Assembly: GCA_905181835.1 (NCBI GenBank)
Contig: CAJIZF010000006.1
Span: 101,805 to 165,804 of the forward strand
Length of the DNA stretch: 64,000 nucleotides
From: an uncultured Flavobacteriaceae bacterium
GTDB taxonomy: Bacteria; Bacteroidota; Bacteroidia; Flavobacteriales; Flavobacteriaceae
Direction: 5' to 3'
In this document: positions 1 through 64,000 of the stretch, one piece after another
Position numbering within the stretch: position 1 is the first letter of the stretch
Layout of the letters: each line of letters starts with the position of its first letter
Translations under genes and position numbers: made by a program
Notes under the pieces: model-generated
Seen by the model: the letters and a program-made list of their open reading frames with translations, nothing else
The model's database searches: none
What the model was told of the DNA's origin: nothing

Positions 1-1
1 G

Positions 2-694
2 CAAGATGTAGTCATATGTATCTCCAAAAGTGGAACTACTCCAGAGATAAAAGTTTTAGTTCCTTTAATAAAAGTCCGAGGAAATAAATTGGTAGCAATT
101 ACATCAAATAGAGATTCTTTTCTAGGACAACAAGCAGACTTTATTTTAAATGCATTTGTTGAGAAAGAGGCTTGTCCAAACAACTTAGCCCCTACTACAA
201 GTACCACAGCGCAATTAGTTATTGGTGATGCTTTAGCGGTTTGTTTATTAGACTTAAAAGGGTTTTCTAGTAAAGATTTTGCAAAATTTCACCCTGGAGG
301 ATCCTTAGGTAAAAAATTATATTTAAGAGTAAGCGATTTAACAAAAATTAATAAAAAACCAGTTGTTCAACTTGATACAAACATCAAAGAAGTAATCGTA
401 GAGATTTCTGAAAATATGCTCGGTGTTACTGCTGTTATCGATAAAAATAAAGTTGTGGGTATCATTACCGATGGTGATTTAAGAAGAATGCTTGTAAAAG
501 CAGATAGCTTTCATGGATTAACAGCTAAAGATATCATGTCTAAACATCCAAAAACAATTTCTAACAATGCTATGGCAGTGGAAGCTATAGAAATTATGGA
601 TAAAAATGGAATCACCCAAATTATTGCTGTTGACAATGGGATATACTGCGGCATCGTTCACATACACAATTTGACAAATGAAGGTATTTTATAA
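2..694 (+). CDS. kdsD: D-arabinose-5-phosphate isomerase (KpsF/GutQ/KdsD), SIS + 2 CBS domains; 5' end outside window
   Basis: Frame is open to the window start (QDVVICISKSGTTPEIKVLVPLIK...); SIS motif SKSGTTPE, then HPGGSLGKKL and CBS pair. The ORF start at 89 (TTG) is internal. Confidence 0.93.
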   Translation, partial: QDVVICISKSGTTPEIKVLVPLIKVRGNKLVAITSNRDSFLGQQADFILNAFVEKEACPNNLAPTTSTTAQLVIGDALAVCLLDLKGFSSKDFAKFHPGGSLGKKLYLRVSDLTKINKKPVVQLDTNIKEVIVEISENMLGVTAVIDKNKVVGIITDGDLRRMLVKADSFHGLTAKDIMSKHPKTISNNAMAVEAIEIMDKNGITQIIAVDNGIYCGIVHIHNLTNEGIL

Positions 695-1533
695 TGGCTA
701 GGTTTAAAAATACAGATAAAGAAATGTCTTTTTTAGACCATCTTGAAGATTTAAGGTGGCATTTAATTCGATCTTTTTTATCTGTTATTGTGCTTGCATC
801 TATTGCGTTTCTTGCTAAAGATTTTATATTTAATGTATTGATATTTGGCCCTAAACATTCTGATTTTCCGACTTATAAAATACTTTGTGAAATTGCTCAA
901 TTTATTGGCTTTAAAGATAGTTTTTGTTTTACTGAATTACCTTTTAGGATTCAAAGCAGAACAATGGGAGGCCAATTTTCTGCTCATGTTTGGACCTCCA
1001 TAACAGCAGGTTTTATCATTGCGTTTCCATATATATTACATGAAATGTGGAAATTTATAAGTCCAGGCTTAAAGGTTAAAGAACGTAGTTCAGCAAAAGG
1101 ATTTATTTTGATAGCATCATTATTGTTTTTTATTGGTGTTTTATTCGGTTATTATGTAGTAACTCCACTATCAATAAATTTTTTAGGAACCTACCAAGTT
1201 AGTGGTGAAGTACATAATGATTTTGATTTAAGTAGCTATATCTCGTTAGTTCGTGCATCAGTTATAGCAAGTGGTCTAATATTTGAACTACCAATACTTA
1301 TTTATATTTTAACAAAAATTGGTGTAGTTTCTCCAGAAATACTCAAAAAATACAGAAAAATATCCTTAGTGATTGTACTCATACTTTCTGCGATTATTAC
1401 TCCACCAGATATAGCAAGTCAAGTTATTGTTTCGGTCCCAATTATAGTTTTGTACGAAATCAGTATCTATATATCTAAAGCTGTTATTAGAAAACAAAAA
1501 AGATTATTAAAAAAGCAAGCTAAAAATCAATAA
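694..1533 (+). CDS. tatC: Sec-independent protein translocase TatC
   Basis: MSFLDHLEDLRWHLIRS motif, multiple TM segments; start overlaps previous stop (TAATG). Confidence 0.95.
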   Translation: MARFKNTDKEMSFLDHLEDLRWHLIRSFLSVIVLASIAFLAKDFIFNVLIFGPKHSDFPTYKILCEIAQFIGFKDSFCFTELPFRIQSRTMGGQFSAHVWTSITAGFIIAFPYILHEMWKFISPGLKVKERSSAKGFILIASLLFFIGVLFGYYVVTPLSINFLGTYQVSGEVHNDFDLSSYISLVRASVIASGLIFELPILIYILTKIGVVSPEILKKYRKISLVIVLILSAIITPPDIASQVIVSVPIIVLYEISIYISKAVIRKQKRLLKKQAKNQ

Positions 1534-1565
1534 TAAGGTTTACCGATATTAACTATATTTGGATT

Positions 1566-1718
1566 ATGGAAAAATCAAAAATATCAATAGGAGCAGGAAT
1601 TGGTTTAGTAGTAGGAGTTATAATTGGTAGTGTTACTGATAATATTGGTCTATGGATTTCATTAGGTCTATGTTTTGGTGCCGGTATTGGAACAGTTTTA
1701 GATAAAAAGAGTAAATAA
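1566..1718 (+). CDS. Small glycine-rich membrane protein (50 aa)
   Basis: Not in the ORF track (short). ATG..TAA reads MEKSKISIGAGIGLVVGVIIGSVTDNIGLWISLGLCFGAGIGTVLDKKSK; two hydrophobic glycine-zipper-like segments. Confidence 0.6.
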   Translation: MEKSKISIGAGIGLVVGVIIGSVTDNIGLWISLGLCFGAGIGTVLDKKSK

Positions 1719-1780
1719 AAACATCATTAATGACGGATTTATTAAAGCTAAATTAATGTGTCGATTGATTTTAAAAAAAT

Positions 1781-2521
1781 ATGAAATTAAGAGCTGAAAA
1801 TTTAATTAAATCATACAAAGGACGAAAAGTTGTTAAAGGCATTTCTGTTGAAGTAAATCAAGGAGAAATTGTTGGTTTATTAGGACCAAATGGTGCTGGG
1901 AAAACAACTTCTTTCTATATGATTGTTGGACTCATAAAGCCAAACGGAGGGAAAATCTTTTTAGATCAGAAAGAAATAACGAGATATCCTATGTACAAAC
2001 GTGCTCAAAACGGAATTGGATATTTGGCTCAAGAAGCCTCAGTTTTTCGTAAATTAAGTGTTGAGGATAATATTTTAAGTGTTTTACAATTAACTAATTA
2101 TTCAAAAAAAGAACAGATCGAAAAAATGGAATCCTTGATCGAAGAATTTGGTCTTGGACATATTCGGAAAAATAGAGGTGATTTATTAAGCGGAGGAGAA
2201 CGAAGAAGAACCGAAATTGCTCGTGCTTTAGCTACAGATCCTCATTTTATATTATTAGATGAACCTTTTGCAGGAGTAGATCCAGTTGCAGTTGAAGATA
2301 TTCAAAAAATAGTTGCAAAATTAATAACTAAGAACATTGGAATTCTAATAACAGACCACAATGTTCAGGAAACTTTAGCCATTACGGATCGAACTTATTT
2401 AATGTTTGAAGGGAGTATTTTAAAACACGGAATACCTGAAGACTTAGCGAATGATGAAATGGTAAGAAAAGTTTATTTAGGCCAAAACTTCGAACTTAGA
2501 AAGAAAAAGATTTCCTTTTAA
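1781..2521 (+). CDS. lptB: LPS export ABC transporter ATP-binding protein LptB
   Basis: Walker [25 protein letters not shown] signature, LptB-like sequence. Confidence 0.95.
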
Positions 2522-2617
2522 ACATCAATTAGCGGAAATAGTTTCTTGTACATTTTAATAAATGTAACAAATTTTTAGATTATTCGTCTTATTCTTAATT
2601 AAAGCAAAAAGAAATCT

Positions 2618-3514
2618 GTGCAAACTATTCTTACCCTAAACAATCTCACCAAAAAATTTGGCTCGCTTACTGCTGTTGACAACCTTAGCTTAAAAATAAA
2701 CAAAGGATTTGTTTATGGCATATTAGGTCCCAACGGAAGTGGAAAATCAACCACTTTAGGTATGTTACTTAATATAGTTAACAAAACAGCTGGAAACTAT
2801 CATTGGTTTGATGGATCTGGAACTACGCATCGTGCTTTAAAAAAAGTTGGAGCAATTATAGAGCGACCTAACTTTTACCCCTATATGACTGCAAGGCAAA
2901 ATTTAGATTTAGTTTGTAAAATTAAAAATGTTCCAAATCACAAAATAAATGAAAAACTTAAAATTGTTGGTTTATTGAATCGAAGCGACTATAAATTTAG
3001 CACCTTTTCATTAGGAATGAAACAACGTCTTGCCATTGCCTCGGCACTTCTTAACGATCCAGAAATTTTAATTCTAGATGAACCAACAAATGGTTTAGAT
3101 CCTCAAGGAATACATCAAATAAGAGAAATCATAAAAAAAATTGCAGCTAATGGTACTACCATATTATTAGCTTCTCATTTATTGGATGAGGTAGAAAAGG
3201 TTTGTTCACATGTGTTAATACTGAGAGAAGGCAAAAGTTTATATTCCGGAAGTGTAGAAAATATGATTGCAAGTCATGGTTTTTTTACTTTACAGTCAGA
3301 TAATTTAGATTTATTAAAAAAGGTATTAGAGGAGCATCCCTTTATAGATACTATTAAAAAAGAAGAAAATCACCTATTGGCCTATTTAAAAGAACCTTTA
3401 AGTGGTTCCGAATTGAATAAAATACTTTTTGAAAAAGGGATTAACCTTTCTTATTTAGTGCATAGAAAAGAAAGTTTAGAAGAGCAATTTTTAGAACTTA
3501 CCAAATCCAACTAA
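2618..3514 (+). CDS. ABC transporter ATP-binding protein
   Basis: GPNGSGKST Walker A, LILDEPTNGLDPQG Walker B; non-ATG start. Confidence 0.92.
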   Translation: MQTILTLNNLTKKFGSLTAVDNLSLKINKGFVYGILGPNGSGKSTTLGMLLNIVNKTAGNYHWFDGSGTTHRALKKVGAIIERPNFYPYMTARQNLDLVCKIKNVPNHKINEKLKIVGLLNRSDYKFSTFSLGMKQRLAIASALLNDPEILILDEPTNGLDPQGIHQIREIIKKIAANGTTILLASHLLDEVEKVCSHVLILREGKSLYSGSVENMIASHGFFTLQSDNLDLLKKVLEEHPFIDTIKKEENHLLAYLKEPLSGSELNKILFEKGINLSYLVHRKESLEEQFLELTKSN

Positions 3515-4372
3515 TTGAAAACTAAATCTGCTAGTATGTTACGTTTATTGTCAATAGAACTCCACAAACTAAAATATAATAAGTCGGCAAAAGTTATTTC
3601 AATAGTATATTTTATTTTGATAACTTTTATAGCTTTAATAGCTTCCATTGAGTTTAAGTTTGGAGATTTTAATTTTAGAATTGCTGATCAAGGAATATTT
3701 AATTTTCCATTCATATGGCATTTTAATACTTGGATAGCTAGTATTTTAAAGTTATTTCTTGCAATTGTTATAGTTTCTATGATGGCAAACGAATACAGCA
3801 ATAGGACTCTTAAACAAAATTTAATTGACGGTTTAAGTAAAAAAGAGTTTGTTATTTCAAAATTTCTAACTGTAGTATTATTTTCAGTTGTTTCAACTTT
3901 ATTTGTTTTTATAGTGTCTATAATGTTAGGACTTGTATTTTCCGACTATAACGAATTTGGAATAATTTTTAGCGATATGGAGTATCTTTTAGCTTATTTT
4001 ATTAATCTAATTGGTTTTTTTTCATTTTGTTTATTTATTGGAATACTAGTAAAAAGGTCTGCATTTGCTTTAGGTTTTTTGTTAATATGGAGTATTATAG
4101 AAGGTATAATTTACGGTTTTCTAAAATGGGAAATGTTCAAGAATACTGATTCAGTTGATAGCATCATGCAATTATTCCCATTAACATCCATGTCTAATTT
4201 AATCAAAGAACCTTTTTCTAGGTTAGGTGCTGTACAGTCTGCTGCAAGTCAATTAGGTGAGGCATTTGACAAAGATTACAGTGTTCAATTCATAACGGTA
4301 CTGATTGTTTTAATATGGACGTGTTTATTTGTATATGGATCCTACGCTATTCTTAAAAAAAGAGATTTATAA
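3515..4372 (+). CDS. ABC transporter permease (ABC-2 type)
   Basis: Six hydrophobic segments; immediately downstream of ATPase. Confidence 0.85.
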   Translation: MKTKSASMLRLLSIELHKLKYNKSAKVISIVYFILITFIALIASIEFKFGDFNFRIADQGIFNFPFIWHFNTWIASILKLFLAIVIVSMMANEYSNRTLKQNLIDGLSKKEFVISKFLTVVLFSVVSTLFVFIVSIMLGLVFSDYNEFGIIFSDMEYLLAYFINLIGFFSFCLFIGILVKRSAFALGFLLIWSIIEGIIYGFLKWEMFKNTDSVDSIMQLFPLTSMSNLIKEPFSRLGAVQSAASQLGEAFDKDYSVQFITVLIVLIWTCLFVYGSYAILKKRDL

Positions 4373-4406
4373 ATTGTTTTTATTTACGAAGCGAGATTGT
4401 GCATAA

Positions 4407-7400
4407 TTGAAATATATTATTATTTTTTGTAATTTTATAAGTTCAACTATTTATCCAATGTGTTCATTTAAATTTAAACAATCTGAAATAGTTTTATCAA
4501 TATTCCGTAAAAAAACATTAAGCTTTTTTCTTTTTTTAGTACCTCTTTTTTGTTTTTGTCAGAATATTGAACTTTATAAACAGTATAATGGAAAGTACGA
4601 TTATAAAGCTTTTGGAAATACGCTAAATATATCTCCAAACTCTTGTAATATTCAAACCCAGAGTAGTGCTGTCTTTAGCCTTTCTCCCTCACAAAATTTA
4701 ATATCTGCATACTTATATTGGTCTGGATCTGGGGGGCTTATAAATGACACTTTCCCAGGCGACTACCAGGTGAGTTTAAATGGGATTACTGTATCTGCAG
4801 AAAGAACTTTTATCAATAACTTACAGGATAATAAATTTTACGGAGCTTTTGCTGAAGTTACTGGCATATTAAATAATTTTGGAAATGGCACTTACACTGT
4901 ATCTAATTTTGATTTGACTGGTAATATCTTTCCAGGATCTCCCTATTGTAACAATGAAACTGATTTTGGAGGATGGACAATAACAGTGGTTTATCAAGAT
5001 AACTCGTTACCTCTAAATCAAGTAAATATATTTGATGGATTTGAGTCTGTGTCTCAATTTAATAATAACTTAACTATTCAACTCACTACGCTCAATGTTA
5101 TGGACAATATGGGTGCTAAAATTGGATTTTTAGCATGGGAAGGAGATGCTAGTCTTGCTGTTAATGAAACCTTAAGGATTAATGGAAACATTTTGAGTAA
5201 TCCTCCTTTAAACCCTCAAACTAATGCATTTAATGGAACTAATAGTTTTACTAATTCAAGTCAACTTTACAATATGGATGTTGATTTCTATAGTATTGAA
5301 AATTATATCCAAACTGGTGACGTAAGTGCAACTATATCTTTGACATCTGGTCAGGATTATATAATTGTAAATAATATAATAACTGTTTTAAATTCGGAGC
5401 TACCAGATGCTACTGTAAGCTTCGAAAATATAGAAATTATTTGTAATAATTTAGTCGAAATTAACTACACTGTTTTCAATATTAATAGTACCGGTATTCT
5501 CCCTGCAGGTACTCCAATTAAATTCTATTTAGAAGGAAATCAAATTGGGCAAGCTCTTACAAACAATAACTTACCAATTGATGGTCAGGAAACTGGTACA
5601 ATATCACTGACCATACCTACTGACACTGTTCCAGATCCCTTTACGATTAAAGTAGTCGTTGATGATGACGGTGGTGGGATAAGTACCGTTACAGAAATCA
5701 ATGAGGATAATAATGAATTTCAACAAATTATAAGTTTAGCAGAAGTTGTACTAAATTTAACATTGGATCCAGATATACTAATAACTAACGATGACGCTAT
5801 TTGTGAAGGTGAAGATCAAGTTATTGGCATCAATTCCCTCACACCTATTGAAGCAGCTGGGGCAAATTCAACCTATCAATGGTTTTTTAATGGTACTTTA
5901 ATTCCAGGGGAAACTGGCGAACAATTAACTGTTACTCAAGTAGGAACCTATCAGCTTGAAGTTACCTATGAAGGCTGCAACGTAACTGACGATATTCTAG
6001 TTGAGTTTATTATTAATCCTATTGCAGGAACTCCAACTCCTTTAATTATATGTGACCAAACTCCAAATGATGGAATAGCCGACTTTAACTTAACCGAAGC
6101 TGATACCGATATTATCAATGGACAGACAAATAATTTTGTAACCTATCATGAAACACTAGCTCAAGCCGAAGCAGGAACCAGACCCTTTAGTAAGTCCATA
6201 CACCAATACAGTTCCTAACATACAAACCATATTTGCAAGATTAGAAGAGGACGTTCTGGGTTGTTACGATGTAACTCAATTAGTACTTCAAGTAGATCCG
6301 GCACCCTCAATTACAGAGCCTATAAGTGATTATCAACTGTGTGATAACGATGGTGATGGCTCTGAAACTTTTGACTTAACTTCTAAATATGAAGAGATTG
6401 TAAATACACTAACCGATATTACACTTACCTATTACAATACGGAGGCCGATGCGAATGCAGATACAAATGCTATCGCAACACCTTCTACCTACATTAGTAG
6501 TGGTGCAGAAACGATTTGGGTAAGCGCTATTAATACAGAGGGGTGTACTAGTGTAGGTTTTTTTAATTTAATTATTGACACAGTACCTTTATTTACCGAG
6601 GTTCCTTTATTTCAAATCTGTGACGATACTACACCTGATGGATTTACAGAATTTGATTTAGATAGTCTGTATCCAACTATTGTCGCTGGGGCCTCTAACC
6701 TTACTGTTAGCTATTACTTAACTGAGGAAGATGCTGAAGCAGGTGCAGTGTCACCTTTATCAAGTCCTTACACAAATACTATAAACCCTGAACTTATTTG
6801 GGCACGTGTCGAAGATGATATAACTGGATGCTATGGAACCTTTGTAATTGAACTAAATGTGATTTCACCACTTGCAGGAACTCCAACTCCATTAATTGAA
6901 TGTGACCAAACTCCAAATGATGGAATAGCCGACTTTAACTTAACCGAAGCTGATACCGATATAATCAATGGACAGACAAATAATTTTGTAACCTATCATG
7001 AAACACTAGCTCAAGCCGAAGCAGGAACAGATGCTTTAGTAAGCCCGTACACCAATACAGTTCCTAACATACAAACCATATTTGCAAGATTAGAAGAGGA
7101 CGTTCTAGGTTGTTACGATGTAACTCAATTAGTACTTCAAGTAGATCCGGCACCCTCAATTACAGAGCCTATAAGTGATTATCAACTGTGTGATAACGAT
7201 GGTGATGGCTCTGAAACTTTTGACTTAACTTCTAAATATGATGAGATTGTAAATACACTAACCGATATTACACTTACCTATTACAATACGGAGGCCGATG
7301 CGAATGCAGATACAAATGCTATCGCAACACCTTCTACCTACATTAGTAGTGGTGCAGAAACGATTTGGGTAAGCGCTATTAATACAGAGGGGTGTACTAG

Positions 7401-9200
7401 TGTAGGTTTTTTTAATTTAATTATTGATACAGTACCTTTATTTACCGAGGTTCCTTTATTTCAAATCTGTGACGATACTACACCTGATGGATTTACAGAA
7501 TTTGATTTAGATAGTCTTATCCAACTATTGTCGCTGGGGCCTCTAACCTTACTGTTAGCTATTACTTAACTGAGGAAGATGCTGAAGCAGGTGCAGTGTC
7601 ACCTTTATCAAGTCCTTATACAAATACTATAAATCCTGAACTTATTTGGGCACGTGTCGAAGATGATATAGCTGGATGCTATGGAACCTTTGTAATTGAA
7701 CTAAATGTGATTTCACCACTTGCAGGAACTCCAACTCCATTAATTGAATGTGACCAAACTCCAAATGATGGAATAGCCGACTTTAACTTAACCGAAGCCG
7801 ATACCGATATAATCAATGGACAGACAAATAATTTTGTAACCTATCATGAAACACTAGCTCAAGCCGAAGCAGGAACAGATGCTTTAGTAAGTCCATACAC
7901 CAATACAGTTCCTAACATACAAACCATATTTGCAAGATTAGAAGAGGACGTTCTAGGTTGTTACGATGTAACTCAATTAGTACTTCAAGTAGATCCGGCA
8001 CCCTCAATTACAGATCCTATAAGTGATTATCAACTGTGTGATAACGATGGTGATGGCTCTGAAACTTTTGACTTAACTTCTAAATATGATGAGATTGTAA
8101 ATACACTAACCGATGTTACACTTACGTATTACAATACCGAGGCCGATGCGAATGCAGATACAAATGCTATCGTAACACCTTCTGCCTACATCAGTAGTGG
8201 TACAGAAACGATTTGGGTACGTCTATCTGATAATTTTACACAATGCTACACAATTGGAAATTTTCAAATTGAAACGATATTTTGTCCATTACCAGATGCC
8301 ACAGTATCCATTAATAACGATCTTTACGCTTGTAGAGATCGAGATTTAATTATTGAATATCGTGTTAATAATATAGACGGAACTGCTATACTACCAGCTT
8401 TCACACCGATTTCATTTTATTTAGATGAAATACTAGTCGCTCAAACTCAAACTTTAAATGATATTCCTATTAATGGAAATGAAACTAATTCGATTGAGAT
8501 AAATTTACCAATTAATACTCCTAATTTATTTGAAATTTTAGTTAGAGTTGATGATCTTGGTTTCAGTGAGGGTATTATTGAAGAATTGGATGAGCTAAAT
8601 AATGAGTATTCAGTATCAATAGAATTTGGTACCATACCTCCTATCCTACCTTTATCAAATCTTATAGAATGTGACGAAGGAAATGAAAGTGCCAACTTTA
8701 ATTTAACGCAACAAAACAATTCAATATCAACTAACACCAACGATATTATTACTTTTTATGTTTCAGAGGAAGATGCTAATCTAAATGAAAATGAAATAAC
8801 TGATACTGGAAATTATCAAAATACATCAAATCCTCAAACTATTTTTATAAGATTAGAAAATGAAATATGTTTTACGACGTCGTCATTTGAGATAGAAACT
8901 GAAAATTGTATTCCATTTATTCCAGAGGGATTTTCTCCGAATAATGACAATATAAACGATGTTTTTGAAATTGATCATCTATTAAATGTATATCTTGATT
9001 TTGAGCTTAAAATATTTAGTCGATATGGGAATATAATATACAAAGGTACTCATGAAGACGGTTTTTGGGATGGTATTTCTAACGAGGGCATTACTTTAAA
9101 GCATCAATTAGTTCCAACAGGAGTTTATATTTATGTTTTACAATTAAACGATTATCGCTATCCAGATAGCTTTATTGGTACTGTTTATATAAATTATTGA
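4407..9200 (+). pseudogene. Large T9SS cargo protein (CARDB-like domains, tandem CDxxxDGxxxFDL repeats, type B gliding-motility-associated C-terminal domain), interrupted by two compensating frameshifts
   Basis: ORFs 4407-6218, 6748-7569 and 7596-9200 are parts of one coding sequence. A +1 insertion near 6178-6186 and a -1 deletion near 7517 shift and restore frame; total span 4794 bp is divisible by 3. C-term FIPEGFSPNNDNINDVFEIDH...GTVYINY matches the CHU_C-type CTD. Confidence 0.8.
6024..8222 (+). repeat. 849-bp tandem coding repeat: copy 1 6024-6873 (850 bp), copy 2 6874-7721 (848 bp), partial copy 3 7722-~8222
   Basis: Near-identical blocks each starting gcaggaactccaactccattaattgaatgtgaccaaactcc; offsets 850 and 848 give an 849-bp unit (283 aa) with one indel in each copy. 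Confidence 0.93.
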
Positions 9201-9269
9201 ATAAGATAAATAGAAAGAAATAATAAAGTAAAAAGTTATACTTTTACATGAACTAAAAAACTAACAGCT

Positions 9270-10823
9270 TTGAGATATATTTATGGTTTTGTTCTAATTT
9301 TCACCTTACTTTTATGGAGTTCCTGTCGTAAAGATTTTGAATCTGTTCCTAGTTCAGGGAATTTAGAGTTTTCACAAGACACCATATTTTTAGATACAAT
9401 TTTCACTAATATTGGATCCAGTACTCGAACACTTAAAGTTTATAATCGCAGTAGCGAAGATATAAATATCCCTAACCTGCAATTATCAGGCGGAGAATCT
9501 TCAAGTTATCGTTTAAATGTTGATGGTATTCCGGGCAAAATATTTCAAGATATTAATATTTTAGCTAATGACAGTATTTTTGTTTTTATTGAAACTACCA
9601 TTGATATCGATAATTTTCCAAATCCAGACAACTCATATTTATACGAAGACAGAATTGTATTTGACTCAGGCACCAATACTCAAGATGTTAACTTAATTAC
9701 TTTAGTAAAAGATGCTGTTTTTCTTTTTCCTGAACAAAGTTCAGATGGAACTGTAGAGACTTTAAATCTTGGTACCGAAGATGAACCTATTTTAATAGAA
9801 GGTTTTTATTTAAACGATGATCAACTAAATTTTACCAATGAAAAGCCATATGTTATTTATGGGTATGCAGCGGTAGCACCAAACAAAACGTTAATAGTTG
9901 AACCTGGAGCTAGAATTCATTTCCATAGAGATAGTGGTATTTTAGTTGCAAATACTGCTTCCATGAAATCAATTGGATTGGCCAGTAGCGACTCAGAGTC
10001 GATGGAAAATCAAATTATATTTGAAGGTGATCGATTGGAACCATCATTTGCTGATGTACCAGGTCAATGGGGTACCATATGGCTAACTGCGGGCAGTACT
10101 AATCATGAATTTAGTTATACAACTATTAAAAATTCAATAGTAGGAATACTGATGGATAGTAATGATGGAGATCGTACGTTATCATTAAAAAATGTTGAAA
10201 TATACAACACCTCGAATGTCGGCTTGTTAGCACGTACTGGCGACATCTATGGTGAAAATCTAATCATAAATAATAGTGGCCAATCATCGTTATCATGTAG
10301 CTTAGGGGGAAAATATAATTTTATTCATTCAACATTTGTAAATTATTGGACTAATAACTTCAGAATATTTCCTGCAGTTTCGATAGATAACGTTTTACAG
10401 ATTGGTGAAAATGAATTTATTACCTCAGATTTAATCGAAGCAAATTTTATAAATTGTATTGTATACGGTAATGAAGCAAGAGAATTAATATTCACTCAAA
10501 GTCAAGAGGCTGCTTTTAACTTTAATTTTAAAAATAGCTTAATACGATTTGATGATCCTAACGGAAATTTTGAAGATGATTTGAATTATGATTTTCTAAA
10601 TGAAAGTCTTTACCTCAATACTGTTAGGAATCAGAATCCCTCGTTTTTGAATACTACACTGAATGATTTTAATATAGAAACCGATGTATCTGGTGCCGAC
10701 GGAATAGGAGATCCATTAGATGCATTAACAGTTCCACTTGACGGAAATGGAACTAGTAGAAATGTTTCAGCTCCCGATGCTGGAGCCTACGAAAGTATTA
10801 TTTATCCTGATGAAGGAACATAA
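9270..10823 (+). CDS. Lipoprotein, probable right-handed beta-helix surface protein
   Basis: Signal peptide with lipobox LLLWSSC; YVIYGYAAVAPNKTLIVEPGARIHFHRDSGILVA and repeated beta-helix-like segments. Confidence 0.75.
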   Translation: MRYIYGFVLIFTLLLWSSCRKDFESVPSSGNLEFSQDTIFLDTIFTNIGSSTRTLKVYNRSSEDINIPNLQLSGGESSSYRLNVDGIPGKIFQDINILANDSIFVFIETTIDIDNFPNPDNSYLYEDRIVFDSGTNTQDVNLITLVKDAVFLFPEQSSDGTVETLNLGTEDEPILIEGFYLNDDQLNFTNEKPYVIYGYAAVAPNKTLIVEPGARIHFHRDSGILVANTASMKSIGLASSDSESMENQIIFEGDRLEPSFADVPGQWGTIWLTAGSTNHEFSYTTIKNSIVGILMDSNDGDRTLSLKNVEIYNTSNVGLLARTGDIYGENLIINNSGQSSLSCSLGGKYNFIHSTFVNYWTNNFRIFPAVSIDNVLQIGENEFITSDLIEANFINCIVYGNEARELIFTQSQEAAFNFNFKNSLIRFDDPNGNFEDDLNYDFLNESLYLNTVRNQNPSFLNTTLNDFNIETDVSGADGIGDPLDALTVPLDGNGTSRNVSAPDAGAYESIIYPDEGT

Positions 10824-10852
10824 AAAAAGCCTTTTCATTGAAAAGGCTTTTT
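10824..10852. terminator. Bidirectional intrinsic terminator between convergent genes
   Basis: aaaaagcctttt-cattg-aaaaggcttttt perfect 12-bp stem. Confidence 0.85.
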
Positions 10853-10873
10853 ATTAAAAAATGATATTTTATA

Positions 10874-11068
10874 TTAAAGAACTTTCACATTTACTGCGTT
10901 CATTCCTTTTTTACCTTCTTTTAATTCAAATTCAACTTTGTCCTCTTCACGAATATCTTCATCGATTAATCCAGAGATGTGAACAAAATGTTCTGTGTTT
11001 GTGTCATCTTCAGTAATAAAACCATATCCTTTGGAAGCATTGAAGAATTTAACTGTACCTGTTTGCAT
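10874..11068 (-). CDS. Cold shock protein (CspA family)
   Basis: MQTGTVKFFNASKGYGFITEDD cold-shock domain. Confidence 0.97.
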   Translation of the reverse strand: MQTGTVKFFNASKGYGFITEDDTNTEHFVHISGLIDEDIREEDKVEFELKEGKKGMNAVNVKVL

Positions 11069-11095
11069 TATTTTAAAATTTATTTAATTAAGCCG

Positions 11096-11103
11096 CAAAT
11101 GTA
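11096..11103 (-). promoter_or_regulatory. Bacteroidota -7 promoter box (TAnnTTTG) for the cold shock gene
   Basis: Minus-strand TACATTTG about 28 bp upstream of the start codon. Confidence 0.6.
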
Positions 11104-11131
11104 GTTTTTTTTATTTAATAAAAAGGTTTTA

Positions 11132-12853
11132 TTAGTTGATAATTAACTTTTTGGTTAAAATTTGCGATTGGTTAAAAATATTAAGAAAATATACACCACT
11201 ATCAAAATCACTTAAATCAAGACTCGTTTCTGAAGATTGTTGTGACCTATTTAATAAAACCTTTCCAGTAACATCTGTTAAGTGTAATACCATTTTTTCG
11301 CTAAAATTATTTATTTTGATATGGAACTTTTTACCTGGATTCGGGTAAACTAATAAGTTTTTATCTTGATTTTCATTTATTCCTAATTCACCGCCTTCTA
11401 TAATTGTTATATGGCTATTTATAGGAGGGGTTTGAATTACATCAACTTGACCACTTAACCAAGAAACTTTAATATAATCTATTGAATTAGCTGCTCCCAA
11501 TCCAAAAAACTCATAAGCTGAATTTTGGCCAAGGAATCCTTCGCCACATAAGGTATAATTATATTGTTTATTTCCGTTAATAGAAATTTCTATCCAAGAA
11601 CCTATTCCCTGACGATTACTATCAATTCCCTCTAGCTTAACTTTTAACCAATTATTATTTTGATTAGTTATATTTTTCCATAAAAAAATGTTGTCAGGTT
11701 CGTAGTTTAAGACTGCTATATCTGGATAACCATCATTGTTAATATCTCCAATTGCATTAGAAAAACTTTGAGCTGTATCGTTTTCAAAACCTGCAGAAGA
11801 GGGAATGGTATAATTACCAATTCCATCATTTTCGTAAAAAGCAGAAGGTAAAAAACTTGTTGTGCCATCCAAAGCTCCACTTACATACAAATCCAAATCT
11901 GTATCATTTTCAGCATCTAAAAATACAGCTCCCCAAGCAGCAGATTCAAACAATGTTCCATTATTTTCAGCAATATTGCTAAAAGTACCATCTCCATTAT
12001 TTTTTAAAAAAATATTACCTGCTACGGTATTAGTAATATAAATGTCTAACCAAGTATCATTATTATAATCGCCAATTGTAGTAGACATAGCATCCATTGA
12101 TAAATTAGTTCCTGTCTCCTCTCCTACTTCGGTAAATGTACCATCTCCATTATTTTTATATAATAAGTTTTGTGTATCTAGTTTATCATTTGCAATGTAT
12201 AAATCTTGCCAACCATCATTATTATAGTCAAAGAAAGCGGAACAGAATGAAAAATGATGGTTATTATCTATTCCAACAAGGTCGTTTACAATAGTGAAAG
12301 TTCCATCGCCATTATTGTGGTATAAATAATTTTGTATGTCATCACCTAAATTGCCTCTAGAACATATAAAAACGTCTAATAAACCATCTTTGTCATAATC
12401 CCCCCAGGAGCTTCCAAAATTAGAATTATTATTGAGATTTAATCCTGATGATATGGTGATATTGTCAAAAACCATATTTCCGAGATTCTCAAATAATACG
12501 TTTGAATCTGAATTACTTGTAATAAATAAGTCATAATCGTTATCGTTATCAAAATCAATCCATTGTACTGTTTTAGTCTCAAATAATTCATCTTCGATAC
12601 CAAAATCAATTTGAGAAAAATATCCATTAGTATTGTTATAGAATTTTACAGGCTCTCCTTCTTCAGAAGAAACAGTAATATCATCCCAACCATCGTTATC
12701 AAAATCAAAAAATGATATTCCACCTCCTAAAGTACCAATTCCATAACAAGAGTTGTCAAATCCAAGTAAAATAGACTCTTCGCTAAATTGTACTTGTGCT
12801 AAAGTATTAGGAAGATAAATTATATAAAATAATAATAAGAAAAAAAACCTCAT
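11132..12853 (-). CDS. FG-GAP/VCBS repeat (ASPIC/UnbV-type) secreted protein with T9SS type A sorting domain
   Basis: Repeated DYNNDGxxDLYI-type motifs; C-term LLVYPNPGKKFHI...GVYFLNIFNQSQILTKKLIIN. Confidence 0.9.
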   Translation of the reverse strand: MRFFFLLLFYIIYLPNTLAQVQFSEESILLGFDNSCYGIGTLGGGISFFDFDNDGWDDITVSSEEGEPVKFYNNTNGYFSQIDFGIEDELFETKTVQWIDFDNDNDYDLFITSNSDSNVLFENLGNMVFDNITISSGLNLNNNSNFGSSWGDYDKDGLLDVFICSRGNLGDDIQNYLYHNNGDGTFTIVNDLVGIDNNHHFSFCSAFFDYNNDGWQDLYIANDKLDTQNLLYKNNGDGTFTEVGEETGTNLSMDAMSTTIGDYNNDTWLDIYITNTVAGNIFLKNNGDGTFSNIAENNGTLFESAAWGAVFLDAENDTDLDLYVSGALDGTTSFLPSAFYENDGIGNYTIPSSAGFENDTAQSFSNAIGDINNDGYPDIAVLNYEPDNIFLWKNITNQNNNWLKVKLEGIDSNRQGIGSWIEISINGNKQYNYTLCGEGFLGQNSAYEFFGLGAANSIDYIKVSWLSGQVDVIQTPPINSHITIIEGGELGINENQDKNLLVYPNPGKKFHIKINNFSEKMVLHLTDVTGKVLLNRSQQSSETSLDLSDFDSGVYFLNIFNQSQILTKKLIIN

Positions 12854-12865
12854 AAAATCAGAATA

Positions 12866-14140
12866 TCACGCTTTGAACAAATCTCTTCCATCCATTAATT
12901 CATTGACTTTTAACGCAATTACCTCAAGTTTTTCTGAGTCATTAAAATTCATTATCACCTCGTCTACTAAATCAACGACTAATTGCATATCAGCTTCAAC
13001 CAAACCTCTAGTAGTAATCGCAGGTGTTCCTATTCTAATACCACTGGTAACAAATGGAGATTTATCATCAAAGGGGACCATATTTTTATTAACTGTAATA
13101 TCAGCTTTTACCAGAGCTTCCTCTGCTTCTTTTCCAGTAATGTTTTTATTCCTTAAATCTATTAATAACATATGGTTATCAGTTCCTCCGGATATAATTT
13201 GATAATCTTTGTCCATAAAAGCTTTTGCCATAACTTTTGCGTTCTTTTTTACTTGTACAGAATAATGTAAAAAATCATCTGTTAAAGCTTCTCCAAAAGC
13301 TACCGCTTTAGCAGCAATAACATGTTCTAGAGGCCCTCCCTGATTTCCAGGAAAAATACCACTGTTTAACAATGAAGACATTTTTTTTAAATTTCCGTTT
13401 TTTAATTTAATTCCAAAAGGATTTTCAAAATCTTTGCCCATCATTATCAAACCTCCTCGTGGTCCTCTTAAAGTTTTGTGAGTAGTGGTCGTAACGATGT
13501 GACAATATGGTATTGGATCACTAATAATGCCTTTAGCAATCAGTCCTGCAGGATGTGAAATATCTGCCAGTAAAATGGCACCTACTTTATCTGCGATCTC
13601 TCTAAATCGTTTATAATCAAATTCTCGTGAATAGGCCGAAGCTCCTGCTATAATCATCTTAGGTTTTTCCCGTATTGCAATTTCCTCTACTACATTCATA
13701 TTAATTAAACCTGTTGTTTTATCCACTCCATAAAAAACAGGATTGTATAATTTTCCAGAAAAATTAACTGGTGATCCGTGAGTTAGATGCCCCCCATGAG
13801 AAAGATCAAAGCCCAAGAACGTATCACCCGGTTTTAAACAAGCGAAAAAAACAGCAGTATTCGCTTGAGACCCACTATGAGGTTGAACATTTACATAGTC
13901 TGCTCCAAAAAGAGTTTTGGCTCTATCGATTGCTAATTGTTCGACTTCATCAACAATCTCGCATCCACCATAATATCTTTTTCCAGGATAACCTTCTGCA
14001 TATTTGTTGGTAAGGACGGAACCCGTAGCTTCAAGTACTTGATTACTAACAAAATTCTCAGATGCTATAAGCTCTAAACCTTGAAGTTGTCGTTTTTCTT
14101 CTTCTTGAATCAAGTCAAAAATTTGCTCATCTTTTATCAT
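12866..14140 (-). CDS. glyA: Serine hydroxymethyltransferase
   Basis: [31 protein letters not shown]-lysine motif. Confidence 0.98.
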
Positions 14141-14250
14141 AAGTATTTTTCTAAAAAAATTAAATTCAAAAATACAAAAAGCGTACCTTATAAATTAACT
14201 AAAATTATATCTTTGATTAAGATTTTACTAACAAAAAAATAAGACTATAT

Positions 14251-15531
14251 ATGCCACTTTCTGCAAACGATCCTTCAAGGAAATCTTGGATTAAAACTTC
14301 ACTAAATTCAGATTTTCCAATTCAAAATATTCCTTTTGGGGTTTTTCTTACTAGAGGTGATATCATAACCATCGGTACACGTATTGGTGATTATGCAATT
14401 GATCTTGGAGCTCTACATCAGCTTGGTTATTTTGAAGGAATAGATTTAACGGATGATATTTTTATGCAAGACAGCTTAAACGATTTTATTGCCGACGGCA
14501 GAAAAACGTGGAGATTAGTTCGTAATCGCATATCAGATATCTTTCTAGATAGTAATAATAAACTTCAGGATAATGAAGAACATAAAAAAGTAGTTTTATT
14601 TACTCTTGATGAAATTGAAATGCAATTACCGGTAGATATCGGTGATTATACAGATTTTTATGCTAGTAAAGAACATGCAACAAATGTGGGATCCCTTTTT
14701 CGAGATCCAGAAAATGCGTTATTACCTAATTGGCTTAGAATTCCTATTGGCTATCATGGACGCAGTTCATCAATTATCCCCTCAGGAACCCCCATCCACA
14801 GACCTTATGGACAGACTAAACCAGGAGAAGATGGTATACCAGGATTCGGTCCCTCTAAATTAGTTGATTTTGAATTAGAAATGGCTTTTATAACGATGGA
14901 CTCCAATTATTTAGGACACAGAATTCCTATCCAGGAAGCTGAAGATTATATTTTTGGATTGGTATTGTTTAATGACTGGAGTGCAAGAGATATTCAAGCA
15001 TGGGAATACGTCCCCTTAGGACCTTTTTTAGGAAAAAACTTTGCGTCTACCATTTCGCCTTGGATAGTTACTTTAGATGCACTAGAACCTTTTAGAACCA
15101 ATGGTCCAACACAAGATCCAGCACCACTTCCCTATCTAGCTCATGGCAACAATAAAAATTTTGATATAAAATTACAGGTTGCCATTCAGCCAGAGAATGA
15201 TGAAGAAACTGTAGTTGCTAATTCTAATTTTAAGTATATGTATTGGTCTATGGCTCAACAATTAACGCATCACACAGTTAACGGTTGTAATTTGCGATCG
15301 GGAGATATGATGGGAAGTGGTACAATTTCTGGACCTACTAAAGATAGTTATGGATCCATGTTAGAATTAAGTTGGAGAGGTCAAAACCCTGTTTCTTTGA
15401 AAAATAATAAGGAACGAAAATTTATTCAAGATAACGATACTGTCATAATGCGTGCATATTCAGAGAAAAGTGGATTACGAATAGGATTTGGCGAATGTAT
15501 TGGGAAAATACTACCTGCGCTAGAAAATTAA
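14251..15531 (+). CDS. fahA: Fumarylacetoacetase
   Basis: FAH family motifs IGYHGRSSSIIPSGTPIHRPYGQ, NDWSARDIQAWEYVPLGPFLGKNFA. Confidence 0.96.
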   Translation: MPLSANDPSRKSWIKTSLNSDFPIQNIPFGVFLTRGDIITIGTRIGDYAIDLGALHQLGYFEGIDLTDDIFMQDSLNDFIADGRKTWRLVRNRISDIFLDSNNKLQDNEEHKKVVLFTLDEIEMQLPVDIGDYTDFYASKEHATNVGSLFRDPENALLPNWLRIPIGYHGRSSSIIPSGTPIHRPYGQTKPGEDGIPGFGPSKLVDFELEMAFITMDSNYLGHRIPIQEAEDYIFGLVLFNDWSARDIQAWEYVPLGPFLGKNFASTISPWIVTLDALEPFRTNGPTQDPAPLPYLAHGNNKNFDIKLQVAIQPENDEETVVANSNFKYMYWSMAQQLTHHTVNGCNLRSGDMMGSGTISGPTKDSYGSMLELSWRGQNPVSLKNNKERKFIQDNDTVIMRAYSEKSGLRIGFGECIGKILPALEN

Positions 15532-15920
15532 ATGTAATTAACTAGAATAGTAGCGTCTATATCATGATGAGAGCTCTTATGTATAGCTGTTCCATTTTTC
15601 AAAATAATTAGTTGTGGGCTTTGATGGGAAACTTTAAAACCTGAAGCAATTTCGTTAGATATGTCTCTGTATAGTAGTAAATCTAAATAATATAGTTTAA
15701 CTGAGCTCATTTCTATGTTTAATTGTTTCTCAAATTGACGTAAAGCCATACGACTAATTCCACATCGTGTAGAATGTTTAAAAATGGCAACAGGTTTTAT
15801 ATGCGATTCTTTATAAATATTCTCTAATTGATCTAAAGAGGTCAATGAAATCCAAGGAATCTGCTTTTTTATTTCTTTTTTATTCTTATTTTCTCCAAAT
15901 ATTTTTTTTAAAAAACTCAT
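15528..15920 (-). CDS. ytxJ: Bacillithiol-system redox-active protein YtxJ family
   Basis: IFKHSTRCGISRMALRQFE motif; start MSFLKKIFGE preferred over the ORF-track start. Confidence 0.88.
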   Translation of the reverse strand: MSFLKKIFGENKNKKEIKKQIPWISLTSLDQLENIYKESHIKPVAIFKHSTRCGISRMALRQFEKQLNIEMSSVKLYYLDLLLYRDISNEIASGFKVSHQSPQLIILKNGTAIHKSSHHDIDATILVNYI

Positions 15921-16026
15921 AGCTAATAATTCATTATTAATTTCTAACAAAATTATGTTTTAAAATTAGCATAAAACTACATAAAAAATAAATCATACTA
16001 TAAAATTAGTTGGTTAGTTATAAAAC

Positions 16027-16058
16027 AAAAAACCTTCAGATACTGAAGGTTTTTTTTA
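16027..16058 (-). terminator. Intrinsic terminator of the downstream-adjacent minus-strand gene
   Basis: aaaaaccttcag-ata-ctgaaggttttt hairpin with A/T flanks. Confidence 0.8.
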
Positions 16059-16075
16059 AAATAAATCATTCTATA

Positions 16076-16870
16076 TTATTTAATAATTATCTTTTTTGTT
16101 GCTGAGCTAGTTTCAGTAGTTACTTTAACTAAATAAGTTCCTGAGCTTACATTTAGGCTAAAAGCCATATTGTTAGCATTTACATTTAGCGAATACACTT
16201 CTCTTCCTATTAAATCAAAAACTTGAATTGTTTTAGCTACTTGATTTTCCATTACTAAAGAAATATTCTGTCCGTTTGATATAGAAGGTACAACAGCAAA
16301 TTCAACATTTTGAGTATCTGTTACTCCTAAAATTGTACATTCCATAACTTCAGGTTCTAAACCATTAGGGAAAGTTGCTTCAAAAGTTGTAATATCGGTT
16401 AAAGGCCAAATATCACGATTCAGAAGAGTTCTATCTGGGCCAATTAAACAAAAGGTAGGATAAGCACTAACTCCAAAATTACTATCTACGCCACCAGCTC
16501 CTCCATCTGCACTTACAGCAGGAGGAAGATTAAAAGGACCTCCGTAAGTTTCTCCGTATTGAAGAACCTCTTCATCTGAATCGGTACCGTTATTTATTGA
16601 TATCATAACTAAGTCACCGCCATTACAGCCATATTTGTCATAAAATTCGCTAAAAGTTGGTTGCCATGTTTGACAAGGACCACAAGTATCAAAAAAGAAA
16701 TCTAAATAAATGTGCTTTCCAGCATCAGCATATTCGTAAAGATTGTGTTCAACGCCGAAGATATCTGTTACTGTAAAATCATCAACAATATCTCCAACAT
16801 TGTAGTTGGTTGTTTGAGCAAAAATTAATGTTGTTAATAACAACATTAATAGGGATGTAATTTTTTTCAT
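16076..16870 (-). CDS. Secreted thioredoxin-fold protein with T9SS type A sorting domain
   Basis: Signal peptide; FFFDTCGPCQTWQPTFSEF thioredoxin motif; C-term VFDLIGREVYSLNV...GTYLVKVTTETSSATKKIIIK. Confidence 0.88.
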   Translation of the reverse strand: MKKITSLLMLLLTTLIFAQTTNYNVGDIVDDFTVTDIFGVEHNLYEYADAGKHIYLDFFFDTCGPCQTWQPTFSEFYDKYGCNGGDLVMISINNGTDSDEEVLQYGETYGGPFNLPPAVSADGGAGGVDSNFGVSAYPTFCLIGPDRTLLNRDIWPLTDITTFEATFPNGLEPEVMECTILGVTDTQNVEFAVVPSISNGQNISLVMENQVAKTIQVFDLIGREVYSLNVNANNMAFSLNVSSGTYLVKVTTETSSATKKIIIK

Positions 16871-16948
16871 TAAATTATTTTTAGTTAATTATTAAACACA
16901 ATATAGAAAAACGTTTTGGATATTTATTTAAAAGTAATTAGAAATAAT

Positions 16949-16964
16949 TATACCATTTGGTATA
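16949..16964. promoter_or_regulatory. Perfect 16-bp palindrome, candidate TetR operator
   Basis: TATACCA-TT-TGGTATA, 8 bp upstream of TAAATTTG (-7 box 16972-16979) and 32 bp before the TetR start. Confidence 0.6.
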
Positions 16965-16971
16965 TTTTAAA

Positions 16972-16979
16972 TAAATTTG
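16972..16979 (+). promoter_or_regulatory. -7 promoter box TAAATTTG of the TetR gene
   Basis: Matches the TAnnTTTG Bacteroidota consensus. Confidence 0.55.
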
Positions 16980-16995
16980 AAAAAACAGCTAAAGA

Positions 16996-17595
16996 ATGAT
17001 ATCAAAATCTGAAAAAACAACTAAATACATTATTGAAACAGTAGCTCCAATATTTAACCAAAAAGGATACGCAGTGGCTTCAATGTCAGATTTAACTGCT
17101 GCAACTGGACTCACAAAAGGAGCAATTTATGGAAATTTCAAAAATAAAGAAGAACTTGCAATTAAAGCGTTTAAATTCAGTATTAATCAAGTATTAAAGA
17201 GTATTTCTACGCATCAAAATCAAAATAAATCACCACTACAAAAATTATATTTAATTACAGATTTTTATAAAAATTATTATGACTTTAGTAAAAAAATTGG
17301 AGGTTGCCCAATTCTTAATACTGGAGTCAATACTAAAAATCAAAATAAGAAACTACACCATGAGGTGATGTTAGTTATTGATAAAACTCAATCGAATATT
17401 GCCAAATTAATTGAACAGGGGAAAAAAAATGGAGATATAAATAAAAACATTGACTCTATAAATTTTGCAAGAAGGCTTTATAGTCATATTCAAGGAGCCG
17501 TATTCATGACTTACACAATGAATGACAAAATTTATTTATACGATGCCGTAGAGGACATGAACCTTATAATTAAGAAAGAATTAGAAAAACAATGA
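16996..17595 (+). CDS. TetR/AcrR family transcriptional regulator
   Basis: N-term HTH: GYAVASMSDLTAATGLTKGAIYGNFKNKEELA. Confidence 0.96.
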   Translation: MISKSEKTTKYIIETVAPIFNQKGYAVASMSDLTAATGLTKGAIYGNFKNKEELAIKAFKFSINQVLKSISTHQNQNKSPLQKLYLITDFYKNYYDFSKKIGGCPILNTGVNTKNQNKKLHHEVMLVIDKTQSNIAKLIEQGKKNGDINKNIDSINFARRLYSHIQGAVFMTYTMNDKIYLYDAVEDMNLIIKKELEKQ

Positions 17596-18092
17596 AAAAA
17601 TTAGAAAAAATATTAAAAAGTAAAGCAATAATAAGATTTCAGGATTGCGACCCATTTAACCATCTAAATAATGCAGCCTATTTAAATTATTTTACCAATG
17701 CTCGTGAAGATCAAATAAAAAATTATTACGATATCGATATTTACGCAATGGCCAAAGAATCAGGAATTAGTTGGGTGGTAGGAAGTAATCAAATTGCATA
17801 TATAAGTCCTGCTTTATTAATGGAAGATATTGTAATCGAATCGCAATTACTCAATTATAATTCTACAAGTCTATTTGTAGAATTGAAAATGTGGAATAAA
17901 AACGAAACTAAAATAAAAGCTGTCATGTGGAGTAACTTTGTTCACTTTAATTTATTAAAACAAAAGAGAGTAAATCACTCTAATCAAATTATGAAATTAT
18001 TTGAAGAAGTTCATAATCCAATTGTTACCAAATCATTCGAAAAAAGAGTTGACTTTTTTAAAAAAAAATTTAGAGCATCAAATATTCAATAA
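17592..18092 (+). CDS. Acyl-CoA thioesterase (4HBT hotdog fold)
   Basis: RFQDCDPFNHLNNAAYLNYF active-site motif. Confidence 0.88.
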   Translation: MKKLEKILKSKAIIRFQDCDPFNHLNNAAYLNYFTNAREDQIKNYYDIDIYAMAKESGISWVVGSNQIAYISPALLMEDIVIESQLLNYNSTSLFVELKMWNKNETKIKAVMWSNFVHFNLLKQKRVNHSNQIMKLFEEVHNPIVTKSFEKRVDFFKKKFRASNIQ

Positions 18093-18145
18093 TATTGTAT
18101 TAAGTAAAAAAAATACCCCAAATAGTTTACCTATTTTTGTTAGAT

Positions 18146-18610
18146 ATGGCAACACAAAAAACCATCAAAATAAAAAATAAGAAAGCAAGATTTGAATATG
18201 AAATATTAGACAAACTTGTTGCCGGAATTGTTTTACGAGGCACAGAAATAAAAGCAATTCGTGAAGGAAAAGCGTCTATTACTGAAGCTTTTTGCGAATT
18301 TAATAATAATGAACTATTTGTCATTAATATGACAATACAGGAATACTCACATGCTGTACATTTTAATCACGTCCCAAAAAGTGAACGGAAATTATTATTA
18401 AATCGTAACGAATTAAGAAAGTTAGAAAAACAAGTTAAAAATACTGGACTTACTATCATACCACTCCTTTTGTTCACAACAGATAAAGGTTTTGCAAAAG
18501 TTGAAATTGCATTATGTAAAGGGAAGAAACTCTTCGACAAAAGAGAATCTATGAAGGATCGTGACAATAAGCGAGATTTAAGTAGAATAAAAAAGAATTT
18601 TAATAAATAA
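18146..18610 (+). CDS. smpB: SsrA-binding protein SmpB
   Basis: KKARFEYEILDKLVAGIVLRGTEIKAIREGKASI, DKRESMKDRD; start MATQKTIKIKN. Confidence 0.97.
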   Translation: MATQKTIKIKNKKARFEYEILDKLVAGIVLRGTEIKAIREGKASITEAFCEFNNNELFVINMTIQEYSHAVHFNHVPKSERKLLLNRNELRKLEKQVKNTGLTIIPLLLFTTDKGFAKVEIALCKGKKLFDKRESMKDRDNKRDLSRIKKNFNK

Positions 18611-18611
18611 T

Positions 18612-19145
18612 ATGGGAAATCAATTAAAAAAATTAAACCCTGCACTTAAAAATTTCATTGAAAATCAAAAAATATTCTTTGTAGGAACCGCTAGAACGTC
18701 AGGAACTGTAAACGTTTCACCAAAAGGAATGGATACATTTAAAATCGTAAATAATAACAAAATCGTTTGGTTAAACCTTACTGGTAGTGGAAACGAAACA
18801 GCTGCTCATCTATTAGAAAATAATCGAATGACGATTATGTTTTGTTCTTTCGAAAAGACTCCACTTATTTTAAGGCTCTATGGTAAGGCACAAATATACC
18901 ATGAGAATGATCGAATTTATGACGAACAAATTGTTTTATTTAAAGACTTTACCGGTGCCAGACAAATTATAGAAATGGAGATCAATTTAGTTCAAACTTC
19001 ATGTGGTTATGCAGTCCCTTTAATGGAATTTAAGGAAGAACGAACCCAATTAAATGAATCAGACATAAAAAAAGGACGAGCTGGTGTTAAAAAATATTGG
19101 GAAGATCATAACGTCCTGAGTTTAGATGGATTTAAGACTCTTTAA
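18612..19145 (+). CDS. Pyridoxamine 5'-phosphate oxidase family protein
   Basis: FFVGTARTSGTVNVSPKGMDTFKIVNNNKIVWLNLTGSGNETAAHLLEN. Confidence 0.9.
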   Translation: MGNQLKKLNPALKNFIENQKIFFVGTARTSGTVNVSPKGMDTFKIVNNNKIVWLNLTGSGNETAAHLLENNRMTIMFCSFEKTPLILRLYGKAQIYHENDRIYDEQIVLFKDFTGARQIIEMEINLVQTSCGYAVPLMEFKEERTQLNESDIKKGRAGVKKYWEDHNVLSLDGFKTL

Positions 19146-19822
19146 TTTTTATTTTCCAACAGAGGAACAAAACGAAATTCTCCAAATTCTTCTTTTTTAA
19201 ATTCAGTCTGAGAAATTCTTGTAATTAACGTCATAATTTGATTCTCAGAACCGATTGGAATAACCAACCTACCTCCTATTTTTAATTGAGACATCAAAGG
19301 CTTTGGAACAAAAGGTGCTCCGGCTGTAACTACTATGCCATCAAATGGTGCTTCCTCTTTAAACCCCTTATAACCGTCACCAAAAATTAATTTTTTTGCG
19401 CGATAACCTAACTTTGGTAAAAAAAGTTTTGTTTTTTTAAACAATTCATTTTGACGTTCAATAGAAAAAACATGCATACCCATCTCGATAAGAACTGCAG
19501 TCTGAAATCCACTACCGGTACCTATCTCTAAAATTTTTGCTCCTTTTTCTAAATTTAAAAGTTCTGTCTGTTTAGCTACTGTAAAGGGTTGTGATATTGT
19601 TTGCTCTGCTCCAATTGGAAAAGCTTTATCAATATAGGCATGGTCAACAAAACCAGAATCCATAAATAAATGACGAGGAATAGTACCTATGGCGTTTAAT
19701 ACTTTTTTATTGGTAATTCCTTTTTGGACAAGGATTTCAACCAATTGTTTTCTTTTTCCTTTATGAGCAAAAGTATCTAGCAAAAAATTTAAATTTAATT
19801 CAAACCAAAAATAGGTAATCAA
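19142..19822 (-). CDS. pcm: Protein-L-isoaspartate O-methyltransferase
   Basis: ILEIGTGSGFQTAVL SAM motif, AFPIGAEQTISQP. Confidence 0.95.
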   Translation of the reverse strand: MITYFWFELNLNFLLDTFAHKGKRKQLVEILVQKGITNKKVLNAIGTIPRHLFMDSGFVDHAYIDKAFPIGAEQTISQPFTVAKQTELLNLEKGAKILEIGTGSGFQTAVLIEMGMHVFSIERQNELFKKTKLFLPKLGYRAKKLIFGDGYKGFKEEAPFDGIVVTAGAPFVPKPLMSQLKIGGRLVIPIGSENQIMTLITRISQTEFKKEEFGEFRFVPLLENKN

Positions 19823-19891
19823 GATTCAAATTTGTAAAATTTAATTAAAATAGTTTCAGAAAATTTAAAATAAAATAAGGTTAAAAAAAGT

Positions 19892-19899
19892 TATATTTG
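19892..19899 (+). promoter_or_regulatory. -7 promoter box TATATTTG
   Basis: TAnnTTTG consensus 17 bp before the ATG of the oxidoreductase gene. Confidence 0.55.
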
Positions 19900-19915
19900 C
19901 GTAAAATCAATATCG

Positions 19916-20884
19916 ATGTTAAATGCAGGTGTTATAGGTGCTGGTCACCTTGGAAAAATACATTTAAAACTATTAAATCAATCGGATAAATACAATCTAG
20001 TTGGATTCTACGATTCGAATCCTGAAGCTGCAAAAAATATATCTGAAGAATTTGGTTACAGAAGTTATAAAACGATGGAGTCACTCATTGAAGATTGTGA
20101 TATGGTAGACGTAGTTACCCCCACTCTATACCATAGCGATTGTGCAAAAAAAGTTTTAAATGCTGGTAAACATTTATTTATTGAAAAACCAATTACGAAA
20201 ACTGTTCAAGAAGCTGAAGAAATACGGGAATTAGCTAAAAAGAATGGTGTACGCGGTCAGGTAGGCCAGGTAGAACGATTTAATCCTGCTTTTACTGCTG
20301 TTAATGATCAAATTGTAAACCCAATGTTTATTGAAGCCCATCGTTTAGCAGAATTTAATCCTCGTGGTACTGATGTATCTGTAGTATTAGATTTGATGAT
20401 TCATGATATTGATGCCATATTAAGTGTAGTGAACTCAAAAGTTAAAACTGTTACTGCTAATGGTGTTTCTGTAATAAGTCAAACCCCCGATATTGCAAAT
20501 GCACGAATAGAATTTGAAAACGGCTGTGTTGCAAATTTAACAGCGAGTAGAATTTCTATGAAAAATATGCGTAAGTCTAGGTTTTTTCAAAAAGATGCTT
20601 ACATATCTATAGATTTTTTAGATAAAAAATGTGAAGTGGTAAAAATGAAAGATGCACCCAATAATCCGGATGAGTTTGCAATGATTTTAACCAATGCTGA
20701 AGGAATTCAAAAACAAATTTATTTTGAAAATCCAAATGTCAATACAAACAATGCAATTTTAGACGAACTTGAGGCCTTTGCAGATTCAATAAACAATAAT
20801 ACTACACCTACTGTTACCCTATCTCAAGGAACTGAAGCGTTAAGAGTAGCTATGCAAATAATAGAAAATTTTAAAACCTTATAA
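19916..20884 (+). CDS. Gfo/Idh/MocA family oxidoreductase
   Basis: GVIGAGHLGKIH Rossmann motif, EKPITKT. Confidence 0.94.
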   Translation: MLNAGVIGAGHLGKIHLKLLNQSDKYNLVGFYDSNPEAAKNISEEFGYRSYKTMESLIEDCDMVDVVTPTLYHSDCAKKVLNAGKHLFIEKPITKTVQEAEEIRELAKKNGVRGQVGQVERFNPAFTAVNDQIVNPMFIEAHRLAEFNPRGTDVSVVLDLMIHDIDAILSVVNSKVKTVTANGVSVISQTPDIANARIEFENGCVANLTASRISMKNMRKSRFFQKDAYISIDFLDKKCEVVKMKDAPNNPDEFAMILTNAEGIQKQIYFENPNVNTNNAILDELEAFADSINNNTTPTVTLSQGTEALRVAMQIIENFKTL

Positions 20885-20917
20885 ATTAATTTAAATTACC
20901 GATCTCGGTCTATAAAT

Positions 20918-21805
20918 ATGAAAAACGTTGCAGTTATAGGTGCAGGAGCCATGGGAAATGGAATTGCACACACTTTTGCTCAATTTGATTATAAAGTACA
21001 ATTGATTGACATATCCGAACATTCATTAAAAAAGGGAATCATTGCCATATCTAGAAATTTAGATAGAATGGTTGCTAAAGAAAAAATTTCTGAAGGAGAT
21101 AAGCAACGTACACTTAATAACATAACAACTTATACCAATCTAGAGGAAGGCGTTGAATATGCAAGTTTAGTGGTAGAGGCAGCTACTGAGAATTTAGAAT
21201 TAAAACTAAAAATATTTAGAGATTTAGAAAAGTTTTGTCCGGATGACACTATACTTGCCACCAATACATCTTCTATATCCATTACCCAAATCGCTTCCGT
21301 TACATCTAGGCCAGAAATGGTTATTGGGATGCATTTCATGAACCCTGTACCTGTAATGAAGTTAGTAGAAATTATTAAAGGATACAACACAAGCCAAGAG
21401 ACCTTCGAAATAGTTCAGAAAATTTCTGAAAAGCTTAATAAAATTCCCGTAAAAGTAAATGACTACCCAGGATTTGTTGCTAATCGTATTTTAATGCCTA
21501 TGCTTAACGAGGCCATTGAAACTTTTTACAATGGAGTAGCTGGTGTAAAAGAAATAGATACGGTAATGAAATTAGGAATGGCACATCCAATGGGGCCACT
21601 ACAATTAGCTGATTTTATAGGACTAGATGTTTGTTTATCGATTTTGAACGTAATGTACGACGGTTTTAAAAATCCGAAATATGCTCCTTGTCCCCTTCTA
21701 GTAAATATGGTTACTGCTGGAAAGTTAGGTGTAAAAAGTGGTGAAGGGTTTTACGATTACAGCGAAAGTAGAAAGGCTGAAAAAGTATCAAAACAATTTT
21801 TATAA
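20918..21805 (+). CDS. 3-hydroxybutyryl-CoA dehydrogenase
   Basis: AVIGAGAMGNGIAHTFA, GMHFMNPVPVMKLVEII. Confidence 0.95.
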   Translation: MKNVAVIGAGAMGNGIAHTFAQFDYKVQLIDISEHSLKKGIIAISRNLDRMVAKEKISEGDKQRTLNNITTYTNLEEGVEYASLVVEAATENLELKLKIFRDLEKFCPDDTILATNTSSISITQIASVTSRPEMVIGMHFMNPVPVMKLVEIIKGYNTSQETFEIVQKISEKLNKIPVKVNDYPGFVANRILMPMLNEAIETFYNGVAGVKEIDTVMKLGMAHPMGPLQLADFIGLDVCLSILNVMYDGFKNPKYAPCPLLVNMVTAGKLGVKSGEGFYDYSESRKAEKVSKQFL

Positions 21806-21828
21806 TTTTTCAAATCACCTCTTAAACA

Positions 21829-23067
21829 ATGGCAAAAATAATTCCTTTTAAAGCTGTTCGTCCTACACGTGATAAAGTTGGATTAATTGCATCTAGATCT
21901 TACGAAAGTTATTCGGCAAAGGAAAAAAATGCACGCTTACGCGATAATCCATTTTCTTTCTTGCATATTTTAAATCCAGGGTTTAAATATCAAAAAAGGA
22001 TTACCGGAGAACGGCGTTATACGTTAGTAAAAAATCGATACAAGGAATTTAAAGAAGAAGGAAGTTTTATTCAAGACAAAAATCCAAACTTTTACTTTTA
22101 TAAAATTATTAATAAAGACGGACATGAATTTAATGGAATTATAGCTGGAGCTAGCGCTTTAGATTATCAAAATAACGTAATAAGAAAACATGAGAACACT
22201 TTGCTAAAAAAAGAAGTGCTATTTGAACAATATTTAAAAACCGTAGGGTTTAACTCAGAGCCTGTTTTATTAACTTATCCAGACAACAAAGACTTAAAAG
22301 AAATATTAGAAACTGCTATGCAATCAAGACCTGAGTATGAATTTACAACTACGTACCGGGATACTCATTATTTATGGAATATTGATGATAAATCAATCAT
22401 TAGTAAAGTAGAAAGTATCTTTTCTGAAATGAACAAACTCTACATTGCTGACGGACATCATAGATCAGCTTCCTCAAGTCTTCTAGCCTTAGATCTTGAA
22501 AAAGAAAATCGAAACCACACAGGCAAAGAAGCATATAATTTTTTTATGAGTTATTTAATTCCTGAAAGTGATTTAAAAATTTATGAATTTAATAGATTAA
22601 TAAGAGATTTAAATGAGCTCAGTAAAGAAGAATTTTTAATTTCAATCGATCAATATTATCGTATTGAAAATCGAGGTTGTGTTTATTACAAACCAACAAA
22701 AAAACATCATTTTAGTATGTATTTAGATGGAGAATATTATTCGCTCTACTTAAGAAAAGAGGAATATACAATCGAAAATTCATTGGATAGTTTAGATGTT
22801 CAAATTTTATACGATACTATTTTAAAACCTATATTAGGAATACAGGATTTACGTAATAATGATCGAATCGAGTATCCACACGGAAATTCAGATTTGGCTT
22901 ATTTAAAATCAAAGATTGACTCTGGCGAATTTGTTGTAGGTTTTAATTTACTTCCAGTCACAATCCAAGAATTAAAAAATGTTGCCAATGAAGGACTTAC
23001 GATGCCTCCAAAAAGCACTTTTATAGAACCTAAATTACGTAGCGGAATTACGATTTATGAATTTTAA
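21829..23067 (+). CDS. DUF1015 family protein
   Basis: IIPFKAVRPTRDKVGLIASRSYESYS, YIADGHHRSASS. Confidence 0.92.
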   Translation: MAKIIPFKAVRPTRDKVGLIASRSYESYSAKEKNARLRDNPFSFLHILNPGFKYQKRITGERRYTLVKNRYKEFKEEGSFIQDKNPNFYFYKIINKDGHEFNGIIAGASALDYQNNVIRKHENTLLKKEVLFEQYLKTVGFNSEPVLLTYPDNKDLKEILETAMQSRPEYEFTTTYRDTHYLWNIDDKSIISKVESIFSEMNKLYIADGHHRSASSSLLALDLEKENRNHTGKEAYNFFMSYLIPESDLKIYEFNRLIRDLNELSKEEFLISIDQYYRIENRGCVYYKPTKKHHFSMYLDGEYYSLYLRKEEYTIENSLDSLDVQILYDTILKPILGIQDLRNNDRIEYPHGNSDLAYLKSKIDSGEFVVGFNLLPVTIQELKNVANEGLTMPPKSTFIEPKLRSGITIYEF

Positions 23068-23070
23068 AAA

Positions 23071-23736
23071 ATGAGTATAAAAGATAATCTTGAAAATATA
23101 AATTTAAAAATTTCCTCTGAAGTTTGTTTAGTAGCGGTTTCAAAAACAAAACCTATAAGTGATATTTTAGAAGCTTATGATTGTGGACAACGAGTTTTTG
23201 GTGAAAATAAAATTCAAGAACTAGTTGAAAAACACAAAAAATTACCAAAAGATATCGAATGGCATATGATTGGGCATATCCAACGTAATAAAGTGAAATA
23301 TATGGCTCCATTTATCAGTTTAATTCATTCTGCAGATAGTTATAGACTAATTAAAGAGATCAATAAACAAGGAAAAATAAACAATAGAGTTATTAATTGT
23401 TTGCTTCAAATTAAAATTGCATCAGAAGAAAGTAAGTTTGGTTTTACCGAAACAGAAGCAACTAATTTTTTAAATTCTGACGAATATGTATCATTTAAAA
23501 ATATTAAGATAGTTGGCTTAATGGGGATGGCAACTTTCACTGAAGATCAAAAAAAAATTGATCAAGAATTTAATAAATTAAAAATCTTTTATGAAAAAGT
23601 AAATAGATCGGATAGTCAGATCAATATATTATCTATGGGAATGAGTGATGACTATCCAATAGCTATTCGTAACGGTAGCACTATGGTTCGAATAGGAAGT
23701 TCCATCTTTGGTAAAAGGAACTATATAAAAAAATAA
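23071..23736 (+). CDS. YggS family PLP-dependent protein
   Basis: LVAVSKTKP, FGENKIQELVEK, WHMIGHIQRNKVK. Confidence 0.95.
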   Translation: MSIKDNLENINLKISSEVCLVAVSKTKPISDILEAYDCGQRVFGENKIQELVEKHKKLPKDIEWHMIGHIQRNKVKYMAPFISLIHSADSYRLIKEINKQGKINNRVINCLLQIKIASEESKFGFTETEATNFLNSDEYVSFKNIKIVGLMGMATFTEDQKKIDQEFNKLKIFYEKVNRSDSQINILSMGMSDDYPIAIRNGSTMVRIGSSIFGKRNYIKK

Positions 23737-23740
23737 TCAT

Positions 23741-25114
23741 TTGTATGCAATTCTAGATATAGAGACCACTGGAGGTAAATACAATGAAGAAGGTATTACT
23801 GAAATAGCCATATATAAGTTTGATGGCCATGAAATTGTAGATCAATTCAGTAGTTTAGTGAATCCTGAAAAAAACATTCAACCCTTTGTTGTAAACTTGA
23901 CTGGCATTAATAACAAAATGCTCTACAATGCTCCAAAATTTTACGAGGTAGCCAAGCGTATTATTGAAATTACCGAGGATTGTATATTAGTTGCTCACAA
24001 TGCACAGTTTGACAATAGAATATTAACTACAGAATTTGCTAGACTTGGCTATTCGTTTGAAAAAGAAATAGTTTGCACAGTTGAATTATCGAAAAAACTA
24101 TTGCCTGATCTTCCATCCTACAGTCTTGGTAAATTAGTTAGATCTCTTGGAATTCCTATTGCAGACCGGCATCGAGCTCAAGGCGATGCAAAAGCTACTG
24201 TTGAACTTTTTAAACTTTTACTTGAAAAAGATATAAAAAAAGAAATTATCTCTAGTATCGTAAGAAAAGACCCGAAAAAGCAATTAGAACCTAAATTACT
24301 GGATATTATAAATACCTTACCTACAACGACTGGAGTTTATTACATGCATCGTAAAAATGGAAAAATAATATATGTAGGCAAAAGTAAAAATATCAGAAAA
24401 AGAATTATTCAACATTTTACCAATGATAACAAGAAGTCAAAAAAAATTCAGCTGGAAGTCGTTTCTGTTAGTTATGAAGAAACTGGAAATGATTTAATAG
24501 CGCTTTTAAAAGAAAGCCAAGAAATTAAAACACTGAAACCTATTTTTAATCACGCCCTAAAAAGAAATATATTTCAAAGCCAATTGTATTCATTTTATGA
24601 TGATAAGGGTTATTTAAATTTAAAAATTGGAAAAAATACCGAACAAAATTCCAATGATAATGTTATAACAACATTTAGTAACTATCAACAAGCAAAGAAT
24701 TTCTTATATAAAATAACTGACGAATTTCAATTATGCCAAAAATTAAATCATCTTGAAAAAAGTGAGAGTACCTGTTTTAATTATGGTTTAAAAACTTGTA
24801 ATGGCGCTTGTATTAATAAAGAAAAAGTATCTGAGTACAACCTCAGAGTACAAAAGTATATTGAAAAAAGCAGTTATCAATTTGACCATATGCTTATAAT
24901 TGATAAAGGTCGTTTTTTAGAGGAGAAATCTGTAATATTAATTGAAAATGGAATCTATAAGGGTTATGGTTTTTATAATTTAAATTTTCAAATAAATACA
25001 CCCGAAGTATTAAAATCTATTATTAATCCAATGGAAAATAATAGAGATACCCAACACATCATTCAAAGCTATTTACGTAAATATAAAGTTCAAAAAATTA
25101 TAAACTTAGAATAG
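23741..25114 (+). CDS. DnaQ-like 3'-5' exonuclease fused to GIY-YIG nuclease domain
   Basis: N-term AILDIETTGGKY...HNAQFDNRIL...HRAQGDAKAT (DEDDh); then GVYYMHRKNGKIIYVGKSKNIRKRI (GIY-YIG). Confidence 0.93.
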   Translation: MYAILDIETTGGKYNEEGITEIAIYKFDGHEIVDQFSSLVNPEKNIQPFVVNLTGINNKMLYNAPKFYEVAKRIIEITEDCILVAHNAQFDNRILTTEFARLGYSFEKEIVCTVELSKKLLPDLPSYSLGKLVRSLGIPIADRHRAQGDAKATVELFKLLLEKDIKKEIISSIVRKDPKKQLEPKLLDIINTLPTTTGVYYMHRKNGKIIYVGKSKNIRKRIIQHFTNDNKKSKKIQLEVVSVSYEETGNDLIALLKESQEIKTLKPIFNHALKRNIFQSQLYSFYDDKGYLNLKIGKNTEQNSNDNVITTFSNYQQAKNFLYKITDEFQLCQKLNHLEKSESTCFNYGLKTCNGACINKEKVSEYNLRVQKYIEKSSYQFDHMLIIDKGRFLEEKSVILIENGIYKGYGFYNLNFQINTPEVLKSIINPMENNRDTQHIIQSYLRKYKVQKIINLE

Positions 25115-25226
25115 CTTCTAAAAGTATTTTACTTAAATTTATACTTATTTAAAAAAAATTAAAACATTTTACGGAAATACCTGGCGAACTAAACTTCATA
25201 CAATTATATATGAGGCAGATACTCCT

Positions 25227-25991
25227 TTGGGAAAACTGTTCGACTTAGTGTTACTAATGCTCATAATCTTTAGTATTGTTCTAGTCATGCTAGAGAGTGT
25301 TAAAGAAATCGACAAAATATATCACGATATACTTTATTATGGTGAGTGGATTATTACTATCTTTTTTACAATTGAGTATATAGCAAGAGTTATTACAGTA
25401 AAAAAACCTTCGAAATATATTTTTAGTTTTTATGGTATTATTGATTTTATTTCCACCATTCCATTATACCTTTCCTTTTTCATAGTTGGTTCGCAGACAC
25501 TTCTTACTGTTAGAGCTTTAAGACTTTTAAGAATATTTAGAATATTAAAAGTAACCCGTTACATAGGCGAATCCAATAAGTTAGTTAAGGCATTGAGGAA
25601 TAGTAGAATTAAAATATTCATTTTTTTATTCGTGGTGGTAATAATTGCTATTATATCAGGTACTTTAATGTATTTAATTGAGGGAGAAGACAGCGGTTTT
25701 AAAAATATACCTGTCAGTGTTTATTGGAGTATAGTAACATTGACTACAGTTGGATATGGAGATATTCACCCTGTATCCCCTTTAGGACAGTTTCTCGCGT
25801 CTTTGTTAATGATTTTAGGATACGGAATTATCGCAGTTCCAACAGGTATTGTAAGTGCTGAGTATACAAAGTATACTGATGAAGTTCAATTAAATACACA
25901 AGTCTGTGATAATTGCAATGAAGAACTTCATAGTGATAATGCTAATTTTTGCCATCAGTGTGGTAAAAAACTTAATCAAAAGATAAGTTAA
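25227..25991 (+). CDS. Voltage-gated potassium channel / ion transporter with C-terminal zinc ribbon
   Basis: S4-like RALRLLRIFRILKVTR, selectivity filter TLTTVGYGD, C-term CDNCNEELHSDNANFCHQCGKKL. Coding probably begins upstream (in-frame FYGNTWRTKLHTIIYEADTP before the TTG). Confidence 0.93.
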   Translation: MGKLFDLVLLMLIIFSIVLVMLESVKEIDKIYHDILYYGEWIITIFFTIEYIARVITVKKPSKYIFSFYGIIDFISTIPLYLSFFIVGSQTLLTVRALRLLRIFRILKVTRYIGESNKLVKALRNSRIKIFIFLFVVVIIAIISGTLMYLIEGEDSGFKNIPVSVYWSIVTLTTVGYGDIHPVSPLGQFLASLLMILGYGIIAVPTGIVSAEYTKYTDEVQLNTQVCDNCNEELHSDNANFCHQCGKKLNQKIS

Positions 25992-26008
25992 TAATTTAGA
26001 ATTAATAC

Positions 26009-26926
26009 GTGCAAAGAAAACCTTTACTTATTTGTATTGTTGGTCCTACTGCAATCGGAAAAACTTCGTTATCGATAAAGGTAGCCAATCATTTTTCAAG
26101 TGAAATAATTTCAGCTGATTCTCGACAATTTTATAAAGAAATGACTATTGGTACAGCGGTACCAACCAAAGAAGAATTAAAATTAGCCAAACATCATTTT
26201 ATTCAAGATAAATCAATCCACGAACCTTACACAGTTGGTGATTTTGAAGAGGCTACCATAAAAAAATTAAACGAATTATTTAAAAAAAAATCAAAGGTAG
26301 TGATGGTTGGAGGTTCTGGCCTTTATGTAGATGCGGTGGTTAAAGGATTGGATGAATTCCCATTAGTACAAAAATCTATTAGAGATAGTTTAAATATTGA
26401 TTTTCAAGAGAAAGGAATTGAATATTTACAGAACAAATTAAAAGAAAAAGACCCTAAGTATTATGACATGGTAGATTTAAATAATCACCACAGAATAATT
26501 CGAGCTCTAGAAGTTTGTGAGTCGCAAAACAAACCTTATTCCTCTTTTTTAAAATCAGAATGTAAATCTAGAGAGTTTGATACGATTTATATAGGTCTTG
26601 AAGCCGACAGAGAAGTTGTTTATGATAAAATAAACAAGAGAGTAGACCAAATGATATCGGAGGGTTTGTTTGAAGAGGCAAAGGGTTTGTTCGCAGACAG
26701 AAAACTTAATGCACTAAAAACCGTTGGTTACAAGGAAATCTTTTACTTTATGGAAGGAATCATTACTAAAGAGCAGGCAATACAGGATATAAAAAAAAAT
26801 ACAAGAAGATTCGCCAAAAGACAAGGAACGTGGTTTAGAAAAAACAAAAATATTAACTGGTTTAATTACAAGGCTGATATTATTGAAATACTCAAACTAA
26901 TAGAAAACTTCCAAACCGTATCTTAA
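26009..26926 (+). CDS. miaA: tRNA dimethylallyltransferase
   Basis: IVGPTAIGKTSLSI, ISADSRQFYKEMTIGTAVP. Confidence 0.97.
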   Translation: MQRKPLLICIVGPTAIGKTSLSIKVANHFSSEIISADSRQFYKEMTIGTAVPTKEELKLAKHHFIQDKSIHEPYTVGDFEEATIKKLNELFKKKSKVVMVGGSGLYVDAVVKGLDEFPLVQKSIRDSLNIDFQEKGIEYLQNKLKEKDPKYYDMVDLNNHHRIIRALEVCESQNKPYSSFLKSECKSREFDTIYIGLEADREVVYDKINKRVDQMISEGLFEEAKGLFADRKLNALKTVGYKEIFYFMEGIITKEQAIQDIKKNTRRFAKRQGTWFRKNKNINWFNYKADIIEILKLIENFQTVS

Positions 26927-26954
26927 TAAATAGAATTTAATAGAAAAAACTCTG

Positions 26955-27671
26955 TTAATGATCAACTTCACTTTTTATTACTAAACGAAATCCCTCACCA
27001 TGAATGTTGATTATTTCTACTTCTTCATCTTTACCTAAATACTTACGTAATTTTGCTATATATACATCCATACTACGAGATGTAAAGTAATTGTCATCTC
27101 TCCATATTTTTGTAAGCGCAAGTTCACGTGGCATCAAATCATTTTTGTGTAATACCAATAATCTTAATAAATCATTTTCTTTAGGAGATAGTTTTATTGG
27201 ATTTTCATTGTTATAAGTTAAAAAACGAAGCCTTGAATTTAAAAAGAAATTACCTATTTTGAATTCAAATTCTTTACTTTCAGATACTGTGTCAGTAGTT
27301 TTCCTTTGTATGATGGCTTTGATTTTCATTAAAAGAACTTCGCTGTCAAAAGGTTTGTTCAAATAGTCGTCAGCACCTACTTTATAACCTTTTAAGACGT
27401 CCTCTTTAAGCGCTTTAGCTGTTAAAAAAATAATCGGAACATCCGTATTTTTTTCTCTAATTTCTTTTGCCAAAGTAAATCCATCCTTGTAAGGCATCAT
27501 TACATCTAGTATACAAAGATCAAAATCTTCTTTTTTAAATTTCTCAAATCCTTCCATACCATTTTTTGCATGAGTTACATCGTAATCATTCATAGCTAAG
27601 TAATCTTTTAAGACGGTACCAAAATTTGGATCATCCTCTACTAAAAGAATTTTTTTGTTTTCAATTTCCAT
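26955..27671 (-). CDS. Two-component response regulator, OmpR/PhoB family
   Basis: ILLVEDDPNFG, LDVMMPYKDG receiver; winged-helix C-term RSMDVYIAKLRKYL. Confidence 0.96.
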   Translation of the reverse strand: MEIENKKILLVEDDPNFGTVLKDYLAMNDYDVTHAKNGMEGFEKFKKEDFDLCILDVMMPYKDGFTLAKEIREKNTDVPIIFLTAKALKEDVLKGYKVGADDYLNKPFDSEVLLMKIKAIIQRKTTDTVSESKEFEFKIGNFFLNSRLRFLTYNNENPIKLSPKENDLLRLLVLHKNDLMPRELALTKIWRDDNYFTSRSMDVYIAKLRKYLGKDEEVEIINIHGEGFRLVIKSEVDH

Positions 27672-27675
27672 AATA

Positions 27676-29238
27676 TCAAGTTATTAATTCTAATTTAATG
27701 ATAAAGGTACTACCGTTACCCTTTTCACTTTCAACATTTATTTCAGCATCATGGTCGTCCAATATCCGTTTAACGTAGGAAAGACCCAAGCCATGACCCT
27801 TAACGTTGTGAATATTACCCATCTGCTCTCTATAAAATTTTTCAAATATTTTCTTTTGCACTGCTTTACTCATGCCTATCCCTTTGTCTACCACTTTTAC
27901 GACGACATAATTACTTGCATTTTCAGTATAAATATCTATTTCGGGAGCGCCCTCGGTGTATTTAATACCATTATCAATTATATTTACTATGATATTGGTT
28001 AGGTGAAAATCACTACCAAATGTATTTGAATTTTCTGCAAAAAAATGAGTTTTTATGTATCCACCTTTGTTTTCAACAATCAGACTGACATGGGTTACCG
28101 CATCTGTTATTATTTCATGTAAGTTAACCGCAGCTTTTTCTAAATCTAATTCGTCTTTTTCTAGCTTAGAGATTCTTAATACATTTTCAACTTGAGTATG
28201 CATTCTTCTATTTTCTTCACGAATCATGTTATGATATCGGGATATAAATTCCTTATTGTCTTTAACTTTTGGGTTTTTTAAAGCATCAAGAGCTAAATTT
28301 ATAGTGGCTATGGGTGTTTTAAACTCATGCGTCATATTATTAATAAAATCTGTTTTTATTTGGGATATCTGACGTTGTTTTAAAAGTTGTTTTAATGCGC
28401 TAGCATAGGTAAAAACTATAAAACCAGTAAACATTAAAGAAAGTATTGCCATTCCTATTATAGAACTTAATACAAGGTTTTTCTTGTCAGAAAAATTTAC
28501 AAAAAGCTGAAAATTCGTTTTTAATTCATTATTAACAAATAATGGAACTCCATAGGTTATCGAGGGGTCCAATATAAAATCTTTTGAACGTATTTTTGTA
28601 GAAAGGTCATTACTGTAAACAGCATATTCGAAACTAGTAGTTAAACCTAACTTTTCGAGTTGATTACGAATTAATTCTTCAATTTTTTTTCCTGATATTC
28701 TTTTATGAATGGGTATTTTAGTTAGGATATTTTTGTAGGCATTTTCAAACTGATTTTGTTCGTAGTCTTTTAACCTTTTAAATGATTCTGATTTGGATTG
28801 AACATTCTTACTCCCATCAACACCTGATGTAATTTTGGTGGTAATTTTCCTACTTGTAATTTTTTTAAATTGGATGCTGTCTATTTCGAGATCCAATGCA
28901 CTTGTTGATAGTTTATAATTTTCTTCAAGTATGCCGTCTGAAAAAATGTAGGTTTCATCCTCCCTATCATTAGTTATTGTATAAATAAGTTCGTTAAAAC
29001 TAGCTTGGTCAGGTACTTGTATGGTATCAATAATACTATTGTAAACGTTGTAATACTTTTCAATTTCTTCTAATTGAATTTCTTTAGAGACAGCTATTAA
29101 AAGTTGACGCACATTTAGCGTAAACTGCTCTTCTCTACTTTGATACGAATTTTTTATCCAGTATCCCTGTAAAAACATGATTCCCAAAAGGGAAAGAGTC
29201 ATTAAAACTATCAATAAGGGAAATAACCGGTTATTCAT
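27676..29238 (-). CDS. Sensor histidine kinase
   Basis: FINNMTHEFKTPIATINLAL H-box, GLGLSYVKRI G-box; two TM segments. Confidence 0.96.
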   Translation of the reverse strand: MNNRLFPLLIVLMTLSLLGIMFLQGYWIKNSYQSREEQFTLNVRQLLIAVSKEIQLEEIEKYYNVYNSIIDTIQVPDQASFNELIYTITNDREDETYIFSDGILEENYKLSTSALDLEIDSIQFKKITSRKITTKITSGVDGSKNVQSKSESFKRLKDYEQNQFENAYKNILTKIPIHKRISGKKIEELIRNQLEKLGLTTSFEYAVYSNDLSTKIRSKDFILDPSITYGVPLFVNNELKTNFQLFVNFSDKKNLVLSSIIGMAILSLMFTGFIVFTYASALKQLLKQRQISQIKTDFINNMTHEFKTPIATINLALDALKNPKVKDNKEFISRYHNMIREENRRMHTQVENVLRISKLEKDELDLEKAAVNLHEIITDAVTHVSLIVENKGGYIKTHFFAENSNTFGSDFHLTNIIVNIIDNGIKYTEGAPEIDIYTENASNYVVVKVVDKGIGMSKAVQKKIFEKFYREQMGNIHNVKGHGLGLSYVKRILDDHDAEINVESEKGNGSTFIIKLELIT

Positions 29239-29299
29239 ATATCAAAAATATAGTTTTAACATTTAGAGATTAGTCTATTTAACCAAATGTTAACAAAAA

Positions 29300-29899
29300 T
29301 TAAATCTCGTCATTCTTAATGCTTTCAAGTAAGTACAGGTGAATTTTCCTTACAGAATCTTTTGTTTTTTCTAATTGGGTATTTTCTATAATCGTATCGG
29401 CCAATAAAATTTTTTCATCATCACTCCATTGATTTTTTATTCTAGTTTTGATTTCGAGAATCGTAAGTTGATCTCGTTTCATGACTCTTTGTATCCTAAC
29501 TTTTTCAGGTGTAGTAATCAAAATTGTGTGATCACAGGACTTATAACTTCCATTTTCAAAGAGGATGGCACTTTCCTTAATGCAGTAAGGCCCTTTTTGT
29601 TTTTTTAACCACTTTAGAAAATCTTCAGCAACTTTAGGATGAATGATGGCATTTATTTTTTGTAGTAAGGCTTCATCGTTAAAAATTTTTTTTGCTACAT
29701 AATTTCGATCTATTTTTTGATTCTGATAAGCATTTTTTCCGAGTAATTCAATAATTTTTTTTCGAACTATTTTTGAAGTATTGGTAATTATTTTTGCTCT
29801 TTCATCGGCAATGTAAATTGGAATACCTTTGTTTTCAAACAAAAAAGCAATCGTAGTTTTGCCACTGCCTATTCCCCCGGTTAATCCAACAATTTTCAT
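29300..29899 (-). CDS. coaE: Dephospho-CoA kinase
   Basis: IVGLTGGIGSGKTTIA P-loop, ADERAK. Confidence 0.96.
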   Translation of the reverse strand: MKIVGLTGGIGSGKTTIAFLFENKGIPIYIADERAKIITNTSKIVRKKIIELLGKNAYQNQKIDRNYVAKKIFNDEALLQKINAIIHPKVAEDFLKWLKKQKGPYCIKESAILFENGSYKSCDHTILITTPEKVRIQRVMKRDQLTILEIKTRIKNQWSDDEKILLADTIIENTQLEKTKDSVRKIHLYLLESIKNDEI

Positions 29900-30846
29900 T
29901 TTAAAATTAAGTAATTTACTTTATCCTGGCGTAATTCAACATTCAAAATAGAGTCAGGAAATTTAATTAGTTTTGGGATCATGTAATTCTCTAATTCATT
30001 TTTATTGTGATAATCAATTTCAATTAAAAAGTCAGAGGTTTTAATTTTATTAAAACTCTCTAATGATACATCAAAGTCAATAATAATACTTTCAGGTAAT
30101 AATTTAATATTAGAATCGGTTGGTGAATTTTTTAAAGACACTGGAATTAATATAGATTTTTGTGTGAACTCCTTTACTTCTATAGCTATTGTTACCTCAC
30201 TTTTTTCGAAAGAAAGTTTTTTTTCAAAACTGGTATTTAAATCTACTTCCATAGAAATATTTTCTGATACATCAGAAATTGAGAGTAAGTGTGTAAAAAT
30301 TTCATTCAAAGTGTCTAATTGATGAGTAGGACCAGAAACCTCGATAGAATCAGGTATTATTCTAATTGCTCCAACAGCTTTATATCCTTCGGTGTAACTA
30401 ATATCGTCGATTAGTGTAACTTTCAATCTTTTAGTCTCTAATTTATCAAGTAATATTTCTAATTGATTGGTGGAAATATTTTTTATGATAATATCGCTTT
30501 CTAATTGATTCGCTATAATTTTTTTAAAATCATCTGGAGGTATTAAGACTACAGATTTTTCATGGTTATAATATTCTCCTAAATCGATGTAAATTTTAGG
30601 TCTATTTATTTTATAAAACAGAAAATCAAAACCACTAGCAGTCAAATCGAAGGAAATGTCATTTTGATTTTTGTCAGAAACAATGATTCCGTGAGGTGTA
30701 TTTGTATATACAACTTCTACATCTATACTTGCCGTAAAATCACGTGAAAACTTAGAGAGAAACCAAATAAATGCAGCTATCAGCAGAAATAGCAAAAACA
30801 TCTTTGGCTTACCTTTTTTTTGTTTATTTGAATTGATGTTAGTCAT
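29896..30846 (-). CDS. YbbR-like domain protein
   Basis: N-terminal TM then YbbR-like repeats; adjacent to coaE. Confidence 0.8.
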   Translation of the reverse strand: MTNINSNKQKKGKPKMFLLFLLIAAFIWFLSKFSRDFTASIDVEVVYTNTPHGIIVSDKNQNDISFDLTASGFDFLFYKINRPKIYIDLGEYYNHEKSVVLIPPDDFKKIIANQLESDIIIKNISTNQLEILLDKLETKRLKVTLIDDISYTEGYKAVGAIRIIPDSIEVSGPTHQLDTLNEIFTHLLSISDVSENISMEVDLNTSFEKKLSFEKSEVTIAIEVKEFTQKSILIPVSLKNSPTDSNIKLLPESIIIDFDVSLESFNKIKTSDFLIEIDYHNKNELENYMIPKLIKFPDSILNVELRQDKVNYLILK

Positions 30847-30869
30847 TATAAATATTACTATTTATAAAT

Positions 30870-31877
30870 TTACTTAAAAAATAGTTTAGGAAATTGTTTT
30901 TCTGGATCTCTTTTTAAAAAGTTTATTAAAAAAGTAGACTTTAAGAAAGATAAACCATAAGCTGTAAATTGAATAAAAAGAGCAATAAGTGAATACAGTC
31001 CAACTAATAAACTTTTATTTTTAAAAGTTGAATCTGCAACAATTAAAAATAAATAACTTAACAAAGGGACAAAAAATAATGAATTGTAGTAAATACCTAA
31101 AAATATGGAGCAAAAAGAAAAAAGAATGAATATCGTAGGTAACCAAAATGTAAATTTAGCTGACTTAGGATGCCATTTGTTAAGTATGGGCCTTACCAAT
31201 CCAAATTTTGAAATTTGTAAATAAAACTTACTCCAAGATATTCTACGTTTATGATATACAAATGCATTTGGTATGAATACCGTTTGATAATTAAGTTCTA
31301 AAACTCTATATGACAAATCAGGATCCTCACCAGGATGAATATTTGAAAAACCATTTGTTTTATTAAAAACTTCTTTTGAAAGCCCCATATTAAAACTTCT
31401 AGGTTCAAATTTTTGTATACTTTTTTTATTACCTCTAATTCCCCCTGTAGACAATAAAGAGGTCATTGTATAGTTAATTGCTTGTTGTATCGAAGAAAAA
31501 CTACTGTCAGAAGTGTCAGCTCCACCAAAACAATGATAAAATTCTATCTCTAAAAATTGGTTAACGGTTTTAAGATAATGGGAAGGTAAAATACAGTCAG
31601 AATCTAAAATAATAAAATAATTGCCTTTGGCAATTTTCATTCCAAAATTTCTAGACGAACCAGGCCCAGAATTTTTCTTATAATGGTATGAGATATCTAA
31701 TTTAGAATTGAAAAAAGAGACAATATCATTACACTTTATTGTAGATCCGTCTTCTATAATAACTATTTCAAAATCATCAACAAAATCTAGATTACAAAAA
31801 CTTTCTAATAATTCATATATTTCGTCAGGTCTGTTAAATACTGGTATTATAAAGGAATATTTAATTGTATTAAGCAT
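30870..31877 (-). CDS. Glycosyltransferase family 2, with C-terminal TM segments
   Basis: SFIIPVFNRPDEIYELLESF, GPGSSRNFGMKIAKGNYFIILDSDC. Confidence 0.95.
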   Translation of the reverse strand: MLNTIKYSFIIPVFNRPDEIYELLESFCNLDFVDDFEIVIIEDGSTIKCNDIVSFFNSKLDISYHYKKNSGPGSSRNFGMKIAKGNYFIILDSDCILPSHYLKTVNQFLEIEFYHCFGGADTSDSSFSSIQQAINYTMTSLLSTGGIRGNKKSIQKFEPRSFNMGLSKEVFNKTNGFSNIHPGEDPDLSYRVLELNYQTVFIPNAFVYHKRRISWSKFYLQISKFGLVRPILNKWHPKSAKFTFWLPTIFILFSFCSIFLGIYYNSLFFVPLLSYLFLIVADSTFKNKSLLVGLYSLIALFIQFTAYGLSFLKSTFLINFLKRDPEKQFPKLFFK

Positions 31878-31955
31878 TTAATAAGCATTATTAAAATAAG
31901 TCAGATCCTTCTGCTATAAATCCTTTACTACCTTGAACATCATCTGAAAAATAAA

Positions 31956-32768
31956 CTATTTCATAAAAGTTTCCATAACTTCATTACTCACTCCCATATT
32001 AGAAAATCCACCGTCATTATAAAGATTTTGTAAAGTAACTCTTTTAGTTAAGTCACTAAACATCGCTACCGTATAATTAGCACAATCTAATGCCGTTGCA
32101 TTGCCTAGAGGGGACATTTTTTCTGCATAAGCAATGAACCCGTCAAAACCTTTAACTCCCTGACCTGCGGTAGTTGGTGTGGGTGACTGTGAAATTGTAT
32201 TTACTCGAACGTTTTTGTCTCTTCCAAAGAAATAACCAAAACTACGAGCTATTGATTCCAGATAAGCCTTATTATCTGCCATATCATTATAATCTGGAAA
32301 GACTCTTTGAGCGGCCATGTAGGTTAAAGCGACAATACTTCCCCATTCATTCATTGCATCCTTCTGGTAAATAACTTGCATAACCTTGTGAAAGGAACCA
32401 GCAGAAACATCCCAGCCTTTATGAGTAAAAGAATAATTTTGATCGGTGTATGCTTTTCCTTTCCTTACATTTACTGACATCCCAATAGAATGAAGTACAA
32501 AATCTAATTTACCGCCTAAAATTTCCATAGACTTACTAATTAAATTTTCTAAATCTTCCAGATTAGTTGCATCAGCTGGAATAATTTCAGAATTAGTTTT
32601 ATTTGCTAATTCATTAATTTGACCCATTCTCATTGCTATTGGAGCATTTGTTAAAACAAAACTTCCTCCTTCTGCATGAACTTGTTCAGCTGTTTTCCAA
32701 GCTATAGAATTTTCATCTAATGCTCCAAAAATAATTCCTCGTTTTCCTTTCAATAAGTTATATGCCAT
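31956..32768 (-). CDS. fabI: Enoyl-[acyl-carrier-protein] reductase (NADH)
   Basis: KGKRGIIFGALDENSIAWKTAEQVHAEGGSFVLTNAP; SDR catalytic Y..K. Confidence 0.95.
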   Translation of the reverse strand: MAYNLLKGKRGIIFGALDENSIAWKTAEQVHAEGGSFVLTNAPIAMRMGQINELANKTNSEIIPADATNLEDLENLISKSMEILGGKLDFVLHSIGMSVNVRKGKAYTDQNYSFTHKGWDVSAGSFHKVMQVIYQKDAMNEWGSIVALTYMAAQRVFPDYNDMADNKAYLESIARSFGYFFGRDKNVRVNTISQSPTPTTAGQGVKGFDGFIAYAEKMSPLGNATALDCANYTVAMFSDLTKRVTLQNLYNDGGFSNMGVSNEVMETFMK

Positions 32769-32803
32769 GTTTTTATTTTATTGCTAATGGGTAAATATAC
32801 GTT

Positions 32804-34456
32804 TTAATTTAGTAATTCTTTAGCTTGATTAATTGCAGATATGGATTTGTTTTTACCACCAATCATCTCTGCAATTTCGTTAATTCTTTCTCTTTCATTT
32901 AAAATCGAAATACTAGTCTTGGTGATGTTATTGATATCTTCTTTGTATATTTTAATATGTTGATTTCCTACGGCAGCAATTTGAGGCAAATGAGTAATAT
33001 TAATCATTTGCATCGTCATACTCATCTCTTTTAGTATCGCAGCCATTTTGTAGGCAATTTCTCCTGATATTCCGGTATCAATTTCATCAAATATTGATGT
33101 AGGCAACTGTTTATATTGAGCGACAACTGCCTTCACAGCTAACATTATCCTGCTAAGCTCACCACCAGAAACCACTTTTTTTAAAGGCCCAAAATTATGA
33201 CCTTTATTGGCAGTAAATAACAATTCTAAAATATCTGTTCCATTTTGTTTGAATACTTCGCTATTGGATAAATTAAACTCAAAGGAAGCATTGGGCATCC
33301 CCAATTCAGATAGAAAATCAGAAAGTTTTTCTTTTAGAGTGGGAATAACATTTAATCTTCCTGTATGGATTTTTTCAGAAAATTCAACTAATATATTTTT
33401 TAGATTTTTTTGTGTGAGTGATAATTTATCAATTTCACTATCTAGATTATTAGTGACAGAAACTTTTTCTTGTAAACTCTCTTGAATAGTGAGTAATTCA
33501 TGAATAGTCACAACAGAATGTTTTTGCTGTAATTTATATATCTTTTGTAGCTTGTTATGTATTTCATTTAGCAAAGATGGATCAGACTCAATGGATTCAG
33601 AAATACCAACTGTTTCATCTGCGATATCTTCTAATTCAATAATTACACTATTTAATCTTTCGTATAAACCATTAAATTCAGTAGATAAACTTTGTAATTT
33701 TAAAAGTGAATTTAGAGCAGTTTTAAGTGAGTTTAGTGTTCCGAAATCATCTTCATTAAACACATTGTTTATATTCAATAGAATTTCCTGGATTTCTTCT
33801 ACATTATTTAACCTTTTATACTTTTTTTCAATTTCTTGTTGATTTACTTGATGTAAATCTGCATCAACTAATTCATTAAATAAGAAAGTATTATAGTCTA
33901 ATTCTTTAGAGGCAGAGTCTTTCTTATAGATTAATTCGGTAATCGTTTCTGAAATCTCATTATACTCATTGAGTTTTTCTAAATAATTTTTTAAAAGAAT
34001 TTTATTTCCAGCTAAAATATCTAAAATATCCAATTGATATTTTTCTGAGAATAAAGAGGCGGTCTCGTGTTGGCTATGAATATCAACTAAAGAAGTTGAT
34101 ATGGCCTGCAATTGAGATAATGAAACCGGGGAGTCATTAATAAAAGCTCTTGATTTACTTGATGGTAATAATTCTCTTCGAATTATCGTATAAGGATCAA
34201 AATCTAAATCATGATCTTTAAATAAATCCATAAATAATTTATCCTCTAAAAAAAAATCAGCTTCAATAACACATTTATGGGAATTGTCTCTAACAGAATT
34301 TAAATCTGCTCTTTTACCTAGAATTAGTTCTAATGCACCAAGCAATATTGATTTACCTGCTCCAGTTTCACCTGAAATAGATGTCAAACCGGATTTAAAA
34401 TTAATTGTAATATCCTCAATTAGAGCAAAGTTTTTTATAAATAACTTGGTAATCAA
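32804..34456 (-). CDS. recN: DNA repair protein RecN
   Basis: SGETGAGKSILLGAL, VSGGELSRIMLAVKAV. Confidence 0.97.
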   Translation of the reverse strand: MITKLFIKNFALIEDITINFKSGLTSISGETGAGKSILLGALELILGKRADLNSVRDNSHKCVIEADFFLEDKLFMDLFKDHDLDFDPYTIIRRELLPSSKSRAFINDSPVSLSQLQAISTSLVDIHSQHETASLFSEKYQLDILDILAGNKILLKNYLEKLNEYNEISETITELIYKKDSASKELDYNTFLFNELVDADLHQVNQQEIEKKYKRLNNVEEIQEILLNINNVFNEDDFGTLNSLKTALNSLLKLQSLSTEFNGLYERLNSVIIELEDIADETVGISESIESDPSLLNEIHNKLQKIYKLQQKHSVVTIHELLTIQESLQEKVSVTNNLDSEIDKLSLTQKNLKNILVEFSEKIHTGRLNVIPTLKEKLSDFLSELGMPNASFEFNLSNSEVFKQNGTDILELLFTANKGHNFGPLKKVVSGGELSRIMLAVKAVVAQYKQLPTSIFDEIDTGISGEIAYKMAAILKEMSMTMQMINITHLPQIAAVGNQHIKIYKEDINNITKTSISILNERERINEIAEMIGGKNKSISAINQAKELLN

Positions 34457-34518
34457 TATGGTGATTTTTGAAAAATGTTGATAAGACTAAAATAATATAA
34501 AATAAAATATCAAAAAAA

Positions 34519-35409
34519 TTAATATCGTATTTTAGACCAACTACTTCTCTTGGTTGGTGCTATTCGGTTTAAGTTATTTATTAATGAGGTAACATTTATG
34601 GCCGGTCCATCAGAAAATATACGTTGTATTTCATCAGATTTAGCATCGAAAAAAGTCCTTAACAAATAAGAATTCGGTCTTCTGTCATTAATCCCTTTAA
34701 GGGTGTTAATGGCTGCTGAAATTGTTGTTTTAGCAATTTTTGGTGAATTATGCATTTTGTCCATTCCTAATCGATGGTAGTTATACATAACTGTATGAAA
34801 TTCTCTATATACTTGTGATAGTAAAGCATCATTAAAAGAATAACGTGATTGTTTACCGTCTGTAGACTTCCAGCCTTTGGACCCTCCGGTTGCGGCAGTA
34901 TTCACAATTTGTTTTGCTGTAGAAAAATAAGACTCTCCTCCATCGATTTCAAAGGTATCAGAATCTAAACCAATTATGGTATAGACATGAAATGCAATAA
35001 CAGAAACTAAATTTGAGTCAAAGCTATTTACGTTGAATACCAATGGTTGGAATTCTACATATGAAAAATTAAATTGTTTATCGTTATAATTATATATAGG
35101 ACTCGAATAAGTAGATTGGTAAATCGGTCTAGAAGCTTGGATTTGAATTGTCGCATTAAAAATGTTAGAATCAAAAGAATTTATTATGATAGACATGTTA
35201 CAATCTATCTTTTCTTGATTGTTATAATTTTTATCAGTCCAAATAGTGGTGTTAATGAATTCAGTAAGCTGAGTTTCTAAAGTTCTAAATATTTGATTAT
35301 TAGGTTGGCCTGTTTGCTCTGCATTGATAGAAATCGTACAATTTAATTCTTGAGCGTTTATAAATTGAGATGTTATAAAGATGAATAATAAAACTATTTT
35401 TTTACACAT
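34519..35409 (-). CDS. DUF4835 family protein
   Basis: Signal peptide + QELNCTISINAEQTG; linked to coaBC as common in Bacteroidota. Confidence 0.85.
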   Translation of the reverse strand: MCKKIVLLFIFITSQFINAQELNCTISINAEQTGQPNNQIFRTLETQLTEFINTTIWTDKNYNNQEKIDCNMSIIINSFDSNIFNATIQIQASRPIYQSTYSSPIYNYNDKQFNFSYVEFQPLVFNVNSFDSNLVSVIAFHVYTIIGLDSDTFEIDGGESYFSTAKQIVNTAATGGSKGWKSTDGKQSRYSFNDALLSQVYREFHTVMYNYHRLGMDKMHNSPKIAKTTISAAINTLKGINDRRPNSYLLRTFFDAKSDEIQRIFSDGPAINVTSLINNLNRIAPTKRSSWSKIRY

Positions 35410-36613
35410 GAATTTCTCTTATAATATATTTTAAAATATCGAAAGCGACTTCCTTTTTAGATTTAACCTCATAAGGAATAATTTTATTGTCTTTAGATAT
35501 TAAAGTTATTTTGTTGGTGTTAATTTTAAAACCAGCACCTTGATCGTTTAGCGAATTTAATACAATTAAATCTAAATTCTTTTTTTTAAGTTTTGTTTTT
35601 GCATTTTCTAATTCGTTTTGTGTTTCCAATGCAAAACCAACTAGAAACTGACGCTTTTTTATTTTACTTAAAGATGTTAATATATCTTTCGTTTTGGTCA
35701 ATTCAAGAGTTAAACAATTCTTATCTTTTTTTATCTTTTGGCTTGCAACAGTTTTTGGAGTAAAATCAGCTACTGCAGCACTTAAAATCGCAATATCACA
35801 ATTATTAAAAAATTCGTGCGACGCTTTGTACATTTCTTCAGCAGTACTTACGTTAATAACTTGGATCGCTTCGTTATTAGTTTTTATACTTACAGGCCCA
35901 GAAATTAATTTTACTTGAGCACCAAGACTAGCTGCTGCCTCTGCTAAAGCATAACCCATTTTACCACTAGAGTGATTTCCTATAAACCGAACAGGATCTA
36001 TTGACTCATAGGTTGGACCAGCAGTAATCAAAATACATTTATTTTTTAATGGAAGTTGATCTAATATATTTTTTTCAACAAAAGAAACAATATTTTGAGG
36101 TTCAGCCATTCTACCCATTCCAGAAAGACCACTAGCTAGTTCACCAACCTCAGCAGGAATTTGAAAATTTCCAAAATCATTAAGTTTATTAAAGGTGTCT
36201 TTAGTAGAAGGGTGTTTATACATGTCCAAATCCATGGCTGGAGCATAATAAACAGGACATTTTGCAGAAAGATAAACGGCTAATAACAAATTATCACAAG
36301 TTCCGCTTACCATTTTTGACATTGTGTTTGCAGTGGCTGGTGCTATGATAAATAGATCTCCCCATTGTGCAATGTCTACGTGGTTATTCCATTGAGCATT
36401 ATCATCATCTTCGCTGGTAAAGGAAGAATATACTTCGTTTTTCGAAAGCGTTGAAAGAGTTAGTGGTGTAACAAATTCTTTGGAAGCAGGAGTCATTACC
36501 ACTTTGACATTGGCTCCTTTTTTTATAAGTAATCTGGTAAGAAATGCAGATTTGTAAGCAGCTATACCGGCAGTAACTCCTAGTATGATATTTTTACCAC
36601 TTAAAACTGACAT
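35402..36613 (-). CDS. coaBC: Bifunctional phosphopantothenoylcysteine decarboxylase/phosphopantothenate-cysteine ligase
   Basis: ILGVTAGIAAYKS, LITAGPTYESIDPVRFIGNHSSGKMGYALAE. Confidence 0.97.
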   Translation of the reverse strand: MSVLSGKNIILGVTAGIAAYKSAFLTRLLIKKGANVKVVMTPASKEFVTPLTLSTLSKNEVYSSFTSEDDDNAQWNNHVDIAQWGDLFIIAPATANTMSKMVSGTCDNLLLAVYLSAKCPVYYAPAMDLDMYKHPSTKDTFNKLNDFGNFQIPAEVGELASGLSGMGRMAEPQNIVSFVEKNILDQLPLKNKCILITAGPTYESIDPVRFIGNHSSGKMGYALAEAAASLGAQVKLISGPVSIKTNNEAIQVINVSTAEEMYKASHEFFNNCDIAILSAAVADFTPKTVASQKIKKDKNCLTLELTKTKDILTSLSKIKKRQFLVGFALETQNELENAKTKLKKKNLDLIVLNSLNDQGAGFKINTNKITLISKDNKIIPYEVKSKKEVAFDILKYIIREIHV

Positions 36614-36616
36614 TTT

Positions 36617-36952
36617 TTAATTTTCTAATTCTTCGTCCTTGGTATTTCTATGATAAATTTTACTCTCTAGCCACTCTTGAACAGCTATTGCATGAGGCTT
36701 TGGTAATTTCTCGTAAAACTTAGAAACTTCAATTTGTTCTTTATTTTCAAAGATTTCTTCTAAACTATCGTTGTAAGTAGCAAACTCATCTAATTTTTCA
36801 AGTAACTCTTTTTTAATATCACCATTTATCTGAACTGCTCTTTTAGAAATTATAGATATCGCCTCATATATATTGTTGGTAGGTGCATCTACTAAATTTT
36901 TGTCTATGGTAGTAGTATTTGATGGTGCTTCTGTATTTTTTAAATCTCTCAT
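36617..36952 (-). CDS. DNA-directed RNA polymerase subunit omega (Bacteroidota type)
   Basis: NIYEAISIISKRAVQINGDIKKEL; operon position between bamD and coaBC. Confidence 0.82.
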   Translation of the reverse strand: MRDLKNTEAPSNTTTIDKNLVDAPTNNIYEAISIISKRAVQINGDIKKELLEKLDEFATYNDSLEEIFENKEQIEVSKFYEKLPKPHAIAVQEWLESKIYHRNTKDEELEN

Positions 36953-36962
36953 GTCGTAATTG

Positions 36963-37796
36963 TTAGCTAGAAACTTTAATTGTTTCTATTTTTTTATCTA
37001 TATCTTTTTTTATTTCTTTTGCTTTTTCAGCCAGTTCACTTTGTCCGTAATATTTCATAAAGTCATTGAAGTATTCAATAGCTACTTGCAAACGGTTCTC
37101 TACTTTTTTTGGAACACTTTGTAATGCCAATTCATACTGAGCTTGAAACCTTCCAAAATAAGCGTCTTCTCTAAAAATTGAGCCTGGATGGTCACTAATA
37201 AAATTTTCAAAAGCAATTATTGAATTTTTATAGCTGTTTAAAGCCAATCCTGTTTTTAAATATTGCTTTGCAACTTCTATATCTTTTTTCTGAAGCTTAT
37301 AAGTAAGCTCCTTAACTTTTTTATTTGCTTCTTTTCTATATTCTGAATTTGGATAGGTATCGATAAATGTCTGAAGTTTTTCCAATCCTGTATAGGTGTC
37401 TTTCTGATCTAATGAATAGACAGGGGATAATTCATAATAACTAGAGGCTGAGTAATAGGCTGCAGTTTCTACGCTATCACTTTTTGGATAAGATGCGGCA
37501 AATCGCTCAAACTGATAACCTGACAAATAATAATCTTCCAGTTTATAATAAGTGTCTGCATACATAAACATTAATTTTTCTGCTTGTGGTTTTCCTCTAT
37601 AAACAGGTACAATTTGCTCCATTAATTTTAAAGCTTTTTTGTATTTACCTCTTTTGTACAAATTTTCAGACATAGTATATTTCAAACCAGAATCTGGGTT
37701 TTTTAACATCTTCTGATATTCACTACATGAAGAAAAAAGAAGAACTAAAAATATAAATCTTAAACTGTTTATCATAGTTTTAAAAACATCGTGCAA
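36963..37796 (-). CDS. bamD: Outer membrane protein assembly factor BamD
   Basis: Lipobox LLFSSCSEYQK; TPR-like YADTYYKLEDYYLSGYQFERFAASYPKS. Confidence 0.92.
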   Translation of the reverse strand: MHDVFKTMINSLRFIFLVLLFSSCSEYQKMLKNPDSGLKYTMSENLYKRGKYKKALKLMEQIVPVYRGKPQAEKLMFMYADTYYKLEDYYLSGYQFERFAASYPKSDSVETAAYYSASSYYELSPVYSLDQKDTYTGLEKLQTFIDTYPNSEYRKEANKKVKELTYKLQKKDIEVAKQYLKTGLALNSYKNSIIAFENFISDHPGSIFREDAYFGRFQAQYELALQSVPKKVENRLQVAIEYFNDFMKYYGQSELAEKAKEIKKDIDKKIETIKVSS

Positions 37797-37882
37797 AAGT
37801 AATCAAAATTAAAATAGTATAAAACTTATTGATGCACTAAAGTTCTTAGGCAGTAATTGATTTAATAGGGATTTAAAAATAG

Positions 37883-38770
37883 TTAACTGTTAATTTTTAA
37901 TTTTGAAACAAAGGATTCAATTTTTTCTCTTAACTGACTGGTAACAGAAACTAATGGAAGCCTTACAAAGTCTTCACAAAGCCCTATTTTTTTAAATACT
38001 GCTTTTATTCCGGCTGGATTACCCTCTTCAAAAATATAATCGATAATTGGTGACAGTTGATAATGAATTTTATATGCCTTATCAACTTCTTTTTTTAATC
38101 CAAAATTTACCATCTGTGAAAATTCATAGGGAAACCCTTCTCCAATTACCGATATAACACCGGATCCTCCTGCTAAAATCATTGGTAAAGTAATCATGTC
38201 GTCACCAGATATAACCAAAAATTCTTTTGGACAAATTTCTATTAATTTCATAGCTTGGACTAAATCTCCGGCAGCTTCTTTTATAGCAACAATATTTGTA
38301 TAATTTCTCGCTAATTTATTTACTGTTTCTGGAGCAATATTTGAAGATGTTCTTCCAGGCACATTATAGATGATTAAAGGTTTACTTGAAATTTTTGCAA
38401 TTGCTGAAAAATGTTGAAAGATACCTTCTTGAGTAGGTTTGTTGTAAAATGGCGATACAGAGAGTATTGCACTAAAGTTTGTTAGATCTGTGTTTTTTAT
38501 CTCGTTTATAACGGCGTTTGTATCATTTCCTCCTATTCCTAAAACCAGAGGCAACCTCTCATTATTAACACTCACGACTGTTTTAACGACCACTTCTTTT
38601 TCCTGCTTTGTGAGGGTTGCACTCTCAGCAGTAGTCCCTAAAACGACTAAATAGTCGATTCCGTTGTCAATATTATAATTTACAATTTTTTTTAAAGCAT
38701 TGATATCTATAGATAAGTCCTCTTTAAATGGAGTGACTAACGCAACTCCTGTTCCCATTAATTCTTTCAT
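37883..38770 (-). CDS. dapA: 4-hydroxy-tetrahydrodipicolinate synthase
   Basis: [40 protein letters not shown]. Confidence 0.97.
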
Positions 38771-38790
38771 TATTATTTTTTTTAAAAATA

Positions 38791-39309
38791 CTAATTGATT
38801 TTATTCAATACTTTAAAGTATTTTAACAATTCGCTTTTAACATCCAAGTTTTTTTGAGGGTCAACATTAATTATTAAATCGAATAACCGATTGTCAACAC
38901 CATTAAAACCTACTTTAAATTTCGCTTTACTTTTGGAAGTCATCAAGTTTAAATAATTATTTTTAGTATCGTAATAACTTACTAATACATCTAATTGTGT
39001 GTTTAAAAAATCTAAAGCATTGTTGTTATTAATTTCACCTCTCCAATTAAAATGATTACTGAATATTTTGTTCTGAATGAGAGTTGGTGTTTTTGTTTTA
39101 ATATCTGTAAAAGAAAATATTTTCGTATCTTTTTGTTGTACACCTAAAGCGATTGACATATCAAAAAAAATATCAAAATTAATATGCTCCTCCTCATTCA
39201 CCAAAAAACCTATCGTTGTTAGAGAATCATTAACACCGAACATGGTTCTCTTTTTCAGGTTTTTCTTTATGTTCCTCGTAAAAAATATTTTTTGAATTCT
39301 TTTAAACAT
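38791..39309 (-). CDS. DUF6913-like conserved hypothetical protein
   Basis: 172-aa protein in dapA-ligA interval typical of Bacteroidota. Confidence 0.65.
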
Positions 39310-39365
39310 TAGCTAAAAAATTACAAACACAAAAATACATCTTTTTAAATTTTGTAATTGTTAAT

Positions 39366-41360
<1,995 letters not shown>

Positions 41361-41496
41361 TTAACAAATATAAAATTCAAAATCAAAACAATCAATAATA
41401 GAAAAAACTGTTTATAAACAAAAAAGCTGATCTTATTAAGACCGTTTTATGGGATAAAAATCTACTTTACATTCAGGAATTGCTTTTGCTAATAAA

Positions 41497-42087
41497 TTAA
41501 GCTCTTTTTTTGTTTAGCCACTTTGGTTTTTGTGGATCTTTAAAGTTTTTCATTTTTTCCAAAAGACAATCAATTTTATCGTCAACAATTAGCAGTTGTA
41601 AGTTATCAATTGCTAAAAAACCTTTCTTAACCATTTTCTCCATCATTAATATTAAATCATCATAGTAATGATTTACATTGAGTAAACCTATTGGCTTGGA
41701 ATGAAGCCCCAACTGTAACCATGTTAAAATCTCAAATAGTTCCTCAAAAGTTCCCATACCGCCTGGCAGGGTAATAAAACCATCACTTTTAATTTGCATT
41801 TGCATTTTACGATCATGCATGTTGTCCGTAATAATAAGTTCACTTAAGCCCAAGTGCACTACTTCTTTAAGTTTTAGAAATTCAGGTATTATTCCAATAA
41901 CGTTTCCTTTTTTTGACAATGCTGCTTTAGCTACTAAGCCCATAATACCAATTTTTGCAGCTCCATAAATTAAGGTAATGTCATGTTCAGCCAGTGAATA
42001 GCCTAATTCAGTAGCCGCATCAATAATCTTTTGATCGTTTCCCTCTTTGCTTCCACAAAAAACACAAATACTATCTAATTTTCTCAT
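41497..42087 (-). CDS. LOG family (TIGR00730-type) protein
   Basis: ICVFCGSKEGND, PGGMGTFEELFEILTW. Confidence 0.95.
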   Translation of the reverse strand: MRKLDSICVFCGSKEGNDQKIIDAATELGYSLAEHDITLIYGAAKIGIMGLVAKAALSKKGNVIGIIPEFLKLKEVVHLGLSELIITDNMHDRKMQMQIKSDGFITLPGGMGTFEELFEILTWLQLGLHSKPIGLLNVNHYYDDLILMMEKMVKKGFLAIDNLQLLIVDDKIDCLLEKMKNFKDPQKPKWLNKKRA

Positions 42088-42088
42088 G

Positions 42089-42949
42089 TTACCAACATTT
42101 TATCATTCGATTTTTTCCAAACATATCTTTCTTCAATTCAACATGTTTAAAACCTGCTTCATTTAACATTTTTTCCATCTCTACACCAAGATATTCATTT
42201 ATTTCTAAATAAAGAGTTCCATTGTGTTTTAAATACTGTCTACTTAATTCAGATATTCTTCTATAAAACAATAATGGATCATCATCTTCAACAAACAAAG
42301 CAATATCAGGTTCATGATCAATTACATTTAATTGCATTAACTTTTTTTCTTGCATTCTAACATAAGGTGGATTAGAAACAATAATATCAAATTTTGATTT
42401 CCATTTATCTTGAAGTACTAATTTATCTTCAAAATTAAGCACATCAACGCTACTATATTCTACATTTACATTATTTATCAATGCATTTTTTTTTGCTACT
42501 TCTATTGCTTTATTTGAAATATCTATTGCTGATACAACAGCGTTATTTAGTTTTTTAGCTAGAGATATTGCAATACAGCCACTCCCAGTACCAATATCAA
42601 GAATAGTAGTTTCTTTTTTATCAACATCTTCAATTATCCAAGAAACTAGTTCTTCTGTTTCAGGTCTGGGAATTAAGACCTGTTTGTTCACCAAAAACGG
42701 ATAGCCAAAAAACTCTGTTTCTCCCAATATATATTGAACGGGTTCGTAAATTTTTAAACGATCAATGGCTTGATTAAAATTAATTTCTTCATCAGAAGTT
42801 AACGTATCATCAAGTTGAAGCGTAATATCAATTCTTGATAAGTGTAGCAGTTTTTCAGCAAGTAAGTAAAAAATTGATTGTAATTCTTCAATTGAGTATA
42901 GGTCCTCTAATGAATTGATGAAATATTGTCTGTATTTCTTTATTGTCAA
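42089..42949 (-). CDS. prmC: Peptide chain release factor N5-glutamine methyltransferase
   Basis: DIGTGSGCIAISLAK, IVSNPPYV. TTG start at 42949 overlaps the upstream stop (TTGA); ORF-track start 42982 is probably too early. Confidence 0.94.
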   Translation of the reverse strand: MTIKKYRQYFINSLEDLYSIEELQSIFYLLAEKLLHLSRIDITLQLDDTLTSDEEINFNQAIDRLKIYEPVQYILGETEFFGYPFLVNKQVLIPRPETEELVSWIIEDVDKKETTILDIGTGSGCIAISLAKKLNNAVVSAIDISNKAIEVAKKNALINNVNVEYSSVDVLNFEDKLVLQDKWKSKFDIIVSNPPYVRMQEKKLMQLNVIDHEPDIALFVEDDDPLLFYRRISELSRQYLKHNGTLYLEINEYLGVEMEKMLNEAGFKHVELKKDMFGKNRMIKCW

Positions 42950-43437
42950 AGTTGAATATTTTTTAACATGTGAATTGGACAAGAATAATGCCCCGTATTG
43001 CCTAATGGACCATTGATATATTCAAAACCATTTTTTAAATATAATTTTTGAGCAACTTTCATATAGGTCATAGTTTCTAAATAACATTTTTCAAACATAA
43101 AATCTTTTGCTTTTTCAATGCAAAAATTAATCATTTGTGTTCCTAAACCTAGTCCTCTGGCTTTCTCTAAAAAATACATTTTTTGTAATTCGCATATATT
43201 TTCTTCACAATTGTCCAGTTGTGAGATTCCTCCGCCTCCTATTATTTTTCCGTTTAAATCAATTACAAAATAAATAGCTTTTGGTTTCTGATATGCCTCA
43301 TATAATGAATCCAGTGCAACATCAGCATAGGCAGTGCCAATTTTTGGAACACCAAGATCAATTAAAACCTTTCGTATTACCCTAGCTATATGAGGATTGT
43401 CTTTTTTTAAAATAGGACGAATAATAGCTGTGTTCAT
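42946..43437 (-). CDS. GNAT family N-acetyltransferase
   Basis: KARGLGLGTQMINFCIEKAK acetyl-CoA motif. Confidence 0.9.
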   Translation of the reverse strand: MNTAIIRPILKKDNPHIARVIRKVLIDLGVPKIGTAYADVALDSLYEAYQKPKAIYFVIDLNGKIIGGGGISQLDNCEENICELQKMYFLEKARGLGLGTQMINFCIEKAKDFMFEKCYLETMTYMKVAQKLYLKNGFEYINGPLGNTGHYSCPIHMLKNIQL

Positions 43438-43450
43438 ATTAAATTAATCG

Positions 43451-44503
43451 GTGTATTTTTACATTGTGAATATACACGAAAAATACATGAGGCGATGTAT
43501 CCAACTAGCTAAAAATGGACTGGGGACTACTTATCCTAATCCTTTAGTGGGTAGTGTTGTTGTATACAAGGATAAAATTATAGGAGAAGGTTGGCATAAG
43601 CAATCCGGTAAGTCACATGCAGAAGTAAATGCAATTAATAGTGTAAAAAATCAAAAATTATTAACGAAAGCTACTATCTATGTTAATTTAGAACCATGTA
43701 GCCACTTTGGAAAAACACCTCCTTGTGCCAATTTAATAATCGAAAAAGGTATTAAAAATGTAGTAATTGGTAGTAAAGATCCAAATCCAAAGGTATCAGG
43801 TAAAGGTGTCAAGTTACTTAAAGAAAATAGTTGTAACGTAATTCAAGGTGTTTTAGAAAAAGAATGTAATGATCTAAACAAACGCTTTTTTACTTTTTTT
43901 GGCAAAAAGCGTCCTTATATCATATTAAAATGGGCAGAAACACTAGATGGTTTCATTTCGCCTAAATTTAAAACCAAAAAAAAACCTGTTTGGATTACCA
44001 ATAAAAATTCTAGGCAGTTAGTGCACCAATGGAGGTCACAAGAGCAAGCAATTTTAGTAGGTACCAATACTGTAATAAAAGACAATCCGTGTTTAACCAC
44101 TCGAGATTGGATCGGGTGTTCTCCTATTAGAGTAGTCATAGACAAAAAGCTAAAAATTCCATTTGATGCAACTATTTTTGATTGTAACATTAAAACAATT
44201 GTTGTTACTGAAATAAAGAAAGAAAATAAATTAAATCTAACTTATCAAATTATTGATTTTTCTAAAAATATTACTCATCAGATTTGTGATTTACTCTGTG
44301 AACATAAAGTACAATCATTAATTGTTGAAGGCGGCACAAAAACACTTCAGACATTTATTAATCATAATCTTTGGGATGAAGCTAGGATTTTTAGGGGTAA
44401 TACACTTTTTTATGAGGGAACAAAAGCTCCCACAATAAAAGGTCAAGAGATATCAGAAACTAAAATTGAACAAGACTTTTTAAAAATTTTATTAAATGAT
44501 TAA
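43451..44503 (+). CDS. ribD: Riboflavin biosynthesis bifunctional deaminase/reductase RibD
   Basis: YMRRCIQLAKNGLGTTYPNPLVGSVVV, KSHAEVNAI, LEPCSHFGKTPPC; start may be the internal GTG (VNIHEKYM). Confidence 0.96.
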   Translation: MYFYIVNIHEKYMRRCIQLAKNGLGTTYPNPLVGSVVVYKDKIIGEGWHKQSGKSHAEVNAINSVKNQKLLTKATIYVNLEPCSHFGKTPPCANLIIEKGIKNVVIGSKDPNPKVSGKGVKLLKENSCNVIQGVLEKECNDLNKRFFTFFGKKRPYIILKWAETLDGFISPKFKTKKKPVWITNKNSRQLVHQWRSQEQAILVGTNTVIKDNPCLTTRDWIGCSPIRVVIDKKLKIPFDATIFDCNIKTIVVTEIKKENKLNLTYQIIDFSKNITHQICDLLCEHKVQSLIVEGGTKTLQTFINHNLWDEARIFRGNTLFYEGTKAPTIKGQEISETKIEQDFLKILLND

Positions 44504-45110
44504 AACCCTCTTATTTGATTTTGGTGATGTATTTATAAATTTGGATAAAGAAGCTCCAAATATAGAAATGAAAAAAATCGGAATTCATTCTTTTTCAAAT
44601 GAAATGATGGAAACCAATAAACAATATGAAACAGGTAAAATAGCTACTACACAATTTTTAGATTGGTATCATAAAGCATTTCCTTGTAGTTCAAAAAAAC
44701 AGCTTTCTGATGCTTGGAATTCTATTATTTTAACTTTTCCTGAATATAGACTAAAGTTTTTGGAAGGTTTAGCAAATTCGAAACAGTATCAACTAATTTT
44801 GTTAAGTAACACGAATAATTTACATATTGAAAAAGTAATTGAAAATATGACTTTGAAAAGATATAATCGTTTTAAAAATTGTTTTGATGCTTTTTACCTT
44901 TCTCAGGAAATTAATTTACGAAAGCCTGATAAAAACATTTATGAATTTGTTTTAAACTCGCATAATATCAACCCAAACGAATGCTTATTTATCGATGATA
45001 CTAAAGAAAATACAGAAACAGCAAAAACACTTGGAATTCATACTTGGAATATTATTCCAAAAAAAGAAGATGTTGTAGATTTATTCCAAATAAAAAAGGT
45101 TTTATTTTAA
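44496..45110 (+). CDS. HAD family hydrolase
   Basis: LLFDFGDVFINLD, LLSNTNNLH, LRKPDKNIYE, CLFIDDTKEN. Confidence 0.93.
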   Translation: MIKTLLFDFGDVFINLDKEAPNIEMKKIGIHSFSNEMMETNKQYETGKIATTQFLDWYHKAFPCSSKKQLSDAWNSIILTFPEYRLKFLEGLANSKQYQLILLSNTNNLHIEKVIENMTLKRYNRFKNCFDAFYLSQEINLRKPDKNIYEFVLNSHNINPNECLFIDDTKENTETAKTLGIHTWNIIPKKEDVVDLFQIKKVLF

Positions 45111-45143
45111 AATTCATATTAAATTACTTAAAATTTTTAGCAT

Positions 45144-46007
45144 TTGATTTATTTACTCCTCAGCATATTAGCATCCACAATAATTTTTATCAATTTTAAA
45201 TTATTTGAAAGATTTAAAATTAATATATTTCAAGCCATAGTTGTAAATTATTGCATTGCTTTTATAACAGGAATTATTGCATATGATGGGACAGTTACTA
45301 TATCGAAATTGCCAACCTATGATTGGTTTTACTTTACATTAATTCTAGGTGGATTATTTATTATAGTATTTAATTTAATGGCAATTACCACACAAAGAAG
45401 TGGTCTTTCTGTAGTTTCTGTAGCAACAAAAATGAGTGTTGTTATTCCTGTCTTATTTGGGCTTATTTATTATAAAGAAAGTTTAGGTGCTATAAAACTT
45501 ATCGGTATTGGCATTGCTCTATTTGCTGTATACCTTACTTCCAATAAATCAAACCAAGGAATTAGTATTAATAGAAAATTAATTCTTTTACCCATATTAG
45601 TTTTTGTTGGTAGTGGAATTATTGACACAAGTATTAAATTTTTAGAAGATACTTTTGTTGCAAAAAATGATGTACCCCTATTTTCAGCAATAATATTTCT
45701 AGCGGCTGCAATTTTAGGTTTTGTTTTTATTATCATTCAAATTATTAAAGGAAGTTTTAAGTTTGAATTTAAAAATGTTATTGCAGGTATTTGTTTAGGT
45801 GTTCCTAATTATTTTTCTATATACTTTTTAGTAAAAACATTGCGTAGTGACATATTAGATAGTTCTGGGATCTTTGCTATTAATAATGTCTCAATAGTTA
45901 CATTATCTACTTTTACTGGAATTATACTATTTAAAGAGAAGCTTATACGGAAAAACTGGATAGGTATTATTTTGGCAATTTTAAGTATTATTTTAATATC
46001 AATATAG
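45144..46007 (+). CDS. EamA/DMT-type transporter
   Basis: Ten hydrophobic segments, DMT-like internal duplication. Confidence 0.85.
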   Translation: MIYLLLSILASTIIFINFKLFERFKINIFQAIVVNYCIAFITGIIAYDGTVTISKLPTYDWFYFTLILGGLFIIVFNLMAITTQRSGLSVVSVATKMSVVIPVLFGLIYYKESLGAIKLIGIGIALFAVYLTSNKSNQGISINRKLILLPILVFVGSGIIDTSIKFLEDTFVAKNDVPLFSAIIFLAAAILGFVFIIIQIIKGSFKFEFKNVIAGICLGVPNYFSIYFLVKTLRSDILDSSGIFAINNVSIVTLSTFTGIILFKEKLIRKNWIGIILAILSIILISI

Positions 46008-46009
46008 TA

Positions 46010-46621
46010 TTGGATAAAGATGTATATAAAACTATTGATAAAGTTTCAACTGAAGCATTATTTAAAGATCGCGGAAGTAAGTTTTATGGCTATGCATTTC
46101 CTGTAACAAACGAAGAGGAAATTAAAGAAAATATAGAGTTTTTAAAAAAACAACACTATAATGCACGCCATTGGTGTTACGCATGGCAATTAGGAAAGAA
46201 ATATGAAAAATATAGAGCTAATGATGATGGAGAACCTTCCAATAGTGCAGGAATGCCCATATATGGACAATTGCAAGCTTTCGAAGTCACTAACGTTTTA
46301 GTGGTTGTAGTACGGTATTTTGGAGGTACAAAATTGGGGGTTGGTGGATTAATACAAGCCTATAAAACAGCGGCAAAACTTGCTTTAGAAAATTCGGAGA
46401 TTATTCAAAAAACAATAAATGAAGAGTTTATTTTACAGTTTAATTATTCAGAAATGAATAAAGTTATGCGAATTGTAAAAGAAGAGCAAATTTCAATTAT
46501 TAATCAAAAATTAGACTTGAACTGCAGGTATATCATATCGGTTAGAAAAAAAGAAGCTGCTAAAGTTTTTAAGCTTTTTGACGAAACATATAAAGTTTTG
46601 ATTAAAAAAAAGGACAACTAA
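46010..46621 (+). CDS. YigZ/IMPACT family protein
   Basis: RHWCYAWQLG, DDGEPSNSAGMPIYGQL, VVVVRYFGGTKLGVGGLI. Confidence 0.95.
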   Translation: MDKDVYKTIDKVSTEALFKDRGSKFYGYAFPVTNEEEIKENIEFLKKQHYNARHWCYAWQLGKKYEKYRANDDGEPSNSAGMPIYGQLQAFEVTNVLVVVVRYFGGTKLGVGGLIQAYKTAAKLALENSEIIQKTINEEFILQFNYSEMNKVMRIVKEEQISIINQKLDLNCRYIISVRKKEAAKVFKLFDETYKVLIKKKDN

Positions 46622-46625
46622 TTCT

Positions 46626-47021
46626 TTACAGAAGTTTTTCTAATAAATAACCAGGTGCTTTTATTAATTTTCTTGTAATACTGTCTATAAATACTAAAGA
46701 GGTCGTAGCGGTAACCAAAAGTTCATCATCCTGATTATGAATTTCATAATAAAATTTAATTTTTACTGAAGGTATTTCCAACAAAGAAGTTTTAATTGTT
46801 AGTAAATCATCATACTTTGCAGGTTTCTTGTAGTCGATATTGAGGTTGATCACAGGTAACATAACTTGGTGTTCTTCCATAAACTTATAGGTTAACCCTA
46901 GAGACCTTAACCAATCGGTTCTGCCTTGCTCTAAGTATTGAGCGTAATTTCCATAATAAACAATACCCATTTGGTCAGTTTCAGAATAACGAACACGTAA
47001 TTTTGTTACAGAATTTTTCAA
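46626..47021 (-). CDS. Acyl-CoA thioesterase (YbgC-like)
   Basis: RVRYSETDQMGIVYYGNYAQYLEQGRTDWL. Confidence 0.93.
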   Translation of the reverse strand: MKNSVTKLRVRYSETDQMGIVYYGNYAQYLEQGRTDWLRSLGLTYKFMEEHQVMLPVINLNIDYKKPAKYDDLLTIKTSLLEIPSVKIKFYYEIHNQDDELLVTATTSLVFIDSITRKLIKAPGYLLEKLL

Positions 47022-47225
47022 GAAAATAGGAAATTATAAGAAAGTTTTGTTGTAGATTTATCTGGATCATAATATGAGAAAAAAAAACTGAAAATTCAAT
47101 AGCTATTTTGTTTTTTTTTTAACTTTTTTGTTCACATATTTGCAATGTAAAGAAATTGTTCGGGGGATACTAATTTTCTTTTCAAAAAAAAGATTTTTTA
47201 AATAACGAATACCTTGGATACAATT

Positions 47226-48653
47226 ATGAGCAAATCTGCCGACTTGGTTTGGGACAAGTGTCTCACTTTTATAAAAGATAATATTACCGCTCAAGCTTTT
47301 AAAACCTGGTTTGAACCAATCAAAGCTGTAAAATTGGCTGACGATGCGTTAAGCGTTCAGGTTCCAAGTAAATTTTTTTATGAATGGTTAGAAGAACACT
47401 ATGTAAAAATTTTAAAAGTGGCTCTGACAAAAGAACTCGGAGAAACTGCAAAGTTAGTGTACATCATAAAAATGGAAAATACTTATGGTAATAAACAGCC
47501 TTTTACCGAAAAAATTCCAAGCTCAAACCGAAATCACCTAAGATCTCAAGAGGTTGATGTAGCCATAAAAAATAAAAATCCTATGTTAAAGAATCCTTTT
47601 ATTATTCCAGGGATTCGTAATGTAAAGATTGAATCTCAACTCAATGCAAATTATAGTTTTGAAAATTTCCTTGAAGGAGATTCAAACAGACTTGCTAGGT
47701 CTGCCGGAATGGCCGTGGCTAATAAACCTGGTGGAACTTCTTTCAACCCACTTTTAATTTTTGGTGGAGTTGGATTAGGAAAAACTCACTTGGCTCATGC
47801 AATTGGTGTCGAAATAAAAGATAAATATCCTGAAAAAACAGTTCTATATATTTCAGCTGAAAAGTTCACACAACAGTATATTGAATCTGTCAAGAAAAAC
47901 AATAGGAATGATTTTATTCATTTTTATCAAATAATAGATATTTTGATAGTTGATGATATTCAACTGCTTTCAGGAAAAGCTGGTACGCAAGATGTTTTCT
48001 TTCACATTTTTAATCATTTACATCAAAATGGCAAACAAGTAATATTAACAAGTGACAAAGCACCTGTTGATATGATTGATATTGAACAACGTTTACTCTC
48101 AAGATTTAAATGGGGCTTATCTGCCGAATTAAATCATCCAGATTATGAAACTAGAATCGCTATCATCAAGAATAAACTTTATAGAGATGGCGTACAAATG
48201 CCTGAAGATATAGTTGAGTTTTTAGCTAATAATATTAAAACAAACATAAGAGAGTTAGAGGGAGCAATAATTTCCTTAATAGCACATTCTTCATTTAACA
48301 AAAAGGAAATCACTATAGATCTTGCAAAAAGAATAGTTGATAATTACGTAAAGAATACCAGTCGTGAAGTATCAATTGATTATATTCAAAAAATTGTAAG
48401 TGAGTATTTTCAAATGGATGTAGATACTTTACAATCTAAAACAAGAAAAAGACATATAGTTCAAGCAAGACAACTAGCTATGTTTTTTGCTAAAAAACTT
48501 ACCAAAGCATCACTAGCTTCGATTGGATCTCAAATCGGAAAACGAGATCATGCTACCGTTTTACATGCATGCAAAACAGTTGATAACTTGTCTAGTACTG
48601 ATAAGCAATTCAGAAAATATGTAGAAGATCTCAACAAAAAGTTGACCTTGTAA
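47226..48653 (+). CDS. dnaA: Chromosomal replication initiator protein DnaA
   Basis: FIFGGVGLGKTHLAHAIG-type Walker A, domain IV IGKRDHATVLHACKTV; ATG MSKSADLVWDKC at 47226. Confidence 0.98.
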   Translation: MSKSADLVWDKCLTFIKDNITAQAFKTWFEPIKAVKLADDALSVQVPSKFFYEWLEEHYVKILKVALTKELGETAKLVYIIKMENTYGNKQPFTEKIPSSNRNHLRSQEVDVAIKNKNPMLKNPFIIPGIRNVKIESQLNANYSFENFLEGDSNRLARSAGMAVANKPGGTSFNPLLIFGGVGLGKTHLAHAIGVEIKDKYPEKTVLYISAEKFTQQYIESVKKNNRNDFIHFYQIIDILIVDDIQLLSGKAGTQDVFFHIFNHLHQNGKQVILTSDKAPVDMIDIEQRLLSRFKWGLSAELNHPDYETRIAIIKNKLYRDGVQMPEDIVEFLANNIKTNIRELEGAIISLIAHSSFNKKEITIDLAKRIVDNYVKNTSREVSIDYIQKIVSEYFQMDVDTLQSKTRKRHIVQARQLAMFFAKKLTKASLASIGSQIGKRDHATVLHACKTVDNLSSTDKQFRKYVEDLNKKLTL

Positions 48654-48693
48654 TTGAAAAAATTAAAATTGTTTCTTATTAATATTTTCTGCG

Positions 48694-49155
48694 ATGAAAG
48701 TTAAAATACTTATGGTCTGCTTAGGAAATATTTGTCGATCTCCTATCGCAGAAGGCATACTTAAATCGAAACTTAATAGCAATAATTTTTTTATAGATTC
48801 TGCAGGAACCGGATCATGGCATGTTGGAAATAAGCCTGATTTACGAAGTATCGCTGTCAGTAAAGCGCATCATATTGATATTAGCAACCAAAATGCAAGA
48901 CAGTTTACTTATGAAGATTACAAAAATTTTGATCATATTTATGTAATGGATCAATCTAATAAAAAAAATGTGCTTTCATTAGCAAAAACTCTAGAGGATC
49001 GAAATAAAGTTCAATTAATTTTAGATGAATTAATTCCAAACTCAAACCTAGAAGTTCCAGACCCCTATTACGATGAAGACCAAGGGTTTGAAAATGTTTT
49101 TCAAATGCTAGACAAAGCTTGTGAAAGTATTGTTTATCGTTTTTTAAATTTTTAA
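48694..49155 (+). CDS. Low molecular weight protein-tyrosine-phosphatase
   Basis: ILMVCLGNICRSPIAEGIL, VPDPYYDEDQGFENVF. Confidence 0.96.
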   Translation: MKVKILMVCLGNICRSPIAEGILKSKLNSNNFFIDSAGTGSWHVGNKPDLRSIAVSKAHHIDISNQNARQFTYEDYKNFDHIYVMDQSNKKNVLSLAKTLEDRNKVQLILDELIPNSNLEVPDPYYDEDQGFENVFQMLDKACESIVYRFLNF

Positions 49156-49192
49156 ATCTTTTTATTATTTTAGTATATTCAAAAAAAAAAAA

Positions 49193-50560
49193 ATGAAAAA
49201 TTTATTATATACCCTTTTATTTACAATAACATTTTACTCATACGCTCAAGAAGTAAATTTAGAACTATTTAAAAGTGGTTTCACCAGTCCAGTAGATATA
49301 CAAAATGCCGGAGACGATCGTCTATTTATTGTTGAACAAGCAGGAATTATTAGAATATTAAATCCGGATGCAACCATAAATTCAGAACCTTTTTTAAATA
49401 TAACAAGTTTGATTTCATCAGGTGGAGAACGCGGATTATTAGGATTAGCTTTTCATCCTAATTATTCTAATAATGGTTATTTTTTTGTTTATTATACCAA
49501 TACGAGTGGGGATACTCAAGTAGCCAGATATACTATGGATGCTACTGATTCAAATATAGCTGATCCAAATACTGCAGTATTGATAATTGGTGCCGATCAG
49601 CCATACAGCAACCATAATGGGGGTTGTATTCAATTTGGCGCTGATGGATTTCTGTACGTTGGTTTAGGTGATGGCGGAAGTGGTGGAGATCCCGGAAATA
49701 GATCACAAAACTTGGAAACACTTCTTGGAAAAATACTTAGAATTGATATTGATAATACAAATGGTCAAAATAATTACGATATCCCATCTGACAATCCTTT
49801 TGTTGAAGATTCTAATTCTTTAGATGAGATCTGGGCCTACGGAGTCCGAAACCCGTGGCGTTTTTCTTTTGATAGTGAATCAGATGAATTATGGATTGCT
49901 GACGTTGGACAAGGAGATATAGAAGAAATAAATAAAGTAGCTCCAGATGCTGCTGGTCTAAATTATGGATGGCGTTGCTACGAAGGATCTCAAACTTATA
50001 ATACCAGTGGTTGTCCAGATCCTTCTGAATTAACATTTCCAGTAGCAGAATATACTCATGCTGTTGGTTATTCGATTACAGGAGGTTATGTATATCATGG
50101 AAACGTATACAGTGATATTCAAGATTTATATTTTTTTGCAGATCTAAATGGTTTAATTGGTACTGTTGATAACGATAATAATTTAATTAATTATGGTAAT
50201 TATGGAGGTACATGGGTTTCATTTGGAGAAGATGTAAATGGTGAACTTTATATCGCTGATATTTCCGGGTCTATATATAAAGTAAAAGGTGGAGAGATTT
50301 TTGACACACAAAGCTTTTCTGAATCACAAGTATCGTTAACACCAAACCCTACATCGAATAATGTGCGTATTATATTGGATGGACATTTAATTTCAAAAAT
50401 TGATATTATTGATTTAAAAGGAGCTATTGTTTTCTCTGAAAAAAACCTATCATTATCAGAAAAAAATATTTCATTAAATTCAATGAAAAGTGGTGTTTAT
50501 ATTGTTAAAATACTTTCTGAAAATGGGCAGTCTATTTTCAAAAAATTAATTATTAATTAG
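49193..50560 (+). CDS. PQQ-dependent sugar dehydrogenase-like secreted protein with T9SS type A sorting domain
   Basis: Signal peptide; ERGLLGLAFHPNYSNNGYFFVYYTN, EIWAYGVRNPWRFSFD; C-term SLTPNPTSNNVRIIL...KKLIIN. Confidence 0.95.
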   Translation: MKNLLYTLLFTITFYSYAQEVNLELFKSGFTSPVDIQNAGDDRLFIVEQAGIIRILNPDATINSEPFLNITSLISSGGERGLLGLAFHPNYSNNGYFFVYYTNTSGDTQVARYTMDATDSNIADPNTAVLIIGADQPYSNHNGGCIQFGADGFLYVGLGDGGSGGDPGNRSQNLETLLGKILRIDIDNTNGQNNYDIPSDNPFVEDSNSLDEIWAYGVRNPWRFSFDSESDELWIADVGQGDIEEINKVAPDAAGLNYGWRCYEGSQTYNTSGCPDPSELTFPVAEYTHAVGYSITGGYVYHGNVYSDIQDLYFFADLNGLIGTVDNDNNLINYGNYGGTWVSFGEDVNGELYIADISGSIYKVKGGEIFDTQSFSESQVSLTPNPTSNNVRIILDGHLISKIDIIDLKGAIVFSEKNLSLSEKNISLNSMKSGVYIVKILSENGQSIFKKLIIN

Positions 50561-50563
50561 ATT

Positions 50564-51274
50564 GTGAATTTAAAAGGAAAAATTTATTTAATTCCCTGTA
50601 CCCTAGGGACTACAAATCCTATTGAAGTTCTTCCTCTAGTCGTAAAAAAGACAATCGAGAATATTGACATCTTTATCGTAGAGAACGAAAAAAATGCAAG
50701 ACGATTTATCAAAAATATTTGCCCAAAAAAAAGTCAACCCTTACTAACTTTTAAAATTATAAATAAGTACACCCTAGACTCAGAGATCCCCGAGATGTTG
50801 AACCCCTGTATGGCTGGTCAACATATTGGAGTCATTTCGGATGCCGGATGTCCTGGTATTGCAGATCCTGGAGCTTCAGTAGTTGAACAAGCACATCTAA
50901 AAGGAATAAAAGTGATTCCCTTAGTCGGACCATCTTCTATTTTACTTGCAATGATGGCTAGCGGATTAAACGGACAAAGTTTTTCTTTTAACGGTTATTT
51001 GCCCATTGATAAAAAAGAAAGAAAAACAGAAATTAAGCGCTTAGAGAAGTTATCTTCAGATTTCCAGCAATCGCAATTATTCATCGAAACTCCCTATCGA
51101 AACAATCAAATGTTCGAAAGCTTGATCAAAAATTTACATTCACAAACTATGCTTTGTGTGGCAGCAGATATAACGTTGCCAACAGAATACATTAAAACAT
51201 TTACTGTAGATCACTGGAAAAGAGAGAAGATTGACTTACACAAGAGGCCAACATTATTTATATTACAAAAATAG
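50564..51274 (+). CDS. SAM-dependent methyltransferase, RsmI/YraL family (tetrapyrrole methylase fold)
   Basis: IYLIPCTLGTTNP, GVISDAGCPGIADPGASVV. Confidence 0.93.
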   Translation: MNLKGKIYLIPCTLGTTNPIEVLPLVVKKTIENIDIFIVENEKNARRFIKNICPKKSQPLLTFKIINKYTLDSEIPEMLNPCMAGQHIGVISDAGCPGIADPGASVVEQAHLKGIKVIPLVGPSSILLAMMASGLNGQSFSFNGYLPIDKKERKTEIKRLEKLSSDFQQSQLFIETPYRNNQMFESLIKNLHSQTMLCVAADITLPTEYIKTFTVDHWKREKIDLHKRPTLFILQK

Positions 51275-51280
51275 TTGAGA

Positions 51281-51940
51281 TTAAGCTTTTGCCTTTCTGT
51301 TGGCTATTACAAAAGAAGTGTCATAACCAGAAAACTTTTTTAAGTAATATTCAATTGAAGTTCCAAACGCATCACTAAAATTGACGGATCCACCACTTCG
51401 CAAATATTTTTTTACATTCCCAGCTCCAGCTAAATGGGCAGCAGCTAGAATTCCAGATTCTGTGATTTTAACACCACCGACACGTATCCCCTGAAATTTT
51501 TTAATATCTCTTCGCAGGATCCATTTATTTCTTGCAGTATTTGCAGTAAAGGCCTGTTCTTGGAGATAAGAATTGTTTAGAAATTCATCAGAGTCATTAA
51601 TACCAATTAATTTTAGTGTGTTTTTTCCAAATTGATATTTCCCTAAATAACCGTAAATATTAACTATGGCGTAGTCTCCTCTAGACTCTTTAAAACCCAA
51701 CGCTTCTTTAAATCCTATGTAAGAATTTCCAAGATAAATGTAGTTTAAGGGTTTTTTTGGATATAACAAATCAACTTCATCTAAATTTGGAACCTGATAA
51801 CAAAGACTAGTGCTATCAGTCTTGTACTTAGCTAGATCTATTTTTTTGCTTAAAGAAAATCCAGTTAGTAAGATGATCAAAAATACAAACAGGAAAAATA
51901 TTTTAAATAGATTGTTTATTTTATTTATTAGATGTTCCAA
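51281..51940 (-). CDS. Putative membrane-anchored lysozyme/transglycosylase-like protein
   Basis: N-terminal TM; ALGFKESRGDYAIVNIYGYLGKYQFGKNTLKLIG, AAAHLAGAGNVKKYL. Confidence 0.7.
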   Translation of the reverse strand: MEHLINKINNLFKIFFLFVFLIILLTGFSLSKKIDLAKYKTDSTSLCYQVPNLDEVDLLYPKKPLNYIYLGNSYIGFKEALGFKESRGDYAIVNIYGYLGKYQFGKNTLKLIGINDSDEFLNNSYLQEQAFTANTARNKWILRRDIKKFQGIRVGGVKITESGILAAAHLAGAGNVKKYLRSGGSVNFSDAFGTSIEYYLKKFSGYDTSFVIANRKAKA

Positions 51941-52010
51941 TTTATTCTATTTTTTTAGGATTGCAAATATACAAAAATATTTAATATGCTATAATACAAG
52001 GCATTAAGTC

Positions 52011-53057
52011 TTATCTGAAGATTTTTTGTTTAGAAATCCACTGGGTATATTCATTTTTATTACGGATATGCTGTGATAAATTTTTAGCAAATTTGTGATA
52101 ACCAAAATTAGATACGTCTGCTACAAAAAAATAAAAATTATGAGTTTCAAAATTTAATACAGCATCAATACTTGAGATGTCAGGCATGGTAATAGGTCCA
52201 GGAGGAATTCCTGGGTATTTGTATGTATTGTATGGAGAATCAATAACTAGATCTTTATATAATACTCGCTTTATTTGTTGATTGAAATTATTTTCTGAAA
52301 GTTTTTTTGAATAAATAACAGTTGGATCTGCTTGTAATAGCATACCTTTATTTATTCGATTCATATACACACCGGCAATTCTTGGACGTTCGTCAATTTT
52401 GACAGTTTCTTTTTGGACTATAGCAGCGAGACTGATAATTTGCTTTTTTGACAATTTTATTTTTTTTACTTTTTCTAAACGATTTTTATTCCAAAACCTA
52501 TTGAATTCTTCAAGCATTTTTTTGTTAAAATTCTCGGGCGTAATGTCCCAATAAAGTTGATAAGTATTCGGGATGAAATTACATAAAGCAGTTTCTTTTG
52601 TAAAATTATTTTCTTTTAAAAAATTTTCATTAAGCATCGCATTTAAAAAAGATAAACTATCTGCATCTAATTGCTTACCTAGAGTACCAGCTAGATCTTC
52701 TATACGTTCTTGATTGTTGAATTTTACTTTAACTGGAATATTTCCCGTACGTATTGAATTAATAATTTCATTATTATTCATTCCCTTTTTTATAACATAA
52801 TGACCAGATTTTACATTCGAAGAATACCCCTTTTTATTGGCAACAGTCGTAAAGGCCTCAACATCAATTAATAAAGGAGAAATTTCCACTACAACATCAT
52901 TGAAACTATCAGATTGCGATATATAAATATGAGCTTCGTTATTTTGAAAAAAGGTATTTGGCACAAAAATAGTTGAATAAACAAAGTAAGAAAATGCAGC
53001 CATTACGACTAGGCCACACAATAGTATTGCAAAAACAGTTTTTTTTAAGTTACTCAT
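52011..53057 (-). CDS. mltG: Endolytic transglycosylase MltG
   Basis: LAAIVQKETVKIDERPRIAGVYMNRINKGMLLQADPTVIY, SPYNTYKYPGIPPGPI. Confidence 0.97.
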   Translation of the reverse strand: MSNLKKTVFAILLCGLVVMAAFSYFVYSTIFVPNTFFQNNEAHIYISQSDSFNDVVVEISPLLIDVEAFTTVANKKGYSSNVKSGHYVIKKGMNNNEIINSIRTGNIPVKVKFNNQERIEDLAGTLGKQLDADSLSFLNAMLNENFLKENNFTKETALCNFIPNTYQLYWDITPENFNKKMLEEFNRFWNKNRLEKVKKIKLSKKQIISLAAIVQKETVKIDERPRIAGVYMNRINKGMLLQADPTVIYSKKLSENNFNQQIKRVLYKDLVIDSPYNTYKYPGIPPGPITMPDISSIDAVLNFETHNFYFFVADVSNFGYHKFAKNLSQHIRNKNEYTQWISKQKIFR

Positions 53058-53577
53058 TAATTAATTGATAAATTGATTCATTTTTAAATCCATTATTTGA
53101 ATATATCCAATCTTTTTTAATACCTGTTAATTTAAATTTTGAGTTTTCAAATAATTTAATACTTGCTGAATTATCCTCTGTAATATTAGCATACAATTGA
53201 TGTAGATTTAAATGTGTGAATGCATATTTAACGATCATTTGTATAGCTGTCAAAGCATATCCTTTATTTCTTTCGTCAAGCTTGGAAATGATAATACCGA
53301 CTCCCACCCTTTTGTGTTTCGGTTCAAAATCAAACAAATCTATACAACCTATTGGTTGATTTTTTTTATTAGTAGCGATAATTAATCTTAACTGTTTGGA
53401 CTCAAAAATATCTTTATGAGAATTTTCAATGTAATTTCTTAAAATGAACTTTGAGTAGGGACTGGTAGTATTACTAACCTCCCAAAATAATTCAGTATTC
53501 TCTAATTGATATAGAAAATCTAAATCTTCTGGTTCCAATGCTCTTAGATGTATTTGCGTTCCTTTTAGCGTTAACAT
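53050..53577 (-). CDS. GNAT family N-acetyltransferase (RimJ/RimL-like)
   Basis: LRALEPEDLDFLYQLENTELFW, NKGYALTAIQMIVKYAF. Confidence 0.92.
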   Translation of the reverse strand: MLTLKGTQIHLRALEPEDLDFLYQLENTELFWEVSNTTSPYSKFILRNYIENSHKDIFESKQLRLIIATNKKNQPIGCIDLFDFEPKHKRVGVGIIISKLDERNKGYALTAIQMIVKYAFTHLNLHQLYANITEDNSASIKLFENSKFKLTGIKKDWIYSNNGFKNESIYQLINE

Positions 53578-54356
53578 TCCCAGTCTCCTTTATATATTAA
53601 CTCAGCAGGACCTTTTAAATAAATATCCTGATAAATTAAATTATTTTTTTCAAATTCTACAGATAAATTACCGCCTTTTGTTTTTAGTTGAATAAGATTA
53701 AAAAGCGTTTTTTTTAATTCAAACATAGCGATTGCAACTGCAGTGACTCCGGTTCCACAAGATAAAGTTTCAGCCTCTACTCCCCTTTCATATGTTCGAA
53801 CTTCAAAACTATTATCATTAACTTGTTCAACAAAATTAATATTAGAACCCTCTAATCCATATAGATGATTTCTTAAAAAAGAACCCTTTTCAGTTACTTT
53901 AAAATTTTCTAAATCGTTAACCATTTCTACATGATGAGGAGACCCTGTATCTAAATAAAGATAGTCAGTTCTTAAATCAATTTTACTGACATCATTCATT
54001 TTTAAAGATATCATTTCATTAACTATAGATGCTTTATGATGGCCATCAATTGCCTCAAAATTGGTTTTACTGTTTATAATATTTAAAAAATTTGCAAAAT
54101 GTACAATACATCTCCCGCCATTGCCACACATAGTACCTAAATTACCATCTGAATTAAAATATACCATTTTAAAATCTTCAGTATCGCTATTTTCTAATAA
54201 AATAAGTCCATCTGCGCCAATCCCAAATTTTCGACTACACATTTTTTCAATCAAATGATGATGATCTTTTGGAAAAATCAGTTCCCTATTGTCAATTAAA
54301 ACAAAATCGTTACCTGTCCCCTGGTATTTATAAAAAGGTATTATCATATTCCACAA
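53571..54356 (-). CDS. dapF: Diaminopimelate epimerase
   Basis: YQGTGNDFVLIDNR, TMCGNGGRCIVHFA, ERGVEAETLSCGTGVTA. Confidence 0.97.
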   Translation of the reverse strand: MWNMIIPFYKYQGTGNDFVLIDNRELIFPKDHHHLIEKMCSRKFGIGADGLILLENSDTEDFKMVYFNSDGNLGTMCGNGGRCIVHFANFLNIINSKTNFEAIDGHHKASIVNEMISLKMNDVSKIDLRTDYLYLDTGSPHHVEMVNDLENFKVTEKGSFLRNHLYGLEGSNINFVEQVNDNSFEVRTYERGVEAETLSCGTGVTAVAIAMFELKKTLFNLIQLKTKGGNLSVEFEKNNLIYQDIYLKGPAELIYKGDWEC

Positions 54357-54481
54357 ATATATTAAAAGGTTTTGCGTTATAGAAATCTTATTGCTTTGTT
54401 AAATGGGAGTTAAAATCTATTATAAAGAAAATATATTAATAAGGTTTCTGTTAAATTTAATAAATAAAAATATTATAACTA

Positions 54482-55873
54482 ATGAAACAACTTATCAAGT
54501 TTACATTTATCGCAATAATTTCAAGTTTTATAACCCTCTTGGGAAGTAAATATGTTCAGGGAAAAGACAAAGTGACCATCATACACCAAAATGAAACTTC
54601 AAAAATAATTCCTACCAACAATTTAAATAATAACGTATTAAATACAAATGTTGACTTTACTGAAGCCGCAAAAAAAACTGTTAACGCAGTAGTTCACGTA
54701 AAAAACACCACACAGCAAACAAATATAAGCTCAAGCTATTACTTTCTAAGAGGCAATAATACAAGGGAAATGATTGGCTCAGGAAGCGGAGTAATCATTT
54801 CAGCCGATGGATACATCGTAACCAATAATCATGTCATTGAAAATTCATCTGAACTCGAAGTGACGCTAAACAATAACAAAACTTATATCGCAGAAATAAT
54901 AGGCACAGATCCCAGTACTGATATAGCCTTAATTAAAATAGAATCTGAAGAGGAATTAACTTATGTTCCCTTTGGAAATTCAGACAATTTAAAAATTGGC
55001 GAATGGGTCTTAGCAGTCGGAAATCCGTTTAATCTAACTTCCACTGTTACTGCCGGGATTGTAAGTGCAAAGGGACGTGACCTAAATGAATATGATGGTA
55101 ATATCCAGTCTTTTATACAAACTGATGCTGCAGTGAACAGAGGAAATAGTGGCGGTGCACTGGTAAACTCAAAAGGAGAATTATTGGGTATTAATACCGC
55201 TATAAGTTCAGAGACAGGTTCCTATGTAGGTTATTCATTTGCAGTTCCCGCTAATAATGCAAGAAAGATCATAGAAGATATTTTAGAATATGGCTATGTC
55301 CAAAAAGTAATTTTAGGAATTTCTGGCGGAAGTTTAAATACAACTATAGCTGATGAATTGAATATTGATGAAACAGAGGGGGTTTATGTAAACTTGATTG
55401 AAAAAGGTAGTGGAGCCGATATTAGCGGAATTAAAAAAGGGGATATTATCAAAAGTATTGATGGTCAAAAAATTGGAAAATTTTCAGATTTGGTTGGTTA
55501 TTTGGGATCTAAACAACCAAATGATATAGTTTTAATTACTATTGTAAGAGGTGGTGTTGAGAATATAATTTCAGTTACTTTAACTAAATTAGAAACTTAT
55601 AAATTAAACTATATCGGGCTAGAAATTAAAGAATCTGATGCTGAAGAATTAAAATTATTTGGAGTGAATCATGGGGTGAAAATCAGGCAGGTCTTAAATA
55701 AAAATTTAAAAGGATATGGTTTAGAAGATTCAATTATTATTAAAATTAATGACAAAAAAATTACTTCGATAGAGGATGCAAAATATATTTTAAACAATGT
55801 AAATAAAAGCAATCCAATTAAAATAACTTTTGTAGATAAAGTAGGTGAATTAAATTCATTTATATTTAGATAA
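54482..55873 (+). CDS. DegP/HtrA-family periplasmic serine protease with PDZ domains
   Basis: GSGSGVIISADGYIVTNNHVIE, TDIALIKI, QTDAAVNRGNSGGALVNSKGE. Confidence 0.96.
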   Translation: MKQLIKFTFIAIISSFITLLGSKYVQGKDKVTIIHQNETSKIIPTNNLNNNVLNTNVDFTEAAKKTVNAVVHVKNTTQQTNISSSYYFLRGNNTREMIGSGSGVIISADGYIVTNNHVIENSSELEVTLNNNKTYIAEIIGTDPSTDIALIKIESEEELTYVPFGNSDNLKIGEWVLAVGNPFNLTSTVTAGIVSAKGRDLNEYDGNIQSFIQTDAAVNRGNSGGALVNSKGELLGINTAISSETGSYVGYSFAVPANNARKIIEDILEYGYVQKVILGISGGSLNTTIADELNIDETEGVYVNLIEKGSGADISGIKKGDIIKSIDGQKIGKFSDLVGYLGSKQPNDIVLITIVRGGVENIISVTLTKLETYKLNYIGLEIKESDAEELKLFGVNHGVKIRQVLNKNLKGYGLEDSIIIKINDKKITSIEDAKYILNNVNKSNPIKITFVDKVGELNSFIFR

Positions 55874-55960
55874 AAATAATTGTTTAAATTCACTTCTAAC
55901 ATTTGATTATTAGTAAGTTTAATTTTCTCTATTATCCTTTATTTAACTCATTAAAAGAAG

Positions 55961-55968
55961 TATTTTTG
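55961..55968 (+). promoter_or_regulatory. -7 promoter box TATTTTTG of gap
   Basis: TAnnTTTG consensus 31 bp before ATG. Confidence 0.5.
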
Positions 55969-55998
55969 CAAAAATTTTTAATCTTAAAATAAAAAAAT

Positions 55999-57447
55999 AT
56001 GAGTTTTGTTGACGTTTATGAAAAAGAACTGTCTTTTCAAACTGATCGCCGTAAAGCAACTGTTGAATTTATTAAAACTATTAGCGATCTATGGTATGAT
56101 AAATCTATTGAAATAGTATTATTTAGAAACCAGTTAATTGATCGTAGTGTAAGTAATATCTTAAACTTACACAAATATGCGAACGATTTTGTAGGGAAAC
56201 CCATTTCAATCTTTGATTCTCTTGAAATCACTAAAGCTATTAATTCTCTTAATTTACCTCCTTCAAAATTAGATATTGGTAAACTTACCTATGAATATCT
56301 ACTAGAAGAAAAAAAGTATGATAATGCTTTATCTTTTGTAAAAGAAAAATTATCCGATGCCAATAATGTAGAAAATATCACACCCAAAGATGTTGTTCTT
56401 TATGGTTTCGGACGTATTGGACGTTTATTAGCACGCGAACTGATGAACAAAGCAGGTAAAGGAACTCAAATGAGACTTCGCGCGATTGTGACAAGAGGTG
56501 AAATTGATAAAACTGTTTTAGAAAAAAGAGCTTCTTTACTTAAAATGGATTCAGTTCATGGTGATTTTAATGGCACTGTAGCTGTAGATGAAAAAAATAA
56601 AGCTTTAATAATAAATGGTACTACCGTACACATCATATCAGCCAATGCACCAGAAGATATCGATTATACAAAATACGGAATTAATAATGCTTTGATAATA
56701 GATAATACAGGGGCTTTTAGAGATGATGTAGCTTTATCTCGTCATCTAAAAGGAACTGGAGTTTCAAAAGTGTTATTAACAGCACCTGGAAAAGGTATTC
56801 CAAATATCGTACATGGAGCTAATCATCTAGATTACGATCCAAATGAAGTCGATATTTTTTCAGCTGCATCATGCACTACAAACGCTATAACTCCTGTTTT
56901 GAAGGCTATAGAAAATACGTTTGGAGTTAATCATGGGCATTTAGAAACAATTCATGCGTACACTAATGACCAAAACTTAGTCGATAATATGCATAATAAA
57001 TATAGAAGAGGTCGTGCAGCTGCGCTAAATATGGTAATCACCGAAACTGGAGCTGGTAAGGCTGTTACCAAAGCTTTACCTTCATTCGAAGGAAAACTTA
57101 CCTCCAGTGCAATTCGAGTTCCTGTACCTAATGGATCTTTAGCAATATTAAACTTAGAACTAGAAAAAGAAACCAATAAAGAAGAACTGAACGCTATTAT
57201 TAAAAAATATGCTATGGAAGGTGATTTAGTTGAGCAAATTCAATATTCAATTAATAATGAATTAGTATCCAGTGATATCGTTGGAACATCTGCACCCTCC
57301 ATCTATGATAGTAATGCTACAATTGTTGCTAAAAACGGAAAAAGTGCTGTTTTGTACGTATGGTATGATAACGAATATGGATATAGTCATCAAGTGATCC
57401 GATTAGCAAAATACATTTCTAAGGTCAGGAGATTTACTTATTACTAA
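55999..57447 (+). CDS. gap: Glyceraldehyde-3-phosphate dehydrogenase, long form with N-terminal extension
   Basis: VVLYGFGRIGRLLARELM, SAASCTTNAITPVLKAI, WYDNEYGYSHQVIRL; ~130-aa N-terminal extension. Confidence 0.95.
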   Translation: MSFVDVYEKELSFQTDRRKATVEFIKTISDLWYDKSIEIVLFRNQLIDRSVSNILNLHKYANDFVGKPISIFDSLEITKAINSLNLPPSKLDIGKLTYEYLLEEKKYDNALSFVKEKLSDANNVENITPKDVVLYGFGRIGRLLARELMNKAGKGTQMRLRAIVTRGEIDKTVLEKRASLLKMDSVHGDFNGTVAVDEKNKALIINGTTVHIISANAPEDIDYTKYGINNALIIDNTGAFRDDVALSRHLKGTGVSKVLLTAPGKGIPNIVHGANHLDYDPNEVDIFSAASCTTNAITPVLKAIENTFGVNHGHLETIHAYTNDQNLVDNMHNKYRRGRAAALNMVITETGAGKAVTKALPSFEGKLTSSAIRVPVPNGSLAILNLELEKETNKEELNAIIKKYAMEGDLVEQIQYSINNELVSSDIVGTSAPSIYDSNATIVAKNGKSAVLYVWYDNEYGYSHQVIRLAKYISKVRRFTYY

Positions 57448-57468
57448 CATAAATAAGCTAATTATGTA

Positions 57469-57498
57469 AGCTCGATATATTATCGAGCTTTTTTTTTA
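57469..57498 (+). terminator. Intrinsic terminator of gap
   Basis: agctcgata-tat-tatcgagct followed by T-run. Confidence 0.88.
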
Positions 57499-57606
57499 AA
57501 TTAATTTAAATAGCTGTTAAATATTAGACAACTTCCTTAAATGATTGGTAATTAACTAAAAATAATACTGTATAAAACTTGAAAAATAGAATTAATCAAT
57601 TAAATG

Positions 57607-57614
57607 TATTTTTG
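57607..57614 (+). promoter_or_regulatory. -7 promoter box TATTTTTG of trmD
   Basis: TAnnTTTG consensus 23 bp before trmD ATG. Confidence 0.5.
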
Positions 57615-57636
57615 TAACAATATAAAATCTCAATAA

Positions 57637-58311
57637 ATGAGAATAGACATCATAACAGCGGTACCAGAATTATTAAAAAGTCCTTTTGAAGCTTCCATAC
57701 TTAAACGGGCAATTGAGAAAAAATTAGTTTCTGTTTACTTTCACAATATTCGTGATTATTCAACAAACTCTTACAATCAAATTGATGATTACCAATTTGG
57801 CGGTGGTGCTGGTATGGTAATGATGATAGAACCCATAGATAAATGCATTTCAAAATTAAAATCGCAAAGAGATTATGACGAAATCATTTATATGACTCCA
57901 GATGGAACTACTTTTAATCAAGGAGCAGCTAACAAAATTTCTTTGATGAAAAACATTATCATATTATGCGGTCACTATAAAGGAGTAGACCAAAGAGTAA
58001 GAGATCAATTTATTACATTGGAAATATCTATTGGGGATTATGTCTTAAGTGGTGGAGAATTAGCTTCTGCTATTATTTGTGACTCTGTAATACGACTAAT
58101 TCCGGGTGTCCTTGGAAATGAAACTAGTGCACTTACCGATTCTCACCAAGATGGTTTATTAGCGCCAGCTGTTTATACTCGACCTTCAGAATATAAGGGC
58201 TGGAAAGTTCCCGAGGTGCTGTTAAGTGGTCATTCAAAAAAAATTGAAGAATGGCGTGAAGAAGACGCCTTAAAAAGAACAGAATTAAGAAGACCAGATT
58301 TGCTTGAATAA
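57637..58311 (+). CDS. trmD: tRNA (guanine-N1)-methyltransferase
   Basis: [38 protein letters not shown]. Confidence 0.98.
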
Positions 58312-59194
58312 TATGAATTCTACTGATTTAGAAATTATTGAATCGATTGTAATACCCATTTTAAATAACAGAGAACGTGTATCAGATTATCTTCCTGGAA
58401 ACTTTAATAGTATTTACTCTAAAAAAGGGGTCAAAAAAGCTATTAAAAGAGGTTTAGTAACCATTAATGGTAAAAAAGCATACACAGCCGATTATGTGTT
58501 CGGAAATGAAAGAATTGATTTATTTCAATCGCCTTTAGCCAAAAAAAGAAAAATAGTAAACATAATACTTGAGATTGTTTATGAAGATGATTATTTAGCT
58601 GTTATCAACAAGCCAGCTGGTATTCTAGTAAGTGGGAATAAAAAATATACTATTGAAAATGCTTTGTCGCTTGCTTTGGAAAAAAGCAAACAACAAGATG
58701 GATTGTTATTCCCATTACCAATTCACCGGCTTGATTACCCAACAAGTGGCCTACTTCTTATTGGTAAAACATCACGATCAGTGATACTACTAAATAAAAT
58801 GTTTGAAAATAAGGAAATCATTAAAAATTATGAAGCAATTACAATTGGTGAACAAAAAGATCAAGGTGTCATTAATACAAAAATTGATAATAAAAAATCA
58901 AAAACAACATTTAAAGTAATTAAAAGATTGAATTCAATTAGATATAAAAATTTAAATCTTGTAGAATTGATTCCACATACAGGAAGAACACATCAACTAA
59001 GAATACATATGTCAAAAATTGGTAACCCTATTTTTGGTGACACAAAATACGGAATAGAAGGTTTAATAAGTAAGGGTAATGGAATATATTTACAAGCGTC
59101 AAAACTTACTTTTAAGCATCCATTTAAAGAAAAGGTGCTTGAAATATCAATTCCAAGATCAAAAAAAACAAGTAAACTTTTTCCAAAAAAATAA
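58304..59194 (+). CDS. RluA family pseudouridine synthase
   Basis: [53 protein letters not shown]. Confidence 0.94.
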
Positions 59195-59265
59195 AATAGA
59201 TATTTGCGTATCATTTATAAAGTACATAATGCAAAAAAAGTCTTGTAAAGACAATAAAAAAATTT

Positions 59266-59273
59266 TACTTTTG
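59266..59273 (+). promoter_or_regulatory. -7 promoter box TACTTTTG of rplS
   Basis: TAnnTTTG with TTG 20 bp upstream (59243-59245). Confidence 0.6.
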
Positions 59274-59275
59274 CA

Positions 59276-59364
59276 GCCGTCTATAGAATAATAGACGCCT
59301 TTAATCCAACCTCTGGCGAAAATCGTGGATGTTGTTTTAAAAATCATATTAACAAACAAATAAA
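59276..59364 (+). promoter_or_regulatory. Structured 5' leader of rplS, candidate ribosomal protein L19 leader
   Basis: Perfect hairpin cgtctat-agaata-atagacg (59278-59297) right after the promoter, then atcca...tggat pairing. Confidence 0.55.
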
Positions 59365-59715
59365 ATGGAAGAGTTAGTGAAATTTGTTCAAGACGAGTTT
59401 GTAACAAAAAAAGAGTTCCCACAATTTGGTGCTGGTGATACCATCACGGTATATTACGAAATTCGTGAGGGTGAAAAAACAAGAACTCAGTTTTTTAAGG
59501 GAGTTGTAATCCAAGTTAAAGGAACTGGTACCTCTCAAACTTTTACAATAAGAAAAATGTCAGGTACAATTGGAGTAGAAAGAATTTTCCCAGTTAACCT
59601 ACCTGCTTTACAGAAAATTGAAATCAATAAAAAAGGTAGTGTAAGAAGAAAGCGTATCTACTATTTTAGAGGTCTTACTGGTAAAAAAGCAAGAATTAAA
59701 GAAAAAAGAATGTAG
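59365..59715 (+). CDS. rplS: 50S ribosomal protein L19
   Basis: FGAGDTITVYYEIREGEKTRTQFFKGVVIQVKGTG, GVERIFPVNLP. Confidence 0.98.
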   Translation: MEELVKFVQDEFVTKKEFPQFGAGDTITVYYEIREGEKTRTQFFKGVVIQVKGTGTSQTFTIRKMSGTIGVERIFPVNLPALQKIEINKKGSVRRKRIYYFRGLTGKKARIKEKRM

Positions 59716-59742
59716 AAGACAGAATTACTATATTTTATCAAA

Positions 59743-59767
59743 GCAACTCTCCTGAGTTGCTTTTTTT
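59743..59767 (+). terminator. Intrinsic terminator of rplS
   Basis: gcaactc-tcct-gagttgc followed by T7. Confidence 0.88.
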
Positions 59768-59825
59768 ATTAACAATAGTTAATAAACTAAGTTCATATAT
59801 CGTTAATATCTAATGAGTTGAAAAA

Positions 59826-59856
59826 TTTGTATATCTCAATTTGTATTTTATATTTG
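59826..59856 (+). promoter_or_regulatory. Promoter of candidate ncRNA: TTTG (59826-59829)-N19-TATATTTG (59849-59856)
   Basis: Matches the Bacteroidota -33/-7 consensus (TTTG / TAnnTTTG). Confidence 0.65.
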
Positions 59857-59861
59857 ATTAT

Positions 59862-60506
59862 CAAAACGAGGTAACAGTAACAATCGTTTTAAATTAAAGT
59901 AACGTTCTTTAAAATTTTTTTTAATCAAATTTATATTAACGAAACCATTGAAAAATGTATTGGTAATGTAAATTTAGGCAAATAGCTGATCTACATAGAG
60001 CAATCTAAAAAAATCAGACCGAAAGCATAACAAATCTTGAAATAGAGATGAGTTGTAACTTTCGAGAAACAAATTTCGCTTTTAACCTTTTAGGTTAAAA
60101 GAGTTCTCGTCTTTTGATAAATTTCAAGAGATCTAGATCAAGAAACGAAATATAGAGGCCTGTAAGAAGTCCTTAACTAGTTTAAGGATCAATTTATTTG
60201 AAAATGGTTTTACTAAATTCAATTAAGTAGCACAGACAACCGATAATATGGACACAAGAAATTTGATAGCTTTTAGCACAAAAATCTTTAATTAGAATAC
60301 GTGTGAAGATTAAAAAAAGGAGTTCATCCTTACAAATTTTCTGTAGCCTAGCCACAGTAAAATTTTGCTGGGAGACTCGTTTGAAACAAATCACGACTGC
60401 AAGGGTTTAATAAACTTGCTTTAAATTGTAATGATTAGTCGGCAAAGGTATGTTTCACAAGAAGCCATATCAATGTAGAAATACGATGATATGGCTTTTC
60501 TTGTTT
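59862..60506 (+). ncRNA. Candidate structured non-coding RNA (~640 nt), unassigned family
   Basis: Promoter at 5' end, many perfect nested/tandem hairpins (listed in findings), terminator-like hairpin at 3' end, no plausible ORF; lies between the rplS terminator and the icd promoter. Confidence 0.6.
60457..60506 (+). terminator. Terminator-like hairpin at end of candidate ncRNA
   Basis: aagccatatca (60462-60472) / tgatatggctt (60487-60497), 11-bp perfect stem followed by ttcttgttt. Confidence 0.6.
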
Positions 60507-60561
60507 ATATTAAACAATAATTTTATAACACTTTCAGCTTTTAAAAGCCACCGCAAATTTG

Positions 60562-60569
60562 TAAATTTG
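60562..60569 (+). promoter_or_regulatory. -7 promoter box TAAATTTG of icd
   Basis: TAnnTTTG, 58 bp before ATG; no clear -33 TTG. Confidence 0.5.
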
Positions 60570-60572
60570 TAG

Positions 60573-62849
<2,277 letters not shown>

Positions 62850-62873
62850 TTATATCTAAAATTTATAAATTCA

Positions 62874-62900
62874 AGCTATCAGAATTCTGATAGCTTTTTT
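62874..62900 (+). terminator. Intrinsic terminator of icd
   Basis: agctatcag-aatt-ctgatagct followed by T-run. Confidence 0.9.
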
Positions 62901-62931
62901 TATGCTATTTAAAACTATTGTAAATTTGCAT

Positions 62932-63744
62932 ATGAGTTTTACAAAAACAACTGAAGAAAGTTCTAAATACAACCATCTAGAAAAAATGTCAATTTCAGAA
63001 ATAGTAACAAATATTAATTCTGAAGACAAATCTATTCCATTAGCTATTGAAAAAATAATTCCAGAAATTGAAAACCTAATTCAAAAAGTAGTAATTAAGT
63101 TGAAAAATGGTGGACGTTTATTTTATATAGGTGCTGGCACAAGTGGACGACTTGGAATCTTAGATGCAAGTGAATGCCCCCCTACATTTGGTGTTTCACA
63201 CAAATTAGTAATTGGAATTATCGCAGGGGGAGACAAAGCTATTAGAAAAGCAGTTGAAAATGCTGAAGATTCAAAAACACAGGGCTGGATTGACTTAAAA
63301 AATTATAAAGTTTCTTCTAAAGATTTTGTAATTGGTATAGCTGCCTCCGGTACAACACCATATGTAATAGGAGCATTAGAAAAATGCAACTTTAAAAAAA
63401 TAGAAACGGGTTGTATAACATGTAATATTGGAAGTCCAATAACTAATACTGCAAAATATCCTATTGTAGTTAAAGTAGGTCCAGAATTCGTTACCGGAAG
63501 TTCAAGAATGAAAGCAGGAACTGCTCAGAAGCTTATTTTAAATATGATCTCAACTGCTACGATGATTCAATTAGGTAAAGTTAAAGGAAATAAAATGGTT
63601 GATATGAAGCTTAGTAATATTAAATTAGTTAATAGAGGTACCAAAATGGTCATGTCAGAACTAAAAATATCTGAGGTTCAGGCTAATAAATTGTTATTAA
63701 AACATAAGAGTGTTAGAAATGCAATTAATTCAAAATTAAAATGA
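62932..63744 (+). CDS. murQ: N-acetylmuramic acid 6-phosphate etherase
   Basis: FYIGAGTSGRLGILDASECPPTFG, GSSRMKAGTAQKLILNMIST; ATG MSFTKTTEESS at 62932. Confidence 0.96.
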   Translation: MSFTKTTEESSKYNHLEKMSISEIVTNINSEDKSIPLAIEKIIPEIENLIQKVVIKLKNGGRLFYIGAGTSGRLGILDASECPPTFGVSHKLVIGIIAGGDKAIRKAVENAEDSKTQGWIDLKNYKVSSKDFVIGIAASGTTPYVIGALEKCNFKKIETGCITCNIGSPITNTAKYPIVVKVGPEFVTGSSRMKAGTAQKLILNMISTATMIQLGKVKGNKMVDMKLSNIKLVNRGTKMVMSELKISEVQANKLLLKHKSVRNAINSKLK

Positions 63745-63968
63745 GTCAGAAACATACAGATCCTAATTTATTAAAAAAAGGAATTAAATATTTAGCTTTT
63801 AGTCTTCCGCTATTATTTTTATGTCCTTATATATTAACATTGGCTTTTATAAATAAAGAAACTATATTTTTATACCTATTTTTTATTGCTGGATTAATTT
63901 TTGGTTTTTTAGCATTTTATTTTCTATACAGAGGTTTCAGGACTTTATTAGCGGCCTTATTTGATTAA
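63741..63968 (+). CDS. Small two-TM membrane protein (DUF6095-like)
   Basis: 75 aa, two hydrophobic segments, overlaps murQ stop (ATGA). Confidence 0.7.
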   Translation: MSQKHTDPNLLKKGIKYLAFSLPLLFLCPYILTLAFINKETIFLYLFFIAGLIFGFLAFYFLYRGFRTLLAALFD

Positions 63969-64000
63969 GTTTTCGATCATGACCACACCTCTTTACATTA

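Follow-up and report, generated by a model that had tools for sequence, protein, structure and literature searches.

Probable autonomous gene for a large structured non-coding RNA between rplS and icd in Flavobacteriaceae

Layout of the rplS-icd gap and comparison with known RNA families

In the window, the term used here for the whole 64-kb stretch of marine flavobacterial DNA analysed, rplS is followed by icd, encoding a monomeric isocitrate dehydrogenase, and the two genes are separated by 911 bp (59716-60626). The first-pass annotation had singled out this gap as the largest in the window, which was confirmed for the spaces between ORFs of at least 100 aa; the next largest, 529 bp at 6219-6747, gave no Rfam match. 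The element in the gap had also been described as flanked by the rplS terminator and a separate icd promoter, and both were found (Table 1), the -7 element of the icd promoter being conserved as TATATTTG in the family alignment. The L19-Flavobacteria leader is, like the gap RNA, a structured RNA of the same locus, but it is a 29-nt cis leader that precedes rplS, is unrelated to the gap RNA and belongs to the neighbour rather than to the RNA gene.

Table 1. Features in and around the rplS-icd gap (positions in the window unless a contig is given)
Feature	Position	Strand	Basis or remark
Window	G000:C6:101805-165804		64 kb
L19-Flavobacteria ribosomal protein leader (RF03130)	59307-59334	+	Rfam match above gathering score, 44.4 bits
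rplS	59365-59715
rplS intrinsic terminator, upstream boundary	59740-59763	+	terminator scan: 10 pairs, then T-run
Operator-like block: inverted TTATTAAC/GTTAATAA + GTTCATA + GTTAATA, phased 13 and 11 bp	59766-59808	+
Predicted promoter of the RNA gene: -33 TTTG, N19, -7 TATATTTG	59826-59856	+	sequence
ncRNA gene, ~645 nt	59862-60506	+	start inferred from promoter, end from terminator
P1, 5' hairpin AAAACGA/TCGTTTT	59863-59890	+	98 % paired in genus-level relatives
P2, hairpin TTAAAG-TAACGTT-CTTTAA with almost invariant CGTTCTTTA	59894-59912	+	family alignment, k-mers
P3, 5' arm TTTTTTTTAATC of long-range helix	59915-59926	+	12-bp complement to 60308-60319
Central hairpin CTTTTAACC/GGTTAAAAG, lineage-specific central domain	60079-60101	+	68 % paired in relatives, 23 double changes
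P3, 3' arm GATTAAAAAAAG	60308-60319	+
3' domain matched by covariance model R1	60380-60501	+	50.3 bits, E = 5.8e-8 in 64 kb
3' closing helix TGAAACA (60382-60388)/TGTTTCA (60451-60457)	60382-60457	+
Terminator hairpin AAGCCATATCA/TGATATGGCTT and U-rich tail	60462-60504	+	sequence nearly invariant in the family
Separate icd promoter, -7 element TAAATTTG	60562-60569	+	sequence
icd, monomeric isocitrate dehydrogenase gene	60627-62849

The RNA had been credited with a promoter of its own, and by its letters this is present as described: TTTG at 59826-59829 is separated by a 19-nt spacer from TATATTTG at 59849-59856, the spacing of the primary promoters of Bacteroidetes. In most homologs a -7 element of the form TAnnTT(T/A)G lies approximately 135-150 nt past the rplS stop codon. 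Further upstream, three GTTNATA boxes (59778, 59791 and 59802) lie in the operator-like block. Of the 170 loci sorted as RNA-bearing, 147 have one or more such boxes, with spacings of 13 bp (87 times) and 11 bp (69 times), and the boxes were absent from 29 of the 34 loci that lack the RNA or come from other families. The phased boxes are probably a binding site for an unidentified regulator. The proposed 5' end near 59862 and 3' end near 60506 agree with the conserved promoter and terminator; the ends are conserved among the homologs, as is the structure. The gap RNA is present in a single copy in its own genome.

A match to a known Rfam family had been named as the result that would make this RNA a described one. 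Whether the gathering thresholds of Rfam 15 (4227 families) or relaxed ones were applied, the window gap gave no match; the L19 leader was the only match in the window, and no match above threshold was obtained in the gaps of seven homologous loci. In one homologous region a sub-threshold match to Flavo-1 RNA (RF01705, 38 bits against a cut-off of 42) was seen upstream of rplS (L145:2777-2848).

The size and complexity of the gap RNA are similar to those of RNase P RNA or tmRNA, which would suit a divergent version of one of the housekeeping RNAs (tmRNA, RNase P, SRP or 6S RNA). The first-pass annotation had seen no hallmark of the first three, and each of them was found elsewhere in the genome. 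The gap matched tmRNA (RF00023, with its tRNA-like ends) neither in Rfam nor in ARAGORN, and the tmRNA of this genome lies at G000:C1:478665-479064. There was no covariance-model match to RNase P RNA (RF00010), which was located at G000:C6:84035-84349 with 178.5 bits, and none to SRP RNA (RF00169), located at G000:C1:562479-562577. Both tmRNA and RNase P RNA resemble the gap RNA as free-standing structured RNA genes of similar size but they occupy other loci of the genome and the gap RNA matches neither. The 6S-Flavo RNA (RF01685) is likewise a flavobacterial free-standing structured ncRNA, but its model has ~108 positions compared with ~300-650 nt for the gap RNA, and it has its own separate locus (G000:C3:208851-208964 in this genome). 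The gap gave no match to it, and the consensus fold of the gap RNA is multi-domain rather than a rod with a central bubble. The idea that the gap RNA replaces 6S RNA was rejected, as 6S-Flavo was found at another locus in 31 of 31 genomes tested, with and without the gap RNA. With all four RNAs matched elsewhere in the genome and no Rfam match in the window gap or in the homologs, a diverged housekeeping RNA is effectively refuted and keeps next to no weight.

Conserved fold and covariation

The segment 59862-60506 was predicted to fold at -153.8 kcal/mol, in comparison to -114.6 ± 6.9 kcal/mol for shuffled sequences (z = -5.7, none of 20 shuffles as good). It comprises 90 perfect complementary arms of at least 6 bp, whereas mononucleotide shuffles average 58.5 (range 45-75).

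In a DNA search, congeners carried this sequence after rplS with 69-95 % identity, while farther relatives matched at the two ends only. Regions anchored on rplS were compared using one genome per genus plus named species. The rplS-icd synteny recurs in the sampled regions, with a gap of usually 550-900 bp, and three parts are conserved nearly throughout: the promoter, the 5' hairpin TAAAG-TAACGTT-CTTTA and the 3' terminator AAGCCATRTCA...TGATATGGCTTTT. Box and terminator are separated by roughly 220-310, 320-410 or 540-610 nt, and of these size classes the longest includes the window RNA. Since a joint sequence alignment of all classes fails to align the 3' helix, each class was treated separately, and a search for helices served to compare them.

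The middle size class was represented by the A2 alignment of 40 homologs. RNAalifold predicted 87 pairs in it, 54 of them with a compensatory change, and visual inspection added three helices: the P2 hairpin at the 5' end, 173-176/196-199 and the closing helix at the 3' end. The resulting structure has 18 helices and 103 pairs, with 94.6 % of cells paired. Its 434 double-change cells compare with 131.5 ± 13 over 500 shuffles, and sliding the partners by 1-3 columns gave 61-83. The structure was derived partly from the alignment on which it was counted and is thereby favoured over the slid controls; neither the result with the shuffles nor the number of distinct pair types depends on this bias alone. 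The check suggested in the first-pass annotation, conservation and covariation in related rplS-icd gaps, thus gave a strongly positive answer on both counts. Besides the 5' hairpin, the 3' closing helix and the terminator, the A2 fold contains the long-range helix ATTGTTTTTT/AAGAAAAACAAT, several hairpins in its centre and one whose loop region, GTCAATACATTTTGAAA, is near-invariant.

P1 stays a hairpin across genera despite differing arm sequences, and the 5' segment has a mean z of -2.2 over 112 loci. P2 corresponds to helix 1 of A2 (96.9 % paired) and is family-wide; CGTTCTTTA on its 3' arm is nearly invariant whereas the 5' arm drifts via G-U changes. The genus-level alignment alone supports P3 only weakly (70 % paired versus 64 % when slid, in an AT-rich setting), so the support for this helix in the window comes from its counterpart in class A, which is 97.3 % paired. 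The closing helix, of at least 7 bp, was found in 95 of 109 homologs with 63 different 5' arms, mostly 80-105 nt upstream of the terminator. The terminator hairpin is helix 17 of A2, 100 % paired with 10 of its 13 pairs never varying, and is single copy in its own genome. An alignment of the window class (14 members) gave 124 predicted pairs, 92 % paired, 39 of them with double changes. Structure in the central domain (~59930-60300) is weakly supported, and this is the least certain part of the RNA.

The fold drawn in the first-pass annotation was partly right. All ten of its complementary arms exist in the letters, but relatives firmly support four of them, support two in part, leave one doubtful and do not conserve three. 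The four are 59863/59884 (98 % paired), 60394/60437 and 60399/60415 inside the closing helix (60394-60398/60437-60441 and 60399-60403/60415-60419, 100 % paired each, with double changes) and the terminal hairpin (100 %). The hairpin 60079/60093 (68 % paired, 23 double changes) and 60063/60104 (65 %) were kept in part, and 60317/60327 remained doubtful at 78 % versus 59 % in the control. Pairing did not rise above the control for the supposed long-range arm 60035/60121 (39 %), for 60283/60306 (38 %) or for 60170/60182 (49 % versus 37 %). Three helices had been missed altogether, namely the hairpin at 59894-59912 and the pairings 59915-59926/60308-60319 and 60382-60388/60451-60457.

The covarying helices also bear on the possibility that the gap is a DNA element such as a replication origin. 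In about a dozen of the complete genomes checked, dnaA and rplS are 5-14 kb apart; in this genome dnaA (window ~48375) is at 11.5 kb from the RNA, and the upstream boxes TTATNAACA are one base off the DnaA box TTATNCACA. However, in two complete genomes (G112 and G279) the minimum of the cumulative GC skew is ~1.1-1.3 Mb away from the RNA locus, and a DNA element would leave the 18 covarying helices unexplained. The GC-skew minimum in these two genomes is near neither dnaA nor the RNA; dnaA lies there near the skew maximum, not the minimum, and far from the RNA. The distant skew minimum and the covarying helices effectively refute an origin for the RNA body, a reading left with virtually no chance, and the upstream boxes could still bind a replication protein.

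Distribution and independence from the neighbouring genes

A covariance model of the 3' domain, R1, was built from other genera without any sequence from the genus of the window, and it nevertheless recognized the window RNA (Table 1). When 70 genera were each represented by an rplS-anchored region, it matched 60 of these, and 40 of the 50 outside its training set (the number of training members is our own tally). R1 also matched weakly on both strands at window positions 10800-10945 (25.6 and 20.5 bits), where a bidirectional terminator hairpin is the probable cause. A genome-wide first look with R1 was insensitive, with 9 of 248 genomes matched, so presence was judged from the rplS-anchored loci.

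Among 395 genomes of the class, five carry the terminator motif, and each of these belongs to Flavobacteriaceae; the regions after rplS in other families of the order gave no convincing match. Cultured genera that carry the RNA include Olleya, Winogradskyella, Polaribacter and Aequorivita. The RNA is missing, with gaps of ~160-290 bp, from Nonlabens, Psychroflexus, several other genera and the genus g142 (probably Flavobacterium, to judge from the size of the genus), and in the genus g143 it is present in one genome and absent from another. As judged from these sequences the family is restricted to Flavobacteriaceae and lost in some genera, and the losses in several genera show that the RNA is not essential throughout Flavobacteriaceae.

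The usual position of the RNA, directly between rplS and icd, would suit a long 5' leader or riboswitch-like element controlling icd, or a 3' element of rplS. Against this, the RNA has a terminator hairpin of its own at the 3' end, and a separate, conserved promoter serves icd. Many loci have a gene other than icd after the RNA, in some cases on the opposite strand; the products of such genes, named by eye from translations, are a secreted-looking protein, an ABC ATPase and a pentapeptide-like protein. In the genus g147 the RNA adjoins icd while rplS is on another contig (G309) or ~0.8 Mb away (G243), and in other genera icd is adjacent to rplS without the RNA. The reading as a leader of icd is strongly disfavoured, and the cis element as a whole was allowed only a slim chance.

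Two further arrangements were observed downstream of the RNA. Often the RNA is separated from icd or other genes by a gene whose 190-aa product resembles a pentapeptide-repeat protein (L127, L142, L149, L160, L072 and L102). In L007 an insert of ~700 bp with a DinB/mycothiol-transferase-like gene is placed between the first RNA terminator and icd, before a second copy of the 3' arm of the terminator (TGATATGGCTTTTCTTG), as if the 3' end of the RNA were the insertion site.

The few short ORFs in the window could be cited for a reading as a dual-function RNA or as the mRNA of a small peptide. Nevertheless, the median length of the longest sense ORF is 33 aa versus 32 aa in shuffled sequences, and many indels are not multiples of three. 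This reading was given very little credence. Given the ORF lengths, the frame-breaking indels and the independence of the RNA from icd/rplS adjacency, the element is neither an icd leader nor a coding region.

Possible nature of the RNA and its meaning for Flavobacteriaceae

The marks of an autonomous ncRNA gene that can be read from sequence are present, comprising a promoter and a terminator of its own (both recognized from sequence alone), a covarying structure and the lack of a coding signal. Conservation, structure, promoter and terminator signals and independence from both neighbours were demonstrated by computation. The initial proposal of a ~640-nt structured ncRNA of unknown family is upheld by the gene-level signals, the covariation and the absence of an Rfam match, and was only partly right in the details of the fold. 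We consider it likely, with good confidence, that the rplS-icd gap holds an autonomous, trans-acting structured ncRNA gene, whose transcription, action in trans, partners and role are inferred. This confidence refers mainly to the autonomous structured RNA gene; the particle or assembly proposed below is a judgement from its anatomy and not a result.

In the proposed mode of action, transcription would start near 59862 from a sigma-dependent promoter preceded by the conserved multi-box operator, and an intrinsic terminator would stop it near 60506, upstream of the promoter of icd. The RNA would then fold into a 5' module of two hairpins, a long-range helix that links the 5' and 3' parts and encloses a lineage-variable central domain, and a conserved 3' domain to which the terminator hairpin is attached. 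The conserved ends may constitute the functional core and the middle a variable extension. Most likely the folded RNA works in trans, either at the core of an RNA-protein particle or in an assembly made of RNA only, function and partners being inferred; action in trans rests on the exclusion of the neighbours, without a demonstrated target. Both the nearly invariant terminator arms and CGUUCUUUA have the appearance of contact sites.

A simpler possibility is an antisense sRNA whose folded body displays one or two conserved single-stranded segments (e.g. CGUUCUUUA in the P2 region) that pair with mRNAs. The 3' arm CGTTCTTTA is nearly invariant in comparison to its drifting partner, as a second role for the 3' arm would require, and regulatory sRNAs are known in Flavobacteriaceae (PMC9723704). 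On the other hand, the gap RNA is far longer than most such sRNAs, and its many covarying helices and long-range closure are more like those of a structural RNA. A particle or assembly was preferred to a simple antisense RNA because of the size, the long-range closure, the many covarying helices and the conserved unpaired segments, and the antisense reading is regarded as unlikely, without being negligible.

Among known large RNAs, OLE, GOLLD and ROOL resemble the gap RNA in being several hundred nt long, non-coding and elaborately structured with covariation, with poorly understood functions (PMC12286853). They form RNA-only oligomers (PMC12286853), and ROOL is reported, in work cited in that source, to be abundant and non-essential in one Ligilactobacillus salivarius strain. 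The gap RNA differs from them in its host group and in its chromosomal rplS-icd locus, as opposed to the phage/prophage location of ROOL, and the Rfam models of the three gave no match in the window gap or the seven homologous loci. By analogy an RNA-only oligomer is possible. In 98 of 134 homologs the P2 loop AACGTT (window 59900-59906) is self-complementary, so that it could join two RNA molecules by pairing. The variant loops show no preference for palindromes, only 8 of 36 being palindromic, and the kissing-loop dimer is thus unsupported by covariation. It can be entertained only tentatively that the RNA is the founding member of a new, Flavobacteriaceae-specific class of large bacterial RNA machine of the rank of OLE, GOLLD and ROOL, a self-standing structural or catalytic RNA that may form a homodimer through its AACGUU loop.

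The transcriptome study of Flavobacterium psychrophilum reported 85 new RNAs including Rfp18, and its main text mentions neither rplS nor icd (PMC9723704). Rfp18 is, like the gap RNA, a conserved flavobacterial ncRNA with a strong predicted structure, and pairing with mRNAs via conserved single-stranded segments was proposed for it; it is described there as genus-conserved, and the main text gives no locus or sequence (PMC9723704). In the genus g142 the rplS-icd gaps are 235-290 bp where icd is adjacent, and there was no model match. No description of the gap RNA was found in the open-licence literature; subscription papers and most preprints were outside this scope, so a prior description cannot be excluded. 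The RNA family is apparently undescribed and without a detectable relative. What is new is the family, as large structured ncRNAs are broadly known and the mechanism may be of a known type.

To our knowledge, very few classes of bacterial ncRNA are both so large and so strongly structured, and most of these have unknown functions. Flavobacteriaceae form a major part of marine, freshwater and soil communities. The RNA is present in most of their sampled genera and yet is not in Rfam, which means that flavobacterial genome annotations miss a conserved gene. Its single copy, its fixed position and its losses in some genera make deletion, pull-down and comparisons across natural losses straightforward.
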